From: Rhodopseudomonas palustris
GTDB taxonomy: Bacteria; Pseudomonadota; Alphaproteobacteria; Rhizobiales; Xanthobacteraceae
Assembly (NCBI RefSeq): GCF_034479375.1
Contig: NZ_CP140155.1
Coordinates: 372,001 to 436,000 of the forward strand
Length of the DNA stretch: 64,000 bases
Direction: 5' to 3'
Shown: one piece after another, positions 1 through 64,000 of the stretch
How positions within the stretch are numbered: the first letter of the stretch is position 1
Layout of the letters: each line of letters begins with the position of its first letter
Made by a program: the position numbers and the translations under genes
Notes under the pieces: generated by a model
Told to the model about the DNA's origin: nothing
Databases searched by the model: none
The model's input: only the letters and a program-made list of their open reading frames with translations

Positions 1-756
1 GCTGGCTCCTGGGGCACGCTGGCGGTGATGACCGAAGTGACGCTGAAGGTTACGCCGCGGCCGGAGAGCGAACGCACGCTGGTGCTGCGCGGGCTGGATG
101 ACGTCACCGCCAACAGAGCGATGACGCAGGCGGTCGGCTCGCCCTACGACGTCAGCGGCGCGGCGCATCTGCCCGGCTCGGCGCTGCGCACCACCGGCGG
201 CGCGCTGGCCGAACTCGCGCAGCCGGATCAGGCGCTGACGCTGCTGCGGCTGGAGGGCATCACCTCGTCGGCAAGTCATCGCGCCCAATCGTTGCGCGAG
301 GCGCTGAAGAGTTTTGGCGCGACCGAGTTGATCGAGGACGAAGACTCGGCCGCGCTGTGGCGCGCGGTGCGCGACGTCGAGCCGTTCGCGGCCTCGGGGC
401 CGCGAGCATTGTGGCCGGTTTGGCGGATCGTCTGTCCGCCGGCGTCGGGCGGCGCGTTCGGGCAGGCGCTGCAGCGCGAGAGCGGCGGCGAGGTGATCTA
501 CGACTGGGGCGGCGGATTGATCTGGGCGGCGCTGCCGCCGGCCGCAGATGCGCAGGCGAGGGCGCTGCGCCAGCGCGTCGACAAGATCGACGGCCACGCC
601 TCATTGATCCGCGGCAGCGACGAGGTTCGCGCGAGTATCGACGTGTTCCATCCGCAGCCCGGCGGATTGGCCGCGCTCGGGCAGCGGGTCAAGAGCAGCT
701 TCGATCCCCGGAACGTTCTCAATCGCGGCCGGTTGTCGCGAGGACCCGCAGCATGA
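1..756 (+). CDS. glcE: Glycolate oxidase FAD-binding subunit GlcE, 5' truncated
   Basis: This is the C-terminal part (251 codons) of the FAD-binding subunit of the glycolate oxidase complex, which oxidises glycolate to glyoxylate. The frame is open from base 1 and reads GSWGTLAVMTEVTLKV, so the true start lies upstream of the window. The end (SFDPRNVLNRGRL) is the usual C-terminus of FAD-linked oxidases of the GlcD/GlcE family. The stop codon overlaps the glcF start as ATGA, showing translational coupling. A glcD gene would be expected just upstream, outside the window. Confidence 0.92.
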   Translation, partial: AGSWGTLAVMTEVTLKVTPRPESERTLVLRGLDDVTANRAMTQAVGSPYDVSGAAHLPGSALRTTGGALAELAQPDQALTLLRLEGITSSASHRAQSLREALKSFGATELIEDEDSAALWRAVRDVEPFAASGPRALWPVWRIVCPPASGGAFGQALQRESGGEVIYDWGGGLIWAALPPAADAQARALRQRVDKIDGHASLIRGSDEVRASIDVFHPQPGGLAALGQRVKSSFDPRNVLNRGRLSRGPAA

Positions 757-2066
757 AAACCGAATTCAGTCTCGCCCAGCTCGCCGATCCGGACATCGCC
801 GAGGCCGACAAAATCCTGCGTGCCTGCGTGCATTGCGGCTTCTGCACGGCGACGTGCCCGACCTATGTGCTGCTCGGCGACGAACTCGACAGCCCGCGCG
901 GCCGCATCTACCTGATCAAGGAGATGCTGGAAAGCAACGCGCCGCCGACGGCGGACGTGGTCAAGCATATCGACCGCTGCCTGTCGTGCCTCGCCTGCAT
1001 GACCACCTGTCCGTCCGGCGTGAACTACATGCATCTGGTTGACCAGGCACGGGCTCGGATCGAGAAGGATTACACTAGGCCGTTCTGGGACCGGATCGTC
1101 CGGGAGGCGCTGTCGTGGATGATGCCGCACCCCGGCATGTTCCGGCTCGGCATGCGGGCGGCGCGGATCGTGCGCCCGTTCGCCAAGCTGCTGCCGGGCT
1201 CGCACGATCTTGCCCACCCGACGTTCTTGAGCCGGGTCAAGGCGATGCTGGCGCTGGCGCCAAAACACCTGCCGGCGCCCGGGCCGGACTCCGGGACCAC
1301 GTTCCCCGCGGTTGGACCGAAGCGCGGCCGGGTCGCGCTGCTGCACGGCTGCGCCCAGCAGGTGCTGGCGCCGCGCATCAACCGCGCCGCGATCAATCTC
1401 TTGACCCGCCACGGCATCGAAGTCGTGCTGGCGGCTGATGAGGCCTGCTGCGGTGCCCTGATCCATCACCTCGGCCGCGATACGCGCACGCTGGAATACG
1501 CCCGCACCAACATCAAGGCCTGGCTCGCCGAGATCGACCGCGGGGGGCTCGACGCGATTTTGGTGACGACGTCGGGCTGCGGCACGGTGATCAAGGACTA
1601 CGGTTTCATGCTCCGCGAGGATCCGCAATTCGCGGCATCGGCCGCGAAGGTCTCGGCGCTCGCGAAGGATATCAGCGAGTATGTCGGCGAGCTGGAGCTG
1701 TCGGCGCCGCAATCGCACAGCGATATCGTCGTCGCTTATCACTCCGCATGTTCGCTGCAGCACGGTCAGAAAATCACACGGCTGCCCAAAGAATTGCTTT
1801 CCAAGAGCGGATTCGTGGTGAAAGATATCCCCGAGAGTCATTTGTGTTGTGGTTCGGCGGGCACGTACAACATTCTCCAGCCTGACATCGCGACCAGATT
1901 GCGTGACCGCAAGGTCGCCAACATCGCTTCCGTCAAGCCGGACATGATTGCCGCGGGCAACATCGGCTGCATGGTGCAGATCGCCAGCGGAACGGAAGTC
2001 CCTGTAGTGCACACGATTGAACTTCTCGATTGGGCGACAGGCGGTCCCCGGCCTGCGAGTACCTGA
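753..2066 (+). CDS. glcF: Glycolate oxidase iron-sulfur subunit GlcF
   Basis: The 437-residue iron-sulfur subunit passes electrons from the GlcD/GlcE flavins to the respiratory chain. Two ferredoxin-type CxxCxxCxxxCP motifs are visible: CVHCGFCTATCP (Cys25, 28, 31, 35) and CLSCLACMTTCP (Cys76, 79, 82, 86). They are followed by two cysteine-rich CCG blocks, DEACCGALIHH and ESHLCCGSAGTYN, typical of the GlcF/HdrD C-terminal half. The start is the ATG inside the ATGA overlap with glcE. Length agrees with the family. No terminator is seen before the next gene 70 bases downstream. Confidence 0.95.
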   Translation: MKTEFSLAQLADPDIAEADKILRACVHCGFCTATCPTYVLLGDELDSPRGRIYLIKEMLESNAPPTADVVKHIDRCLSCLACMTTCPSGVNYMHLVDQARARIEKDYTRPFWDRIVREALSWMMPHPGMFRLGMRAARIVRPFAKLLPGSHDLAHPTFLSRVKAMLALAPKHLPAPGPDSGTTFPAVGPKRGRVALLHGCAQQVLAPRINRAAINLLTRHGIEVVLAADEACCGALIHHLGRDTRTLEYARTNIKAWLAEIDRGGLDAILVTTSGCGTVIKDYGFMLREDPQFAASAAKVSALAKDISEYVGELELSAPQSHSDIVVAYHSACSLQHGQKITRLPKELLSKSGFVVKDIPESHLCCGSAGTYNILQPDIATRLRDRKVANIASVKPDMIAAGNIGCMVQIASGTEVPVVHTIELLDWATGGPRPAST

Positions 2067-2138
2067 CTGCGCTGCAGGCCTGCTGGCGGAGAGCGTGATT
2101 GCCGAACCACAGGCGATCCGCACAACAGGAGGACGACA

Positions 2139-3077
2139 ATGGCGAAAAGCACGAAGTCCAAGAAAACCAAGGCGGACAAGAAGGTCAACTCGAAAAAGGC
2201 CAAGTCGAAAAAGGCCAAGCTTCCGTTGATAGCGAAGAAGTCAAAGAAGGGCGCCAAGTCGGCTTCGACCAAATCCGCAAAGACGAAATCCGCAAAGACG
2301 TCTGCCAAGAAGGCGGTGAAGGCCGGTTCGAAGAAGGCTTCGGCCAAGAAGGCTCTTAGCAAGAAGGCTCCCAGCAAGAAGGCTCCCAAGAAGCCCGGCA
2401 AGGCCCCGAAGGCGGCCAGGTCACCCGCGAAGAAATCCTCGGCCAAGACCTCGAAGAAGGCTGTCGCGAATAAGCCGCTCACCAAGAAGGCGCCAGCGAA
2501 GAAGGCCGGCAAGGCTGCCGCGCCAAGGAAGGCAGCGCCGCAGGCGTCTGCAAACAAGTCGCCGCCGGCGAACGCCGCACCCAAGAAAGCCTCACCGAAG
2601 AAAGCCTCACCGAAGAAGGCCTCACCCAGCCGGGCCGCACCCAAGGCGAGCCCTTCGATCGAGATGCTCGGCCAGATCGATGCGGCAGCGCCGGCCGACG
2701 CCGTGGCACCCATCGAGGCCGCTGCTCCGCCGAAGCCCGCCAAGCCTCGCAAGCCGCGCGCCAAGCGGCCCGCCGCACCCCCTGCGCCGGAGACGGAGGA
2801 GACGACTTCCGCGTCGTCGTCGTCCGCGGCGAGCGAGGCTGAACCCGCCGAAGCTGACACGCCTGAAGCCGAGCCGCCCCGGTCTCCGCCGCCCGATCCG
2901 TCCTTCGAGGAGGTCGTCGACGACCCTCCCGCGGAGCCGTTTCCGGCGCCGGCAGTATCGAGCCATGAGGACAATACGCCGGTCGAATCCGTGCCGCCGT
3001 CCGACGGGGACGATGCCGACATCGAGGGCGATCGCGACCACCCCCATCCGCATCACAGGACGCCCGATTCGATGTGA
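2139..3077 (+). CDS. Histone H1-like Lys/Ala/Pro-rich protein
   Basis: This 312-residue protein has two contrasting halves. Residues 1 to about 170 are extremely basic, with KKA, KKAP and KKASP units repeated, resembling eukaryotic histone H1 tails and bacterial HctB/AlgP-type DNA-binding tails. Residues from about 175 contain a short PKPAKPRKPRAKRP patch and then become Pro/Ala/Glu/Asp-rich and acidic, ending HPHPHHRTPDSM. No folded domain is recognisable. A strong AGGAGG ribosome binding site lies 6 bases before the ATG, and a strong terminator follows. A nucleoid or nucleic-acid-binding role is inferred from composition alone. Confidence 0.8.
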   Translation: MAKSTKSKKTKADKKVNSKKAKSKKAKLPLIAKKSKKGAKSASTKSAKTKSAKTSAKKAVKAGSKKASAKKALSKKAPSKKAPKKPGKAPKAARSPAKKSSAKTSKKAVANKPLTKKAPAKKAGKAAAPRKAAPQASANKSPPANAAPKKASPKKASPKKASPSRAAPKASPSIEMLGQIDAAAPADAVAPIEAAAPPKPAKPRKPRAKRPAAPPAPETEETTSASSSSAASEAEPAEADTPEAEPPRSPPPDPSFEEVVDDPPAEPFPAPAVSSHEDNTPVESVPPSDGDDADIEGDRDHPHPHHRTPDSM

Positions 3078-3114
3078 TCAGCGATCGCTCCGGGTTCAGG
3101 TCGGGACGATCCGG

Positions 3115-3149
3115 CAAAGGCCGCGGCGACTGCCGCGGCCTTTGTTTTT
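3115..3149 (+). terminator. Rho-independent terminator after the histone-like gene
   Basis: Perfect 13-bp stem CAAAGGCCGCGGC with loop GACT and right arm GCCGCGGCCTTTG, followed by TTTTT. It sits 38 bases after the stop codon. Confidence 0.93.
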
Positions 3150-3506
3150 GCGGCGAGGAGCCGATCATCGGGGGATCCCGACTCGCTTCGAAGCGGCAGC
3201 GAATCGGCCGCGTCCGTCGCGGTCATGATCCCGTCACCTCGCGGTCGAATTAGCCGAAAGTGTTGCAGCGAGAGCCAGATTTCGGGATTGGTATTCGGAG
3301 TGAATCTCAAAATAGTGCTTAAATTGCCACACTCTCGAACTACTCGTAACTGGAAGTGCACATTTGCTCAAAAATGCGGCACCTGCATGTGTTTTTTGCT
3401 TCACGGTTCCTCGTCTCAGCCGCAGATTGTGCGGGAGTTAACTAGCAGGTCGATATCGCGTCTCTGGACTTCGGGTCGGGCTGGTTTCAAAGCGATGGGG
3501 AACATC
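3150..3506 (+). other. Long leader/promoter region of the porin gene
   Basis: These 357 bases hold no convincing gene. The stretch is less GC-rich than its surroundings, especially from about 3300 to 3430, as expected for a strong promoter and long 5' leader of an abundant outer-membrane protein. I could not pick a confident -35/-10 pair. Confidence 0.5.
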
Positions 3507-4436
3507 ATGAAGAAAACAATTCTGTCGGTCGCGGCTGTGCTCGCTGTCGGCGTCACCTCGGCCTCCGCCGCCGATCTGCCCGCGAAGGTCTATACCAAGG
3601 CTCCGCCGATCGTGGCGTTCGATCCCTGGGATGTCGCGTTCGGCACCTCGATCGCCAGCGAATACGTGTTCCGCGGCATCACCCAGTCGAACCACCAGCC
3701 GTCGGTCGCCGGCTACATCGAGCCGCGCTACAACATCAATCCGAACCTGCAGCTCTACGCCGGCGTGGCCGCCGCGAGCATCTCGTTCACGAACCGCGCT
3801 GCGGTCGAGATCGACGGTTATGCCGGTATCCGCCCGACCTTCGGTCCGGTCGCGTTCGACTTCGGCTTCTGGTACTACGGCTATCCGGGCGGTCAGTGCA
3901 TCGACACCGTTCAGGGCGGCGGCGCCTTCTGCCCGCTGGGCTCGAGCTCGATTGCCAATCTCAACGTCATGAAGAAGGACGTGTCCTTCTACGAGTTCTA
4001 CGGCAAGATGAACTACACGTTCAACGACGTGTTCACGGCCGGCGCCAGCGTGAACTATTCGCCGAACTTCCTGAACTTCGGCACCGAGGGCACCTACGCC
4101 GCGGCGACCGCCAAGATCACCATGCCGAGCACCTTCTTCGGCGCCAGCGGCATCGGCTCCTACATCTCGGGTGAATACGGCCGTCAGTGGCTCGGCACCA
4201 CCGACGCGTTCTACGCGTTCACCAAGCTGCCGGACTACAACACCTGGAACGTCGGCATCGGCTTCAGCTACAAGGTGTTCACGCTCGATCTGCGCTACAC
4301 CGACACCGACCTCTCCTCGGCCGGCTGCCAGGCGATCACCTCCGACTTCACGTCGAACGGCCTGACCTCGAACTGGTGCGGTTCGCGCTTCGTGGCGAAG
4401 CTCTCGGCCGACCTGTCGCTGGCCAGCGTCAAGTAA
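3507..4436 (+). CDS. TorF-type outer membrane porin
   Basis: This 309-residue protein begins with a clear Sec signal peptide (MKKTILSVAAVLAVGVTSASA, cleavage before ADLPAKV). The mature part matches the conserved TIGR02001/TorF putative porin family: FGTSIASEYVFRGITQSN near the start, then alternating aromatic beta-strand segments. It ends KLSADLSLASVK. It should form a beta-barrel in the outer membrane; its substrate cannot be told from sequence. The ATG at 3507 puts the signal peptide at the N-terminus. An in-frame ATG at 3495 would add only four residues (MGNI). Confidence 0.88.
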   Translation: MKKTILSVAAVLAVGVTSASAADLPAKVYTKAPPIVAFDPWDVAFGTSIASEYVFRGITQSNHQPSVAGYIEPRYNINPNLQLYAGVAAASISFTNRAAVEIDGYAGIRPTFGPVAFDFGFWYYGYPGGQCIDTVQGGGAFCPLGSSSIANLNVMKKDVSFYEFYGKMNYTFNDVFTAGASVNYSPNFLNFGTEGTYAAATAKITMPSTFFGASGIGSYISGEYGRQWLGTTDAFYAFTKLPDYNTWNVGIGFSYKVFTLDLRYTDTDLSSAGCQAITSDFTSNGLTSNWCGSRFVAKLSADLSLASVK

Positions 4437-4453
4437 AGATCCCTTCGGGGCTC

Positions 4454-4490
4454 AAAAGGGCGGCAGAGAAATCTGCCGCCCTTTTATTTT
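4454..4490 (+). terminator. Rho-independent terminator after the porin gene
   Basis: Perfect 14-bp stem AAAAGGGCGGCAGA, GAAA loop, right arm TCTGCCGCCCTTTT, then ATTTT. It lies 18 bases after the porin stop codon. The next gene converges from the other strand. Confidence 0.95.
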
Positions 4491-4606
4491 GCGACCGTGT
4501 TGAGGGGCGCCCCTGCTGGCAGCGTCCCTGATTTTGACGCGCTTCTTCCCACGAACCGGTGTCCACTGCGCTCGAAGATCCGATAGACGTGGGCACAGGA
4601 GGTCGT

Positions 4607-4648
4607 ATTCCGGGTTCGCAGCAGCGCTGCTGCGCCCCCCGGGATGAC
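4607..4648. repeat. Half copy of the CCGGAAT palindromic element (family B)
   Basis: The stretch from ATTCCGGGTTCGC to GGGATGACG matches the right half of the full family B elements at 23241 and 27342. The left half is absent. Confidence 0.5.
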
Positions 4649-4692
4649 GAACGATGGAAGGCGAAGGGGACGGGCGCTGCGCCGCCTTTAGC

Positions 4693-6270
4693 TCAGTTCA
4701 CCTGCCGGTCCTTCCCCGCCCAATACGGGTCGCGCAGATGGCGGCGGAGGATCTTGCCCGAGGCATTGCGGGGCAAGGCCGGGATGAAGTCGATCGACTT
4801 CGGCGTCTTGAAGCCGGCGATGCGGGTGCGGGTGAAGCCGATGATGTCCTGCGCGGTGGCTTCCTTGCCGGGTTTCATCACCACCACGGCCTTCACTGCT
4901 TCGCCCCACTGATCGTCGGGCACGCCGACCACGGCGACTTCGGCGACGTCGGGATGATCGCAGATCGCGCTCTCGACTTCGGCCGGATAGATGTTCTCGC
5001 CGCCGGAGATGATCATGTCCTTGATGCGGTCGTGGATGTAGACGTAGCCGTCCTCGTCCATGTAGCCGGCGTCACCGGTGCGCAGCCAGTTATCGCTATC
5101 GATCGTCTTCTTCGTCGCTTCCGGCAGATTCCAGTAACCGGCCATGTTGGAGCCGGAGCGGGTGGCGATCTCGCCGACCTGCCGCGGCGGCAGCGGCTTG
5201 CCGTCGGGATCGAGGATCGCGATCTCGACCCCGGGCAGCGCCTTGCCGGCGGAGCGCATCCGCTCCAGCCCCTCGACGTGATCCTCCGGCGGCAGCGCCA
5301 CGATGGTGCCGGTGGTCTCGGTCATGCCGTACATCTGCACGAAGCCGCATTTGAACACGTCGATGCATTCCTTCAGCAGCGCCGCCGGAATTGGCGAGGC
5401 GCCGTACAGCATGTATTTCAGCCGCGAGAAATCCACCTCGCGGGCGCGCGGCTGCCGCACCACGAATTGCATCGCGGCGGGCACCATGAACAGCTTGGTG
5501 ATCTTGGCCTGCTCGAAGAAGTCGAGCACCTTGGTCGGATCGAATTCGCGCGCGATCACGCCCTTGGCGCCGTGATAGATGCTCATCATGCCCCAGCCGG
5601 AGCCGCCGATGTGGAACACCGGCATGGCGATCAGCGAGACATCGTCGCTCGACCAGATGTTCCACTCCGGCGTGTTGTCGCGGCCGGCGCGGACCAGCGA
5701 CAGGAAGTTGGCGTGGCTCAGCATCGCGCCCTTCGGCTTGCCGGTGGTGCCGGACGTGTAGAGCTGGATCGCGATGTCGCTCGGCGCCACCGCGATCTGC
5801 GGATCGTCGCTCGGCTGCGCGTCGCGCCATTGGGCAAAATCCTGCCACTCCGGCGCGCCGCCTTCGGTGGTGATGATGGCGCGAACGCTGGGGATCTGAT
5901 CCTTCAGGCCGCGGACCTGATCGACGAATTCAGGGCCGACGAACAGGATCGCCGCCTTGCAGTCCTCGACGATATAGGCGATCTCCGGCCCGGCGAGCCG
6001 CCAGTTCACCGGCGCGATCACCACATTGGCCTTCATGGCGCCGGCCCAAAGTTCGAAATAGATGTCGCTGTTCTTGCCGAGATAAGCGATGCGCTCTTGC
6101 GGCCTGACGCCGCTCGCGGCGAGCGCGCGGGCGATCCGGTTGGTGTTCGCGTCGAACTGCGCGAAGCTGGTGATGCGGTCCTCGAATTCGTAGAGAATTT
6201 CGTCGCCGCGCGTCTTGGCCTGCGCACGGATCACGTCGGCCAAATTGGTCGGCTCGGACTGCTCGGACAT
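4693..6270 (-). CDS. Acyl-CoA synthetase (AMP-forming)
   Basis: This 525-residue enzyme of the ANL superfamily activates a carboxylic acid with ATP and CoA to its acyl-CoA via an acyl-AMP. The P-loop-like motif YTSGTTGKPKGAMLSH lies near residues 170-185. The hinge and A8 region DRIKDMIISGGENIYPAEVE is near residue 420, and the C-terminal lysine region reads PRNASGKILRR. The length fits medium- or long-chain acyl-CoA or aryl-acid ligases; the substrate is not clear. The ATG is preceded by GGGAG at a suitable distance. It converges with the porin gene. Confidence 0.9.
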   Translation of the reverse strand: MSEQSEPTNLADVIRAQAKTRGDEILYEFEDRITSFAQFDANTNRIARALAASGVRPQERIAYLGKNSDIYFELWAGAMKANVVIAPVNWRLAGPEIAYIVEDCKAAILFVGPEFVDQVRGLKDQIPSVRAIITTEGGAPEWQDFAQWRDAQPSDDPQIAVAPSDIAIQLYTSGTTGKPKGAMLSHANFLSLVRAGRDNTPEWNIWSSDDVSLIAMPVFHIGGSGWGMMSIYHGAKGVIAREFDPTKVLDFFEQAKITKLFMVPAAMQFVVRQPRAREVDFSRLKYMLYGASPIPAALLKECIDVFKCGFVQMYGMTETTGTIVALPPEDHVEGLERMRSAGKALPGVEIAILDPDGKPLPPRQVGEIATRSGSNMAGYWNLPEATKKTIDSDNWLRTGDAGYMDEDGYVYIHDRIKDMIISGGENIYPAEVESAICDHPDVAEVAVVGVPDDQWGEAVKAVVVMKPGKEATAQDIIGFTRTRIAGFKTPKSIDFIPALPRNASGKILRRHLRDPYWAGKDRQVN

Positions 6271-6436
6271 TGTCGCTCCCTGGGACGATTTTTGTTAGTT
6301 ACTTGTGGTTGCAGAAAGTCTGCCGCGCTTTGGGCGCGAACACAAGCGGGAGTGATTGTCGCGGGAGGGGAAGGGCGCTCGCGGAGCACGAGGCGGCGCA
6401 GCTCCGGCGTTGCACGAGGGCGGTCGAACAAAAGGC

Positions 6437-6539
6437 CGTCATCGCCGGCTTGTCCGGGCGACCCAGAACTCCTGAGCGCTGGTGAGTAGCCCAGAGGCGC
6501 TCTGGGATACTGGATCCTCCGCATTCGCGGAGGATGACG
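6437..6539. repeat. Palindromic intergenic element, divergent type
   Basis: The element runs from CGTCATCGCCGG to CGGAGGATGACG. Its ends are inverted copies (CGTCAT/ATGACG) and it has inner inverted repeats, as in the other elements listed here, but its core differs. Confidence 0.55.
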
Positions 6540-6586
6540 GGAGAGGGCGTTGGATGGCCGAAAGAGCCGATCAAATCTACAAAAGT

Positions 6587-6674
6587 CGTCATGCCCGGGC
6601 TCGACCCGGGCATCCATCAAAACGTGAAGCCGTGCACCTGTTCGTGCATGGCCGGGTCGAGCCCGGCCATGACG
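6587..6674. repeat. Palindromic element, family A
   Basis: 88 bases. Two hairpins (GCCCGGG-CTCGA-CCCGGGC and GGCCGGG-TCGAG-CCCGGCC) are enclosed by terminal CGTCAT/ATGACG. It lies just downstream of the SDR gene at 6688. Other family A copies are at 21960, 23358, 47375, 51968, 56326 and 59586. Confidence 0.85.
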
Positions 6675-6687
6675 AACTAACTGCGGT

Positions 6688-7560
6688 TCACCCCCGCTGC
6701 GCGCGGTCCTTTTCGTTCTGGGCCTTGATCGAGGCCTTGGCCTGGTCCCAGTCGGAATTGCTCCAGTCGCGGAGCTGGTAGAAATTGCCACCCATCGCCA
6801 GGCCCTGGGCGCCGTCCATCGCGATGGTTTCGCCGTTGATCCAGTCGCAGCCGCCGGAGATCAGGAACACGGCGACGTTCTGCAGTTCCTCCATGGTGCC
6901 GACCCGGCCCATCGGATTCATTTTCACGGTGCGGGCGCCGGCCTCGTCGCCGGGCTTGATCCGCTTGCTCATGCCCTCGGTCGGAATTTCGCCGGGCGCA
7001 ATGGTGTTGAGGCGGATGCCGTAGCGGCCCCATTCGGTGGCGAGTGACATCGTCATCGCGTGGATCGCCGATTTGCTCATCGCCGAGGGCACCACATAGG
7101 GGCTGCCGTTGCGCACCCAGGTGGTGGTGATCGACACCACATTGCCGCGATGGCCGCCGGCGATCCAGCGCCTGCCGACCGCGTGCGTCACGTAGAACGT
7201 GCCGTGCATCACGATGTTGGCGACGGCGTCGAAGCCGCGCGGCGACAGCTCTTCCGTCCGCGAGATGAAATTTCCCGCCGCGTTGTTGATCAGATCGGTG
7301 AGCGGGCCATCGGCGAAGATCGTCTCGACCATGTGGTCGACCGCGGCCGAGTCGCGGATGTCGACGCCGTAAGTCATCACCTTGCCGCCGAACTGGTCCA
7401 TCAGTTCGGTCGCGGTCTCGTCGCAGACGCCCTTGCGGCGGCCGCAGATATGGACCTCGGCGCCGAGTTGCAGGAAGCGCGCGGCCATCGATTTGCCGAG
7501 CCCGGTGCCGCCACCGGTGACGAGGATGCGACGGCCTGCGAGGAGCTGATCGGAGAACAT
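6688..7560 (-). CDS. 2,4-dienoyl-CoA reductase-like SDR
   Basis: This 290-residue NAD(P)-dependent short-chain dehydrogenase closely follows the DECR (2,4-dienoyl-CoA reductase) pattern rather than generic FabG. Visible are VTGGGTGLGKSMA at the nucleotide site, NNAAGNFISRTEELSP, SITTTWVRNGSPYVVPSAMSK and WINGETIAMDGAQ. The DECR family uses a modified Tyr/Lys site with the PSA-x-(A/S)K motif seen here. It would help degrade unsaturated acyl-CoAs. The ATG at 7560 gives the family's normal N-terminus (MFSDQLLAGRRILVTGG). It sits beside acyl-CoA synthetases and an enoyl-CoA hydratase, so a beta-oxidation role is likely. Confidence 0.85.
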   Translation of the reverse strand: MFSDQLLAGRRILVTGGGTGLGKSMAARFLQLGAEVHICGRRKGVCDETATELMDQFGGKVMTYGVDIRDSAAVDHMVETIFADGPLTDLINNAAGNFISRTEELSPRGFDAVANIVMHGTFYVTHAVGRRWIAGGHRGNVVSITTTWVRNGSPYVVPSAMSKSAIHAMTMSLATEWGRYGIRLNTIAPGEIPTEGMSKRIKPGDEAGARTVKMNPMGRVGTMEELQNVAVFLISGGCDWINGETIAMDGAQGLAMGGNFYQLRDWSNSDWDQAKASIKAQNEKDRAQRG

Positions 7561-7676
7561 GTCAGGTGCCCGGAAAAGTGGATGATCGTCGTTGATTAAG
7601 CGATTGACTAAATTCCGACAACGCTTTTCTGTAGCGCCGAAACACAAGCCACAACACGTGCAGGGGAAACAGCCTG

Positions 7677-8489
7677 ATGAATGATCGCGTTTCGGTATCG
7701 GTGTCGGACGGCGTCGCCGACGTCCGGCTGGTGCGGGCGGACAAGATGAATGCGCTCGATGCCGCGATGTTCGAGGCGTTGGTCGCGACCACCGAACGGC
7801 TCGCGACCGAGAAGGGCGTGCGCGTCGTGGTGCTGTCCGGCGAGGGGAAGGCGTTCTGCGCCGGCCTGGACATGGGGCGTTTTGCCGCGATGAAGGAGAG
7901 CGGCGGCAACGGCATTCCGGGCGGCGAATTTCGCGATCTCACCAAGCGCACCCACGGCCAGGCCAATGCGGCGCAGCAGGCTGTGTGGGGCTGGCGGATG
8001 CTGCCGGTGCCGGTGATCGCCGCGATCCACGGCGTCGCCTTTGGCGGTGGCTTCCAGCTCGCGCTCGGCGCCGATATCCGGCTGATGGCGCCGGATGCGC
8101 GGATGTCGATCATGGAAATCAAATGGGGCCTGGTGCCCGACATGGCCGGCACGCCGGTGCTGGCCTCGCTGATGCGCGACGACGTCCTGCGCGAACTCAC
8201 CTACACCGGCCGGATCTTCTCGGCGCAGGAGGCGCTGGGCTACGGTCTCGCGACCAGGATCGTCGACGACCCGCGCGCCGCGGCGCTGGAGATGGCGCGC
8301 GAGATCGCCGGCAAGAGCCCGGACGCGATCCGCGCCGCCAAGCGGATGCTCAACAACCTCTCGGTCGACCCGGGTCCTGCGCTGCTCGCCGAAAGCGTCG
8401 AGCAGCAGAAGCTGATCGGCTCGCCCAACCAGACCGAAGCGGTCCGCGCCAACATGGAAAAGCGCGCGCCGAATTTCGTCGACGGGTAG
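7677..8489 (+). CDS. Enoyl-CoA hydratase/isomerase (crotonase family)
   Basis: 270 residues of crotonase fold. The oxyanion-hole segments are GKAFCAGLDMGRF and AIHGVAFGGGFQLALGADIRLMAPDARMSIMEIKWGLVPD. The EIKWGLVPDM segment places one acidic residue where classical hydratases have a glutamate, but the second catalytic glutamate is not obvious (MAGTPVLASL follows), so isomerase or other chemistry is possible. It is divergent from the DECR-like SDR and followed by an acyl-CoA synthetase on the same strand. The ATG start gives MNDRVSVSVSDGVADVRL, a normal family N-terminus. Confidence 0.88.
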   Translation: MNDRVSVSVSDGVADVRLVRADKMNALDAAMFEALVATTERLATEKGVRVVVLSGEGKAFCAGLDMGRFAAMKESGGNGIPGGEFRDLTKRTHGQANAAQQAVWGWRMLPVPVIAAIHGVAFGGGFQLALGADIRLMAPDARMSIMEIKWGLVPDMAGTPVLASLMRDDVLRELTYTGRIFSAQEALGYGLATRIVDDPRAAALEMAREIAGKSPDAIRAAKRMLNNLSVDPGPALLAESVEQQKLIGSPNQTEAVRANMEKRAPNFVDG

Positions 8490-8511
8490 GACGGCGTCGC
8501 AACTCGAAAGA

Positions 8512-8632
8512 CCTCATCCTGAGGAGCCCGGCGCAGCCGGGCGTCTCGAAGGATGGCCGCGCAGCAAGGCTTCGACCACACCAGCCTCATGGTTCGAGAC
8601 GCATCGCTACGCGATGCTCCTCACCATGAGGG
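8512..8632. repeat. Palindromic element, family C
   Basis: The element runs from CCTCATCCTGAGGAGC to GCTCCTCACCATGAGGG with inner GTCTCGAAGGATG and GGTTCGAGACG arms. It fills the gap between the hydratase and the next CDS. A second copy is at 22120 and a related one at 59446. Confidence 0.75.
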
Positions 8633-8667
8633 GCCGTTACCCGACACCAAGAATCGGACACTCAACA

Positions 8668-10212
8668 ATGACTGACCACCAACTCCTCCACGGCATTATC
8701 TCCGGTGACCGGCATCGCAGCTTCGACGAGGTCGATGCGCGCGTGGCGCTGATCGCGGGCGGGCTGCAGAAGCTCGGCGTCGCGCCCGGCGACTGCGTCT
8801 GCGTGCTGATGCGCAACGACATCGCGTTTCTGGAATGCGCCTATGCGGTGATGATGCTCGGCGCCTACATGGTGCCGGTGAACTGGCACTTCAAGCCGGA
8901 GGAGGTGGCGTATGTGCTGGGTGATTCCGGCACCCGGGTGCTGATCGGCCACGCCGATCTGCTGCATCAATCGGCCGGCGTGGTGCCGGCGAGCGTGACG
9001 ATGCTGAGCGTGCCGACGCCGCCGGAAGTTCTCGCAAACTACAAGATCGATCCCGACCATCGCGTCGCGCCGCAAGGCGCGATCGATCTCGACGGCTGGC
9101 TGGCGCAGCAGAAAGCGTATGACGGTCCCTCGCTGCCGCAGCCGCAGAACATGATCTACACGTCCGGCACCACCGGCCATCCGAAGGGCGTCAAGCGGTT
9201 TGCGCCGACGCCGGAGCAGGCCAAGAGCGCCGAAGCGATGCGCGCGCTGATCTATGGGCTGAAGCCGGGCGCTCGCGTGCTGTGCCCGGGCCCCTTGTAT
9301 CACTCCGCGCCGAATTCGTTCGGCATCCGCGCGGGCCGGCTCGGCGGCGTGCTGGTGCTGATGCCGCGGTTCGAGCCGGAGGCGCTGCTGCAACTGATCG
9401 AGCGGCACAAGATCGACACCGTGTTCATGGTGCCGACGATGTTCATCCGGTTGATGAAGCTCCCGGAGGAGGTGCGGAAGAAGTATGACGTGTCGTCGCT
9501 GCGCCATGTTATCCACGCGGCGGCGCCGTGCCCCGCCGACATCAAGCGCGCGATGATCGCCTGGTGGGGCCCGGTGATCTACGAATTCTACGGCTCGACC
9601 GAATCTGGCGCCGTGACCTTCGCGACCTCGCAGGACGCGCTGAACAAGCCCGGCACCGTCGGCCGGATCGCGCCCGGCGCGGAGCTGGTGTTCGTCGACG
9701 ACGACAACAACGAAGTGCCGCAGGGCGAGATCGGCGAGATCTTCTCGCGGATCGCCGGCAATCCGGATTTCACCTATCACAACAAGCCGGAGAAGCGCGC
9801 CGAGATCGACCGGCGCGGCTTCATCACCTCGGGCGACATGGGCTATCTCGACGCCGACGGCTACGTCTTCATCTGCGACCGCAAGCGCGACATGGTGATC
9901 TCCGGCGGCGTCAACATCTATCCGGCCGAGATCGAGGCGGCGCTGCACGCGATCCCCGGCGTGCACGATTGCGCGGTGTTCGGCATTCCGGACGCCGAAT
10001 TCGGCGAGGCGCTGATGGCGATGCTCGAGCCGCAGCCCGGCGTGACGCTCGACGAGGGATATCTTCGCGATCGGTTGAAGCAGTCGCTGGCCGGTTACAA
10101 GGTGCCGAAGCACATCGAGATCATGGCGCAACTGCCGCGCGAAGATTCCGGCAAGATCTTCAAGCGCCGGCTGCGCGATCCGTATTGGGCCAAAGCGGGG
10201 CGGGTGATCTAG
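8668..10212 (+). CDS. Acyl-CoA synthetase (AMP-forming)
   Basis: This 514-residue ANL-superfamily ligase is a second acyl-CoA synthetase in the local acyl-CoA group. Motifs: IYTSGTTGHPKGVKR near residue 170, EFYGSTESG near residue 310, DRKRDMVISGGVNIYPAEIE near residue 410, and PREDSGKIFKRRLRDPYW with the C-terminal lysine. The start chosen is the ATG after the family C repeat (MTDHQLLHG); an upstream in-frame start at 8614 lies inside that repeat and is unlikely. Substrate unknown. The stop codon overlaps tail to tail with the stop of the opposite-strand kinase. Confidence 0.9.
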   Translation: MTDHQLLHGIISGDRHRSFDEVDARVALIAGGLQKLGVAPGDCVCVLMRNDIAFLECAYAVMMLGAYMVPVNWHFKPEEVAYVLGDSGTRVLIGHADLLHQSAGVVPASVTMLSVPTPPEVLANYKIDPDHRVAPQGAIDLDGWLAQQKAYDGPSLPQPQNMIYTSGTTGHPKGVKRFAPTPEQAKSAEAMRALIYGLKPGARVLCPGPLYHSAPNSFGIRAGRLGGVLVLMPRFEPEALLQLIERHKIDTVFMVPTMFIRLMKLPEEVRKKYDVSSLRHVIHAAAPCPADIKRAMIAWWGPVIYEFYGSTESGAVTFATSQDALNKPGTVGRIAPGAELVFVDDDNNEVPQGEIGEIFSRIAGNPDFTYHNKPEKRAEIDRRGFITSGDMGYLDADGYVFICDRKRDMVISGGVNIYPAEIEAALHAIPGVHDCAVFGIPDAEFGEALMAMLEPQPGVTLDEGYLRDRLKQSLAGYKVPKHIEIMAQLPREDSGKIFKRRLRDPYWAKAGRVI

Positions 10213-12989
10213 CGGGCGGCGCTGGCGCGCGGCGAGGATGCGGCCGCGATCCCGGTCGGGACGTGGACGTTCTGGCCGAGCGCGGCGCGGACCATTCGGG
10301 CGAGATCCGACCGGCGATACGGCTTGGTCAGGAGAAGAACCTCGCCATCGAGACGGTCGTGATGCACGATCGCATTCTCGGTGTAGCCGGAGGTGTACAG
10401 CACCCGCACCGGCCGGATCCGCGCGATCGCATCTGCAAGTTGCGGCCCGTTCAGGCCGCCCGGCATGATCACGTCGGTGAACAGCAGATCGAACGCGGTG
10501 CCGCGCTCCGCTTCCTTCAGCGCCGCCTGGCCGTCGCACATCGCGATGGTGCGATAGCCGAGACCCGCGAGCTGGGCGATCGCGAATTTGCGCACCAGCT
10601 CGTCGTCCTCCACCAGCAGAATGGTTTCGCTGCCGCCCTCGGACGGCCCGGCGTCGGCCGCGCTGTCGGCGGCCGGTTCGGCGTCGGCCCGCGGCAGATA
10701 CAGCTTGATGGTGGTGCCGTGGCCTTCCTCACTGTAGATATTGATGTGCCCGCCCGATTGCTTGACGAAGCCGTAGACCATGCTGAGGCCGAGGCCGGTA
10801 CCGTTGCCGGCGCTCTTGGTGGTGAAGAACGGCTCGAACACCTTGTCGCGCAGTTCGGCGGAGATGCCGGTGCCGGTGTCGCTCACCGCGATCATGACAT
10901 AGCGGCCGGGCTGGACGTCCGGGTTCTGCTGTCCGTAGGCGTGGTCGAGCACCACGTCGGTGGTTTCGAGCAGCAGCTTGCCGCCGTTCGGCATCGCGTC
11001 GCGCGCATTCACCGCGAGGTTGAGCAGCGCCGAGGAGAGTAGCGACGGATCGACCCGCGCCGCATCGACGTCGTGCGCCAGCCTGACTTCGACGTCGATG
11101 TGTTCGCCGATCGTCGCCTTCAGCAATTGCTGGGTGTTCAGCACGATGGCGTTGACGTCGATATTGCGGGGCTGCAGCGGCTGCCTGCGGGCGAAGGCGA
11201 GCAACTGCCGCGTCAGGTCGGCCCCGCGCCCGGCCGCCTGCTCGATCATCCTGGCGATACTGCAGAGGTCCGGCCGGTCGGCGAGTTCGTCGAGCAGGAT
11301 CTCGGCGGTGCCGTTGATCACCGTCAGCATGTTGTTGAAGTCGTGCGCGACGCCGCCGGTGAGCTGGCCGATCGCTTCCAGCTTCTGTGACTGATGCAGC
11401 CGGTGCTCGGTCGCCCGCATCTCGGTGACGTCGCGGAACACCACGACCGCTCCGGTTTGCGTGCCCGCGGCTTCCCACAACGGCCGCGCGCTCCCCATCA
11501 GATGAACCGTCTTGCCGGAATCGCGCCTTCGGCAGAGAATTTCGTAGTTGTCGATCGTCTCGCCACGCAGGACGCGCGCTGAGGGCCATTGGTCGCGGGA
11601 AAGCTGGGTCGAGCCGTCCGGCGTGTAGATGTCGTAGAGATCCTGCCACTGATCCACCCGCATATCGAGCGCGGCGAGAAGTTCCCGGTTGGCACGGTTC
11701 TGATAGATGGCCTCGCCGCTGCGGTCGATCAGCACGACGCACTCGGCCATCGTGGTCATGATGCTGTCGAAAAGCTCTTTCTCATGCCGGATCGCGTCGG
11801 TTTTTGCGCGCACGTCCTGTACCATCGTGTCGAACGCCCGCGCGAGTACGCCGATCTCGCCGCTGGCCGCCACCGGCATCTTCAGCGGAGCGTCCTCGGC
11901 AAATCCGGCCACCGCCTCGGTCATCTGCGACAGCGGTTTGATCATGGTCCGGGCCAGAACGAACCCGACCAGAATTGCGGTCAATACGGCAAAAGATCCG
12001 CCGATCGCGGTCGAACCAAGCCATGCGGTCATGATGGCGTCGAGAATGACCTGCTGCGGCACGGTCTCCACGATGGACAATGGCGCCCCTTCGGCCCGAT
12101 CGATAGCAACGCCGTAGGGGACGCCGTCGCGGTCTTCGACGATCGCGGTCTGATCCTTGCCCTCCGCGATGGCGGCGGCGAGGCCGGGAAAGTCGTCCTG
12201 GATGCGGGCGGGCCGGCCGAACTCGAAACCGAACTCGCGTGTCCTGTCGGGATGCAGGAGGTAGTCGCCGTGGTCGTTGATGACAAAGACGGTGCGGCCT
12301 TTCCGCGGCTTCTCGCTCGCTCGCTCGAATGCGGAGCGCAGACCGATGTCGGCGACGATCAGCCCGAATGGCGTGCCGTCCGCTGCGACGACCGGTGCCG
12401 AGATGCGGATCACTGGCAGATGAGGCGTCGAGATCTCGCCGCTGTCCCGAGCGAGTTCCACGGGCGAGACGACCACCCCACCTGCGGTGCCGCGGATCGC
12501 CTGTTCGAAGAAGGCGTATTCGCTCTGACCATGCAGTTCGTCATCCGGAACAACGCGAACGTCATCGTTCTGCCGCCGCTCGACCCGAACGATCTCGCGG
12601 CCGCCATTGCTCGATCCGATCAGGCGGTATCGGACGAGATAGCGCTTCGCTTCGAATTCGCCGGCGAGCCGTTGTTCGATCCGCGCGCGCCATTCCGCCG
12701 CCGTTCGGCCGCCGGCGGTCAGTCGCGAAGCGTCGCTGCTGAGCGCGATCAGTTCGTCGAGGCCGATCATGCTGCGGAAGGCCATCACGTCGGCGCTGAC
12801 GGTCCCCACCTGGCTGGCGAGTTCCACAGCACGCGAACGCGCAGTCGCGTCCAAGCCGGCCAGCGTGCGTTCGATCGCAAGGGCCGCGAGGTTCCGGTAA
12901 CCCAGATAGCCCACCGTCGCGGCGGTCAGCACCACGAGAGGCACGATGGCAAGGGTGAGCCGGGTCGATAAATTCAGTCGTTGTCGCAA
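10209..12989 (-). CDS. Hybrid sensor histidine kinase with Cache-type sensor, HAMP, PAS and receiver domain
   Basis: About 926 residues from a TTG start at 12989, chosen because AAGGAG lies 6 bases upstream and no in-frame ATG occurs near the N-terminus; a further TTG at 13109 would add 40 residues. Order of parts: membrane helix near 12-30, periplasmic double-Cache-like sensor to about 325, second helix and HAMP (to about 400), PAS (about 410-530), HisKA with VAHDFNN (His549), HATPase with NLAVNARDAMP and GNGTGLGLSM, and a C-terminal receiver with Asp839 in LLFTDVIMPGG. It is inner-membrane. The ligand is unknown and no output regulator is adjacent. Confidence 0.9.
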   Translation of the reverse strand: MRQRLNLSTRLTLAIVPLVVLTAATVGYLGYRNLAALAIERTLAGLDATARSRAVELASQVGTVSADVMAFRSMIGLDELIALSSDASRLTAGGRTAAEWRARIEQRLAGEFEAKRYLVRYRLIGSSNGGREIVRVERRQNDDVRVVPDDELHGQSEYAFFEQAIRGTAGGVVVSPVELARDSGEISTPHLPVIRISAPVVAADGTPFGLIVADIGLRSAFERASEKPRKGRTVFVINDHGDYLLHPDRTREFGFEFGRPARIQDDFPGLAAAIAEGKDQTAIVEDRDGVPYGVAIDRAEGAPLSIVETVPQQVILDAIMTAWLGSTAIGGSFAVLTAILVGFVLARTMIKPLSQMTEAVAGFAEDAPLKMPVAASGEIGVLARAFDTMVQDVRAKTDAIRHEKELFDSIMTTMAECVVLIDRSGEAIYQNRANRELLAALDMRVDQWQDLYDIYTPDGSTQLSRDQWPSARVLRGETIDNYEILCRRRDSGKTVHLMGSARPLWEAAGTQTGAVVVFRDVTEMRATEHRLHQSQKLEAIGQLTGGVAHDFNNMLTVINGTAEILLDELADRPDLCSIARMIEQAAGRGADLTRQLLAFARRQPLQPRNIDVNAIVLNTQQLLKATIGEHIDVEVRLAHDVDAARVDPSLLSSALLNLAVNARDAMPNGGKLLLETTDVVLDHAYGQQNPDVQPGRYVMIAVSDTGTGISAELRDKVFEPFFTTKSAGNGTGLGLSMVYGFVKQSGGHINIYSEEGHGTTIKLYLPRADAEPAADSAADAGPSEGGSETILLVEDDELVRKFAIAQLAGLGYRTIAMCDGQAALKEAERGTAFDLLFTDVIMPGGLNGPQLADAIARIRPVRVLYTSGYTENAIVHHDRLDGEVLLLTKPYRRSDLARMVRAALGQNVHVPTGIAAASSPRASAAR

Positions 12990-13158
12990 TATCGGCTCCT
13001 TCAACGACGGCGATTCTAAGCCGATACCCGGCTGCGTCGCAATATTCCGGAGCTGCCATGCGTAGATTAGCTTGTGTAGAGTTGCGTATGAACAATCTGA
13101 AATCAACAATTGTGGAATTTGGCACCCTAACGCGGTACTTCTGCGAGTATTAGTTCAT

Positions 13159-14034
13159 TCAGCGTAACGCCGCGAGCATTGCCGTTTCGGCCTGTCCGCC
13201 GCTGTGTTCTCTGTGACGAAGCACACAAAACGACCGACTCGGCAATTCGAACTGCACCCGGTGCAGGGCCCCCGCCGCAAGCGACGGCGCAACCACCAGA
13301 TCGGAGATCGCAGCGGCGTAGTTCGAGCCCTCGACGGCGGCTCGGATCGCCTCGTTGGAGGGAAGTTCGAGTTTCACGTCGAGGCTCGACGGATCGACGC
13401 CGGCGCCGCGCAGCGAGGCCTCGAACATCGATCGCGTCCCGGAGCCGCGTTCGCGTAACACCCAGCCGGTGCTCGTCAGCCGGTTCGCCGAAATCCGCTT
13501 TGCGCTCGCCCATTGATGCTGTTTGCCGACCACGATCGCGAGGCTGTCGCCGTCGACTCGGTCGCCGGTCAGCAGCGGATCGTCGACCTCGCCTTCGACC
13601 AGGCCGAGATCGGCGCGGCCTTCGCGCACCGCCAGCGCAACCTGTTCGGTATTGGCGATCGTGACCTGCAGCGCAATCCCCGGATAGCTGCGCTGGAACG
13701 CGAGCAGCCGCGGCGGCAGCCAGTAGTTGCCGATGGTCTGACTCGCGGCGAGGTTGAGTGCACCTCGCTTCAGTCCGGCGATATCGTCGAGCGCCTGCGC
13801 CGCCGCCCTTGCGCGGGTAACCACGGCGCGGGCTTCGCCGAGGAAATCGCGGCCGGCCTGCGTCAGCACGATGCCGCGGCCGACGCGGTCGAACAGCTTG
13901 ACGTCGTAACGCGCTTCCAGCGCGGCGATCGCCGCGCTGGTGGCCGATTGGGTGAGGTTCAGTCCGCTCGCGGCGCGGGTCATGTGCTGCTGTTCGGCGA
14001 CCGCGATGAAGATGCGGAGCTGCTCCAATGTCAT
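13159..14034 (-). CDS. LysR-family transcriptional regulator
   Basis: 291 residues: an N-terminal winged helix-turn-helix ([49 protein letters not shown]) and a C-terminal periplasmic-binding-protein-like effector domain (from about residue 90). The start overlaps the yeiH-type stop as ATGA, so the two are translationally coupled. A LysR gene beside a YeiH transporter recalls E. coli yeiE-yeiH, but there the two genes are divergent. It may act on the palindrome at 15179 upstream of its own operon; this is inference. Confidence 0.9.
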
Positions 14035-15107
14035 CCATGCCATCCTGTGAGTTTGATCAGCGCCAGCGAGAAGCCGGCGATGAACAGCGCGGCGGTGAGG
14101 CCGAGCAAAGCGGGGCGCAGGCCGCGCGCGGCCAGCTTGCGCAGATCGGTTTCGAGCCCCATCGCCGCCAGCGCCATCGACAGCAGAAAGCCGGTCGCGG
14201 CGACGATCCACGCCTTGGTCTCGTGCGGGATCGCGATCACCTCGTTGAGGCCGATCATCGCCACGAAGCCGAGTACGAACCACGGCATAGGCGGCGCGGC
14301 CTTACCCGGCGCGGACGGCTGGTGCCGGGTGCGGACGCGGGCCAGCAGGCCGAGGCCGATTACCAGTGGTGCCAGCATCATCACCCGCGATAACTTTGCG
14401 ATGGTGCCGAACTCGCCGGCGCTCTGGCCGCCCTGGAAACTGGCGGCGACGACCTGCGCGATCTCGTGGATCGAGGCGCCGGTCCACAGCCCGAAGCCGT
14501 GGGCGTCGAGGCCGAGCACGCCCTGCAGCAGCGGATAGATCACCATCGCCAGCGAGCCGAACACGGTGACGCAGGCGACCCCGTAGGCGACGTCCTCGTC
14601 GTCGGCGCGGGTGACGGTGTTGGTGGCGATGATCGCCGAGGCGCCGCAGATCGACGTGCCGGCGGCGATCAGCTCGGCGAGCTTGCGGTCGACCCCGAGC
14701 AGGCGCCCGAACCACACCGTGAAGCTGAAGGTGGCGAGCAGCGTCGCGGCGATGATCGCCAGCCCTTCGCCGCCGACCTCGATCAGTTGCGCGGTGGTGA
14801 GCTGCAGGCCAAGCAGGATGATGGCGAAGCGCAGCACCCTGCGCAGGCTGAACTTGACCCCTGGCACCGCCCATTGCGGCGTGCCGACGACATTGTGCGC
14901 CAAGATGCCGATCAGGATTGCCAGCAGCATCGGACTGGCGCCGCTGATTGTCGGAATCGCGCGCAGCGCCAGCGCCGCTGCGGCGATCGCGGCCGTCAGC
15001 AACACGCCCGGCGCGACCGCCGCCAGATGCGGGCCCATCCGTGAGGGGCGGGCGCGCGGGTGATGCGCTTCGGGGGTCGAGGTCAGGCTGTGCGAGGTCG
15101 GACTCAT
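14031..15107 (-). CDS. yeiH: YeiH/PSE-family putative sulfate exporter (UPF0324)
   Basis: This 358-residue, about 10-helix inner-membrane protein belongs to the YeiH/UPF0324 family. Family signatures visible: [40 protein letters not shown] and [15 protein letters not shown]. It is annotated in the family as a putative sulfate exporter, and sulfonate or taurine catabolism genes sometimes neighbour it, but the substrate is not established here. The ATG at 15107 has AGGAG 7 bases upstream. It is first in a two-gene operon with the LysR regulator. Confidence 0.88.
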
Positions 15108-15178
15108 GGGCAGGCTCCTGTTTCCGGCCCATCTCACGCTTCGGCGATCAATCATTCAAACGGATTATTTGGCTGATA

Positions 15179-15199
15179 TCAATCGATTTTGTCGATTGA
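15179..15199. promoter_or_regulatory. Palindrome TCAATCGA-N5-TCGATTGA in the divergent promoter region
   Basis: Perfect 8-bp inverted repeat with spacer TTTTG, 72 bases upstream of the yeiH start and 135 bases before the divergent membrane protein gene. The size and symmetry suit a LysR-type regulator site; the LysR gene of this operon is the obvious candidate. Confidence 0.6.
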
Positions 15200-15333
15200 C
15201 ATGGCAGTTGTTGTGCCGCCTCGGGAGGTGCAAAATCGCGGGAACCGGCTTGGCCGGGGTTCGTTGCCCTCCTGCATGGCGTGCTGCCGCGCTGTCTCTG
15301 CACGCGCATGCGAGATCCAAGCGGAGCACGCTC

Positions 15334-16197
15334 ATGACCATGCTGGATGACGACACGGTTCAGCCGCGCAAATGGCTTTCCGGATTCGGCGGCTTCCTGC
15401 TGCGGGACTGGCCCTATGTGCTGATGCTGCTGCTGTCGCTCGGCGGCATCGCCTACACCAGCTTCACGCAAACCGAATTGTACTGGGTGCTGCTGACGCC
15501 GCTGTTCGGTCTGGTGTGCGTGATCACGCGCTGGTCGCACGTCGAGGGCCGCGAAGAGCGCATCCATCTGATCGTGTCGCAGGCGCTGCATTGGGTCGCG
15601 GTGCTGGCCGCGATGGAGCTGATGTCGCTTCAGGTGCTGCGCCAGGTGACCGGTATCGCCGCGCCGCTCAGCGTGCTGACGCTGCTGGCGCTCGGCACCT
15701 TCACCGCCGGTCTGCACATCCGGTCGTGGAAAGTCTGCGCGGTCGGCGCCATCCTCGGCATCAGCGTCCCGGCGGTCGCCTTGCTGCAACAGTCAGCGCT
15801 GCTGATTCTGCTGATCGTCGCGGTGCTGGTCGCGATCGCGGTGCCGTTCTTCTGGGCGCGCATGCGTGAGCTGGCCGCCGCATCGCATCCGCTTCACCAA
15901 GCTCCCGCGACGAAATCCGAGCCGGTCTCGGCGCCGCCGGCCGCGCCGGTGTCGCAGACCCCGCTGTTCGAGCCGCCGGCTGCGACCACGCCGTTCCCGC
16001 AGCCGCCGCTGTTCGAGCCGGTGCCGCCGCCGCCCCGCGTGCCGCCGCCGGCCTCTGCCGCCGACGAATGCGACCCGAGCAACGCACCGATGAAGATCGA
16101 GCCGGGCCAGCCCGACCGCGCCGGGCCCGACGCGACACCGCCCGACGACGGCGAGCCGCGCCCCGACAACGTCCGCAATATGTTCGCCGGACGCTGA
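15334..16197 (+). CDS. Membrane protein with proline-rich C-terminal tail, function unknown
   Basis: 287 residues. About six hydrophobic helices span residues 20-180 (for example WPYVLMLLLSLGGIAYTSF and SALLILLIVAVLVAIAVPFF). The remaining 100 residues are a low-complexity Pro/Ala/Glu tail with repeated PLFEP motifs (TPLFEPPAA, PPLFEPVPPPP), probably cytoplasmic and disordered. I do not recognise the family. The start is the ATG with GCGGAG 7 bases upstream. It is divergent from yeiH and shares its upstream region. Confidence 0.8.
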   Translation: MTMLDDDTVQPRKWLSGFGGFLLRDWPYVLMLLLSLGGIAYTSFTQTELYWVLLTPLFGLVCVITRWSHVEGREERIHLIVSQALHWVAVLAAMELMSLQVLRQVTGIAAPLSVLTLLALGTFTAGLHIRSWKVCAVGAILGISVPAVALLQQSALLILLIVAVLVAIAVPFFWARMRELAAASHPLHQAPATKSEPVSAPPAAPVSQTPLFEPPAATTPFPQPPLFEPVPPPPRVPPPASAADECDPSNAPMKIEPGQPDRAGPDATPPDDGEPRPDNVRNMFAGR

Positions 16198-16203
16198 TCG
16201 AGG

Positions 16204-16242
16204 CGGGCGACGGCGGCGGCGTTCAGGCGTCGCCCGTTTCTT
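16204..16242 (+). terminator. Probable terminator after the proline-rich membrane protein
   Basis: Perfect 9-bp stem CGGGCGACG/CGTCGCCCG with a 15-base loop, followed by TTTCTT. The loop is long, so efficiency is uncertain. Confidence 0.5.
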
Positions 16243-16310
16243 GATCTTGCGTGCAGCGCAAAAAATTGCGACGTCTCAGGATGCCGGCAACATCCTGGAG
16301 CAGCATCGCG

Positions 16311-19112
16311 ATGTCGTCCATGATCATGCCAACCGAGCCCGAGACTCTGCCGAACCGCGCTGACGACAGCGCTGCGCTGGAGGCAGAGGCGAGGCTTCGC
16401 AACGATATCCGATTGCTCGGCCGGATCCTCGGCGACACCGTGCGCGACCAGGAAGGCGCCGCGGTGTTCGATCTGGTCGAGGGCATCCGCCAGACCTCGA
16501 TCCGGTTTCACCGCGACGACGACACCACCGCGCGGCGCGAGCTCGAGGCCATTCTCGATGGCATGTCGGCGTCCGATACCGTGAAGATCGTTCGCGCCTT
16601 CAGCTATTTTTCGCATCTCGCCAACATCGCCGAAGACCAGAACAACATCCGCCAGATGCGCGCCGGCTCGACCGCGGGCTCGGCGCCGCGCGCCGGCATG
16701 CTGGCCAAGACGCTGGCGCATGCGCGCGAGGAGGGGATCGGCGCGGCCGAGCTGCGCGACTTCTTCAGGACCGCTCTGGTGAGCCCGGTGCTGACCGCGC
16801 ATCCGACCGAGGTGCGCCGCAAGAGCACGATGGACCGCGAAATGCAGATCGCGGCGCTGCTCGATCAGCGCGAGCGCGTCCAGCTCACGCCCGAGGAATG
16901 GGAGCAGAACGAGGAGCAGTTGCGCCGCGCAGTGGTGACGCTGTGGAAGACCAATCTGCTGCGCCGGACCAAGCTGACGGTGCTCGACGAAGTCACCAAC
17001 GGGCTGTCGTTCTACGACTATTCGTTTCTGCGCGAGGTGCCACGGCTGCATTGCTCGGTGGAGGATCAACTCGGCGGCGGCGAGAGCGGCGGGCCGGAGG
17101 ACGAACTGGCGAGCTTCCTGCGGATGGGAAGCTGGATCGGCGGCGACCGCGACGGCAATCCGTTCGTGACCGCGGAGGTGCTGCACGGCACGCTGCAATT
17201 GCAGAGCGCGCGGGTGCTGCGGTTCTATCTCGACGAACTGCACGAGCTCGGCTCCGAATTGTCGCTGGCCTCGCATCTGGTGTCGATCAGTGACGAGGTG
17301 CGGGCGCTGGCCGAACGCTCTCCCGATCACTCGCCGCATCGCCGCCACGAGCCGTATCGGCTGGCGGTGTCGGGGATCTATGCGCGGCTGGCCGCGACCG
17401 CGGCGAAGCTGAAGATCGACAGCGTCCGCGCCCCGGTCGGCGAGGCCGAGGCTTACGCGAGCGTGCAGGATTTCAAGGCCGATCTCGACGCCATCCATCG
17501 CTCACTCGCTGCGCACAATGCCGGCGTGATCGCGCGCGGCCGGCTGCGGCAGTTGCGCCGCGCCGCCGATTGCTTCGGCTTCCATCTCGCCAGCCTCGAC
17601 ATGCGGCAGAATTCGGCGGTGCACGAGCGCACCATCGCCGAGCTGATGAACGCGGCGCGGCCGGCCAGCGCGTATCTGGAGATCGGCGAGGACGCGCGGA
17701 TCGCGCTGCTGACCGCCGAGCTGCGCAGCGCCCGGCCGCTGACCTCGATCTTCGTCAAATACAGCGACGAGACCGTCGGCGAACTCGCGGTGCTGCACGA
17801 GGCGGCGCGCGCCCACGCGACTTATGGCGCAGCCGCGATCCCGCAATGCATCATCTCGATGACCAAGGGCGTCTCCGACCTGCTCGAAGTTGCGGTGCTG
17901 CTGAAGGAGGTCGGACTGATCGATCCGGCGGGCCGCAGCGCAATCAACATCGTGCCGCTGTTCGAGACCATCGAGGATCTGCAGGCTTCCTCCGCGATCA
18001 TGGACCGGCTGCTGGCGATCCCGGAATATCGCCGGCTGGTCGACAGCCGCGGTGGCGTCCAGGAGGTGATGCTCGGCTATTCCGACAGCAACAAGGACGG
18101 CGGCTTCGTCACCTCGGGATGGGAGCTGTACAAGGCCGAGATCGGGCTGATCGAAATCTTCGAACATCACGGCATAAGGCTGCGGCTGTTTCACGGCCGC
18201 GGCGGCTCGGTCGGCCGCGGCGGCGGGCCGAGCTACGACGCGATCGTGGCGCAGCCCGGCGGCGCGGTGAACGGCCAGATCCGGATCACCGAGCAGGGCG
18301 AGATCATCACCAGCAAATATTCCAACCGCGAGGTCGGCCGCAACAATCTGGAGATCCTCACCGCGGCGACGCTGGAGGCGAGCCTGCTGCAGCCCAAGCG
18401 CGTTGCGCCGCATCACGACTATCTCGAGGCGATGGAGCACCTCTCGGCGCTCGCCTTCAAGGCGTATCGCGGCCTGGTCTACGAGACCGACGGCTTCGTC
18501 GAGTACTTCTGGGCCTCGACGGTGATCACCGAGATCTCGACGCTGAACATCGGCAGCCGCCCGGCGTCGCGCAAGAAGACCCGCGCGATCGAGGATCTGC
18601 GCGCGATCCCCTGGGTGTTCTCATGGGCGCAGTGCCGGCTGATGCTGCCCGGCTGGTACGGCTTCGGCAGTGCGGTCGAGGCCTGGGTCGCGCAGCATCC
18701 CGACAAGGGCATCGCGTTCCTGCGCACGATGTATCAGGAGTGGCCGTTCTTCCGCACGCTATTGTCGAACATGGACATGGTGCTGTCGAAGAGTTCGCTC
18801 GGCATCGCCTCGCGCTACGCCGAACTGGTGCCGGATGAAAAGCTGCGCCACGAGATCTTCGGCCGGATCCGCGCCGAATGGCACGCCTCGGTCGACAGCC
18901 TGCTGGCGATCATGGGCCACGACAAGCTGCTGCAAGGCAACCCGCTGCTCGACCGCTCGATCCGCCATCGCTTCCCCTATCTCGACCCGCTGAATCACGT
19001 CCAGGTGCAGCTCCTGCGCGAGCACCGCACGCATGATCCCGACGAGCAAATTCTGCGCGGGATTCAACTGACGATCAACGGGATCTCGGCGGGGCTGCGG
19101 AACAGCGGGTGA
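16311..19112 (+). CDS. ppc: Phosphoenolpyruvate carboxylase
   Basis: This 933-residue cytosolic enzyme carboxylates phosphoenolpyruvate with bicarbonate to oxaloacetate, replenishing the TCA cycle. All hallmark motifs are present: [11 protein letters not shown] with the catalytic histidine (His164), [45 protein letters not shown] (glycine-rich loop), [12 protein letters not shown], and the C-terminus [14 protein letters not shown]. The ATG at 16311 has GGAG 10 bases upstream. The enzyme is about 50 residues longer than the E. coli one, mostly at the N-terminus. Its nearest genes are unrelated. Confidence 0.97.
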
Positions 19113-19227
19113 GGCGCGGGCGATCACGGTCGGCTGCGCTTTCGAGATCATCATCTGCTTCTTCCAGGAACCAACACTACGCTTCCACATTCTCCCGACG
19201 ATCGCTTTTTGGCACGTGGAGAATTCG

Positions 19228-20094
19228 ATGGAACAAACTTTGGCGACCGGCGCGCGCGGCGACGTGTCAGTAACGCCCGGTGTGTCGTGGGGCGCGGTGA
19301 TCGCAGGGGCAGTCGTGTCCTGCGCGCTGACGCTGGTGCTGCTGGCATTTGGTGCCGGCGTGGGGTTCTCGGTGGTTTCACCGTGGGGCTCGTCCGGCGT
19401 GTCCGCGACGACTTTCAAGATCGGCACCGGCCTGTATTTCATCGTGATCGCGATGATCTCTTCGGCGGTTGGCGGCTATCTGGCGGGCCGGTTGCGTGCG
19501 ACATGGGTCGGGGTCGCTTCGACCGAGATCACCTTCCGCGACACCGCTCATGGGCTGCTGGCGTGGGCGCTGGCGACCGTGGTGGGCGCGGCGCTTCTCG
19601 CCGCTCCAGCCAGCGCGCTGATCGGCGGGGTCGGCGCTGCGACATCGGCGGCGACATCGAGCGTCGCTTCGGCCGCGCAATCTTCCGGAGCGATGGACGG
19701 TTATGTCGATCAGTTGCTGCGGACCGAGTCTTCGGGCCAGGCGCAGGTCAATCCTGCAGATTCGCGTTCCGAACTGGCGCGACTGCTGACCTCGTCGGTC
19801 GAGAACGGCGACGGGCTGTCCGCCGGCGATCGCAGCTATGTCGCGAAATTGATCGCAAACAGAACCGGCCTCAGCCAGGCCGACGCCGAGCAGCGCGTCG
19901 ATCAGGTGGTCGCCAGTCTGAAATCGAGCCTCGAGTCCGCACGCCAGGCCGGCCAGCAGATCTCGATCTGGCTGACATTGTCTCTCTTCATCGGCGCGTT
20001 GAGCGCCTGCCTCGCCGCGATGGAAGGCGGCGGAACACGCGACGGCACGTGGGGCAAACAGCCTTTGTTTCGTCGTCGTTCGACTGCAACCTAA
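19228..20094 (+). CDS. Conserved membrane protein of unknown function
   Basis: 288 residues. Three hydrophobic helices lie near residues 20-50, 66-90 and 110-135, then an Ala/Ser-rich linker and a soluble stretch to about residue 245 (YVDQLLRTESSG, SYVAKLIANRTGLSQADAEQRVDQVVASLK), then a final helix ISIWLTLSLFIGALSACLAA. I do not recognise a named domain. The ATG at 19228 has GGAG 6 bases upstream. A 22-residue hydrophobic protein follows 11 bases after its stop codon and is probably co-transcribed. Confidence 0.82.
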   Translation: MEQTLATGARGDVSVTPGVSWGAVIAGAVVSCALTLVLLAFGAGVGFSVVSPWGSSGVSATTFKIGTGLYFIVIAMISSAVGGYLAGRLRATWVGVASTEITFRDTAHGLLAWALATVVGAALLAAPASALIGGVGAATSAATSSVASAAQSSGAMDGYVDQLLRTESSGQAQVNPADSRSELARLLTSSVENGDGLSAGDRSYVAKLIANRTGLSQADAEQRVDQVVASLKSSLESARQAGQQISIWLTLSLFIGALSACLAAMEGGGTRDGTWGKQPLFRRRSTAT

Positions 20095-20105
20095 GGAGTG
20101 TAATC

Positions 20106-20174
20106 ATGCCAATTCTCTTGTGGCTCGTCGGAATTCCGATTCCGCTGATCATCCTCATCATTCTGTTGACCTGA
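20106..20174 (+). CDS. 22-residue hydrophobic membrane microprotein
   Basis: The short frame starts MPILLWLVGIPIPLI and ends IILIILLT, a single membrane-spanning segment with two prolines in the IPIP motif. AAGGAG lies 7 bases before the ATG, only 11 bases after the upstream membrane gene, and a strong terminator follows 18 bases after the stop. I recall near-identical short proteins (MPILLWLLGIPIP-like) in other Rhizobiales, which fits a real gene. Function unknown; a small partner of the preceding membrane protein is possible. Confidence 0.75.
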   Translation: MPILLWLVGIPIPLIILIILLT

Positions 20175-20192
20175 GAATGGGGAACGGGAACT

Positions 20193-20217
20193 GGGCGGCC
20201 TTCGGGCCGCCCTTTTT
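20193..20217 (+). terminator. Rho-independent terminator after the microprotein gene
   Basis: Perfect 8-bp stem GGGCGGCC with UUCG-type tetraloop and GGCCGCCC, followed by TTTTT. Confidence 0.93.
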
Positions 20218-20616
20218 CGTGCGCTGGACCCACGCCGTCCAAGCAGGTTCGCAACGGCCGGTCGTTTCAGCGATGCAGCGATTGCCACTCCGCCTGCAGC
20301 CCGGCCGACTTACACTCAGATACCGTGAACACAATTATTGCTGCGAATTGGTAGGTGGGTAGTTGGCATTTGCTGTGAGTTTCAGCCGGGTGGCTACTAA
20401 CTAATCAAGTCCTGGGGGCGATCAAACTTTAGTCAGGATGGTGGCGAGCGCGCCGACGGCGCTATTGAACGAGTGCCGATCCTGGCGACCGTGCGAGCGG
20501 TCGCAGCAGCGGCTTCAATTCAAGCGCGCGCGCTCGCCCGGCAGTTGCCGGAGCGACCCTGCCGATCAGTGGGGCACCGAGGTGGCGTCGATCGCGGCGG
20601 AGAAGGATGCGCCCCG
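20218..20616 (+). other. Gene-free stretch before the OmpA-domain gene
   Basis: About 400 bases with no convincing gene. The section 20320-20440 is relatively AT-rich and probably carries the promoter of the OmpA-domain gene; no clear -35/-10 pair was chosen. No repeat of the A-C families is present. Confidence 0.5.
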
Positions 20617-21939
20617 ATGTTGTATCTCCTGACTCATTACTGGATCTGGCTTGCAGCCGCATTCGCGGTCGGCGTCGTCACGCCGCTGCTGGCCGAGAAA
20701 CTCGGCTGGTCGGCCGATCTGGAAAACTACTGGCTGCAGCGGATCGGTGTGGTGTTCGTGATCGCCGTGGTGCTGATCGTGGCGCGGCTGGTATCGGGCA
20801 GGCCCGAATTGATGCTGGAGGCGGGCGTCGGTCTGGTCGCGGCCTATATCGTCGGTGGCATTGCCGGCGGCATTGCGCCGGGCCTGCTGCCGGCGCGGTT
20901 CGAGGGCTGGTGGGTCGGGCTGTTCGCGACCGGGCTGATTCTGCTGCTGTTCGGCATCACCACGATGTCGAAGATCGAGCCGGATCTGCGCGAGCGCGTC
21001 GCCGAGGTGGTGAAGAGCGCGGGCGCCGATCCGCTGAATTTCGACGTCAGCGGCCGCGACGTGTTGCTGCCGGACGATCTCGGCGCGAAGCGCGCGGTGC
21101 TGAGCGAACAGATCGGGCAGGTCAAGGGCGTGCGGTTGGTGTCCGAGATCGAGGAACTGAGCGGCGCGGCGCTGGCCGCAAAAACGGTGGCGAAGCTGCA
21201 GATCGAAGCCGCCGCGCAGGCTGAAGCCAAGGCCAGGGCGGAAGCCGAGGCGCGCGAGGCGGTGGAGAAGGCGGCCGCCGAGGGGGCCGCGCGGGAGGCC
21301 GCCGCCAAGGCGATCGCCGCCCGGGATGCCACGGCGAAACAGGCTGCCGCCAAGGCCAAGGCAGACGCCGAGGCGAAGGCCGAGGCCGACGCGAAGGAAG
21401 CCGCGGCGAAGGCCGCCGCAGAGGTCGCTGCGAAGGAAGCTGCGGCGAAGGAAGCAGCCGCCAAGGCTGCGGTCGAGGAGTCCACCAAGCCGGCCGCCGC
21501 TGCGCCGCCGGCCGCTGCTGCGGCACCGGCGCCGATCAAGACCGCCGATGCCGCCGGCACCGCATCGATGCCGTCGCTGGAAGCCTGCCAGAGTCAATTG
21601 TCGACGCTGGCCGCGGCGCAGAAGATCAACTTCGAGCGCGGCAGCGCCGAGATCGCGCGGGCCTCGCTGCCGGTGCTGAAGCAGCTCGCGGCGGTGATCG
21701 CGCAGTGCCCGGCGGCGACGATCGAGGTCGCCGGCCACACCGATTCCGCCGGCAAGAAGGCGGCCAACGACGCGCTGTCGAAGCGTCGCGCCGAAGCGGT
21801 CGCCGACAATCTCGCCAAGGCCGGGATCGGCTCGGCCAAGCTCACCGCAGTCGGCTACGGCGCGTCGAAGCCGCTCGCCGGCAACGACTCCGCAGAGGGC
21901 CGCGCGACCAATCGGCGGATCGAGTTCGTGGTGAAGTAA
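20617..21939 (+). CDS. Membrane-anchored OmpA-domain protein with BON-like and Ala/Lys-rich segments
   Basis: 440 residues in four parts. Four membrane helices occupy residues 8-116. A BON-like segment follows at about 122-185 (ERVAEVVKSAGADPLNFDVSGRD). An Ala/Lys/Glu helical stretch with KAEAEA and AKEAAAK repeats runs about 190-310. The C-terminal OmpA peptidoglycan-binding domain runs from about 335, with IEVAGHTDSAGKKAANDALSKRR, GYGASKPLAGN and RATNRRIEFVV. The design suggests an inner-membrane protein reaching to peptidoglycan. The ATG at 20617 has AGAAGGA 9 bases upstream. Confidence 0.85.
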   Translation: MLYLLTHYWIWLAAAFAVGVVTPLLAEKLGWSADLENYWLQRIGVVFVIAVVLIVARLVSGRPELMLEAGVGLVAAYIVGGIAGGIAPGLLPARFEGWWVGLFATGLILLLFGITTMSKIEPDLRERVAEVVKSAGADPLNFDVSGRDVLLPDDLGAKRAVLSEQIGQVKGVRLVSEIEELSGAALAAKTVAKLQIEAAAQAEAKARAEAEAREAVEKAAAEGAAREAAAKAIAARDATAKQAAAKAKADAEAKAEADAKEAAAKAAAEVAAKEAAAKEAAAKAAVEESTKPAAAAPPAAAAAPAPIKTADAAGTASMPSLEACQSQLSTLAAAQKINFERGSAEIARASLPVLKQLAAVIAQCPAATIEVAGHTDSAGKKAANDALSKRRAEAVADNLAKAGIGSAKLTAVGYGASKPLAGNDSAEGRATNRRIEFVVK

Positions 21940-21959
21940 GCCCGCACTGCATATTCCCA

Positions 21960-22046
21960 CGTCATGGCCGGGCTCGTCCCGGCCATCCACGTCTCGCCAC
22001 GCGCGAGGCTGAAACGTGGATGCCCGGGAAGAGCCCGGGCATGACG
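21960..22046. repeat. Palindromic element, family A
   Basis: Hairpins GGCCGGG-CTCGT-CCCGGCC and GCCCGGG-AAGA-GCCCGGGC inside CGTCAT/ATGACG ends. It follows the OmpA-domain gene by 20 bases. Confidence 0.85.
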
Positions 22047-22119
22047 GCGGAGAGGGCGAAGATATACGGGCGGCGCCCGAGTATGCCGCGGGTTGTCAGC
22101 ACCCCAGCGTGCTTAGTTG

Positions 22120-22255
22120 CCTCATCCTGAGGAGCCCGGCGTAGCTCGAAGAGCGTAGCCGGGCGTCTCGAAGGATGAGGTGGCACGGCCTCGGCCTCGT
22201 GGTTCGAGACGCCCGACGTCGCCTGTCGGCGGCGCCGGGCTCCTCACCATGAGGG
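22120..22255. repeat. Palindromic element, family C
   Basis: The element runs CCTCATCCTGAGGAGC to GCTCCTCACCATGAGGG and matches the copy at 8512 with a longer centre. Confidence 0.75.
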
Positions 22256-22286
22256 ACTAAGGCAGAGGCGTGCGGGGGCGCTTCGC

Positions 22287-23201
22287 TCAGATCGCGTCCC
22301 AGTTGAAGATGTCGGCGGAGCGGTCGAGCTTGTAGAACGAGCCTTTCAGCGCCGGCATGCCGTGCTCGGCCAGCGTCTCGCAGGTCCAGCCGCCGTCGCG
22401 GTGCACCGAGCGGATCGGGCGCGACTGGCCCATCAGGAAGATCTCGTTCATCCGCACCGCGAAGATCTGGCCGGTGACGTCCTTGGCGGCGTCGCCGAGC
22501 AGGAACACCGACAGCGGCGCGATCTTCTCCGGGCCCATCTGCTGCATCCGCGCGACGCGGGCCTTCTCGGCCTCGGTCTCGGTCGGGATCGTGCCGATCA
22601 GCCGCGACCAGGCGAACGGCGAGACGCAATTGGAGCGGACGTTGAAGCGCTGCATGTCGAGCGCGATCGACTTCGACAGGCCGACGATGCCGAGCTTGGC
22701 GGCCGCGTAGTTGGCCTGGCCGAAATTGCCGATCAACCCCGAGGTCGAGGTGAAGTGCACGAACGAGCCGCTCTCCTGCTCGCGGAACAGCCGGGCGGCT
22801 GCGTGCGACACGTAGAACGAGCCCATCAGATGCACCTTGATGACCTGCTCGAAGGCGTCGATGCTCATGCGGTGGAAGATCGCGTCGCGCAGGATGCCGG
22901 CGTTGTTGACGACGCCGTCGAGCTTGCCCCAGGTGTCGACCGCCTGCTTGACGATCTTGCTGGCCGGCACGGCTTCCGCGACGCTCTCGAAATTCGCGAC
23001 CGCGATGCCGCCTTCCTTCTTGATCTCCTCGACCACCTGCTCGGCCGGAGCGGCGTCGGTGCCCGAGCCGTCGGAGGCGACGCCGGGATCGTTGACCACG
23101 ACCTTGGCGCCTTCGCGCGCCGCGAGCAGCGCAATCTCGCGCCCAATGCCGCGCCCTGCGCCGGTGACGATGATGACTTTGCCGTCGAGTGCCTTGGCCA
23201 T
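22287..23201 (-). CDS. SDR dehydrogenase resembling (3R)-hydroxyacyl-CoA dehydrogenase
   Basis: 304 residues. TGAGRGIGREIA binds the cofactor. VVVNDPG and NNAGILRDAIFHRMS resemble the dehydrogenase part of peroxisomal multifunctional enzyme type 2. The catalytic set is Ser in TSTSGLIGN and YAAAK. A C-terminal extension (RSVHRDGGWTCETLAEH onward) is longer than in FabG. It probably oxidises a 3-hydroxyacyl-CoA. The next genes on the same strand, a thiolase-like protein and its OB-fold partner, lie upstream across a repeat-filled gap. The ATG start gives MAKALDGKVIIVTGAG. Confidence 0.87.
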   Translation of the reverse strand: MAKALDGKVIIVTGAGRGIGREIALLAAREGAKVVVNDPGVASDGSGTDAAPAEQVVEEIKKEGGIAVANFESVAEAVPASKIVKQAVDTWGKLDGVVNNAGILRDAIFHRMSIDAFEQVIKVHLMGSFYVSHAAARLFREQESGSFVHFTSTSGLIGNFGQANYAAAKLGIVGLSKSIALDMQRFNVRSNCVSPFAWSRLIGTIPTETEAEKARVARMQQMGPEKIAPLSVFLLGDAAKDVTGQIFAVRMNEIFLMGQSRPIRSVHRDGGWTCETLAEHGMPALKGSFYKLDRSADIFNWDAI

Positions 23202-23240
23202 GTGTGTGTCTCCTTTTTGTTTGTTGGTTGCGACTTGCCG

Positions 23241-23336
23241 GTCATTCCGGGGCGCGCGCAGCGCGAACCCGGAATCCCGAGATGTTCTGCGGAAGAAATT
23301 CCGGGTTCGCTCACTGCGTGAGCGCCCCGGAATGAC
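23241..23336. repeat. Palindromic element, family B
   Basis: The element begins GTCATTCCGGGGCGC and ends GCGCCCCGGAATGAC, with inner CCCGGAAT and ATTCCGGG arms. Other full copies are at 27342, 28030, 30543, 36143 and 48817. Confidence 0.85.
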
Positions 23337-23357
23337 GGTTCGTTATTTTAGTTCCGT

Positions 23358-23431
23358 CGTCATGCGCGGGCTTGACCCGCGCATCCATCTTCTTCGTGAG
23401 ATGGATCGCCGGGTCGAGCCCGGCGATGACG
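23358..23431. repeat. Palindromic element, family A (short form)
   Basis: 74 bases with hairpins GCGCGGG-CTTGA-CCCGCGC and CGCCGGG-TCGAG-CCCGGCG inside CGTCAT/ATGACG ends. It sits tandem to the family B copy at 23241. Confidence 0.8.
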
Positions 23432-23455
23432 TGGTTTGGTGCGGTTTGCGCCGAA

Positions 23456-24595
23456 CTACTTCTCGTTCGTAAAGATGATCGTCCCCGACGCAGCGAACAT
23501 GCCGCCGACGCCGTGGCAGACCGAGATCTTCGCGTTCGGCACCTGCGCCGGCGCGATGCCGCGCATCTGGCGGACGCTTTCCTGCAGCGCGTACATGCCG
23601 TACATGCCGGAGTGCATGTAGCTCAGCCCGCCGCCATTGGTGTTGAGCGGCAGCTTGCCGCCGGGGCGGGTGTTGCCGTCGGCGATGAACTTTCCGGTCT
23701 CCTCATACGGCATCAAGCCGAGGTCGCCGAGGCCGAACAGCGGCAGGTGCGCGAAGGCGTCGTAGATCATCAGATGATCGACGTCGCTGTGGCTGATACC
23801 CGCCTCGCGGAACGCGGTCGGGCCCGCCACCTTGAAGGCGCGCGAGGAGTTGAAGCTCTCCATCTGGCTGACCATCGGCGTCTCGACGCTCTCGCCGGTG
23901 CCGAGCACATAGACCGGCTTGTGCGGAAAATCCTTGGCGCGGTCGGCCGAGGTCATGATCAGCGCGCCGCCGCCGTCGGTGACGAGGCAGCATTGCAGCA
24001 GCCGGAACGGGTAGGCGATCATCCGCGAGTTGAGCACGTCGGCGACGGTGATCGGGTCCTTCATCGTCGCGCGCGGATTCTTCGCGGCCCATTCGCGCTG
24101 CACCACGGCGACCATCGCGATCTGCTCGTGGGTGATGCCATGGGTCTTCATGAAGCGCAGCACCGGAATCGGAAACTGGCTCGGCGGCCCGTAGATGCCG
24201 TAGGGCGCTTCGAACTGGCCCTGCAGGCTGTCGGCGGGAATCGAGCGCGGCAATTTGCCGATCATCGACTTGCCGCTCTCGGCGTGGGTGATCAGCACGG
24301 TCTTGCACAGCCCGGCCTCGATCGCCGCCGCCGCGTGGCGGACGTGCAGCATGAAGGAGCAGCCGCCGACCGAAGTGCCGTCGACCCAACTGGGCGTGAT
24401 GCCGAGGTAGTGCGCGATCTGCTGCGGGCTCTCGACCGCGGTGGCGATGCCGTCGATGTCGGACGGCTTCAGCCCGCAATCAGCCATCGCGTTGAGCGCG
24501 GCGTCGGCGTGGAGCTGGATCTGCGACATGTCGGGAATGACGCCGAGCTTGGTGGTCTCGGCGGCGCCGACGACGGCGACCTGATTGCGACGCAT
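23456..24595 (-). CDS. Thiolase-like lipid-transfer/SCP2-type protein
   Basis: 379 residues of thiolase fold. The nucleophile region reads GTSVGGCSFM (Cys79). Further motifs are HAESGKSMIG, CLVTDGGGALIMTS, YDAFAHLPLFGLGDLGL and NTNGGGLSYMHSGMYG, with ISVCHGVGGMF near the end. This pattern matches the SCP2-type thiolases and the Ltp2-like aldolases that need a DUF35 partner, and exactly such a partner is encoded 5 bases upstream. Thiolytic or retro-aldol cleavage of an acyl-CoA is likely; which of the two is not decided by sequence. The start MRRNQVAVVGAAETTKLG is normal for the family. Confidence 0.88.
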   Translation of the reverse strand: MRRNQVAVVGAAETTKLGVIPDMSQIQLHADAALNAMADCGLKPSDIDGIATAVESPQQIAHYLGITPSWVDGTSVGGCSFMLHVRHAAAAIEAGLCKTVLITHAESGKSMIGKLPRSIPADSLQGQFEAPYGIYGPPSQFPIPVLRFMKTHGITHEQIAMVAVVQREWAAKNPRATMKDPITVADVLNSRMIAYPFRLLQCCLVTDGGGALIMTSADRAKDFPHKPVYVLGTGESVETPMVSQMESFNSSRAFKVAGPTAFREAGISHSDVDHLMIYDAFAHLPLFGLGDLGLMPYEETGKFIADGNTRPGGKLPLNTNGGGLSYMHSGMYGMYALQESVRQMRGIAPAQVPNAKISVCHGVGGMFAASGTIIFTNEK

Positions 24596-24600
24596 GGTGC

Positions 24601-25014
24601 TCACCCCTTCGCCGGACGGAATTGCGGAAGGGTGAGATTGTCGTCGATCTTTTCGAACGCGACTTCGAGCTTCATGTCGAGCTCGAGCGCCTCCGGGGTC
24701 TGCGGACAGTCGAGGATGTTGCTCATCATCCGCGGGCCTTCTTCCAGCTCGACCACGGCGATCGCGTAGGGCGCGGTGAAGCCGGGCGCGAGCGGGCGGT
24801 GATTGATGACGTAGCTGTACAGCGTGCCCTTGCCGGAGGCCTTGAACACGCTGACGCCGCGCGAGCCGCATTTCGGGCAGAACGGCCGCGGCGGGAAATA
24901 CGCGTGCGAACAAGAATCGCAGCGCTGCAGCCGCAACTCGCCCGCTTTGGCGCCGTCCCAATAATGCTGGGTTTCCGGGGTGATCTTCGGGCGTGCGCGC
25001 GCTGGTTCGGCCAT
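24601..25014 (-). CDS. Zinc-ribbon/OB-fold (DUF35) partner of the thiolase
   Basis: 137 residues. The N-terminal rubredoxin-like zinc ribbon has CDSCSHAYFPPRPFCPKCG (two CxxC pairs), followed by an OB fold (KGTLYSYVINHRPLAPGF, PYAIAVVELEEGPRMMSNI). Proteins of this class form complexes with SCP2-type thiolases or aldolases and help bind acyl-CoA. The gene ends 5 bases before the thiolase start, so the pair is surely co-expressed. The ATG at 25014 is preferred over an upstream start at 25038, which would add eight residues. Confidence 0.92.
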   Translation of the reverse strand: MAEPARARPKITPETQHYWDGAKAGELRLQRCDSCSHAYFPPRPFCPKCGSRGVSVFKASGKGTLYSYVINHRPLAPGFTAPYAIAVVELEEGPRMMSNILDCPQTPEALELDMKLEVAFEKIDDNLTLPQFRPAKG

Positions 25015-25277
25015 CGTCGTTGTTTGCTCCCTGAGCATTGGGGTTGTGGGCCCATTGGTTCCGGGCCTTGATGCGACATCGACCGGCCAGCGTCAACACG
25101 CGCCCGGCGCGGGTCAGCGTGCGCAAAACGTATTCCGGCAGGCGAACAATCAGCTCGGTTGCGCATGGCCAAACGCCGCACTCCGCGCTACAGGAGATGG
25201 AAATCCACCCTCAATTCGGCGAAAGCCGGCGCGTGCCGACAGGCACGGTCGGTCGACCTTCCAGCGGAACAGATGCC

Positions 25278-26627
25278 ATGACGAAACACCCCACGCTCGC
25301 CGCGCTCGCGGCCGATCTCGACGCCGGGCGCACCACCGCGCGCAAGCTGGTCGACGATTGTCTCGCTCGCATCGCCGACGAAACCGGGGAGGGCGCGCGC
25401 GCCTTCATCCATGTCGATCGCGCTGCGGCGCGCGAGGCCGCCGAGGCGATGGACAAGCTGCGCGCGATCAAGGCCGCGCCGTCGCCCTATGCCGGCATTC
25501 CGATCTCGATCAAGGATCTGTTCGATATCAGGGGCCAGGTCACCCGCGCCGGCTCGCGCGCGCTCGACGACAACCCGCCGGCGGAGGCCGACGCCCCCGC
25601 GGTGGCGCGGCTGCGGCGCGCCGGCTTCGTTGTGATCGGCCGCACCAACATGACCGAGTTCGCCTATTCCGGCATCGGCATCAATCCGCATTACGGCACG
25701 CCGAAAGCCGCCTATGGCCGCGATGTCGGCTATGTGCCCGGCGGCTCGTCGTCGGGCGCGGCGGTCTCGGTCGCCGACGGCATGGCGCATGCGGGCCTCG
25801 GCACCGACACCGGCGGCTCGTGCCGGATCCCGGCGGCGTTCAACGGCATCGTCGGCTACAAGCCGTCGCAGAGCCGCGTGCCGCGCGACGGCGCGGTGCC
25901 GCTGTCGTTCTCGCTGGATAGTATCGGGCCGCTGGCGCGCAGCGTCGCCTGCTGCGCGGTGCTCGACGCCGTGCTCGCCGACGAGCCGGTGGTGCCGCTG
26001 GTGCCGCGGCCGCTGAAGGGCCTGCGGCTCGCGGTGCCGACCACGGTGGCGCTGGACGAACTCGACGATGCGGTGCGTACCGCGTTCGAGCGCGCGCTGA
26101 AGACGCTCGGTGGCCACGGCGCGATCATCGAGAAGGTCGAGGTGCCGGAATTCAACGACGTGGCGCCGCTCAGCGCCAAGGGCGGCCTCACCGCGGCGGA
26201 GAGCTACGCCTGGCATCGCTATCTGATCGTCGCGCAAGGCGACGTCTACGACCCGCGGGTGCGCGAACGCATTTTGCGCGGCGAAACGCAGTCGGCGGCG
26301 GAGTACGTCGACACGATCCTCGCGCGCAAATCGCTGATCGCTCGCGCGACCGCGCGGCTCGCGCCTTACGACGCGGTGGTGATGCCGACCACGGCCAATC
26401 TCGCGCCGAGCATCGCCGAGCTCGCCGACGACAAGGCGTTCACCAAGGCCAATCTGCTGGCGTTGCGCAACTGCACGCTGATCAACATGATCGATGGCTG
26501 CGCGATCTCGCTGCCGTGCCACCACGACGGCGAGGCGCCGGTCGGGCTGATGCTCGCCGGTGTCAACGGCGCCGATCGCGACGTGTTCGAAGTCGCCGCG
26601 GGGGTCGAGGCGGCGGTCCGTGGCTGA
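25278..26627 (+). CDS. Amidase (amidase signature family)
   Basis: This 449-residue amidase-signature hydrolase cleaves carboxamides with a Ser-cisSer-Lys triad. Lys79 is in ISIKDLFD, the cis-serine is in GGSSSG (Ser157), and the nucleophile is Ser181 in GTDTGGSCRIP, with the family's normal 24-residue spacing between the serines. The ATG at 25278 starts MTKHPTLAALAADLDAGR. It overlaps the next gene by 8 bases, and the pairing with a DUF2848 protein suggests the two act on the same compound. Substrate unknown. Confidence 0.92.
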   Translation: MTKHPTLAALAADLDAGRTTARKLVDDCLARIADETGEGARAFIHVDRAAAREAAEAMDKLRAIKAAPSPYAGIPISIKDLFDIRGQVTRAGSRALDDNPPAEADAPAVARLRRAGFVVIGRTNMTEFAYSGIGINPHYGTPKAAYGRDVGYVPGGSSSGAAVSVADGMAHAGLGTDTGGSCRIPAAFNGIVGYKPSQSRVPRDGAVPLSFSLDSIGPLARSVACCAVLDAVLADEPVVPLVPRPLKGLRLAVPTTVALDELDDAVRTAFERALKTLGGHGAIIEKVEVPEFNDVAPLSAKGGLTAAESYAWHRYLIVAQGDVYDPRVRERILRGETQSAAEYVDTILARKSLIARATARLAPYDAVVMPTTANLAPSIAELADDKAFTKANLLALRNCTLINMIDGCAISLPCHHDGEAPVGLMLAGVNGADRDVFEVAAGVEAAVRG

Positions 26628-27306
26628 ACTTGCGTTCACCCTCGACGCTGCCGGGACGCGAACGCCGCTGACGATGCCGATCCGGCAGGCGGTGATCGCC
26701 GGCTGGACCGGCCGCGATCCGGTGGCGCGCGACAAGCACATCGTCGAACTCGAAGCGCTGGGCATCGCGCGGCCGGCTTCGACGCCGATCTATTATCGCG
26801 TGGCTGCGGCGCGCCTCACCACAGCGGGCGCGATCGAAGTCTCTGGCGGAGACTCGTCCGGTGAAGTCGAGTTCGTGCTGATCGGGTACAACTCCTGCAT
26901 TCTGGTCGGCGTCGGCTCCGACCACACCGACCGCAAGGTCGAGGCCTATGGCGTGACGGTGTCGAAACAGATGTGCGACAAGCCGGTCGCCGCCGAACTC
27001 TGGGACTTCGCCGACGTCGAAGCGCACTGGGACCGGATCGTGCTGCGCGCCTTCGCGACCATCGGCGGCGCGCGCGTGCTCTATCAGGAAGGCACGCTCG
27101 ACCACATGCTGCCGGCGCGCGACCTGGTTTCGCGCGGCTTCGGCGAAGCGGGCTTGCCTGACGGCTGCGCGCTGTTCGGCGGCACTTTCGCGGCCAAAGG
27201 CGGCATCCGCCCGGCGAGCCGGTTCGATTTCGAGATCGACGATCCGGTACTGGGGCGTGTCATTCGTCACGGCTACGATGTGATCGAGCTGCCGATCTTG
27301 GGGTGA
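26620..27306 (+). CDS. DUF2848 family protein
   Basis: 228 residues from a GTG start that overlaps the amidase end by 8 bases. It matches the DUF2848 family, whose biochemical role is unknown to me. Characteristic stretches include VLIGYNSCILVGVGSDHTDR, SKQMCDKPVAAELW, YQEGTLDHMLPARDLV and ALFGGTFAAKGGI. The fold resembles fumarylacetoacetate-hydrolase-like proteins in the GSDHTD and GGTFAAKGGI segments, but this is only an impression. Tight coupling to the amidase suggests a shared catabolic step. Confidence 0.82.
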   Translation: MAELAFTLDAAGTRTPLTMPIRQAVIAGWTGRDPVARDKHIVELEALGIARPASTPIYYRVAAARLTTAGAIEVSGGDSSGEVEFVLIGYNSCILVGVGSDHTDRKVEAYGVTVSKQMCDKPVAAELWDFADVEAHWDRIVLRAFATIGGARVLYQEGTLDHMLPARDLVSRGFGEAGLPDGCALFGGTFAAKGGIRPASRFDFEIDDPVLGRVIRHGYDVIELPILG

Positions 27307-27341
27307 GAGAGGCGCTATCGCGCGTCCTCGCCGCCTCGCAC

Positions 27342-27442
27342 GTCATTCCGGGGCACGCGCGCAGCGCGTGAACCCGGAATCCAGACGTTCAGGGCACCTC
27401 GGGATTCCGGGCTCGCTCACTTCGTGAGCGCCCCGGAATGAC
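27342..27442. repeat. Palindromic element, family B
   Basis: The element starts GTCATTCCGGGGC and ends GCCCCGGAATGAC. It lies between two convergent genes. Confidence 0.85.
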
Positions 27443-27468
27443 GAACCTTATGTTCGTCGACGTGCGAA

Positions 27469-27906
27469 CTATGCCTTCGCCTTCGCCACGCTGAACGTCG
27501 CGTTGGCGCGGGCGCAGCGGGCGCCGTCGGCGGTGACGAAACACTGCACCACGCACAGCGACGCGCCGAGCTTGACCACTTCGGGCTCGAATTGCAGCCA
27601 TTGGCCGATCCGCGCCGAACCGAGGAAGTCGATCGCCAGCGACGCGGTCAACAGCCGCTCGCCGCCGCCGAGCTTGAGCGCGCAACTGTAGCCCATCGCG
27701 GCATCGGCCAGCGCGGCGATCAGTCCGCCATGGGCGAGCCCGCGCGAATTGGTGTGGGCGTCGCGGATGCGCAGGCCGAGCATAACCGCGTCCGCCGTGG
27801 TCCTCGCATAAAGCGGCTCCCACGGCGCGGTGAGGGGACTCGGCCGGGTGTGGCGGATGAAGCCCGCGGGAATGTCGGGCGTTTTGGTTTGGTCGGTTTC
27901 AGTCAT
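27469..27906 (-). CDS. PaaI-type hotdog thioesterase
   Basis: 145 residues of hotdog fold. The diagnostic segment NSRGLAHGGLIAALADAAMGYSC includes HGG and the following acidic residue (Asp in ALADAAMG) used by PaaI-type acyl-CoA thioesterases. SLAIDFLGSARIGQWL follows. It probably hydrolyses an acyl- or aryl-acyl-CoA. The ATG at 27906 is the most economical start; in-frame ATGs 18 and 24 bases or so upstream (MHMFNASAC) are possible and no strong ribosome binding site decides. It is flanked on both sides by family B elements. Confidence 0.8.
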   Translation of the reverse strand: MTETDQTKTPDIPAGFIRHTRPSPLTAPWEPLYARTTADAVMLGLRIRDAHTNSRGLAHGGLIAALADAAMGYSCALKLGGGERLLTASLAIDFLGSARIGQWLQFEPEVVKLGASLCVVQCFVTADGARCARANATFSVAKAKA

Positions 27907-28029
27907 GCAAGCGCTCGCGTTGAACATGTGCATTTGACCGCAGGCGCATTGTCGCCGCAACGCCGACAAAGTTTGAAGCGTGCTTTGAAAGGGTGTTTGA
28001 AACGGCGAGCGCTGGCAAACATCCGCCAC

Positions 28030-28131
28030 GTCATTCCGGGGCACGCGCCTCGGCGCGTGAACCCGGAATCCAGAGATTCAGGGCACCTCGGGATTCCGGG
28101 TTCGCTCACTTCGTGAGCGCCCCGGAATGAC
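28030..28131. repeat. Palindromic element, family B
   Basis: Starts GTCATTCCGGGGC and ends GCCCCGGAATGAC. It is very similar to the copy at 27342, so the thioesterase gene is bracketed by near-identical elements. Confidence 0.85.
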
Positions 28132-28164
28132 GTGGGTGTGGGTGTGTGCTTACGTGATACCTGA

Positions 28165-30528
<2,364 letters not shown>

Positions 30529-30542
30529 TACGCCGAACTGTC

Positions 30543-30642
30543 GTCATTCCGGGGCGCGGGCGCAGCTCGCGAACCCGGAATCCAGACGTTCAGAGCACAT
30601 CGAGATTCCGGGTTCGCGCCCGACGGCGCGCCCCGGAATGAC
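30543..30642. repeat. Palindromic element, family B, inside the TRAP operon
   Basis: 100 bases from GTCATTCCGGGGCGC to GCGCCCCGGAATGAC, placed between the binding-protein gene and the small permease gene. A stable structure there could protect the tarP end of the mRNA. Confidence 0.85.
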
Positions 30643-30680
30643 GTCTCCTCTGTGACTACCAAGCTGGCCATGAACGCCCC

Positions 30681-31250
30681 ATGACCTCCGATTTCGACAG
30701 ACTGACCAATCGTCTGCCCGGCGCGCTGCCGACGCGGCGGTTTCCGAAGAACGGGATGGATCGCTTCATCGACGTGATCGAATGGATCGCGGCGTTCTTC
30801 GTCGGCGTCGTCGCCTTGAACACCTTCCTCGCGGTGTTCATGCGCAAATTCTTCTCGGTGACGATCCCGGATTACTACAATGTCGGCCAGTTCCTGCTCG
30901 GCATTCTGATCTTCTGGGGCATCGCGGCCACCAGCTATCGCGGCACCCACATCACCGTGGACCTGCTGTGGAGCAATGTCGGCGCCCGGGCGCAGCGCTG
31001 GATCGACGTGTTCGCGACGCTGGTGCTGCTGTTCGTGGTCACGGTGCAGACCTACACGCTGTTCGACAAGGTGGTGACGACCAGGGCCGACGGCATCGTC
31101 ACCATGGACCTGCAATTGCCGATCTGGCCGTTCTTCCTCGTCGCCTGGCTCGGCGACGTCGCGGCGGTGGTACTGATCGCGATCCGCACCTGGCGACTGA
31201 TCTTCCATCCGGACGAACTGCACGATCCCAAATTCAAGCCGGTGGAATGA
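30681..31250 (+). CDS. tarQ: TRAP transporter small permease (DctQ family)
   Basis: 189 residues with four membrane helices, the usual DctQ design: IEWIAAFFVGVVALNTFLAV, GQFLLGILIFWGIAATSYRG, WIDVFATLVLLFVVTVQTY and LPIWPFFLVAWLGDVAAVVL. The SYRGTHITVDLLW segment is characteristic. It forms a complex with the large permease and couples uptake to a sodium or proton gradient. The stop overlaps the tarM start as ATGA. Confidence 0.9.
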   Translation: MTSDFDRLTNRLPGALPTRRFPKNGMDRFIDVIEWIAAFFVGVVALNTFLAVFMRKFFSVTIPDYYNVGQFLLGILIFWGIAATSYRGTHITVDLLWSNVGARAQRWIDVFATLVLLFVVTVQTYTLFDKVVTTRADGIVTMDLQLPIWPFFLVAWLGDVAAVVLIAIRTWRLIFHPDELHDPKFKPVE

Positions 31251-32557
31251 CCATGGACAACGACGCGGTGACGCTGATCGGTTTCGTCAGCCTGTTCGCC
31301 CTGATGCTGCTGCGCGTGCCGATCGGCATGGCGATGGGGCTCGTCGGCATCACCGGCTTCGGCTATCTCACCGGCTTCGAGCCGGCGCTGAAGCTGATCG
31401 GCCAGACCACGATGCGCACGGTCACGGATTATTCCTTCGGCGTGATCCCGATGTTCCTGCTGATGGGGGCCTTCGTCTCGGTGTCCGGCATCAGCCGCGA
31501 GCTGTTCCGCGCCGGCTACACCTTCGTCGGCCATTGGCGCGGCGGGCTCGGCATCGCCACCATCGCCGCCTGCGGCGGCTTCGCGGCGATCTCCGGCTCG
31601 TCGGTGGCGACGGCGGCGACGTTCTCCTCGGTGGCCTATCCGGAGATGCGCCGCTACAACTATCCGCAATCGTTCTCCACCGGGGTGATCGCGGTCGGCG
31701 GCACGCTCGGCGCGATGCTGCCGCCCTCGACGGTGCTCGCGGTCTACGGAATCATCACCCAGCAGGACATCGGCAAATTGTTCATGGCCGGCATCGTCCC
31801 CGGCCTGCTGGCGATCATGATGCACATGATCACCATCGCGGTGATCGGCGTGGCGCGGCCGGGCTATCTGCCGACCGCCCCGCGCAGCTCGTGGCGCGAC
31901 CGGATGCTGGCGTTCCGCGACGTCTGGTCGCCGCTGCTGCTGTTCATCTTCGTGATCGGCGGGCTGTATGGCGGGTTCTTCATCCCGACAGAAGCGGGCG
32001 CGGTCGGGGCGGTGGGCGCCTTCCTGATCGGCATCGCGCGCGGCAAGCTGACCCGCGACGGCATCCTGCAATCGCTGCTGCAGGCGACGCGGACCGCGGC
32101 CGCGGTGTTCACCGTGCTGATCGGCGCGCTGTGCTTCGGCTATTTCCTCACCATCACCCAGACCCCGCAGGCGATCACCGAATTCCTCACCGGGCTCGGG
32201 CTGGGGCCCTACGGCGTGCTGGCGCTGATCCTGGTGATGTATCTGGTGCTCGGCTGCGTGATGGACGCGATGGCGATGGTGATCCTGACCGTGCCGATCG
32301 TGTTTCCGGTGATCACCGCGCTCGGCTTTGATCCGATCTGGTTCGGCGTGATCGTGGTGGTGACGGTCGAGCTCGGACTGATCTCGCCGCCGGTCGGGAT
32401 GAATGTGTTCGTGATCAAGAGCGTGATCAAGGACGTCAGCATGGGCACCGTGTTCAAGGGCGTGGCGCCGTTCGTGGTCACCGACGTGATCCGGCTGATC
32501 ATTCTGATCATGTTTCCGCTGCTGGCCACCTGGCTGCCGCAACGCATGGTAGGATGA
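31247..32557 (+). CDS. tarM: TRAP transporter large permease (DctM family)
   Basis: 436 residues with about 12 membrane helices, the ion- and solute-translocating subunit. DctM signatures: IGMAMGLVGITGFGYL, GFAAISGSSVATAATFSSVAYPEMRR, VAVGGTLGAMLPPSTVLAVYGI, FIPTEAGAVGAVGAF and LISPPVGMNVFVI. The start is the ATG in the ATGA overlap with tarQ; an in-frame ATG at 31253 is an alternative. A DUF3237 gene follows after 4 bases in the same operon. Confidence 0.9.
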   Translation: MTMDNDAVTLIGFVSLFALMLLRVPIGMAMGLVGITGFGYLTGFEPALKLIGQTTMRTVTDYSFGVIPMFLLMGAFVSVSGISRELFRAGYTFVGHWRGGLGIATIAACGGFAAISGSSVATAATFSSVAYPEMRRYNYPQSFSTGVIAVGGTLGAMLPPSTVLAVYGIITQQDIGKLFMAGIVPGLLAIMMHMITIAVIGVARPGYLPTAPRSSWRDRMLAFRDVWSPLLLFIFVIGGLYGGFFIPTEAGAVGAVGAFLIGIARGKLTRDGILQSLLQATRTAAAVFTVLIGALCFGYFLTITQTPQAITEFLTGLGLGPYGVLALILVMYLVLGCVMDAMAMVILTVPIVFPVITALGFDPIWFGVIVVVTVELGLISPPVGMNVFVIKSVIKDVSMGTVFKGVAPFVVTDVIRLIILIMFPLLATWLPQRMVG

Positions 32558-32561
32558 CCCG

Positions 32562-33023
32562 ATGAAACCCGTGCTCGAGACCCGTTACGTCTTCACCATC
32601 ACGGCGCGGATCGGCGGGGTGATCTCGGCCGGCGACACCGGCGCCGGCGTGCGCCGTATCATTCCGGTGATCGGCGGCGAGGTCAAAGGCGAGGGCATCA
32701 GCGGCCGCGTGCTCGCCTCCGGCGCGGACTTCCAGATCATCCGGCCGAACGAACTGATCGAGCTCGAGGCCAAATACGCGTTCGAAACCGACGACGGCGC
32801 GGTGGTCTATGTCGAGAATGTCGGGATCCGGTTCGGGCCGATCCAGCTCTTGCAGAAGCTGAAGCGCGGCGAGCCGGTCGACCCGAAGCTGATCTATTTC
32901 CGGACCCGGCCGCGATTCGAGACCGGGCATCCGAACTATCAGTGGCTGACCACGCATCTGTTCATCGGCTCCGCCGCCCGCCACGCCGACCGCGTCGTGG
33001 TCGACGTGCATCAGGTGCTGTGA
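32562..33023 (+). CDS. DUF3237/UPF0311 family protein
   Basis: 153 residues of the DUF3237 family, of unknown biochemical function. Typical parts: TARIGGVISAGDTGAGVRRIIPV, GISGRVLASGADFQIIRPN, ELEAKYAFETDDGAVVYVEN and WLTTHLFIGSA. It starts 4 bases after tarM, so it belongs to the transport operon. DUF3237 proteins recur in aromatic and CoA-thioester gene clusters, which suggests a role in phenylpropanoid catabolism; this is inference. Confidence 0.85.
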   Translation: MKPVLETRYVFTITARIGGVISAGDTGAGVRRIIPVIGGEVKGEGISGRVLASGADFQIIRPNELIELEAKYAFETDDGAVVYVENVGIRFGPIQLLQKLKRGEPVDPKLIYFRTRPRFETGHPNYQWLTTHLFIGSAARHADRVVVDVHQVL

Positions 33024-33037
33024 AATTCTACAAATAA

Positions 33038-33303
33038 CCCTCTCCCCTCGTGGGAGAGGGTGGCTTCGCGCAGCGAAGCCGGGTGAGGGGGCCGCGGGCA
33101 CAGCGTTCGCGGCGCCCCCTCATCCGGCGCGGACTGCGTCCGCGCCACCTTCTCCCACGAGGGGAGAAGGTAGAGGACGATCGCGGCCACTCGTTGCGCC
33201 AACCAACCGTCTCCCACGAGGGGAGAAGGAAGACGCCGCGCCTGTGGCCGCACTCCACCCCGGCGAACTGCGTTCTCCGACCCTCCCCCTCCAGGGGAGG
33301 GCG
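33038..33303. repeat. CTCTCCC-type intergenic repeat cluster
   Basis: The 266-base stretch holds several arms of the type CCCTCTCCCCTCGTGGGAG, TTCTCCCACGAGGGGAGAAG and CCCTCCCCCTCCAGGGGAG, in direct and inverted order, with an inner GGCTTCGCGCAGCGAAGCC hairpin. It separates the transport operon from couB. A partial copy appears near 50397-50426. Confidence 0.7.
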
Positions 33304-33368
33304 ATCAGCTCGGTCGCTGCAAGTTTCATTTGCGATTGCGTCCGACCGCATTGACTCCCGCCGAATTC

Positions 33369-33383
33369 GTTATAGTCTATAAC
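33369..33383. promoter_or_regulatory. Candidate CouR operator upstream of couB
   Basis: Perfect palindrome GTTATA-GTC-TATAAC, 22 bases before the couB start codon, so it would overlap the core promoter or transcription start. Related sites lie at 29444 and 42666. The symmetry and size fit a MarR-family dimer, and the MarR gene of this cluster (couR) is the natural candidate. Confidence 0.65.
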
Positions 33384-33405
33384 TATTCTGCACAGGACGT
33401 AATAA

Positions 33406-34212
33406 GTGCTCACAGGAAACGCCTCTGCCGCGACGCTTGCGGACTCCTCGACGCTTGTCGTCGATACCGTCGGCTCGGTGCTGACGGTCGGCCTCAACCG
33501 TGCCAAGAAACGCAATGCGCTGAACGACGGCTTGATGGCCGCGCTGAAGGATTGCTTCGACGATCTGCCGGCCGACATCCGCGCGGTGGTGATCCACGGC
33601 ATCGGCGATCACTTCTCCGCGGGCCTCGATCTGTCCGAACTGCGCGAGCGCGACGCCACCGAGGGGCTGGTGCATTCGCAGACCTGGCACCGGGTATTCG
33701 ACAGGATCCAGTATTGCCGCGTGCCGGTGATCGCGGCGCTGAAGGGCGCGGTGATTGGTGGCGGGCTCGAACTGGCCTGCGCTGCGCATATCCGCGTCGC
33801 CGAGCCGTCGGCCTACTACGCGCTGCCGGAAGGCAGCCGTGGCATCTTCGTCGGCGGCGGCGGCTCGGTGCGGCTGCCGCGGCTGATCGGCGTGGCGCGG
33901 ATGGCCGACATGATGCTGACCGGCCGGGTGTATTCCGCCGCCGAAGGCGTCGTGCACGGCTTCTCGCAATATCTCACCGATGGCGGCTCCGCCTTCGACA
34001 AGGCGATGGAGCTCGGCAACCGCGTCGCAAAGAACGCGCCGCTGACCAATTTCGCGGTGCTGCAGGCGCTGCCGATGATCGCCGAGGCCAATCCGCAGAC
34101 CGGCCTGCTGATGGAATCGCTGATGGCGACGGTGGCGCAGAGCGACCAGGAAGCGAAGAACCGGATTCGCGACTTTCTCGATCACAAGACCGCAAAGGTT
34201 AAACCGACCTGA
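33406..34212 (+). CDS. couB: Hydroxycinnamoyl-CoA hydratase/aldolase-type crotonase
   Basis: 268 residues of crotonase fold. Oxyanion-hole parts are DHFSAGLDLSELRE and KGAVIGGGLELACAAHIRVA, followed by YALPEGSRGIFVGGGGSVRLPRL. Its place directly before a feruloyl-CoA synthetase-like ligase matches the R. palustris couBA pair, in which CouB hydrates and cleaves p-coumaroyl-CoA to 4-hydroxybenzaldehyde and acetyl-CoA. The start is a GTG with AGGA 8 bases upstream, 22 bases after a perfect palindrome. The cleavage reaction is by homology and context, not proven from residues. Confidence 0.87.
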   Translation: MLTGNASAATLADSSTLVVDTVGSVLTVGLNRAKKRNALNDGLMAALKDCFDDLPADIRAVVIHGIGDHFSAGLDLSELRERDATEGLVHSQTWHRVFDRIQYCRVPVIAALKGAVIGGGLELACAAHIRVAEPSAYYALPEGSRGIFVGGGGSVRLPRLIGVARMADMMLTGRVYSAAEGVVHGFSQYLTDGGSAFDKAMELGNRVAKNAPLTNFAVLQALPMIAEANPQTGLLMESLMATVAQSDQEAKNRIRDFLDHKTAKVKPT

Positions 34213-34213
34213 G

Positions 34214-36121
34214 ATGGGCGCCATGAACAATTCGGCCATGACAAACCCGACTGCCGGCGCCGGCGAGGTGGGGCACCTCGAGTCCCATCCGCTGCGCGAC
34301 ATTTCGTTCGGCGACATCGGGATCGCCACCGAACGCCGTCCCGACGGCACCATCTACGTCCGCTCGACGACGACGCTGTCGGACTATCCGGTGCGGATCA
34401 CCGACCGGCTGCATCATTTCGCCGAAACGGCGCCGGATCGGGTTTTCATGGCCGAGCGCGACGGCAACGGTGGCTGGCGCAAGATCACTTACGCCGGCAT
34501 GCTGAGCGCGGCGCAGACCATCGCCTCGGCGTTGCTGGCGCGCGGGCTGTCGGCCGAGCGGCCGGTGATGATTCTGTCGGGCAATTCGATCGACCACGCC
34601 CAGATCATGTTCGGCGCGCTATATGCCGGCGTCGCTGTGTGCCCGGTGTCGCCGCCTTATTCGCTGGTGTCGAAGGACTTCGGCAAGCTGCGCTACATCG
34701 TGGGATTGCTCACGCCCGGTCTGATCTTCGCCGACGACGTCACGCCGTTCGCGCCGGCGATCCTCGCGACCGTGCCCGACGATGTCGAGATCGCCGCGAC
34801 GCGCGGCGAGGTCGCGGGGCGCAAGGTCACGTCGCTCGACGAATTGCTGAGTACGCCCGAACATCCGGGGCTTGCCGCCGCGCACGAGGCGATCGGCCAC
34901 GACACCATCGCTAAATTCCTGCTCACCTCGGGCTCGACCGGCAATCCCAAGGCGGTGATCAACACCCAGCGGATGATCTGCGCCAACCAGGTGATGATCC
35001 GCGAGGCGATGGCGTTTCTGAAAGACGAACCGCCGGTGATCGTCGACTGGCTGCCGTGGAATCACACCTTCGGCGGTAATCACAATATCGGGCTGACGCT
35101 GTTCAACGGCGGCTCGATGTATATCGACGACGGCAAGCCGACGCCGGCCGGCATCGCAGCGACGATCCGCAACCTGCGCGAGATCGCCCCGACGGTGTAT
35201 TTCAACGTCCCCAAAGGCTACGAGTCGCTGCTGCCGGTGCTACGCGAGGACGCGCAGCTGCGGAAGATGTTCTTCAGCCGGCTGCACGCGATGTTCTTCT
35301 CCGGCGCGAGTCTGGCCGCCCATGTCTGGAAGGGGCTCGACGAGGTGGGGGCGCAGGAGACCGGCGCGCGCGTGCCAATGCTGACCGGCCTCGGCGCCAC
35401 CGAGACCGCGCCGTTCTTCATGTCGGTGACGCCGCAGACCTCTCGTTCGGGTCACGTCGGGCTGCCGGTGCCCGGCAACGAGGCCAAGCTGGTGCCGAAC
35501 AACGGCAAGCTGGAAGTCCGCGCCCGCGGGCCGAACATCACGCCGGGCTACTGGCGCGCGCCCGAACTGACCGCCAAGGCGTTCGACGAGGAAGGCTTCT
35601 ACAAGCTCAACGACGCGCTGAAGCCGGTGGATCCGAACGATCTCACCGCAGGCTTCGATTTCGACGGCCGGATCTCCGAGGATTTCAAGCTCGCCTCGGG
35701 CACCTGGGTCAGCGTCGGTCCGCTGCGCGCGAAGTTCATCGCTGCCTGCGCGCCGCTGGTGCGCGACGTGGTGATCGCCGGACTCGACCATGACACGGTG
35801 TCGGCAGTGGTGATCCTCGATGCCGACGGCTGCAAGCTGATCAACCCGACGCTCGCGCTCGACGACCTCGCCGGCATGGCGGCGGACCCGCTGATCCGCG
35901 ATGCGTTTCGCGAGCGGTTCGCCCGGTTGCTGACGCAGGCGACCGGCTCTTCGACCCGGATCACGCGCGCCGTGCTGCTCGGCGAGCCGCTGTCGATCGA
36001 CAAGGGTGAAGTCACCGACAAGGGCTCGGTCAACCAGCGCGCGGTGCTGGAGCATCGCGCCGCGCTGATCGCCGACCTCTACACCGAGCCGCCGCCGGCG
36101 CATGTGATCGCGGTGGCGTAG
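34214..36121 (+). CDS. couA: p-Coumaroyl/feruloyl-CoA synthetase
   Basis: This 635-residue ANL-family ligase activates hydroxycinnamic acids to CoA thioesters. The ATP motif is LLTSGSTGNPKAVINTQ near residue 240; other parts are WLPWNHTFGGNHNIG, GLGATETAP, GPNITPGYWRAPELTAKAF and DFDGRISEDFKLASGTWV. The long form and the WLPWNHTFGGN segment are typical of feruloyl-CoA synthetases rather than acetyl-CoA synthetases. It begins 2 bases after couB; an in-frame ATG at 34223 is an alternative start. Together with couB it converts p-coumarate toward 4-hydroxybenzoate. Confidence 0.9.
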   Translation: MGAMNNSAMTNPTAGAGEVGHLESHPLRDISFGDIGIATERRPDGTIYVRSTTTLSDYPVRITDRLHHFAETAPDRVFMAERDGNGGWRKITYAGMLSAAQTIASALLARGLSAERPVMILSGNSIDHAQIMFGALYAGVAVCPVSPPYSLVSKDFGKLRYIVGLLTPGLIFADDVTPFAPAILATVPDDVEIAATRGEVAGRKVTSLDELLSTPEHPGLAAAHEAIGHDTIAKFLLTSGSTGNPKAVINTQRMICANQVMIREAMAFLKDEPPVIVDWLPWNHTFGGNHNIGLTLFNGGSMYIDDGKPTPAGIAATIRNLREIAPTVYFNVPKGYESLLPVLREDAQLRKMFFSRLHAMFFSGASLAAHVWKGLDEVGAQETGARVPMLTGLGATETAPFFMSVTPQTSRSGHVGLPVPGNEAKLVPNNGKLEVRARGPNITPGYWRAPELTAKAFDEEGFYKLNDALKPVDPNDLTAGFDFDGRISEDFKLASGTWVSVGPLRAKFIAACAPLVRDVVIAGLDHDTVSAVVILDADGCKLINPTLALDDLAGMAADPLIRDAFRERFARLLTQATGSSTRITRAVLLGEPLSIDKGEVTDKGSVNQRAVLEHRAALIADLYTEPPPAHVIAVA

Positions 36122-36142
36122 GGGCATGCGACACCAACGGCC

Positions 36143-36238
36143 GTCATTCCGGGGCGCGGACGCAGTCCGCGAACCCGGAATCCCGAGCTGTTCCGCGCGA
36201 GATTCCGGGTTCGCCGCTGCGCGGCGCCCCGGAATGAC
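36143..36238. repeat. Palindromic element, family B
   Basis: 96 bases, GTCATTCCGGGGCGC to GCGCCCCGGAATGAC, between couA and the thioesterase gene. Confidence 0.85.
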
Positions 36239-36279
36239 GAATTGAATTAGCGTTTCGAATTGACTGCGAAGGCGACCCG

Positions 36280-36699
36280 ATGTTCACCAACCGCCGCGAC
36301 GTGCAGATCCAGTGGGGCGATTGCGACCCGGCGAACATCGTTTACTATCCGCGCTACTTCGCGATGTTCGACGATTCGACGTCGATCCTGTTCGAAGCCG
36401 CAGGCTGTTCCAAGCAGGATCTCGTCGGCGTCTACGGGTTGGTCGGCATTCCGATGGTCGACACCGGCGCCAAATTCTACATCCCGTCGACCCATGGCGA
36501 CTGGATCACGATCCAGAGCCGGATCGAGAAGTTCAATCGCTCGAGCTTCGAGGTGACACACAAGGTTTTCAAGGGCGAGGCACTGGCGATCGAGGCGTTC
36601 GAAACGCGGGTGCTGGTCGGCCGCGATCCGGCCGATCCGGCCAGGCTGCAGTCCGTGGCGGTGCCGGCGGAGATCATCGAGAAATTCACGCGGGGCTGA
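36280..36699 (+). CDS. 4-Hydroxybenzoyl-CoA thioesterase-like hotdog protein
   Basis: 139 residues. The N-terminal WGDCDPANIVYYPRYFAMFD is the 4HBT signature, with the catalytic aspartate in CDPAN. The chain continues PMVDTGAKFYIPSTHGDW and ends IEKFTRG. It would release an aromatic or short acyl acid from its CoA ester, plausibly recycling CoA during p-coumarate breakdown. It lies between couA and the ABC-type binding-protein gene, on the same strand. Confidence 0.88.
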   Translation: MFTNRRDVQIQWGDCDPANIVYYPRYFAMFDDSTSILFEAAGCSKQDLVGVYGLVGIPMVDTGAKFYIPSTHGDWITIQSRIEKFNRSSFEVTHKVFKGEALAIEAFETRVLVGRDPADPARLQSVAVPAEIIEKFTRG

Positions 36700-36781
36700 C
36701 TCGCGGCCCGGTATGCCGTAAAGAAGACGCGATAAGATCAGGCCGAAAGGCCGGCTACACAACAAGAGGGAGGAGAAGCAC

Positions 36782-37939
36782 ATGAACAGGTTCAAGCTAT
36801 CCGCTGCTGCGTTCGCCGTGGTGATCGCTCTGCCGGCGATGTCCGGCGCCGCGCTCGCCGAGACCAATGAAATCACCGTGGGCATCACCGTCACCACGAC
36901 AGGCCCCGCCGCCGCGCTCGGCATTCCGGAGCGCAACGCGCTGGAATTCGTGGCGAAGGAAATCGGCGGCCACCCGATCAAGATGATCGTGCTCGACGAC
37001 GGCGGCGATCCGACCGCGGCGACCACCAACGCGCGGCGTTTCGTCACGGAATCGAAGGCCGACGTGATCATGGGCTCGTCGGTGACGCCGCCGACGGTGG
37101 CGGTGTCGAACGTCGCCAACGAGGCGCAGGTGCCGCATATCGCGCTCGCGCCGCTGCCGGTCACGCCGGAGCGGGCGAAGTGGTCGGTGGTGATGCCGCA
37201 GCCGATCCCGATCATGGGCAAGGTGCTCTATGAGCACATGAAGAAGAACAACATCAAGACCGTCGGCTACATCGGCTATTCCGACAGCTACGGCGATCTG
37301 TGGTTCAACGACCTGAAGAAGCAGGGCGAGGCGATGGGCCTCAAGGTCGTAGCCGAGGAGCGCTTCGCACGACCTGATACGTCGGTCGCGGGCCAGGTGC
37401 TGAAGCTCGTCGCCGCCAATCCCGACGCCATCCTGGTCGGCGCGTCGGGCACCGCCGCGGCGCTGCCGCAGACGGCGCTGCGCGAGCGCGGCTACAACGG
37501 GCTGATCTATCAGACCCACGGCGCCGCCTCGATGGACTTCATCCGCATCGCCGGCAAATCCGCCGAGGGCGTGCTGATGGCGTCGGGTCCGGTGATGGAT
37601 CCGGAAGGCCAGGACGACAGCGCGCTGACCAAGAAGCCCGGCGTCGAGCTCAACACGGCCTATGAAGGCAAATACGGCCCGAGCAGCCGCAGCCAGTTCG
37701 CCGGCCATTCCTTCGACGCCTTCAAGGTGCTCGAGCGTGTGATCCCGGTGGCGCTGAAGACCGCCAAGCCCGGCACGCAGGAATTCCGCGAGGCGATCCG
37801 CAAGGCGCTGATCACCGAGAAGGACATCGCGGCGAGCCAGGGCGTCTACAACTTCACCGAAACGGATCGCTATGGTCTCGACGACCGTTCGCGCATCCTG
37901 CTGACGGTTAAGAACGGCAAGTACGTCATCGTCAAGTAA
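36782..37939 (+). CDS. couP: ABC transporter periplasmic binding protein for aromatic acids
   Basis: 385 residues of the Leu/Ile/Val-binding (type I) family. The signal peptide ends GAALA-ETNE. Typical parts: EITVGITVTTTGPAAALGIPERNALEFVAKE, DGGDPTAATTNARRFV, VGYIGYSDSYGDLWFNDLK and FAGHSFDAFKVLERV. GGGAGGAG lies before the ATG. By position and family it matches R. palustris CouP, which binds p-coumarate and related acids, working with the ABC permease and ATPases at 39056-42587. It is closed by its own terminator. Confidence 0.87.
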   Translation: MNRFKLSAAAFAVVIALPAMSGAALAETNEITVGITVTTTGPAAALGIPERNALEFVAKEIGGHPIKMIVLDDGGDPTAATTNARRFVTESKADVIMGSSVTPPTVAVSNVANEAQVPHIALAPLPVTPERAKWSVVMPQPIPIMGKVLYEHMKKNNIKTVGYIGYSDSYGDLWFNDLKKQGEAMGLKVVAEERFARPDTSVAGQVLKLVAANPDAILVGASGTAAALPQTALRERGYNGLIYQTHGAASMDFIRIAGKSAEGVLMASGPVMDPEGQDDSALTKKPGVELNTAYEGKYGPSSRSQFAGHSFDAFKVLERVIPVALKTAKPGTQEFREAIRKALITEKDIAASQGVYNFTETDRYGLDDRSRILLTVKNGKYVIVK

Positions 37940-37978
37940 GCAGCAGGCAGGCGGCGCTGCCGCCATGCCCTGAAGCAG

Positions 37979-38007
37979 AGCCGGCCTCCCGCAGAGGCCG
38001 GCTTTTT
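37979..38007 (+). terminator. Rho-independent terminator after couP
   Basis: Perfect 10-bp stem AGCCGGCCTC, loop CCGCA, right arm GAGGCCGGCT, then T-run. It lies 40 bases after the stop codon. Confidence 0.92.
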
Positions 38008-38253
38008 CGTGGATGAATGCGCGATGCAATGGGGCGGGCGGTGCTCGGGTGCGCGCCGCTGCGAGAATACGTTAGCGGTGCGTTAAGCCTGACAGTTCGA
38101 ATTGCCGGAATTTAACCCGAGCCGCAACGCGGGTCTGGTAAGTTTACGGGGCACGACAGAGTGCGCGCGGAAAAGACCGCGCCGTTTGACAGGGCGGGGA
38201 CGCGGACCGGCGCGCATCGTGCGGTCTGCGGCGTCCCCGGTTGCGGTGAAGAC

Positions 38254-39039
38254 ATGCCGAAGCAGATCGTCACGCACCGGGATGCGATCAGCTACACCGT
38301 TGGGCGAATGACGCTCGCAGGTGGGCTGACCGCGTTCGTGACGCTGCTCTTCCTTCTCTCCGATCTCGGCACCGACCCGAACGCATTGGTGCCGGTCGGC
38401 ACGGTGGCGCATTCATCGCTGCTGATTGCGGTCGGCGTATCGACCCTGGTGTCGGGTGCGCTGAGCTATCGTTCGGCGATCCTGATGCGGCAGTTGACGC
38501 TGACGCGCGCCGAACTGGCGCGGATCTCGCGCACCGATCCGCTGACCGGGCTGCTCAACCGGCGCGGCTTCGACGACGCGGCAGCGCCGCTGCTGGCGCA
38601 GGCCGCGGCGGCCGGCCAGCGCGTGGTCGCGCTGATGTGCGACATCGATCGGTTCAAGGCGATCAACGACCGCTACGGTCACGACACCGGCGACCGCGTG
38701 CTCTCCCGGATCGGCGACATCCTGCGCGATTTTGCCGAGGCCAACGACATGCTGATCGCCCGCCACGGCGGCGAGGAATTCGCCGGCCTGATGATCGGCG
38801 TCAGCGACGAGGAGGCGACGCGCTGTGCATTGGCCCTGTGCAAGCTGTGTTCCACCGAGGTGGCGGGAGCCGACGTCGCGGTGCCGGTGACGATGAGCTT
38901 CGGCCTCGCCGCGCATCTGCCGGGCGGCGATCTCGCCGCGCTGATGCGCCGGGCGGACCAGGCATTGTACCGCGCCAAGGATCTCGGGCGCAATTGCGTC
39001 GTCCAGATCGACCGGATGGAAGCGGTGGCGGCCTGCTGA
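38254..39039 (+). CDS. Membrane-bound diguanylate cyclase (GGDEF)
   Basis: 261 residues. Two helices lie near residues 22-40 and 52-75. A single GGDEF domain follows, with RTDPLTGLLNRRGF, MCDIDRFKAINDRYGHDTGD and the active-site form HGGEEFAGL. These suggest it makes cyclic di-GMP. The usual inhibitory I-site RxxD is not present; the position reads EAND. It sits inside the coumarate cluster between the binding protein and the ABC operon, after a terminator and with its own leader. The ATG at 38254 follows a GGTGAA ribosome binding site. Confidence 0.88.
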   Translation: MPKQIVTHRDAISYTVGRMTLAGGLTAFVTLLFLLSDLGTDPNALVPVGTVAHSSLLIAVGVSTLVSGALSYRSAILMRQLTLTRAELARISRTDPLTGLLNRRGFDDAAAPLLAQAAAAGQRVVALMCDIDRFKAINDRYGHDTGDRVLSRIGDILRDFAEANDMLIARHGGEEFAGLMIGVSDEEATRCALALCKLCSTEVAGADVAVPVTMSFGLAAHLPGGDLAALMRRADQALYRAKDLGRNCVVQIDRMEAVAAC

Positions 39040-39055
39040 ATTCGGCGCCGACCGC

Positions 39056-39775
39056 TCAGGCGGAATGCGAAAAGCCCAGATAGCTCGCGACCACCTGCTC
39101 GTTCTGCGCGATCTCCGACGCCGGGCCATCGAGCACGAACTCGCCGAGCTCCATGACATAGGCGCGATCGGCGATCCGCAGCGCCGCCTTGGCGTTCTGT
39201 TCGACCAGCAGCACCGAGACGCCGGCCTCGCGCAATTCGCCGACGATGCGGAAGATGTCGGCGACGATGATCGGGGCGAGGCCGAGGCTCGGCTCGTCGA
39301 GCATCAAGAGCTTCGGCGCGCCCATCAGCGCGCGGCCCATCGCCAGCATCTGCTGCTCACCGCCGGAGAGCGTGCCGGCGAGCTGCTTGCGCCGCTCCTT
39401 CAGCCGCGGAAACAGGCCGTAGACGCGCTCCTGCGATCGGGCGGCGGTCGCCTTGTCGATGCGGAAGGCGCCGAGTTCGAGATTGTCCTCGACCGTCATG
39501 GTGGCGAACAGCTCGCGATGCTCCGGCACCAGCGACAGGCCGGCGGCGACGCGGTCCTCGATGTCGAGGCGGGCGATGTCGACGCCGTCGAAGGAGACGC
39601 CGCCCTTCAGCGGAAAAATCCCCATGGTGGCGTTGAGCAGCGTGGTCTTGCCGGCGCCGTTGGCCCCGATCACGGTGACGATCTCGCGGGCCCGCACCTC
39701 GAGCGTCACCGACCGCACTGCCTCGACTTTGCCATAAGACACGGAGACGTCGGACACCTGCAGCAACGCGCTCAT
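39056..39775 (-). CDS. ABC transporter ATPase (LivF type)
   Basis: 239 residues with Walker A GANGAGKTT, signature LSGGEQQ, Walker B LLMLDEP and switch histidine-region glutamine (VEQNAKAALRIADRAYVMELGE). It is the LivF-like ATPase of a branched-chain-type ABC importer. The start overlaps the stop of the upstream permease-ATPase gene as ATGA. By order it corresponds to one of R. palustris couS/couT/couU. It faces the GGDEF gene tail to tail with 16 bases between. Confidence 0.92.
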   Translation of the reverse strand: MSALLQVSDVSVSYGKVEAVRSVTLEVRAREIVTVIGANGAGKTTLLNATMGIFPLKGGVSFDGVDIARLDIEDRVAAGLSLVPEHRELFATMTVEDNLELGAFRIDKATAARSQERVYGLFPRLKERRKQLAGTLSGGEQQMLAMGRALMGAPKLLMLDEPSLGLAPIIVADIFRIVGELREAGVSVLLVEQNAKAALRIADRAYVMELGEFVLDGPASEIAQNEQVVASYLGFSHSA

Positions 39776-41541
39776 GCCAGGGCTCCGAGATAGGCCTTGA
39801 TGACTTCGGGATTGGTCTTGATCGCGTCGGGCGTGCCCTCGGCGATCCGCGTGCCGAAATCCAGCACGACGATACGGTCGGCGAGATCCATCACGAAGCC
39901 CATGTCGTGCTCGACCAGCAACACCGACATGCCGCCGTCGCGCAATTGTCGAAGGAGGGCGGCGAGGCGCTGCTTCTCCATGTGGCGGAGGCCGGCGGCG
40001 GGCTCGTCGAGCAGCAGCAGCATCGGATCGGCGCACAGCGCACGCGCGATTTCGACGATGCGCTGCTGGCCGAGCGACAGACTGCCTGCGAGCTGATCGA
40101 TCTCGGCGCCGAGGCCGACGCGCTCGATCTGCCGGGTCGCTTCGGCGAGCAGCTTCGCCTCGTCGGCGCGATCGAGCCGCAGCATGCTGGTCAGTGCGCC
40201 GGCATTGCCGCGCAGATGAGCGCCGATCGCGACGTTCTCCAGCACGGTCATGTCCGGCACCAGCTTGACGTGCTGGAAGGTGCGGGCGATCCCGAGCTGC
40301 ACCACGTCCTGCGGCGGCGCGTTGTCGATCGGCTTGCCGTGGAGCTCGATCCTGCCGCCGGTCGTGGTGAGGATGCCGGTGATCAGGTTGAAGGTGGTCG
40401 ACTTGCCGGCGCCGTTCGGCCCGATCAGCGCGACGATCTCGCGGGCACCCACCTCGAACGACACGTCGTTGACCGCGACCACGCCGCCGAACTGTTTTCG
40501 CGCGCGCTCGACTTTCAGTAGAGGGCCGGCTGTGCCGGTCGTCCGCTCGCGCGGCGCGAGCGCGGCGCTCGTGTCGACGCGCGGACGGCGGATTTTGATC
40601 GGAACCAGATTGCGCAGCCACGGCCACACGCCGCCGGGCGCGAGCTGCAGCAGTAGCACCAGCAGGATGCCGAACACGATGATCTCGAGCTGGCCCTGGC
40701 CGCCGAACAGCATCGGCAGATAGCTCTGCAGCACTTCCTTGAGCACGATCACGATCGCCGCACCCAGCACGCCGCCCCAGACATAGCCGGCGCCGCCAAC
40801 CACGGCGATGAACAGATATTCGATGCCGGCCTGCGGGCCGAACGGGGTCGGATTCACGTTGCGCTGGAAGTGCGCGTAGAGCCAGCCGGACAGGCCCGCC
40901 AGCACCGCGGCGTAGATGAACACCAGCAGCTTCGCCCGCGCGGTCTGCACGCCGAACGCTTCGGCGGCGATATGGCCGCGCCGCAGGGCCCGGATGGCGC
41001 GGCCGGTGCGGCTGTCGAGCAGGTTCATCGTCAGCAATGCGCTGATCAGCACCATGCCCCAGATCACGAAGTAGATCGTCTCCGGATCGAACATCTGCAA
41101 CGATCCGATCGACAGCGGCGGCACCTGCGAGATGCCGTCATTGCGGCCGAGGAAGTCCAGCTTGCTGAACAGATAGAACAGCGAGATGCCCCAGGCGATG
41201 GTCCCGAGCGGCAGATAGTGCCCGCTGAGCCGCACCGTCATCAGGCCGAGCAGCACCGCGGCCGCGCCGGCGACAAGCAGCGACAGCGGCAGCGTCAACC
41301 ATGGCGACACGCCGTAGACCGTGGTGAGATAGGCGGTGGTGTAGGCGCCGAAGCCGCAGAACGCGGCCTGGCCGAACGAGGTGAGGCCGCCGACGCCGGT
41401 GAGCAACACGAGGCCCATCGCCACCAGCGCGGCGAGGCCGATATTGTCGAGCAGCACGATCCAGAACGGCGGCATGCCCGGGATCAGCGGCAGCGCCGCC
41501 ATCACTGCGGCGAACAGGAGAATCGGAAGCCATCTCGGCAT
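39772..41541 (-). CDS. Fused ABC permease-ATPase (LivM-LivG type)
   Basis: 589 residues. The N-terminal half (to about 330) is a LivM-type permease with [31 protein letters not shown] and [16 protein letters not shown]. The C-terminal half (from about 355) is a LivG-type ATPase with [42 protein letters not shown] and [11 protein letters not shown]. The two domains are in one frame, a known fusion in this transporter class. The signature reads LSLGQQR instead of LSGGQ. The ATG has AGAAGGA 9 bases upstream and follows the permease gene by 5 bases. Confidence 0.9.
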
Positions 41542-41546
41542 CGCGC

Positions 41547-42587
41547 TCAATCCTTCTCTTCTTCGACCGCGGGGGCCGCGAGCGAGCGCAGCACCAACAC
41601 CGGCAGGATCAGCGTGAAGACGATGACCTCCTTGTAGTTCGAGGCGTAGAACGAGGAGAATGCCTCGACCACGCCGACCACGATCGCCGCGAAGGCGGTG
41701 AGCGGATAGCTGATCAGGCCGCCGATGATCGCGGCGACGAAGCCTTTGAGGCCGATCAGGAACCCGGTGTCGTAATAGAGCGTGGTGATCGGCACGATCA
41801 GGATGCCGGAGATCGCGCCGATCACCGAAGCGAGCAGGAAGGCGAGCTGGCCGGACAGGGAGGTGCGGATGCCGACCAGGCGTGCGCCGAGCCGGTTCAC
41901 CGCGGTGGCGCGCAGGGCTTTGCCATAACGGGTGAAGCCGAAGAACAGCCACAGCGCCACCATCAGTGCGATGGTGATGACGTAGACGGCGATGCTCTGG
42001 CCGGTGAAGCGCAGCGGTCCGATCGTCACCGCGGCGTCGGACAGAGGCGGACCGCGCAGGCCCTCGGCGCCGAAGAACACCAGGCCGAAGCCCTGCAAGG
42101 CAAGGTGGGCGCCGACCGAGGCGATCAGCAGTACCAGCACGGAGGTGTGGGCCAGCGGCTGGAACGCGATGCGATACAGGAACAGGCCGATCGCGGCGAC
42201 GATCGCCAGCGACAGCGCGATATTGACTGCGACGCCGGGCCTATAGCCGGGCAGCAGCGCCGCCAGAGCGAGCACGATCGCCGGAAACACCAGATAGATC
42301 AGCGCGGCGCGCAGCACTCTGGCGGCGCGGAGTGACTTCCGCGTGCTGAACAGTTCGAAGCCGAAGGCGACGATGCCCATCACCATCGCAAGGCCGGCGG
42401 TGCCCGGCACGCCGCCCGTCGACAGCGTCGCGTAGGTCAGCGCGCCGAAGGTGATGAACTCGCCCTGCGGGATCAGGATCACCCGCGTCACCGCGAAGAC
42501 CAGCACCAGCGCCAGCCCTAGCAACGCGTAGATCGCACCGTTGGTGATGCCGTCCTGCAGCAGGAACAGCAGTATTGTAGTGTTCAA
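41547..42587 (-). CDS. ABC transporter permease (LivH type)
   Basis: 346 residues with about eight helices, the LivH-like partner of the fused permease. Family parts: LLQDGITNGAIYALLGLALVL, IPQGEFITFGALTYA, ATAVNRLGARLVGIRTS and GFLIGLKGFVAAIIGGL. The start chosen is TTG at 42587, which has GGGGAG 7 bases upstream and yields a normal N-terminus (NTTILLFLLQDG). A GTG at 42656 would add 23 residues but lies close to the candidate operator and lacks a ribosome binding site. It is first in the three-gene operon. Confidence 0.88.
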   Translation of the reverse strand: MNTTILLFLLQDGITNGAIYALLGLALVLVFAVTRVILIPQGEFITFGALTYATLSTGGVPGTAGLAMVMGIVAFGFELFSTRKSLRAARVLRAALIYLVFPAIVLALAALLPGYRPGVAVNIALSLAIVAAIGLFLYRIAFQPLAHTSVLVLLIASVGAHLALQGFGLVFFGAEGLRGPPLSDAAVTIGPLRFTGQSIAVYVITIALMVALWLFFGFTRYGKALRATAVNRLGARLVGIRTSLSGQLAFLLASVIGAISGILIVPITTLYYDTGFLIGLKGFVAAIIGGLISYPLTAFAAIVVGVVEAFSSFYASNYKEVIVFTLILPVLVLRSLAAPAVEEEKD

Positions 42588-42665
42588 GCGGACGCTCCCC
42601 TCACGTGCGAGCGGCGGTCTCCGCCGCGCTCGCCAGCCGGCAGTTGAATTCTGCACGGGCTATTT

Positions 42666-42680
42666 GATATAGTTCATAAC
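42666..42680. promoter_or_regulatory. Candidate CouR operator between the ABC operon and couR
   Basis: GATATA-GTT-CATAAC, an imperfect palindrome sharing ATA-GT-x-x-ATAAC with the site at 33369. It lies between the divergent ABC operon and couR, well placed to control both. Confidence 0.55.
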
Positions 42681-42752
42681 AATTATCGATTATAAGCTCA
42701 AGGCCCGCGGCTGAGCGGGTGCCGTGAAATCGAAAGAACCGCGAGCCAGGCG

Positions 42753-43267
42753 ATGACCGCTCCGAAATCCGCCGTCGCCAAGCCGCCCCGCGCCGCGCGC
42801 AAGGAAGCGCCCGCTGTGCCGGCTGCCGATCCCGGCGAACTGATGATGGGCGAACTGTCGGAGCTGCTCGGCTACGCGCTGAAGCGGGCCCAGCTCAGGT
42901 GTTCGAGGACTTCCTGCGTTGCGTCGCCCCGGTGCAGCTCACCCCGGCGCAGTTCTCGGTGCTGCTGCTGCTCGACAACAATCCCGGCCGCAACCAGACC
43001 GAGATCGCCAACACGCTCGGCATTCTGCGGCCGAATTTCGTGGCGATGCTGGACGCGCTGGAGGGGCGCGGGCTGTGCCAGCGGACGCGGTCGCCGAGCG
43101 ATCGCCGCTCGCACATTCTGATCCTGACCGACAAGGGGCGCGCCACGCTGGCGCGTGCCAAGAAGCTGGTCGCGACCCGCCACGAGGCGCGGCTCAGCGA
43201 ACTGCTCGGCGAGGACAATCGCGTCGCGCTGCTGGCGATGCTCGGCAAGATCGCGCACGAGTTCTGA
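42753..43267 (+). pseudogene. couR: couR, MarR-family regulator, with a one-base frameshift
   Basis: The gene is split between two frames. From the ATG at 42753 the protein reads to MGELSELLGYALKRAQLR, then becomes nonsense (CSRTSCVAS). From base 42899 a second frame continues VFEDFLRCVAPVQLTPAQFSV and carries the winged helix (NQTEIANTLGILRPNFVAMLDALE, RTRSPSDRRSHILILTDKG) to 43267. One G appears missing at CTCAG|GTGTTC near 42897-42901; with it the gene encodes about 171 residues. R. palustris CouR represses coumarate genes and is released by p-coumaroyl-CoA. A true mutation or a sequencing error are both possible; a short product from GTG 42899 would lack the N-terminal helices. Confidence 0.85.
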
Positions 43268-43277
43268 CTGGGCGCGA

Positions 43278-45002
43278 TTACGGCAGCACCTCGCGACGCT
43301 CGGCGAGCCGGGCGTCGAGTTCGGTGCGCTTGTCATCCAGCAGGCCGCATTCGACCGCCTCGATCACGCCGAACAGCTCCTGGGCGTCGCTGATCCGCGT
43401 CACCGTGACGTAGTCGGCGCCGGCCGCGTACAGTGCCTGAACATCAGCCAGCAGATCCGCAGTGGCGACGATCTTCGCCGTCGGATTGAGCGCGCGCACG
43501 TGGCGCACCAGGCGCTCGTTGTTGGCGCCTTTCAGCAGCGAGTCCGGCACGCTGAGGATGATCATCTCGGCCTTGCCGACGCCGGCATGCAGCAGCGTGT
43601 CGACATTGCTGATATCGCCGTAGACCACGTGCATGCCGCGATCGGAGAGGGTGCGATACACCATCGGGTTGAAGTCGATCACGCTGATCTGCTTCAGCAG
43701 CTCCGGGGTCTGCCGCTCGATCTCGCTGATCAGCGCGCTGGCGGCGCGGAAGAAGCCGAGGATCACGATGCGCCGCGCCGCGCCGTGGCCGGCACCGTCA
43801 TCGGCCTCTTCGGCCTGATGGTCGAGATCGCGCAGGCCGAGGCCTTTGAGCAAACGAATGGCGCGGCGTGTGATCGGATCGCTGCGCACCATCACGAAGG
43901 TCGACAGCACCGCGAGCAGCACGAAGGCGAACGACGCGGCGCTCGCGGTTTCGGTGCGGATATGGCCGGCGACGATGCCGGTCTGGATCACAACCAGCGA
44001 GAACTCGCTGATCTGCGCCAGATTCAGCGCCGGCAGCAGGCTGGCCCGCAGGCCCTGCCGCATCAGATACAGCGGCACGAAGGTGGTGACGATACGGCTG
44101 ACCACGGTGAAGGCGGCGATCGCCAGCGCCAGCATGATCACCGAGCCGTTCGGGATCGGGATCGTCATGCCGACGGCGACGAAGAACAGCGTGATGAAGA
44201 AGTCCCGCAGCGTCGTCACCTTGGCGGTGACGTCGAGCGCATAGGGGAAGGTCGACAGCGACACGCCGGCGACCAGCGAACCCATCTCGCGCGACAGATG
44301 CAGCCGCTCGGCGATCTCGCCGATCAGGAAGCACCACGCCAGGGCGCCGAGCAGCACCAGCTCCGGCGTGCGCGCGATGCGGTGGAACAGCCATGGCAGC
44401 ACGTAGCGGCTGAGCACCAGGGCGGTCGCGACCAGGGCGCCGACGCGGCCGATCGACAGCAGCAGCACGCCGATCTGCAGATCGGCGAGACTGGGCTGCA
44501 CCGCGAGGAACAGGATCGCGAAGATGTCCTGCAGCACCAGCACGCCGAGCGTGAGGCGGCCGGGCAGGGTGTCGAGTTCGCGCTTTTCGTAGAGCACCTT
44601 GACGATGATGACGGTGGAGGACAGCGCGCAGGCGACGGTGAGATACACCGCGTCGAACTGGCCGCCGCCGAACGACAGGCCGATGCCGACGAAGAAGGCG
44701 AAGCCGAGCAGACAGCCGCCGATCAACTGCCCACCGGCCGCAACCAGAATCACACTGCCGGCACGCACCACCTTCTTCAGGTCGATCTCCAGCCCGATCA
44801 TGAACAGCATGAAGATCAGGCCGAGCTCGGAAATCACCGAGATCGAGTCCTGCGACTGCACCAGACCGAGGCCGAATGGACCGATCGCGAAGCCGGCGAT
44901 AAGGTAGGCGAGGATCAGCGGCTGACGGAAGAAATGCGCCGAAAGTCCGAGCATCCAGGCGAACAGGATGCACAGCGTGATGTCGCGAATCAGTTCGTGC
45001 AT
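43278..45002 (-). CDS. CPA2-family cation/proton antiporter with TrkA-N domain (KefB/YbaL-like)
   Basis: 574 residues. The N-terminal 12 to 13 helices form a Na/H-exchanger-type membrane domain (AYLIAGFAIGPFGLGLV, SELGLIFMLFMIGLEID, LGVLVLQDIFAILFLAVQ, SLVAGVSLSTFPYALD). A cytoplasmic TrkA-N nucleotide-binding domain follows from about residue 415 (RRIVILGFFRAASALISEIE, VIDFNPMVYRTLSDRGMHVVYGDIS). It probably exports K+ or Na+ in exchange for protons under nucleotide control. The start gives MHELIRDITLCILF; an in-frame ATG 33 bases upstream is less likely. Confidence 0.9.
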   Translation of the reverse strand: MHELIRDITLCILFAWMLGLSAHFFRQPLILAYLIAGFAIGPFGLGLVQSQDSISVISELGLIFMLFMIGLEIDLKKVVRAGSVILVAAGGQLIGGCLLGFAFFVGIGLSFGGGQFDAVYLTVACALSSTVIIVKVLYEKRELDTLPGRLTLGVLVLQDIFAILFLAVQPSLADLQIGVLLLSIGRVGALVATALVLSRYVLPWLFHRIARTPELVLLGALAWCFLIGEIAERLHLSREMGSLVAGVSLSTFPYALDVTAKVTTLRDFFITLFFVAVGMTIPIPNGSVIMLALAIAAFTVVSRIVTTFVPLYLMRQGLRASLLPALNLAQISEFSLVVIQTGIVAGHIRTETASAASFAFVLLAVLSTFVMVRSDPITRRAIRLLKGLGLRDLDHQAEEADDGAGHGAARRIVILGFFRAASALISEIERQTPELLKQISVIDFNPMVYRTLSDRGMHVVYGDISNVDTLLHAGVGKAEMIILSVPDSLLKGANNERLVRHVRALNPTAKIVATADLLADVQALYAAGADYVTVTRISDAQELFGVIEAVECGLLDDKRTELDARLAERREVLP

Positions 45003-45050
45003 ACCCTCGGCCGCCGTTGAATTGCAGGGCCGCATTCTAAAGGTAATGTC

Positions 45051-45629
45051 ATGTGTCCGAAAGACATAAGTCCGAACCTCCGGCTGATCGACCGGGTTTG
45101 GGCCGGGCGACGGGTCGCGGTGGCCTTTGTCACGATTCTGCTGTGGGCCGATCCTGGACTGGGGCAGGTGGCCGGGCCGGGCATCGAACAGACCTTTGCG
45201 GCGTCGCTGACGGCAGTGCCGCCGGAGCCCTGGAATGCCAGCGGATCGATCTATGTGCCGGCCTATTCGAGCGTGTCGATGAGCCGGGGCAAGGTGCGCG
45301 CCGATTTCTCGGTCACGCTCAGCATCCACAACGCGTCCGAGAGCAGGCCGCTGGTGATCCGCCGGGTCGCCTATTTCGACGGCTCGGGCAAGATGGTGGA
45401 GAGTTATCTCAAGACGCCGGTGGCGCTGAAGCCGTTCGCCACGATCGAGGCGTTCGTTCCCAATATCGATGTCCGCGCCGGCACCGGGGCCAATTTCGTC
45501 GTCGACTGGGCGGCGGTCGGCGAGATCGCCGAGCCGGTGACCGAAGCGCTGATGCTCGGGAGCTTTGCCAGCGGGCACTATGCTTTCATTTCCCAGGGAC
45601 GGCCGATCCGGGTCATCGGCAAAGATTGA
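45051..45629 (+). CDS. DUF3124 family exported protein
   Basis: 192 residues. A hydrophobic segment RVAVAFVTILLWADPGLGQ near residues 20-40 looks like a signal peptide with a long basic N-region. The rest matches DUF3124: SGSIYVPAYSSVSMSRGK, VTLSIHNASESRPLVIRRVAYFDGSGK and VPNIDVRAGTGANFVVDW. Function unknown. AAAGGT precedes the ATG. It is divergent from the antiporter with only 48 bases between the start codons. Confidence 0.82.
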   Translation: MCPKDISPNLRLIDRVWAGRRVAVAFVTILLWADPGLGQVAGPGIEQTFAASLTAVPPEPWNASGSIYVPAYSSVSMSRGKVRADFSVTLSIHNASESRPLVIRRVAYFDGSGKMVESYLKTPVALKPFATIEAFVPNIDVRAGTGANFVVDWAAVGEIAEPVTEALMLGSFASGHYAFISQGRPIRVIGKD

Positions 45630-45764
45630 TTCGTGGCGCAGGCCGCCTGCGGCTGCCTATCCGCTGCGCATGCAGGGGCGAAGAAATACTGGTAGCGTTG
45701 CACCGTTGATGCTTCTCATCCGCCGCCGCGCCCTCTAGTTTGCGCCGGCTGGTGCGAGGGTGGG

Positions 45765-47351
45765 ATGAGCGTGCAAAAGGACCAGAACGACAACGAGAAT
45801 TTGCGGTCGCGCGCCTTGCTGACCGGCTGCCTGATTGCGCTCTTGCTGGCGGCGCTGCCGGTTGCGGTGTGGCTCGATCTCACCAGCCTGTCCGATGCGG
45901 CACTGCGGCGGCAGGCGTCCGATCTCAATTCGGTGATCAAGAGCGTCCGGCACTATTATTCGGCCAATGTCGTCGGCCGCATTCTGGCGCATCCCGGCCA
46001 GGTTCAGGTCATCCACGATTATGAGAATGTGCCGGGTGCGATCCCGATTCCGGCGACGCTGTCGCTCGAACTCGGCAAGGTGATCGGCGAGCAGCAGAGC
46101 AACATCACCTATCGGTTCGTCTCCGACTACCCCTTCAAGAACCGTGCGCCGCATCAGCTCGATGCCTTCGAACAGGATGCGCTCGAAGCGCTGCGCAACG
46201 ACGCCAGCAACAACATCGTCTCCGGCAAGGCCGACCTGTTCAACGACAGCGTCCGGCTGGTGTCGCCGGTGGTGATGGCGCCGGCCTGCGTCGCCTGCCA
46301 CAACGTGCATCCCGAGAGTCCGAAGCGCGACTGGAAGGTCGGCGACGTCCGCGGCATTCAGGAAGTCTCGATCACCCAGCCGATCGCCGCCAACCTGTTC
46401 TCGTTCAAGTTCCTGCTGGCCTATCTGGTGCTCGCCGCGGTTTCGGGCGTGTCGTTCGTCGCGATGCAGCGCCGGCAGGCGCTGAAGATCGTGGCGATGA
46501 ACAAGGAGCTGGAGACCAACAACGACTTCCTCGCCACGCTGTCGATGAAGATCTCGCGCTACATCCCGCCGCAGATCTACAAGAGCATCTTCTCCGGCCA
46601 GAAGGACGTCGTGATCCACACCGAGCGCAAGAAGCTGACGATCTTCTTCTCGGACATCCAGAACTTCACGGCGACCACCGAGCGGCTGCAGCCCGAGCTG
46701 ATCACGCAATTGCTCAACGAGTACTTCACCGAGATGTCGGAGATCGCGCATCGCCACGGCGGCACGATCGACAAGTTCATCGGCGACGCGATGCTGATCT
46801 TCTTCGGCGATCCGGAGAGCAAAGGCGACCGCGCCGACGCGCAGGCCTGTCTGCGGATGGCCTGGGCGATGCAGCGGCGCCTGGCCGAGCTCAACGCCAA
46901 ATGGCGCGCCGCCGGAATCGAGCAGCCGTTCCGGGCGCGGATCGGGATCAATTCCGGCTATTGCAATGTCGGCAATTTCGGCAGCGCGGACCGGATGGAC
47001 TACACCATCATCGGCGCGGAAGCGAACCTCGCCGCGCGGTTGCAGGCGATCGCCGAACCGGGCGGCATCGTCATCAGCTACGAGACCTACGCGCTGGTCA
47101 GCGACATCATCGCCGCACATACGCTGCCGTCGATTACCATGAAGGGCATCAGCCGCGAGGTCGTGCCCTACGCGGTCGACCATCTGCGCGACGGCAGCGA
47201 GGCGTCGAACGTGGTGATCGAGAAGATGCCGGGCCTGGAGTTCTATCTCGACGCCGCGGCGGTGACGCCCGCCGACAGCGACAAGGTCCGCGCGGTGCTG
47301 CTGCAGGCGCTGTCGTCGCTGGAGCGGCGGGAGGAGAAGGCGGCGGAGTAG
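45765..47351 (+). CDS. Class III adenylate/guanylate cyclase with periplasmic haem-binding-type sensor
   Basis: 528 residues. A membrane helix near 17-37 is followed by a periplasmic DUF3365/Tll0287-like domain (about 40-205) that contains CVACH, a c-type haem attachment motif. A second helix lies near 210-230, then a linker and the cyclase domain from about residue 285: TIFFSDIQNFTATTERL with a metal-binding aspartate, GGTIDKFIGDAMLIFFGDP with the second, and NVGNFGSADRMDYTIIG with the base/ribose-contact region. Cyclic AMP production is expected; nucleotide choice is not proven. GAGGGTGGG precedes the ATG. Confidence 0.88.
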   Translation: MSVQKDQNDNENLRSRALLTGCLIALLLAALPVAVWLDLTSLSDAALRRQASDLNSVIKSVRHYYSANVVGRILAHPGQVQVIHDYENVPGAIPIPATLSLELGKVIGEQQSNITYRFVSDYPFKNRAPHQLDAFEQDALEALRNDASNNIVSGKADLFNDSVRLVSPVVMAPACVACHNVHPESPKRDWKVGDVRGIQEVSITQPIAANLFSFKFLLAYLVLAAVSGVSFVAMQRRQALKIVAMNKELETNNDFLATLSMKISRYIPPQIYKSIFSGQKDVVIHTERKKLTIFFSDIQNFTATTERLQPELITQLLNEYFTEMSEIAHRHGGTIDKFIGDAMLIFFGDPESKGDRADAQACLRMAWAMQRRLAELNAKWRAAGIEQPFRARIGINSGYCNVGNFGSADRMDYTIIGAEANLAARLQAIAEPGGIVISYETYALVSDIIAAHTLPSITMKGISREVVPYAVDHLRDGSEASNVVIEKMPGLEFYLDAAAVTPADSDKVRAVLLQALSSLERREEKAAE

Positions 47352-47374
47352 CAGGATGGATCCACAACAAAGGC

Positions 47375-47450
47375 CGTCATCGCCGGACTTGATCCGGCGA
47401 TCCATCTTCTTTGAAAAGGATGGATGCGCGGGTCAGGCCCGCGCATGACG
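47375..47450. repeat. Palindromic element, family A (short form)
   Basis: 76 bases with hairpins CGCCGGA-CTTGA-TCCGGCG and GCGCGGG-TCAGG-CCCGCGC inside CGTCAT/ATGACG ends. It lies between convergent genes. Confidence 0.8.
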
Positions 47451-47480
47451 GCTGGATATGTCGAGACGTCGACGCACGCC

Positions 47481-48761
47481 TCACACCAGAATCACCCGAA
47501 TATCGTTGACGTTGGTCAGCGTCGGGCCGGTGACGAGCAGGTCGCCGGTCTTTTCGAAGAATGTGGTGGCGTCGTTGTTGGCCAGAGCGGCGGCGGGGTC
47601 GAGTTGCAGCGGGGCGATCTTCGCGAATGTGGTCGCGTCGATCAGCGCGCCGGCCGGATCGTCGGCGTTGCCGGCGCCGCCGTCGGCGCCGTCGGTATCG
47701 GCGGCGAGTGCTGCGATGTCCGGCAGATCGCGCAGGTGCTGCGCCAGCGCCAGCGCGTATTCCTGATTGGGGCCGCCGCGGCCGTTGCCGCGTACGGTGA
47801 CGGTGAGTTCGCCGCCGGACAGGATCGCCAGCCGCTTGCCGGCCGCGCGCGCCTCGCGCGCGAGCCGAGCGTGGGCGGCGGCGACGTCGCGGGCTTCGCC
47901 TTCGAGATCGGCGCCGAGATCGGCAATTGCGTAGCCGGCATCCCGCGCGACCTTGATCGCCGCGTCGAGCGACTGCCGCGGCCGTGCGATGATCGCGAAG
48001 CGCGCGCGCGTGAACGCCGTGTCGCCAGGCTTGCAGCTTTCGTTGTGCGGATCGTCGAGCGCCGTGCGCACGGCGTCGTCGATGTCGAGTTGATAGCGCG
48101 CGACCAAGGCGCGGGCGTCGGCCAGCGTGGTCGGATCGGGCACCGTCGGCCCGGAAGCAATCGCGGACGGCTCGTCGCGGGGGACGTCGGAGATCGCCAG
48201 CGTCACGATCTCGGCGGCGTTGCTGCCGGCGCCAGCGAGGCGGCCACCCTTGATCCGCGATAGATGCTTGCGGACGGTGTTGACCTCGCCGATCGGCGCG
48301 CCGGAGCGCAGCAGCGCGCGCGTGGTCCGCTGCTTCTGCGCGAGCGTGACGCCCTCGGCCGGCAGGATCCAGTTCGCCGAGCCGCCGCCCGACAGCAGCA
48401 CCAGCAGCAGGTCGTCGGCGGTGGCAGTCGCCGCCCGCTTCAGGCTGGCTTCGGCGCCGCGCAGGCCTTCGGCGTCGGGCATCGGATGGCCGGCCTCGAT
48501 CACGTCAATGGCGCGGGTCGGCACGCGATGACCATGGCGGGTGGTGGCGATGCCGGTCAGGCGTGAGGGTGCGAGGCCCAACGTGTCGAGATAGTGCCGT
48601 TCGGCGGCGGCGGCCATCGCGGCAGCGCCCTTGCCGGCGGCGAGGCAGATGATCCGGCCGCGCGGCAGCGACGGCAGATGCGCGGCGAGAATGCTGTCCG
48701 GATGCGCGGCCGCGACGGCGGCGTCGAAGATGGCGCGGAGGAGTGCGCGTTTGTCGCTCAT
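47481..48761 (-). CDS. Glycerate 2-kinase (MOFRL family)
   Basis: 426 residues of the glycerate 2-kinase/TtuD family (often mislabelled hydroxypyruvate reductase). Typical parts: CLAAGKGAAAMAAAAE, GHPMPDAEGLRGAE, LVLLSGGGSANWILPAEGVTLAQKQ, NTVRKHLSRIKGGRLA and ASGPTVPDPTTLADA. The C-terminal MOFRL domain has ILSGGELTVTVRGNGRGGPNQEY and LAADTDGADGGAG. It phosphorylates D-glycerate, linking glyoxylate metabolism to glycolysis, which would complement the glycolate oxidase at the window's start. Confidence 0.92.
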   Translation of the reverse strand: MSDKRALLRAIFDAAVAAAHPDSILAAHLPSLPRGRIICLAAGKGAAAMAAAAERHYLDTLGLAPSRLTGIATTRHGHRVPTRAIDVIEAGHPMPDAEGLRGAEASLKRAATATADDLLLVLLSGGGSANWILPAEGVTLAQKQRTTRALLRSGAPIGEVNTVRKHLSRIKGGRLAGAGSNAAEIVTLAISDVPRDEPSAIASGPTVPDPTTLADARALVARYQLDIDDAVRTALDDPHNESCKPGDTAFTRARFAIIARPRQSLDAAIKVARDAGYAIADLGADLEGEARDVAAAHARLAREARAAGKRLAILSGGELTVTVRGNGRGGPNQEYALALAQHLRDLPDIAALAADTDGADGGAGNADDPAGALIDATTFAKIAPLQLDPAAALANNDATTFFEKTGDLLVTGPTLTNVNDIRVILV

Positions 48762-48816
48762 GCGCCCGTTGTGGCAGGCGTGCCTCGGGGCGGCAAGTGG
48801 CTGGGCGCCGGAGGCA

Positions 48817-48919
48817 GTCATTCCGGGGTGCGCCCCGCGAGGGGCGCACCCCGGAATCTCTGTCGCAGATCAGCTCGAGATTCCGGGTTCACGCGCTTGC
48901 GCGCGTGCCCCGGAATGAC
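48817..48919. repeat. Palindromic element, family B
   Basis: The element runs GTCATTCCGGGGTGC to GTGCCCCGGAATGAC with an extra inner palindrome GGGGTGCGCC...GGCGCACCCC. Confidence 0.85.
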
Positions 48920-48932
48920 GAGGGAGGAGCAA

Positions 48933-50168
48933 CTAGCCGCCGGCGGGCGCGGCGACTTCGCCTTCGATCACGTCGCCGAACAGCTTCCAGTTCTCGCCTT
49001 CGAACTTCATCAGCTGCAATTGCTCGATCGGCGCGAAATCGGTCGCGCTGGTGTTGAGCTTGATGCCGGGAAGCAGCACGCCGAGCTGGACGTCCTTGAG
49101 GTTGGCCGCCTGCTTCATGACGTTGGCGCGGGTGAGGTCGTCGCCGCATTGCTTGATCAGCACCGCGACCGTCTCGGCGATGTTGTAGCCGGTGGTGAAG
49201 GAGCTGTCGGCGCGGCTGGCCTGCGGCGCGTATTTCGCCATGAACTCGTAATACGCCTTCATGCCGGGGTCGTTTTCCCACTGCTTGTCGGTGGCGTCCT
49301 TGGCGTAGGAGGCCGAGATGATGCCCTGGGCGTTTTCGAAGCCGGCGGGCTTCATCACGCTCCCGGTCGAGGCCGAGACGTTCGGCACGATCATCATCGG
49401 CTTCCACGCCAGTTCGGCGACCTTCTTGATGGTCTGCGCCGCGAATTTCGGCGTGGCGAAGATCACCAGCACGTCGGGCGCCTTGGCCTTGATGTTGACG
49501 ATGTGGGAATCGACGGTCGGCTCGGTCAGCTCGTAGCTGTCCTCGATCACGACCTGCGAGGCCTTGTCGCCGAGGCCGTCCTTGAGGCCCTTGAGATAGT
49601 CCTTGCCGAAATCGTCGCCCTGATAAAGCACGGCGATCTTGGCGTCCGGCTTCTCCTTCAGGAGATACTTGGCGTAGATCCGGCCCTCGCTCTGGTAGCT
49701 CGGCAGCCAGCCCATCGTCCACGGGAAGTGCTTCGGATCGTTCCACTTGGTCGCGCCCGACGCCAGGAACAGATGCGGTGTCTTCTTGGCGTTGAGATAT
49801 TTCTGGATCGCGGTGTTGGACGGCGTACCCAGCGGGCTGAACATGAACAGCACCTCGTCGCTCTCGACCAGCTTGCGGGTCTGCTCGACCGATTTCGGCG
49901 GCGAATAGGCGTCGTCATAGGAGATGTAGACGATCTTGCGGCCGTTGATGCCGCCCTTGTCGTTGATCATCTTGAAATAGGCTTCTTGCGCCTTGCCGAC
50001 GCTGCCATAGGCCGACGCCGGGCCCGAGTAAGGCACGATGTTGCCGATCTTGACTTCGGTGTCGCTGGCGCCGGGGCCGTATTTCTTCTGCGCCATGGCC
50101 TGGCCGCTCGCGGCGGACAGCAGGGCGGCGGCCGCCAGGGTGGCGATCGAACGGGAGAGGGCCGACAT
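48933..50168 (-). CDS. Orphan branched-chain-type ABC substrate-binding protein
   Basis: 411 residues. The signal peptide ends GQAMA-QKKYGPG. Family parts: TEVKIGNIVPYSGPASAYGSVGKAQEAYFKMIN, FSPLGTPSNTAIQKYLN, LYQGDDFGKDYLKGLKDGL and FTTGYNIAETVAVLIKQCG. It binds an unknown amino acid or organic acid in the periplasm. No permease or ATPase genes adjoin it, so it must use a transporter encoded elsewhere. The start follows a clear leader; upstream is a partial CTCTCCC-type repeat. Confidence 0.9.
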   Translation of the reverse strand: MSALSRSIATLAAAALLSAASGQAMAQKKYGPGASDTEVKIGNIVPYSGPASAYGSVGKAQEAYFKMINDKGGINGRKIVYISYDDAYSPPKSVEQTRKLVESDEVLFMFSPLGTPSNTAIQKYLNAKKTPHLFLASGATKWNDPKHFPWTMGWLPSYQSEGRIYAKYLLKEKPDAKIAVLYQGDDFGKDYLKGLKDGLGDKASQVVIEDSYELTEPTVDSHIVNIKAKAPDVLVIFATPKFAAQTIKKVAELAWKPMMIVPNVSASTGSVMKPAGFENAQGIISASYAKDATDKQWENDPGMKAYYEFMAKYAPQASRADSSFTTGYNIAETVAVLIKQCGDDLTRANVMKQAANLKDVQLGVLLPGIKLNTSATDFAPIEQLQLMKFEGENWKLFGDVIEGEVAAPAGG

Positions 50169-50438
50169 CTGGATTCCTCGTTGGTTGTTGTTGGTCTTGC
50201 TGCAGGCGCTGCTCTGCAGTGCAGCAGTGCGGGAATGGGTTAGCCGGTTCGCGAGCGTTGCTCAACCCGCAGAGGTTGCGACGGTTACCGAAATTCTCGC
50301 CCGTTCCGTCGAATGGAAAGTGTCACCGGCGTGTTGCATACGTCCTGAGCAATTGAGCAGGATATGCGCGGCGGGCGCGACGGTGCAGTGGCGTTCACCT
50401 CTCCCCGCGAGCGCTGGGCGAGGGAGCGCGCCGTGCAG

Positions 50439-51911
50439 CTATGCCGCATGCGCCTTCTTCAGATGCGTTGCGACCAGCTTGATATCGTCGACGAAGCGGG
50501 CGTATTCGCGTTGCCTGGCGTCGGCGTCCGGGAGGCGGAGCAGGTAGGAGGGATGCACCGTCACCAGCACCGGTGGGCCGTCGTCGCGGTCGATCAGATG
50601 GCCGCGGTTCTTGTTGATCGGGGTGATCTTGCCGAGCACGCTCTGCGCCGCCGTGGCGCCCATCGCCACCACCAGCAGCGGTTTGATCGTCGCGAGTTCG
50701 CGCTCGTACCAAGGGCGGCAGGCCTTGATCTCCGACGTGCTCGGTTTCTGATGCAGCCGAATCTTGCCGCGCGGCACGAATTTGAAATGCTTCACCGCGT
50801 TGGTGACGTAGGTCTCGGCGCGATCGATCCCGGCTTCCGCCAGCGCGCGATCGAGCATCTGCCCGGCGGGGCCGACGAACGGGTGGCCGGCGAGGTCTTC
50901 CTTGTCGCCGGGCTGCTCGCCGACCAGCATTACCCGCGCACGCTGCGGGCCTTCGCCGAACACGGTCTGGGTGGCGTCTTTCCACAGATCGCAGGCGCGG
51001 CAGTCGCGCGCCTCGTCGCGCAAGGCTTCAAGCGTATCGCCGGTGTGCTCGGTTCGGATCATCGGCAGCTCCTGTCGCTGCGGTTTCTTCGGTGCGGTGG
51101 CTTCGGCCGCGACCATCGCGTGCGCCTTGCGTTCGGCGTGTTCGATCAGCGGCCTGATCAGCGCCGCTTCGGGCAGGTTGCGCCAGTATTTCTTCGGCAT
51201 CTCGGCCCGCATCGCTTTGGTCTTCAGCCGCGCCGGATTGAAGATGCTGGCGTAGTAAGTCAGCCAGGTTTCCTCCAGCCGGTCCTCCGACGGCGCCATC
51301 GCTTTCGCCACGCCGGGCGTGATCGCGATCTTGTGGCCGTCCCAATGCGCGCAAGCGTCGGGCGTGAGAATCGACCATTCCATGTCGGCGAAACGACGGG
51401 CGAAGAACGGCGCGGCGGCCGCGACGATGTGATGCTCCGGCTCGAACCAGGCGACGTAGCGCGACTTCGGTTCGCGGCCTATCTCCCTGAAGCGGACGAA
51501 GGCGTGCATCTTGTGCTCGTCGCGCCGCACCGCTTTCGCCATCGTCTGCAGCCGCGCGACATCCGGATCGGTCGCCACCTGCATCAGCTCGGGATTGGCG
51601 CGCAGCCGCCACAGCAGTTGATACAAGTACGCGAAGCGCTGCGGATCGCGGTGCAGGATCGCGGTCTGCGCCAGTTCGACGAAGCGGGCGGGGACGTTGA
51701 AGGTGGGGAACGGGGAGGTCGGACTCTCGCGGTCGGGCGCAGCGGGCGTGGGCGCCGATGGCGCGAACTCGGCCGCATCGAACAGCTCCGGCTCGTCGCC
51801 GGCCACCGTCCACGTCACGTCCGCCGGCGCGACGTCCGCCAGCACCAGCTCCCGCGCCGCCTTGCGCCAGCCGTCGAAGTCGGTGTCGCTGTCGAGCCGG
51901 ATGCGGTGCAT
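50439..51911 (-). CDS. DUF4130-UdgX fusion, uracil-DNA glycosylase-like repair protein
   Basis: 490 residues in two parts. Residues 1 to about 260 are DUF4130 (TIGR03915), with FVELAQTAILHRDPQRF, RRDEHKMHAFVRFRE and DMEWSILTPDACAHWDG. Residues from about 285 are UdgX (TIGR03914). This part has CRACDLWKDATQTVFGEG with iron-sulfur cysteines, GEQPGDKEDLAGHPFVGPAG (motif A), TNAVKHFKF, and KIRLHQKPS with His387 at the place where UdgX histidine bonds covalently to the abasic sugar after uracil removal. It ends TVHPSYLLR. A radical SAM repair gene lies upstream on the same strand. The separate genes are usually neighbours; here two are fused. Confidence 0.92.
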   Translation of the reverse strand: MHRIRLDSDTDFDGWRKAARELVLADVAPADVTWTVAGDEPELFDAAEFAPSAPTPAAPDRESPTSPFPTFNVPARFVELAQTAILHRDPQRFAYLYQLLWRLRANPELMQVATDPDVARLQTMAKAVRRDEHKMHAFVRFREIGREPKSRYVAWFEPEHHIVAAAAPFFARRFADMEWSILTPDACAHWDGHKIAITPGVAKAMAPSEDRLEETWLTYYASIFNPARLKTKAMRAEMPKKYWRNLPEAALIRPLIEHAERKAHAMVAAEATAPKKPQRQELPMIRTEHTGDTLEALRDEARDCRACDLWKDATQTVFGEGPQRARVMLVGEQPGDKEDLAGHPFVGPAGQMLDRALAEAGIDRAETYVTNAVKHFKFVPRGKIRLHQKPSTSEIKACRPWYERELATIKPLLVVAMGATAAQSVLGKITPINKNRGHLIDRDDGPPVLVTVHPSYLLRLPDADARQREYARFVDDIKLVATHLKKAHAA

Positions 51912-51967
51912 GGTGGTGATGGCTTCGTCCCCTTGAATTGATTAGTTCGGCGATAGCCTCTCAACGC

Positions 51968-52056
51968 ATCATGGCCGGGCTCGTCCCGGCCATCCACGTC
52001 TTCCTCGCGGGGCGCGCTCGAGAACGTGGATGCCCGGCACAAGGCCGGGCATGACG
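51968..52056. repeat. Palindromic element, family A
   Basis: Hairpins GGCCGGG-CTCGT-CCCGGCC and GCCCGG-CACAAG-GCCGGGC between CATCATG and CATGACG ends, placed between the radical SAM and UdgX genes. Confidence 0.8.
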
Positions 52057-52080
52057 GAAGCTGTTATTTCGTTGCTGAAC

Positions 52081-53331
52081 TCAAAACCCAAATCCCAGTT
52101 GCTGCGCCTTCGGTCGAAACCGTTCCACCAGCTGCGCGCCGTCGAGCAAATGCGGCGGCGGACGGTGGTCGGGGAGAACGATGAATGGCAACGCCTTGTT
52201 CCTTGGGATGTGCAGCTTTGCCAGGTCGGCGGCGCGGATCGCGCTGTGTCGGCGGGTGTCGATGATGCGGTCGACCGCCTTGCGGCCGAAGCCCGGCACC
52301 CGCAGCAGGTCTTCGCGGCTGGCGCGGTTGACGTCGAGCGGGAAGCGCTCGCGGTTGCGGAGCGCCCAAGCGAGCTTCGGATCCATCTCAAGCGACAGCA
52401 TGCCGGCGGCGGGATCGATGATCTCCTGCGCATCGAAGCCGTAGAACCGCATCAGCCAATCGGCCTGATACAGCCGATGCTCGCGGATCAGCGGCGGCGC
52501 TGCCAGCGGCAGCGCGCGGCTGGAATCCGGGATCGGGCTGAACGCCGAGTAGTACACCCGCTTGAGATTGTAGGAACCGTAGAGATTGGCGCTGGTGTTC
52601 AGGATAGTCTGATCGGTCGCAGCATCCGCGCCGACGATCATCTGCGTGCTCTGGCCGGCCGGCGCGAAGCGCGGCGGCTTGGCACGACTGGGTGCCTTAC
52701 GCGCCTCCACCTTGGCCTCGGTCGCTTCGTCGAGCTTCAGCCGCAGCCGGCCCATAGTACGGCGGATGGCGCGGACGTTCTTCTCCGGCGCCAGCGCCGC
52801 GAGGCTTGTCTCCTCCGGCACCTCGATGTTGATGCTGAGCCGGTCGGCATAGCGGCCGGCCTTGGCGATCAGCGCGTCGTCGGCCTCGGGGATGGTCTTG
52901 AGGTGGATATAGCCGCGGAAGTGATGCTGTTCGCGCAGCGTCTGCGCCACGTGCACGATCTGCTCCATCGTGTAGTCGGCGCTGCGGATGATGCCGGACG
53001 ACAGGAACAACCCCTCGATGTAGTTGCGGCGATAGAAATCGAGCGTGAGCTGCACCACCTCGTCGACGGTGAAGCGGGCACGCGGCACGTTCGACGAGGC
53101 GCGGTTGACACAGTACAGGCAGTCGTAGGCGCAGGCATTGGTGAGCAGCACCTTCAAGAGCGAGATGCAGCGGCCGTCCGGCGCATAAGAGTGGCAGATC
53201 CCCATGCCGGGCGCGGTCGAGCCCAGCCCACGGCCGTCGCGGCTGTCGCGTTGCTCCGTCCCGCTCGAGGCGCAGGAGGCGTCGTATTTCGCCGCATCCG
53301 CCAGAATGGCCAGCTTGCGCTGCACGTCCAT
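52081..53331 (-). CDS. Putative DNA repair radical SAM protein (TIGR03916)
   Basis: 416 residues. The radical SAM cluster motif is NACAYDCLYC (CxxxCxxC, near residue 66-73). Then come RARFTVDEVVQLTLDFYRRNY, GLFLSSGIIRSADYTMEQ and NIEVPEETSLAALAPEKN, and a C-terminal helix-hairpin-helix DNA-binding region (DVNRASREDLLRVPGFGRKAVDRIID). This is the putative DNA modification/repair radical SAM protein that accompanies UdgX and DUF4130. The reaction is unknown. AAGGAG lies 9 bases before the ATG, and an SOS box lies 94 bases upstream. Confidence 0.9.
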   Translation of the reverse strand: MDVQRKLAILADAAKYDASCASSGTEQRDSRDGRGLGSTAPGMGICHSYAPDGRCISLLKVLLTNACAYDCLYCVNRASSNVPRARFTVDEVVQLTLDFYRRNYIEGLFLSSGIIRSADYTMEQIVHVAQTLREQHHFRGYIHLKTIPEADDALIAKAGRYADRLSINIEVPEETSLAALAPEKNVRAIRRTMGRLRLKLDEATEAKVEARKAPSRAKPPRFAPAGQSTQMIVGADAATDQTILNTSANLYGSYNLKRVYYSAFSPIPDSSRALPLAAPPLIREHRLYQADWLMRFYGFDAQEIIDPAAGMLSLEMDPKLAWALRNRERFPLDVNRASREDLLRVPGFGRKAVDRIIDTRRHSAIRAADLAKLHIPRNKALPFIVLPDHRPPPHLLDGAQLVERFRPKAQQLGFGF

Positions 53332-53424
53332 ACTTCGAATCTCCTTGATTCAATTCGCGAAAAAATTTGGCGCGGGACCTCGGAGCGATCCCGATTGACT
53401 CCCTGCCACGCTAGGGCTTTATTA

Positions 53425-53439
53425 GAACATATCATGAAC
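53425..53439. promoter_or_regulatory. SOS box (alphaproteobacterial LexA site)
   Basis: GAAC-ATATCAT-GAAC, which on the other strand is GTTC-N7-GTTC, the LexA recognition sequence of alphaproteobacteria. It lies 59 bases before imuA and 94 bases before the divergent radical SAM gene, so it could control both operons. Confidence 0.88.
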
Positions 53440-53497
53440 AAATGAGCCGGCAACGGGTTCACTGAATCTCGAAACGGCAACCAAGAAGGAGCGGCGC

Positions 53498-54280
53498 ATG
53501 ACCAGCGCGCGCCTCGACACGCTTGCGCGCCTGCAGGGCGCCATCGACCGGCTCGAAAGCGGGACGGCCGAGATCGTCCGGCGCGGCCCGCTTGGCCACG
53601 CGGATGCCGACGCCGCCCTGCAAGGCGGTCTCGCGCTCGGCGTGCTGCACGAAGTGTTCGCGGAAGGCCGCCACGGCGCGGCGGCGACGGGATTCGTCGC
53701 GGGGCTGGCGCGGCGGCTGGCCGAGCAGCGTTTCCTGCTGTGGATCCGATCGGATTTTTCCGCGCGTGAAAACGGCGAACTGGCGATGGAGGGCTTCGCC
53801 GAACTCGGGCTCGATCCGCGCCGCATCGTGATGGTGCGCGCGCACGACGCCGAGAGCGCGCTGCGCGCGTCGGCCGATGCGCTCGCCTGCAACGGGCTCG
53901 GTGCGGTGGTGACCGAACTGTGGGGCGAGACCCGCGCCTTCGATTTGGTCGCCTCGCGCAAGCTGACGCTGGCGGCGCAGCAGTCCGGCGTCACCGCGCT
54001 GATGCTGCGGATCGCTGCGACGCCGCAAGCCTCCACTGCGGAGACGCGCTGGGTGGTGCGCGCGGCGCATTCGCCGCAGATCGAGGGGTGGGGCGCGCCG
54101 GTGCTCGAGACCTCGCTCATTCGCAATCGTCACGGCCAGACCGGCCGCTGGATCATGGAATGGAATTGTGATGCGTGCCGCTTCCGTGAACCGCAGACGC
54201 ATCCTCGGCCTCTGGTTGCCGCGGTTGCCGACCGATCGTATCGAACGGAAATCGCCGCCGGGCGGCGGCTCGCCGGGTGA
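53498..54280 (+). CDS. imuA: ImuA, SOS mutagenesis RecA-like accessory protein
   Basis: 260 residues, a RecA/SulA-like protein without a normal Walker A. Matching parts: LGVLHEVFAEGRHGAAATGFVAGLARRLAEQ, FLLWIRSDFSARENGE, RRIVMVRAHDAESALRASADAL, VVTELWGETRAFDLVASRKLTLAAQQSGV and RWVVRAAHS. It works with ImuB and DnaE2 in SOS-induced translesion synthesis. AAGAAGGAG lies 6 bases before the ATG, and the SOS box is 59 bases upstream. Its last 110 bases overlap imuB in another frame. Confidence 0.92.
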   Translation: MTSARLDTLARLQGAIDRLESGTAEIVRRGPLGHADADAALQGGLALGVLHEVFAEGRHGAAATGFVAGLARRLAEQRFLLWIRSDFSARENGELAMEGFAELGLDPRRIVMVRAHDAESALRASADALACNGLGAVVTELWGETRAFDLVASRKLTLAAQQSGVTALMLRIAATPQASTAETRWVVRAAHSPQIEGWGAPVLETSLIRNRHGQTGRWIMEWNCDACRFREPQTHPRPLVAAVADRSYRTEIAAGRRLAG

Positions 54281-55766
54281 AGCGTCGCGCGCGCCGCGGG
54301 TGGTCGCCGCCAAGCGCGACAATGCGATGGCGGTGATCGCCTGCGATGCGTGCGCGACGCAGGGCGGGCTGATGCCGGGGATGCCGCTCGCCACCGCACG
54401 GGCGATGCATCCCTTGCTCGACGTGATCGATCACGATCCGCATGCCGACGCCGCGCTGCTCGCGGCCGTCGCCGACTGGTGCGACCGCTTCACGCCGCTG
54501 GTGGCGTTCGACGGCGCCGATGGCTTGCTGCTCGACATCACCGGCTGCGCGCATCTGTTCGGCGACGAGGCCGAACTGATGCGCCTGCTGACCATTGCGC
54601 TGACACGGCAGGGCTTTGCGGTCAGCGCAGCGATCGCCGGCACGGCCGTGGCGGCGCGGGCGCTGACCCGCGGCGCGCCGGGCAGGATCGTGGCGCCGGG
54701 CGAGGAAGCCGCCGCGGTCGCGCCGCTGCCGGTGGCGGCGCTGGGCGTCAGCGAGGCGATCGTCCGCGGGCTGCGCCGCGCCGGGCTGACGACGATCGGC
54801 GATGTGCTGGCGCGGCAGCCGTCCGAACTCGCGGCGCGGTTCGGCGAAGCCTTCGTCGCGGTGCTGCGACAGGCCACCGGCGACGACGACGCGCCGATTT
54901 CGCCGCGCAAGCCGGCGCCGGACTACGTGGTCGACAAGCGCTTCCCCGAGCCGGTCGCGACCACCGACGTGATCCTGCCGACACTGCTGGCGCTGGCGCG
55001 GCTGCTGATCGCGGCGATGGAGCGTGGCGGCAAGGGCGCGCGGCAGCTCACCGCCTCGTTCTTCCGCAGCGATGGCGCCGTGCGCAGCATTGTGGTCGAG
55101 GCCGGACAGCCGGTGACGCGGGTCGAGGTCGTCCAGCGGCTGTTTGCGGAACGGCTCGACGTGCTGGCGGACCCGCTGGATCCCGGCTTCGGCTTCGACC
55201 TGATCCGCCTCGCCGCGAACCAGTGCGTTGCCATCGCCGAGGCGCAGCGTGGTTTCGACACCCATGCGCATCAGGCCGAGGACGTGGTTGCGCTGGCCGA
55301 TACCTTGTCGGCGCGGCTCGGAGCAAAGCGGGTGGTGCGTTATCTGCCGCGGGACACCCATATTCCGGAGCGCGCGGCGCTCGCCGTGCCGGTGCAGCAT
55401 TGCCCGCCGGACGCTGGCGATGCGCCGTGGCCGGCGCGTTCCGACGAGCCGCCGCTGCGGCCGCTGCGCCTGCTGCAGCCGCCGGAGCCGATCGAGGTGC
55501 TGGCGGGCGTGCCGGACGGCCCGCCGGCGCAATTCACCTGGCGGCGCGTCACCCATCGCGTCGCGCGCGCCGAGGGGCCGGAGCGGATCGCGATGGAGTG
55601 GTGGCGCGCGGCGCAGCCTGGGCTCACCCGCGATTACTTCCGGATCGAGGACGAGGCCGGGTCACGATTCTGGCTGTATCGCGACGGCCTCTACGGCGTC
55701 GAAGTACTGCCGCAGCCGGACGGCAGCGGCCAGCCGCGCTGGTACATGCACGGCCTGTTCGCATGA
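54171..55766 (+). CDS. imuB: ImuB, Y-family polymerase-like translesion adaptor
   Basis: 531 residues of Y-family polymerase fold. The beginning RRILGLWLPRLPTDRIER lacks the first metal-binding acidic residue of active Y polymerases, as in other ImuB proteins, which act as a hub linking DnaE2 and the beta clamp. Other parts: RVVAAKRDNAMAVIACDACA, PLLDVIDHDPHADAALLAAVADWCDRFTP and LLLDITGCAHLFGDE. The start is ATG 54171, with a GTG at 54168 as an alternative; GGAATGGA lies upstream. It overlaps the imuA end by 110 bases, so translation is coupled. Confidence 0.92.
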   Translation: MRAASVNRRRILGLWLPRLPTDRIERKSPPGGGSPGEASRAPRVVAAKRDNAMAVIACDACATQGGLMPGMPLATARAMHPLLDVIDHDPHADAALLAAVADWCDRFTPLVAFDGADGLLLDITGCAHLFGDEAELMRLLTIALTRQGFAVSAAIAGTAVAARALTRGAPGRIVAPGEEAAAVAPLPVAALGVSEAIVRGLRRAGLTTIGDVLARQPSELAARFGEAFVAVLRQATGDDDAPISPRKPAPDYVVDKRFPEPVATTDVILPTLLALARLLIAAMERGGKGARQLTASFFRSDGAVRSIVVEAGQPVTRVEVVQRLFAERLDVLADPLDPGFGFDLIRLAANQCVAIAEAQRGFDTHAHQAEDVVALADTLSARLGAKRVVRYLPRDTHIPERAALAVPVQHCPPDAGDAPWPARSDEPPLRPLRLLQPPEPIEVLAGVPDGPPAQFTWRRVTHRVARAEGPERIAMEWWRAAQPGLTRDYFRIEDEAGSRFWLYRDGLYGVEVLPQPDGSGQPRWYMHGLFA

Positions 55767-55798
55767 GGGACAGGCGAATGTGTTGCACAGCCTCTCCC

Positions 55799-55886
55799 CG
55801 TCATTGCGAGGAGGCGAAGCCGACGAAGCAATCCAGAAGCTCCGTGTACGGGGCTTCTGGATTGCTTCGCTTCGCTCGCAATGACG
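55799..55886. repeat. Palindromic element, CATTGCGAG type (family D)
   Basis: 88 bases. CGTCATTGCGAG at one end and CTCGCAATGACG at the other, with inner GAAGCAATCCAGAAG and CTTCTGGATTGCTTC arms. It fills the gap between imuB and dnaE2. Only one copy of this type occurs in the window. Confidence 0.85.
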
Positions 55887-55919
55887 GAGTTGTCACTTAA
55901 TTTCTGAGACGAGACGCCA

Positions 55920-58900
55920 ATGAGCGCGCCGCGCTACGCCGAGATCGGCGTCACCACCAATTTCTCGTTCCTCGAGGGCGGCTCGCATCCGCAGGACTAT
56001 GTCCATGAAGCGAGCCGGCTCGGGCTGTACGCGATCGGCATCGCCGATCGCAACACCCTGGCCGGCGTGGTCCGCGCCTACAGCGAACTCGACAATGAGG
56101 ACCTCGCTTATAAGCCGAAACTGCTGATCGGCGCACGGCTGTGCTTCACCGACGGCACCCCCGACCTGCTGGCCTATCCGACCGACCGCGCCGCCTATGG
56201 CCGTCTCTGTCGCCTGCTCAGCACCGGCAAGCTGCGCGCCGGGAAGGGCGAGTGCCATCTGACGGTTGCGGATCTGGAGGCTTTTATCCACCAACCTCCG
56301 ATCGCTATCCATCAGCCATCGCTTTCGTCATGGCCGGGCTCGTCCCGGCCATCCACGTCCTCAAGCGAGGCCGTGCTGGTGTCCGTGGATGCCCGGGTCA
56401 AGCCCGGGCATGACGAGGGGAGGCGCAAGAGTGATCCATCGCAGATCCTGTTAGTCCTGATGCCGTCATATCGGTTTCAATCAAAAAGAATTGCCGAAGC
56501 GTTGGAGCGGTTGACGGCGCTGAACAGCGGCAGCGGCAGCGGCAGCGTCTGGCTCGGCCTCGCGCCGTATTATCGCGGTGACGACAGGCGGCGGCTCGCC
56601 CGGCTACGGCGGATCGCGGCGGCGGCCAAAGTGCCGGGCATCGCCACCAACGACGTGCTGTATCACCATCCGTCGCGGCGCGCGTTGCAGGACGTGCTGA
56701 CCTGCGTGCGCGAGAAAACCACGATCGACAAGGTCGGCCGGCGCCTGGAAGGCAATGCCGAGCGGCATCTCAAGCCCGCCGCCGAGATGATGCGGCTGTT
56801 TCGCACCGATCCCGATGCGATCGCCGAGACGCTGCGCTTCGCGGACCGCATCTCGTTCACGCTGGACGAACTCCAATATCACTATCCCGACGAGCCGGTG
56901 CCGCCCGGCAAGACCGCGCAACAGCATCTGCGCGACCTGACCGAGCAGGGCATCGCCGAATATTTTCCGAACGGCATCAGCGACAGACTGCGCGCCACCA
57001 TCGACAAGGAATTGACCCTCATCGCGCGGCGCGACTACGCGCATTACTTCCTTACCGTGCACGACATCGTCCGCTATGCGCGGTCGCAGAACATCCTGTG
57101 CCAGGGCCGCGGCTCGGCGGCGAATTCCGCGGTGTGCTACGTGCTCGGCATCACTTGCGTCGATCCGACCGAGATCGACCTGCTGTTCGAGCGCTTCGTC
57201 TCCGAGGAGCGCGACGAGCCGCCGGACATCGACGTCGATTTCGAACATTCGCGCCGCGAAGAGGTGATGCAGTACATCTATCGCCGCTACGGCCGCCACC
57301 GCGCCGCGATCGTCTCCACCGTGATCCATTATCGGCCACGCTCGGCGATCCGCGACGTCGGCAAGGCGCTGGGGCTGTCCGAAGACGTCACCGCGGCGCT
57401 CGCCGACACGGTGTGGGGAAGCTGGGGCAAGGGCCTCAACGAGATGCAGGTGCGCCAGGCCGGGCTCGATCCCGCCAATCCGATGATCGTGCGCGCGGTC
57501 GAGCTCGCCACCGAGCTGATCGGCTTTCCGCGGCATCTGTCGCAGCATGTCGGCGGCTATGTGCTGACCCAGGATCGGCTCGACAGCTACGTGCCGATCG
57601 GCAACGCCGCGATGGAGGATCGCACCTTCATCGAATGGGACAAGGACGACATCGACGCGGTGAAAATGATGAAGGTCGACGTGCTGGCGCTCGGCATGCT
57701 GACCTGCATCCGCAAGGGTTTTGATCTGATCGCGCAGCACAAGGGCGTGCGCTTCCAACTCTCCGATATCAAGTCTGTGGACGACAATAACGTCTACCGG
57801 ATGCTCCAGCGCGGCGAATCGATCGGCGTGTTCCAGGTCGAGAGCCGGGCGCAGATGAACATGCTGCCGCGGCTGAAGCCGCGCTGCTTCTACGACCTCG
57901 TCATCGAAGTCGCGATCGTGCGGCCCGGCCCGATCCAGGGAGACATGGTGCATCCGTATTTGCGGCGGCGGAACGGCCAGGAGCCGGTGGTGTATCCGTC
58001 GCCGTCGGGCGAGGCCGGCGACAAGAACGAGCTGCGGCAGATCCTCGGCAAGACGCTCGGCGTGCCGCTGTTCCAGGAGCAGGCAATGCGGATCGCGATC
58101 GAGGCCGCGCATTTCACGCCGGACGAGGCCAATCAGCTCCGCCGCGCGATGGCGACGTTTCGCAATGTCGGCACCATCGGCAAGTTCGAGGCCAAGATGG
58201 TCGGCAATCTGATGGCGCGCGGCTACGACGCCACCTTCGCCAAGAACTGCTTCGAACAGATCAAGGGCTTCGGCTCTTACGGCTTTCCGGAAAGCCATGC
58301 CGCCAGCTTCGCCAAGCTGGTCTATGTCTCGGCGTGGATGAAATGCGAGCATCCAGACGCGTTCTGTTGTGCGCTGCTGAATTCGCAGCCGATGGGTTTC
58401 TACGCGCCGGCGCAGATCGTCGGCGATGCGCGTGCCAACAAAGTCGAGGTGCGGCCGGTCGACGTCTCGTTCAGCGACGGCCAGTGCACGCTGGAGGAGC
58501 GCTGCGGCGAACATCACGCGGTGCGGCTCGGCTTCCGGATGATCGACGGCTTCCGCTGGGCCGATCCGGACGAGGAGCGGGTGCGGCGCGAAGCCGGCGA
58601 GGCGCCGAGCGACGACTGGGCGGCGCGGATCGTCGCGGCGCGGGCGAGGGCGCCGTTCGGTTCGCTCGAACAGTTCGCGCGATCGACCGCGCTGTCGAAG
58701 CGGGCGCTGATCCTGCTGGCGGATGCCGACGCGTTCCGCTCGCTCGGGCTCGATCGGCGCGCGGCGCTATGGGCGGTGCGGCGGCTGCCCGACGACGTGC
58801 CGTTGCCGCTGTTCGAAGCCGCGCGCGCGCAGGAACAGCAGGATGAACATACTGCGCCGTTGCCGCAGATGCCGATGGCCGAGCACGTGGTCGCCGACTA

Positions 58901-59426
58901 TCAGACCGTGCGGCTGTCGCTGAAGGGCCATCCGATGGAATTTTTGCGAGCCTTGTTCGCGGCGGAGCGCGTCGTCACCTGCCGCAATGTCTCGGGAATG
59001 CGCAGCAGCGGCCGGCGGCTGCGCTGCGCCGGCGTGGTGCTGGTGCGGCAGCGGCCGGGCAGCGCCAACGGCGTGATCTTCATGACGATCGAGGACGAGA
59101 CCGGCATCGCCAACATCGTGGTGTGGCCGGCGGTGATGGAGAAATTCCGCAAGGAAGTGATGGGCGCGCGGCTGATCCTGGTCGAAGGCAAGATTCAGGC
59201 GAGCCCCGAAGGCGTGGTGCATCTGGTCGCCGAGCGACTGATCGACCGCTCTCACGACATGGCGCGGCTATCGGACGATCTCGCGGCGCGGCCGCCGCTG
59301 TCGCCCGCCGCCGAGTTGTATGAGCCGCTGAACGGCGACCGCCGCGACAACCCCGACGCGCCCGCCCAGCGCCTGCGCCACCCCCGCGACGTCCGCATCC
59401 TGCCGCCGTCGCGGGATTTCCATTGA
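55920..59426 (+). CDS. dnaE2: Error-prone DNA polymerase DnaE2 (ImuC)
   Basis: 1168 residues, a C-family polymerase subunit for SOS translesion synthesis. The PHP domain starts YAEIGVTTNFSFLEGGSHP. The polymerase core has GRGSAANSAVCYVLGIT, DEPPDIDVDFEHSRREEV, SQHVGGYVLTQDRLDSYVPI and VQVESRAQMN-like FQVESRAQMNMLPRLKP; an OB domain (FMTIEDETGIANIVVWP) ends the chain. It is longer than typical DnaE2. Part of the excess is residues 136-165, encoded by a family A palindromic element at 56326-56415 kept in frame. The ATG has only a weak ribosome binding site. Confidence 0.94.
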   Translation: MSAPRYAEIGVTTNFSFLEGGSHPQDYVHEASRLGLYAIGIADRNTLAGVVRAYSELDNEDLAYKPKLLIGARLCFTDGTPDLLAYPTDRAAYGRLCRLLSTGKLRAGKGECHLTVADLEAFIHQPPIAIHQPSLSSWPGSSRPSTSSSEAVLVSVDARVKPGHDEGRRKSDPSQILLVLMPSYRFQSKRIAEALERLTALNSGSGSGSVWLGLAPYYRGDDRRRLARLRRIAAAAKVPGIATNDVLYHHPSRRALQDVLTCVREKTTIDKVGRRLEGNAERHLKPAAEMMRLFRTDPDAIAETLRFADRISFTLDELQYHYPDEPVPPGKTAQQHLRDLTEQGIAEYFPNGISDRLRATIDKELTLIARRDYAHYFLTVHDIVRYARSQNILCQGRGSAANSAVCYVLGITCVDPTEIDLLFERFVSEERDEPPDIDVDFEHSRREEVMQYIYRRYGRHRAAIVSTVIHYRPRSAIRDVGKALGLSEDVTAALADTVWGSWGKGLNEMQVRQAGLDPANPMIVRAVELATELIGFPRHLSQHVGGYVLTQDRLDSYVPIGNAAMEDRTFIEWDKDDIDAVKMMKVDVLALGMLTCIRKGFDLIAQHKGVRFQLSDIKSVDDNNVYRMLQRGESIGVFQVESRAQMNMLPRLKPRCFYDLVIEVAIVRPGPIQGDMVHPYLRRRNGQEPVVYPSPSGEAGDKNELRQILGKTLGVPLFQEQAMRIAIEAAHFTPDEANQLRRAMATFRNVGTIGKFEAKMVGNLMARGYDATFAKNCFEQIKGFGSYGFPESHAASFAKLVYVSAWMKCEHPDAFCCALLNSQPMGFYAPAQIVGDARANKVEVRPVDVSFSDGQCTLEERCGEHHAVRLGFRMIDGFRWADPDEERVRREAGEAPSDDWAARIVAARARAPFGSLEQFARSTALSKRALILLADADAFRSLGLDRRAALWAVRRLPDDVPLPLFEAARAQEQQDEHTAPLPQMPMAEHVVADYQTVRLSLKGHPMEFLRALFAAERVVTCRNVSGMRSSGRRLRCAGVVLVRQRPGSANGVIFMTIEDETGIANIVVWPAVMEKFRKEVMGARLILVEGKIQASPEGVVHLVAERLIDRSHDMARLSDDLAARPPLSPAAELYEPLNGDRRDNPDAPAQRLRHPRDVRILPPSRDFH
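56326..56415. repeat. Family A palindromic element inside the dnaE2 coding sequence
   Basis: 90 bases with hairpins GGCCGGG-CTCGT-CCCGGCC and GCCCGGG-TCAA-GCCCGGGC inside CGTCAT/ATGACG ends, the same as the intergenic copies. It is read without a stop codon and adds about 30 residues (beginning SSWPGSSRPS, ending VKPGHD). Confidence 0.9.
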
Positions 59427-59445
59427 GGACTCGCAACGCAACGAT

Positions 59446-59549
59446 CGTCATCCCGAGGTGCGAGCGCAGCGAGCCTCGAAGGATGCTGACGACCACCAAG
59501 CGACCCATCCTTCGAGGCCGCCGCTGCGCGGCGGCGCCTCAGGATGACG
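59446..59549. repeat. Palindromic element related to family C
   Basis: The element begins CGTCATCCCGAGGTGCGAG and ends CGCCTCAGGATGACG, with inner CCTCGAAGGATG and CATCCTTCGAGG arms. Confidence 0.7.
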
Positions 59550-59585
59550 CTGCGAGACGGGGCTATGTGTTGCTTGGCTGTCCTT

Positions 59586-59660
59586 CGTCATTGCCGGGCT
59601 TGACCCGGCAATCCATCATTCCGAAGACGATGGATACGCGGGTCAAGCCCGCGTATGACG
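59586..59660. repeat. Palindromic element, family A (short form)
   Basis: 75 bases with TGCCGGG-CTTGA-CCCGGCA and ACGCGGG-TCAAG-CCCGCGT hairpins inside CGTCAT/ATGACG ends. With the copy at 59446 it fills the dnaE2 to CoA-transferase gap. Confidence 0.8.
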
Positions 59661-59721
59661 CTGACAGTGTGGAGAGCGATCGTCTCAGCGTCGCCCTCAG
59701 TCAGCCGGAGGAAATCACACG

Positions 59722-61119
59722 ATGCCATCTCCCCGCGATCTGCTCGCTGAACTGTGGACCTCCGTCGGCGGCGATGCTGCCGCGCTCGATGCCGTCACGC
59801 TCACCGGCGACGAGCCGCAATTGCCGTCGTCGTTTCGGGTCGATGCGGCGGCGCAAGTGTCGATCGCCGCGAGCGGGCTCGCTGCGGCGGAGATCTGGCG
59901 GATGCGCAGCGGACAATCACAGAGCGTCAGCGTCGATATGCGCCACGCCGCGATCGAGTGCCGCTCCGAACGCTATCTGCGCCGCGACGGCGAACCGCCG
60001 CCGCCGATGTGGGATCCGATCGCCGGCGTGTACCAGGTGAAGAACGGCCGTTTCGTCCGGCTGCACACCAATTTTCCGCATCATCGCGATGCCGTCTGCA
60101 AGGTGCTCGCCTGCGCGCCGGAGCGCGCCGCGGTGCAGGCGGCGCTGTCGGAATGGGACGGAGAGGCGTTCGAGACTGCGTCCTACCAGGCCGGCGGCGT
60201 CGTGGCGCTGATGCGTTCGCGCGACGAATGGCAGGCGCTGCCGCAGGCCGCCGCGCTGGATGCGTTGCCGCTCGTGGAAATCACCAGGATCGGGGACGCC
60301 GCGCCAAAACCATGGCCGGCGGGCGAGCGGCCGCTCGCGGGCCTGCGCGTGCTCGATCTGTCGCGGGTGATCGCCGGCCCGGTCGCCGGCCGCACACTGG
60401 CGGCGCATGGCGCAGACGTGATGCTGGTGTCGAGTCCCGAGCTGCCGTCGATCCCCTGGCTGGTGATCGACACCGGCCGCGGCAAGCTGTCGAGCTGCGC
60501 CGACCTGACGACCCAGCAGGGCCACGCTGCGTTGCGCGATCTGCTCGCCGAAGCGGACGTCTTCTCTCAGGGCTATCGCCCGCAATCGCTGGCGGCGCTC
60601 GGCTTCTCGCCGGAGGACGCCGCTGCGATCAATCCGGGCATCGTCTACGTCTCGCTCTCTGCCTATGGTCGCAACGGACCCTGGGCGACGCGGCGCGGCT
60701 TCGACTCGCTGGTGCAATGCACGACCGGCTTCAACCATGCCGAAGGGCAGGCGGCCGGGGTCGAGGGGCCGAAGGAATTGCCGATGCAGATTCTCGATCA
60801 CGCCACCGGCTATCTGATGGCGCTCGGCGCGATGATCGCCAAGGCCCGGCAGGCCCGCGAAGGCGGGAGCTGGCACGTCCAGGTGTCGCTCGCCCGCACC
60901 GGCAAATGGCTGTGGGAGATGGGGCGACTGGTGCAAGGCCTCGCTGCACCGGACATTACGCCCGATCTGGCGGCCGGCTTTCTCGACGATGTGCCCTCCG
61001 GATTCGGGACGCTGACGGCTGTGCGTCACGCCGCGATCCTGTCCGGGACGCCGGCGCATTGGGCGCGACCCGCGGTGCCGCTCGGCACCGATCCACCAGG
61101 CTGGCCCGCCCGGGGCTGA
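59722..61119 (+). CDS. Class III CoA-transferase (CaiB/BaiF family)
   Basis: 465 residues. The conserved core begins after about residue 190: RPLAGLRVLDLSRVIAGPVAGRTLAAHGADV, LVIDTGRGKLSSCADL, YVSLSAYGRNGPWATRRGFDSLVQ and LPMQILDHATGYLMALGAMIAK, where the aspartate in QILDHATG is the expected covalent acyl carrier. The N-terminal 190 residues are unusual for a single-domain family member; they resemble the second half of the CoA-transferase fold placed first. It moves CoA between carboxylic acids; the substrates are unknown. GGAGGA lies before the ATG. Confidence 0.88.
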   Translation: MPSPRDLLAELWTSVGGDAAALDAVTLTGDEPQLPSSFRVDAAAQVSIAASGLAAAEIWRMRSGQSQSVSVDMRHAAIECRSERYLRRDGEPPPPMWDPIAGVYQVKNGRFVRLHTNFPHHRDAVCKVLACAPERAAVQAALSEWDGEAFETASYQAGGVVALMRSRDEWQALPQAAALDALPLVEITRIGDAAPKPWPAGERPLAGLRVLDLSRVIAGPVAGRTLAAHGADVMLVSSPELPSIPWLVIDTGRGKLSSCADLTTQQGHAALRDLLAEADVFSQGYRPQSLAALGFSPEDAAAINPGIVYVSLSAYGRNGPWATRRGFDSLVQCTTGFNHAEGQAAGVEGPKELPMQILDHATGYLMALGAMIAKARQAREGGSWHVQVSLARTGKWLWEMGRLVQGLAAPDITPDLAAGFLDDVPSGFGTLTAVRHAAILSGTPAHWARPAVPLGTDPPGWPARG

Positions 61120-61392
61120 CGACGAGGGTGAGCGGTCGAGGTGTGCGTCTCGAGGGTTGCGCAGGAGTAATCGATCAACCGACCCTCGGCTGCTGTTCAC
61201 TAATGACGGAGATTGTCAGCAGACAAAGCGAGCATTAATGCTGCGTTCAGATTCCGGCCTCTACGAAACGATATCCTGGCCGTCCGTCGCGAACGGGATG
61301 TTGCGCCGCAGAATTCATCTGGGCTGACGTCGGTCCGCTTTTGTGGTTAGCGTGTCATAGTTCGGCACTACCAGTCGCCGGGAGGCAACGCG
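61120..61392 (+). other. Gene-free stretch before the RND efflux operon
   Basis: About 270 bases without a convincing gene or repeat of the families listed. It probably carries the promoter of the RND adaptor gene; no confident promoter pair was chosen. Confidence 0.45.
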
Positions 61393-62646
61393 GTGATCAG
61401 GCCCATGTTGAAACACGTAGCGCGAAGACTGGGACGTGTGTCGCGGAAGTGGCTGGTGCTGTCAGGCTGCTTGGCCGTCGGTGTCGCTGTGGCCGGTTCC
61501 ATCGTCGCGGATCGCTTCGCGGCTACCGAGGTTCATTCGGAGATCTCCAGCCAGTCGCGTCGCAGCGCCGATCGCTACACGCCGAGCGCGGCGGAATGGG
61601 CGAGCCTCACCATCGAAAAGGTGAGCGATTTCAGCTTTCGCGCCGAGCATGTCACCGAAGGCAAGATCGCAATCGACGAGGATCGCTCGACCCCGGTATT
61701 CTCGCCCTATGCCGGCCGCGTGACGAAGCTGCTGGCGCGCCCCGGCGACCATGTCGCGCAGGGCCAGCCGTTGTTCACGATCGAGGCGCCGGACACGGTG
61801 CAGGCGCAGAACGATTTCATCGTCGCCGCCACCGCGCTGAACAAGGCGAAGTCGCAGCTCGAACTGGCGCAGTTTCAGGACAAGCGCGCGCGCGACTTGT
61901 TCGACGGCAAGGCGGTGCCGCTGAAGGATTATCAGCAGGCGCAGGCGACGCTGACCAGTACGCAGAACGACATGCAGTCGGCGACCACGGCGCTCGAGGC
62001 CGCTCGCAACCGGCTGCGGATCCTCGGCCTCACTGAGAGCGCGATCACGGCGTTTCAGGACAAGGGCAAGATCAATCCGGAGACCACGATCTACGCGCCG
62101 ATCGCCGGCACCGTGGTGCAACGCAAGATCGGACCCGGACAATACGTCAACGCCGGCGCCAGCGACCCGGTGTTCGTGATCGGCGACCTGTCGACGGTGT
62201 GGCTCACCGCTTTCGTCCGCGAATCCGAGGCCGCAGACGTCGAGGTCGGTCAGGACGTCAGCTTCCAGGTGCTGGCTTTGCCGGGCCGCACCCTTACCGG
62301 GCGTGTCAACTACGTCGCCGCCGCGATCGACCCCGCCACCCGCCGGCTGATGGTCCGCGCCACCATCGACAACCCGGACGGCGCGCTGAAGCCGGAAATG
62401 TTCGCCAACGTCACGATCTATTCGGCCTCCGACCATCCCGCGGTCGGCGTGCCGCGCACCGCGCTGATCTACGAAGGCGATCAGGTCAGGGTCTGGGTCG
62501 CGCGCGACGACCGCTCGATCGAACTGCGCACCATCAAGCCGGGACTCACCGCGGGCAATCTGGTCGAAGTGATCGGCAATCTGCAGCCGGGCGATAAGAT
62601 CGTGACCAAGGGCGCCTTGTTCATCGACCGCGCTGCGACCGGTTGA
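61393..62646 (+). CDS. RND efflux periplasmic adaptor (membrane fusion protein)
   Basis: 417 residues of the CusB/CzcB-type adaptor family. A membrane anchor or signal lies near residues 19-38 (KWLVLSGCLAVGVAVAGSIV). The barrel-sandwich hybrid halves are FSPYAGRVTKLLARPGDHVAQGQPLFTIEAPD and TIYAPIAGTVVQRKIGPGQYVNAG, flanking a coiled-coil hairpin (about 135-220). The beta-barrel has VWLTAFVRESEAADVEVGQ. It links the inner-membrane pump encoded next to an outer-membrane channel. The start is a GTG with GGGAGG 7 bases upstream; ATG 61405 is an alternative. No histidine/methionine-rich metal site is seen. Confidence 0.9.
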   Translation: MIRPMLKHVARRLGRVSRKWLVLSGCLAVGVAVAGSIVADRFAATEVHSEISSQSRRSADRYTPSAAEWASLTIEKVSDFSFRAEHVTEGKIAIDEDRSTPVFSPYAGRVTKLLARPGDHVAQGQPLFTIEAPDTVQAQNDFIVAATALNKAKSQLELAQFQDKRARDLFDGKAVPLKDYQQAQATLTSTQNDMQSATTALEAARNRLRILGLTESAITAFQDKGKINPETTIYAPIAGTVVQRKIGPGQYVNAGASDPVFVIGDLSTVWLTAFVRESEAADVEVGQDVSFQVLALPGRTLTGRVNYVAAAIDPATRRLMVRATIDNPDGALKPEMFANVTIYSASDHPAVGVPRTALIYEGDQVRVWVARDDRSIELRTIKPGLTAGNLVEVIGNLQPGDKIVTKGALFIDRAATG

Positions 62647-62862
62647 GGTTTGCGGGCGCTGCCCGCGAAGATACGACGACTGCTTCTCTTCGTTTCCCTT
62701 CCCTTCCTGGACCGATCCTTCGTCTTCTCAGCCGAGAAGAATGCAATTTCTTGGTCGCCTGTCGCAGAGTTCATTTGAACGGCGCGTGGCGATGGGGGAG
62801 AGGAAGGTCGCACCACCCGCCGCGCTTCGCGCCCGCCTGCCTGCCTGAAAGGTCCGATCCGG

Positions 62863-64000
62863 ATGGGTCGCCTCGTTGCCCTCGCCGTCAACCGCCGTTT
62901 TCTGATGGTCGCGATGTTCCTGCTGGTGATCGCCGGCGGGACGGTAGCCTTCAAGCAGCTGAACATCGAGGCCTATCCCGATCCGACCCCGCCGATGGTC
63001 GACATCGTCACGCAGAGCGCCGGGCTGTCGGCCGAGGAGGTCGAGCGCTACATCACCATTCCGATCGAGGCCCAGGTCGCCGGCATCAAGAACCTCAAGA
63101 CGATCCGCACCATCTCGCTGTACGGCCTGTCCGACGTCAAACTGCAATTCTCGTTCGACTACACCTATGACGAGGCGCTGCAGCAGGTGCTGAACCGGCT
63201 GTCGCAACTGGCGCCGCTGCCTGGCAACGCGCAGCCGGGAATCTCGCCGCTCAGCCCGATCGGCGAGATTTTCCGCTACCGGCTGGTCGGCCCGCCCGGT
63301 TACAGCGTGCTCGATCTCAAGACGCTGCAAGACTGGGTGCTGCAGCGCCGCTTCCGTGCGGTGCCCGGGGTGATCGACGTCACCGGCTGGGGCGGCAAGA
63401 CCAAGACCTATGAGGTCCAGGTCGATTTCAACAAGCTGGTCGCCAACGGCCTGACGCTGCCGCAGGTGCTGCAGGCGGTGTCCAATTCCAACATCAATGT
63501 CGGCGGCAACACCGTCGATATCGGCGCGCAGTCCGCGGTGGTGCGCGGCGTCGGGCTGATCCGCTCGATCGACGATCTCGGCAGCACCATGGTGGCGTCG
63601 AGCGGCGGCAATCCGGTGCTGATCCGGGACATCGCCAAGGTCAGCGTCGGCGAGAAGCCGCGGCTCGGCATCGCCGGCATGAACCAGGACGACGACATCG
63701 TCCAGGGCATCGTGCTGATGCGGCGTGGCGAAAAGAGTTCGCCGACGATCGCGCGTGTCGAGCAGACGGTGAAGGCGATCAACGCCTCCGGCGTGCTGCC
63801 GCCGGGCGTGCGAATCGAACGGATCTACGACCGCAAGGACCTGATCGACACAACGACCCACACGGTGCTGCACAACATGGTGGTCGGCATCCTGCTGATC
63901 GTGTTCCTGCAATGGGTGTTTCTCGGCGACCTGCGCAGCGCGCTGATCGTCGGCGCGACGATTCCGTTCGCGCTGTTCTTCGCGGTGATCATCCTGGTGC
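62863..64000 (+). CDS. RND efflux pump, CzcA/CusA type, 3' truncated by the window
   Basis: The frame stays open to the end of the window (about 379 codons). It begins MGRLVALAVNRRFLMVAMFL, the first pump helix, then NIEAYPDPTPPMVDIVTQSAGLSAEEVERYIT, typical of the heavy-metal (HME) RND branch, VPGVIDVTGWGGKTKTYEVQVD, and TVLHNMVVGILLIVFLQWVFLG entering the second helix. It should be about 1030 residues in full. It uses the proton gradient to export a substrate through the adaptor's complex; metal specificity cannot be judged from the part seen. It starts 216 bases after the adaptor gene. Confidence 0.92.
   Translation, partial: MGRLVALAVNRRFLMVAMFLLVIAGGTVAFKQLNIEAYPDPTPPMVDIVTQSAGLSAEEVERYITIPIEAQVAGIKNLKTIRTISLYGLSDVKLQFSFDYTYDEALQQVLNRLSQLAPLPGNAQPGISPLSPIGEIFRYRLVGPPGYSVLDLKTLQDWVLQRRFRAVPGVIDVTGWGGKTKTYEVQVDFNKLVANGLTLPQVLQAVSNSNINVGGNTVDIGAQSAVVRGVGLIRSIDDLGSTMVASSGGNPVLIRDIAKVSVGEKPRLGIAGMNQDDDIVQGIVLMRRGEKSSPTIARVEQTVKAINASGVLPPGVRIERIYDRKDLIDTTTHTVLHNMVVGILLIVFLQWVFLGDLRSALIVGATIPFALFFAVIILV

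Follow-up and report, generated by a model that had tools for sequence, protein, structure and literature searches.

One predicted LexA operator between imuA and a divergent radical SAM/DUF4130-UdgX operon in Rhodopseudomonas palustris

The radical SAM protein considered here belongs to the NCBIfam family TIGR03916 (rSAM_link_UDG), which we take to be the same as COG4277. Predictions of SOS control for such genes are found in print. For Clostridium acetobutylicum, a 2013 study predicted a LexA operon, CAC3343-CAC3344, in which CAC3343 carries the product name of TIGR03916 (PMC3828012). Sanchez-Osuna et al. (2021) predicted SOS control for a two-gene UDG-COG4277 operon in Bacteroidetes and noted that an SOS-regulated, UDG-based repair system had been reported from both Verrucomicrobia and Alphaproteobacteria (citing their references 7 and 65; PMC8565304). 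LexA regulons that name a radical SAM protein, its family being unstated in the passages concerned, have been described in PMC7739468 and, for Streptomyces, in PMC9380542, and a gene with the TIGR03916 product name was up on desiccation in a 2026 study of Acinetobacter (PMC13130816). Because LexA regulation of the pair has been proposed in print (PMC3828012, PMC8565304), it is not new and is known in kind; what is new here is the probable sharing of an operator with imuA. We found no mention of an operator common to imuA and the radical SAM operon in the passages of open-access papers that our searches covered.

We analysed a stretch of 64,000 nucleotides from Rhodopseudomonas palustris (assembly GCF_034479375.1, contig NZ_CP140155.1, positions 372,001 to 436,000), which we call the window; the host genome is 5.3 Mb long and assembled as a single contig. 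A radical SAM gene and a gene for a DUF4130-UdgX fusion face away from imuA, imuB and dnaE2 (Table 1). The radical SAM protein scored 564.1 bits against TIGR03916 (curated cut-off 343.5), and the fusion protein scored 246.6 bits against TIGR03915 (cut-off 112.25) and 349 bits against TIGR03914, the UdgX model (cut-off 189.95). On the other strand, DnaE2 reached 1585.6 bits with the PRK05672 error-prone polymerase model (cut-off 939) and ImuB 40.1 with the Y-family domain PF00817 (cut-off 23.2). ImuA had no Pfam match and scored 44.6 bits against a model cut-off of 150, and it owes its name to gene order together with this weak match. The gene order and the predicted SOS control of imuA-imuB-dnaE2 are those of the SOS mutagenesis cassette of Caulobacter (PMC1839093).

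Table 1. Features of the locus (positions within the window; position 1 is its first letter)
Feature	Position	Strand	Basis
DUF4130-UdgX fusion, 490 aa (TIGR03915 at aa 7-249, TIGR03914 at aa 251-480)	50439..51911	-	profile matches
REP-like palindromic repeat in the radical SAM-UdgX gap	51969..52056		repeat and folding analysis
Radical SAM protein, 416 aa, TIGR03916 (rSAM_link_UDG)	52081..53331	-	profile match
Probable imuA -35, TTGACT	53395..53400	+	crude scan, 9/12 matches; TTGACTC kept in linked loci
Candidate imuA -10, TTTATT or TATTAG, abutting or overlapping the box	53418..53423 or 53420..53425	+	crude scan
Predicted LexA (SOS) box, putative shared operator, GAACATATCATGAAC	53425..53439	+	motif scan; kept in imuA-linked intergenic regions
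imuA (RecA-like accessory protein)	53498..54280	+	weak model match, gene order
imuB (Y-family polymerase-like), overlapping the imuA end; start codon uncertain	54168..55766	+	PF00817
dnaE2, error-prone polymerase; carries an in-frame insertion derived from a repeat	55920..59426	+	profile match

A sequence-only reading of this DNA had placed a GAAC-N7-GAAC motif between imuA and the divergent radical SAM gene, and our pattern scan confirmed it. The box is an exact match, it occurs once in the window, and it lies within the 166 bases (53332-53497) that separate the two start codons. The count in the window is not significant by itself (shuffle mean 1.66, with at least one occurrence in 85 of 100 window shuffles); it is the place of the box and the comparison with relatives that make it significant. 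By count, roughly one or two occurrences would be expected per 64 kb, as a chance match between two adjoining genes would have it, but the box is conserved across the clade and relatives carry private boxes of their own (see below). This comparison refutes a chance origin, to which we give next to no probability.

The genomic context would fit a LexA regulon. The genome holds 136 occurrences of GAAC-N7-GAAC and 58 of the reversed pattern used as a control; if the core is required to be AT-rich (GAACAWRNNNNGAAC), the counts are 18 and 3. Eight of these 18 boxes lie upstream of recA, uvrA, ssb, dnaE (two), radA, a PA0069-family radical SAM gene and the window locus; no known SOS gene could be matched to the other ten. 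The divergent uvrA and ssb genes, considered as a parallel for one box common to two genes, were dropped, since here they have separate boxes and another gene lies between them. The genome encodes lexA (178.2 bits, cut-off 110.95); the lexA match ends at genome position 1294050, and a box, GAACACATACTGAAC, stands upstream of it at 1294168-1294182. Both marks of an alphaproteobacterial LexA regulon, an encoded lexA and GAAC-N7-GAAC in the promoter region, were found for the locus. LexA would be expected to bind at the box in the window and to repress transcription in both directions.

GAAC-N7-GAAC is the alphaproteobacterial type of LexA box and CTGT-N8-ACAG the gamma- and betaproteobacterial type. 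We surveyed both types upstream of the radical SAM gene in other genomes. Copies over the family cut-off were found in 12 of 240 genomes drawn at the level of the class, 84 of 398 at the level of the phylum and 28 of 150 at the level of the order. The three surveys were merged, and removal of the overlap, the window copy (L130) and a copy cut by a contig end (L137) left 110 loci, of which 81 are alphaproteobacterial and 29 come from other Pseudomonadota. The 81 loci span 24 families by a hand count of taxonomic labels, and the counts that follow ignore kinship between species. In 80 of the 81 a GAAC-N7-GAAC lies no more than 200 nt ahead of the radical SAM start (shuffle mean 0.51), and in 73 no more than 60 nt (shuffle mean 0.20), compared with 3 of 5048 for 60-nt segments elsewhere in the same loci. 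Among the alphaproteobacteria without imuA alongside, the box is 60 nt or less from the start in 72 of 73, most commonly at a distance of 17 nt. One alphaproteobacterial locus (G198) had no recognisable box. The exact CTGT-N8-ACAG pattern was found within 200 nt in none of the 81, and its one-mismatch form within 60 nt in two.

In the 29 loci from other Pseudomonadota, GAAC-N7-GAAC was absent from the 200 nt upstream. The exact CTGT-N8-ACAG pattern was present in 16 of them, in 19 if overlap with the start codon was allowed, and in 24 if one mismatch was allowed as well (shuffle mean 0.73, maximum 4), and five had no recognisable box. Three of these five belong to one genus and have a common inverted repeat at the place of the box. 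Across the two groups the type of box tracks the lineage while the gene stays constant, which would be hard to explain other than by LexA control. The comparison supports the earlier proposal that the radical SAM and UdgX genes are induced by damage through LexA, and on the same grounds the operon in the window is very probably LexA-controlled and shares the operator of imuA.

We then considered where the shared box came from. In the family to which the window belongs, 29 of 119 sampled genomes have a radical SAM gene over the cut-off, and a single box lies within 300 nt of every one of these 29 copies, the window's among them. Eighteen are head-to-head with imuA, and their radical SAM start is 62-123 nt away from the box; the other 11 have no adjoining imuA and carry a private box 15-40 nt from the start. 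In these 11 unlinked genomes imuA is found at another place, with a GAAC-N7-GAAC of its own upstream, preceded by TTGAC in all 10 of those compared and by TTGACT in seven, with the reservation that the imuA start is in doubt in several genomes and that two of the imuA matches (L286, L287) are weak. The core common to 22 linked loci and the window consists of TTGACTC, a spacer and the box GAACATAtCATGAAC with flanks TATTA and AA. Since this is the arrangement found at imuA, the simplest reading is that the shared box belongs to imuA. The distance to the radical SAM start is about 100 nt in the window as against 15-51 nt in unlinked relatives.

In a protein tree of 132 sequences, 21 of the 22 linked copies fall into one clade (support 0.894); two copies (L269, L275) were excluded from the tree because a stop interrupts the match or the match is split. 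One linked copy (G737) stands among unlinked ones and has boxes at 18, 53 and 170 nt, plausibly a half-way state between a private and a shared box. The same three boxes are present in Methylopila capsulata (L057), which we did not count as independent because it may be of the same or a near species. In our survey of gene order, most relatives had the pair away from imuA and behind a private box. In this clade the pair probably came to adjoin imuA and now relies on the box of imuA after losing its private one, loss being the direction of change that the comparison suggests. The combined island of mutagenesis and putative base repair suggested by the sequence-only reading occurs, in the genomes sampled, in a single clade of the window's family and in one case elsewhere in the order. 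We consider it likely, with good confidence, that the box is the ancestral operator of imuA and that the head-to-head radical SAM-DUF4130-UdgX operon, which has no private box, uses it, such that LexA would repress and damage would induce transcription both ways.

The box might instead serve imuA alone, if the radical SAM operon of this clade had escaped LexA and were transcribed from an unregulated promoter nearer to the gene. The arrangement of the box matches that of imuA in unlinked relatives, and the box abuts a recognisable imuA promoter (Table 1). Toward the radical SAM gene the best reading, TTGCCG-N16-TATGTT, matches at 8 of 12 positions, overlaps the box and is not convincing, and a stricter scan of the gap called no promoter on either strand. 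Because there is no convincing reading on this side and the radical SAM start lies some 100 nt from the box, it is conceivable that an unregulated promoter lies between them. However, a box before the radical SAM gene is near-universal in the alphaproteobacteria (80 of 81), every one of the 18 linked family copies keeps the start within 62-123 nt of it, and if control had been lost in one clade alone, that clade would depart from a strong pattern. We regard exclusive use by imuA as distinctly improbable and retain the shared operator as the preferred reading.

Within the operon, the radical SAM and UdgX genes are separated by 169 nt that contain an 88-nt palindromic repeat with a strong hairpin (z -3.9). 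A terminator was looked for in this gap and not found, and the two genes may be predicted to be co-transcribed. Because of the length of the gap and the hairpin, their equal expression is uncertain.

The earlier description of a radical SAM/UdgX repair pair had the gene order right but not the conserved partner. DUF4130 (TIGR03915), the adjoining gene in the window, is present in all 84 genomes that carry the radical SAM gene in the phylum-level draw of 398, whereas UdgX over the cut-off is found in 63 of the 84 and in none of the remaining 21. Where the operon has DUF4130 alone, none of 13 genomes has UdgX over the cut-off and 11 have weaker UDG matches below it; a further 15 genomes have UdgX and no radical SAM gene. 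Judged by gene content, the obligate pair is the radical SAM protein and DUF4130, and UdgX is an add-on because it is missing over the cut-off from 21 of the 84 radical SAM genomes. DUF4130 is fused to UdgX in 65 of 79 proteins, and all 65, that of the window included, retain motif A and the Arg and His of the R-loop. In the window these are GEQPG at residue 331 (GEQPGD) and R385 and H387. Fold searches with the model of the fusion protein gave lists filled by UDG structures. Base repair is a putative function of the block.

UdgX becomes covalently attached to DNA as an adduct (PMC10776899, PMC10359453), and one could imagine, also from the fusion of UdgX to DUF4130 in most of the proteins, that the radical SAM-DUF4130 pair resolves or limits this adduct. 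As a general role this is disfavoured by the 21 radical SAM genomes without UdgX over the cut-off. The 13 genomes with DUF4130 alone, with at most sub-cut-off UDG matches, and the 15 with UdgX and no radical SAM gene also weigh against it, and we hold an adduct-directed role to be very improbable.

In the radical SAM protein, the CX3CX2C motif that would hold the [4Fe-4S] cluster and SAM corresponds to C67-C71-C74 and is invariant in 56 of 56 copies and in 4 of 4 further ones. Three additional invariant cysteines (C20, C46 and C55) suggest a second metal site, in a region where the predicted structure is weak (pLDDT about 58-76). A helix-hairpin-helix (HhH) domain had been claimed for this protein; matches are there, at about residues 316-361, but they are weak and lie below Pfam's cut-offs. 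The closest radical SAM proteins among the named imuA-linked loci compared are from Rhodopseudomonas (93%). The fold matches listed (best 50 for each search) were LipA, HydE, BioB and other radical SAM enzymes, and the fold that the model has in common with these shows no common reaction.

Aravind et al. (2013) interpreted the protein as an SplB-like photolyase (PMC3765255). An enzyme of the spore photoproduct lyase (SPL) type, reversing UV dimers directly, would fit SOS control as a form of UV repair and would be compatible with LexA regulation of the operon. However, SPL was not among the 9 sequence matches in solved structures (E up to 1), nor was it among the fold matches listed (best 50 per search), although it may lie below these. 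The three extra invariant cysteines and the presence of the separate SOS-boxed PA0069-family radical SAM gene in the genome also argue against it, and we think an SPL-type reaction unlikely. Tentatively, and at less than even odds, the radical SAM protein and DUF4130 may form an SOS enzyme that has so far gone unrecognised and is distinct from SPL. It would have a DNA-lesion chemistry of its own, with C20, C46 and C55 holding a second iron-sulfur site, and would be under near-universal LexA control in alphaproteobacteria and operator-locked to the mutagenic polymerase in this clade.

A possible mechanism can be outlined. LexA on the one site at 53425-53439 would repress both the imuA side and the radical SAM side, and damage, by leading to LexA cleavage, would turn on ImuAB-DnaE2 translesion mutagenesis and the radical SAM operon together. 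ImuAB-DnaE2 would bypass lesions, and the radical SAM protein with DUF4130 would act on a DNA lesion. In a version to which we give similarly tentative credence, these two would make up a damage-inducible enzyme that acts on DNA lesions and has a second metal site, and UdgX, where present, would excise damage-exposed uracil and cap the site covalently via His387 during bypass by DnaE2. Such a covalent hold could shield the site while bypass proceeds. A speculative candidate for the lesion is a deaminated pyrimidine dimer, the reversal of which would leave uracil for UdgX.

The comparison turns what might have been an effect of neighbouring genes into a testable claim about a regulon, with a boxed enzyme pair in 80 of 81 other alphaproteobacteria. 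Culturable genera with the shared arrangement, such as Rhodopseudomonas and Bradyrhizobium, offer a simple system in which mutating the one box should act on both operons. Given three extra invariant cysteines and a dispensable UdgX, the question of chemistry narrows to the radical SAM protein and DUF4130. If an SOS enzyme with its own chemistry is indeed encoded here, lesion processing, uracil capture and bypass would start together from a single operator.

Set against known systems, the proteins and the operon are recognisable and the arrangement differs. Lipoyl synthase, HydE and biotin synthase have radical SAM folds, but the protein of the window is only 10-18% identical to them. The UdgX of Mycobacterium smegmatis (PDB 6l6s, 6iod, 6ajo) is the counterpart of the UdgX described here, which differs in being fused to DUF4130 and in lying in a predicted SOS operon with a radical SAM protein. 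Like the window's operon, those of Clostridium (PMC3828012) and Bacteroidetes (PMC8565304) have a radical SAM or UDG pair under LexA, as judged by footprinting or comparative genomics; they come from other phyla, and linkage to imuA is not mentioned in the relevant passages of these two papers. In contrast to the Caulobacter cassette as described in PMC1839093, the operator of imuA in the window additionally faces a repair operon. The operon defined by the NCBIfam models TIGR03916, TIGR03915 and TIGR03914 is the closest relative: the window exceeds all three cut-offs and has the same two-gene order as its relatives, but it has no private box and instead probably shares an operator head-to-head with imuABC.

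The genome carries a second radical SAM gene, assigned to the PA0069 family (locus L123) with a score of 584.8 bits against a cut-off of 360. Because an SOS-type box lies before this gene, too, the genome may hold two LexA-controlled radical SAM repair proteins.

Positions of the SOS-type box before the PA0069 family gene and of the repeats found at the imuA-linked radical SAM gene and in dnaE2
Feature	Coordinates	Strand	Remark
SOS-type box, L123	genome 3328317-3328331		~84 nt upstream of the called start of the PA0069 family radical SAM gene
Region before radical SAM start	window 53332-53360	minus	short inverted repeat GAATC-N5-GATTC
88-nt palindromic repeat copy	window 56328-56415		inside dnaE2, in frame; 82% identity to 51969-52056

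The 15-mer of the box between imuA and the radical SAM gene, GAACATATCATGAAC, recurs in identical form at three further places in the genome: L027 (1310343), L113 (1426959) and L119 (2207840). At L027, it directly precedes an open frame with a SocA-type antitoxin match, which at 137 bits falls below the cut-off of 190.

In many radical SAM genes arranged head-to-head with imuA, the ribosome-binding region lies within or close to the GAATC-N5-GATTC repeat, whose sequence might form a small hairpin around this site. No recognisable LexA box was found before the radical SAM gene in three genomes of one non-alphaproteobacterial genus of Pseudomonadota (L208, L209 and L213); at the box-less place, L209 and L213 have the inverted repeat GGTCTCAT-CC-AATGAGACC, and a variant of this repeat precedes the gene in L208.

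The palindromic repeat in dnaE2 occupies codons ~137-166, and the protein has ~50 extra residues in total at the insertion, which has no counterpart in any of the nine relatives compared. Genome-wide, the half-site of this repeat gave 166 matches versus 0 for the control.

A record labelled as an Acinetobacter phage (L292, CAKLQH020000003.1) carries the radical SAM-DUF4130 pair flanked by glyS, glyQ and aidB; since these appear to be bacterial chromosomal genes, the record possibly represents a bacterial contig under a wrong label. Radical SAM homologues were also present in 158 plasmid records, 58 of them from Phaeobacter, and the copy on a Leisingera plasmid (L293, NZ_CP041158.1) lies near repABC with its own box 26 nt upstream.
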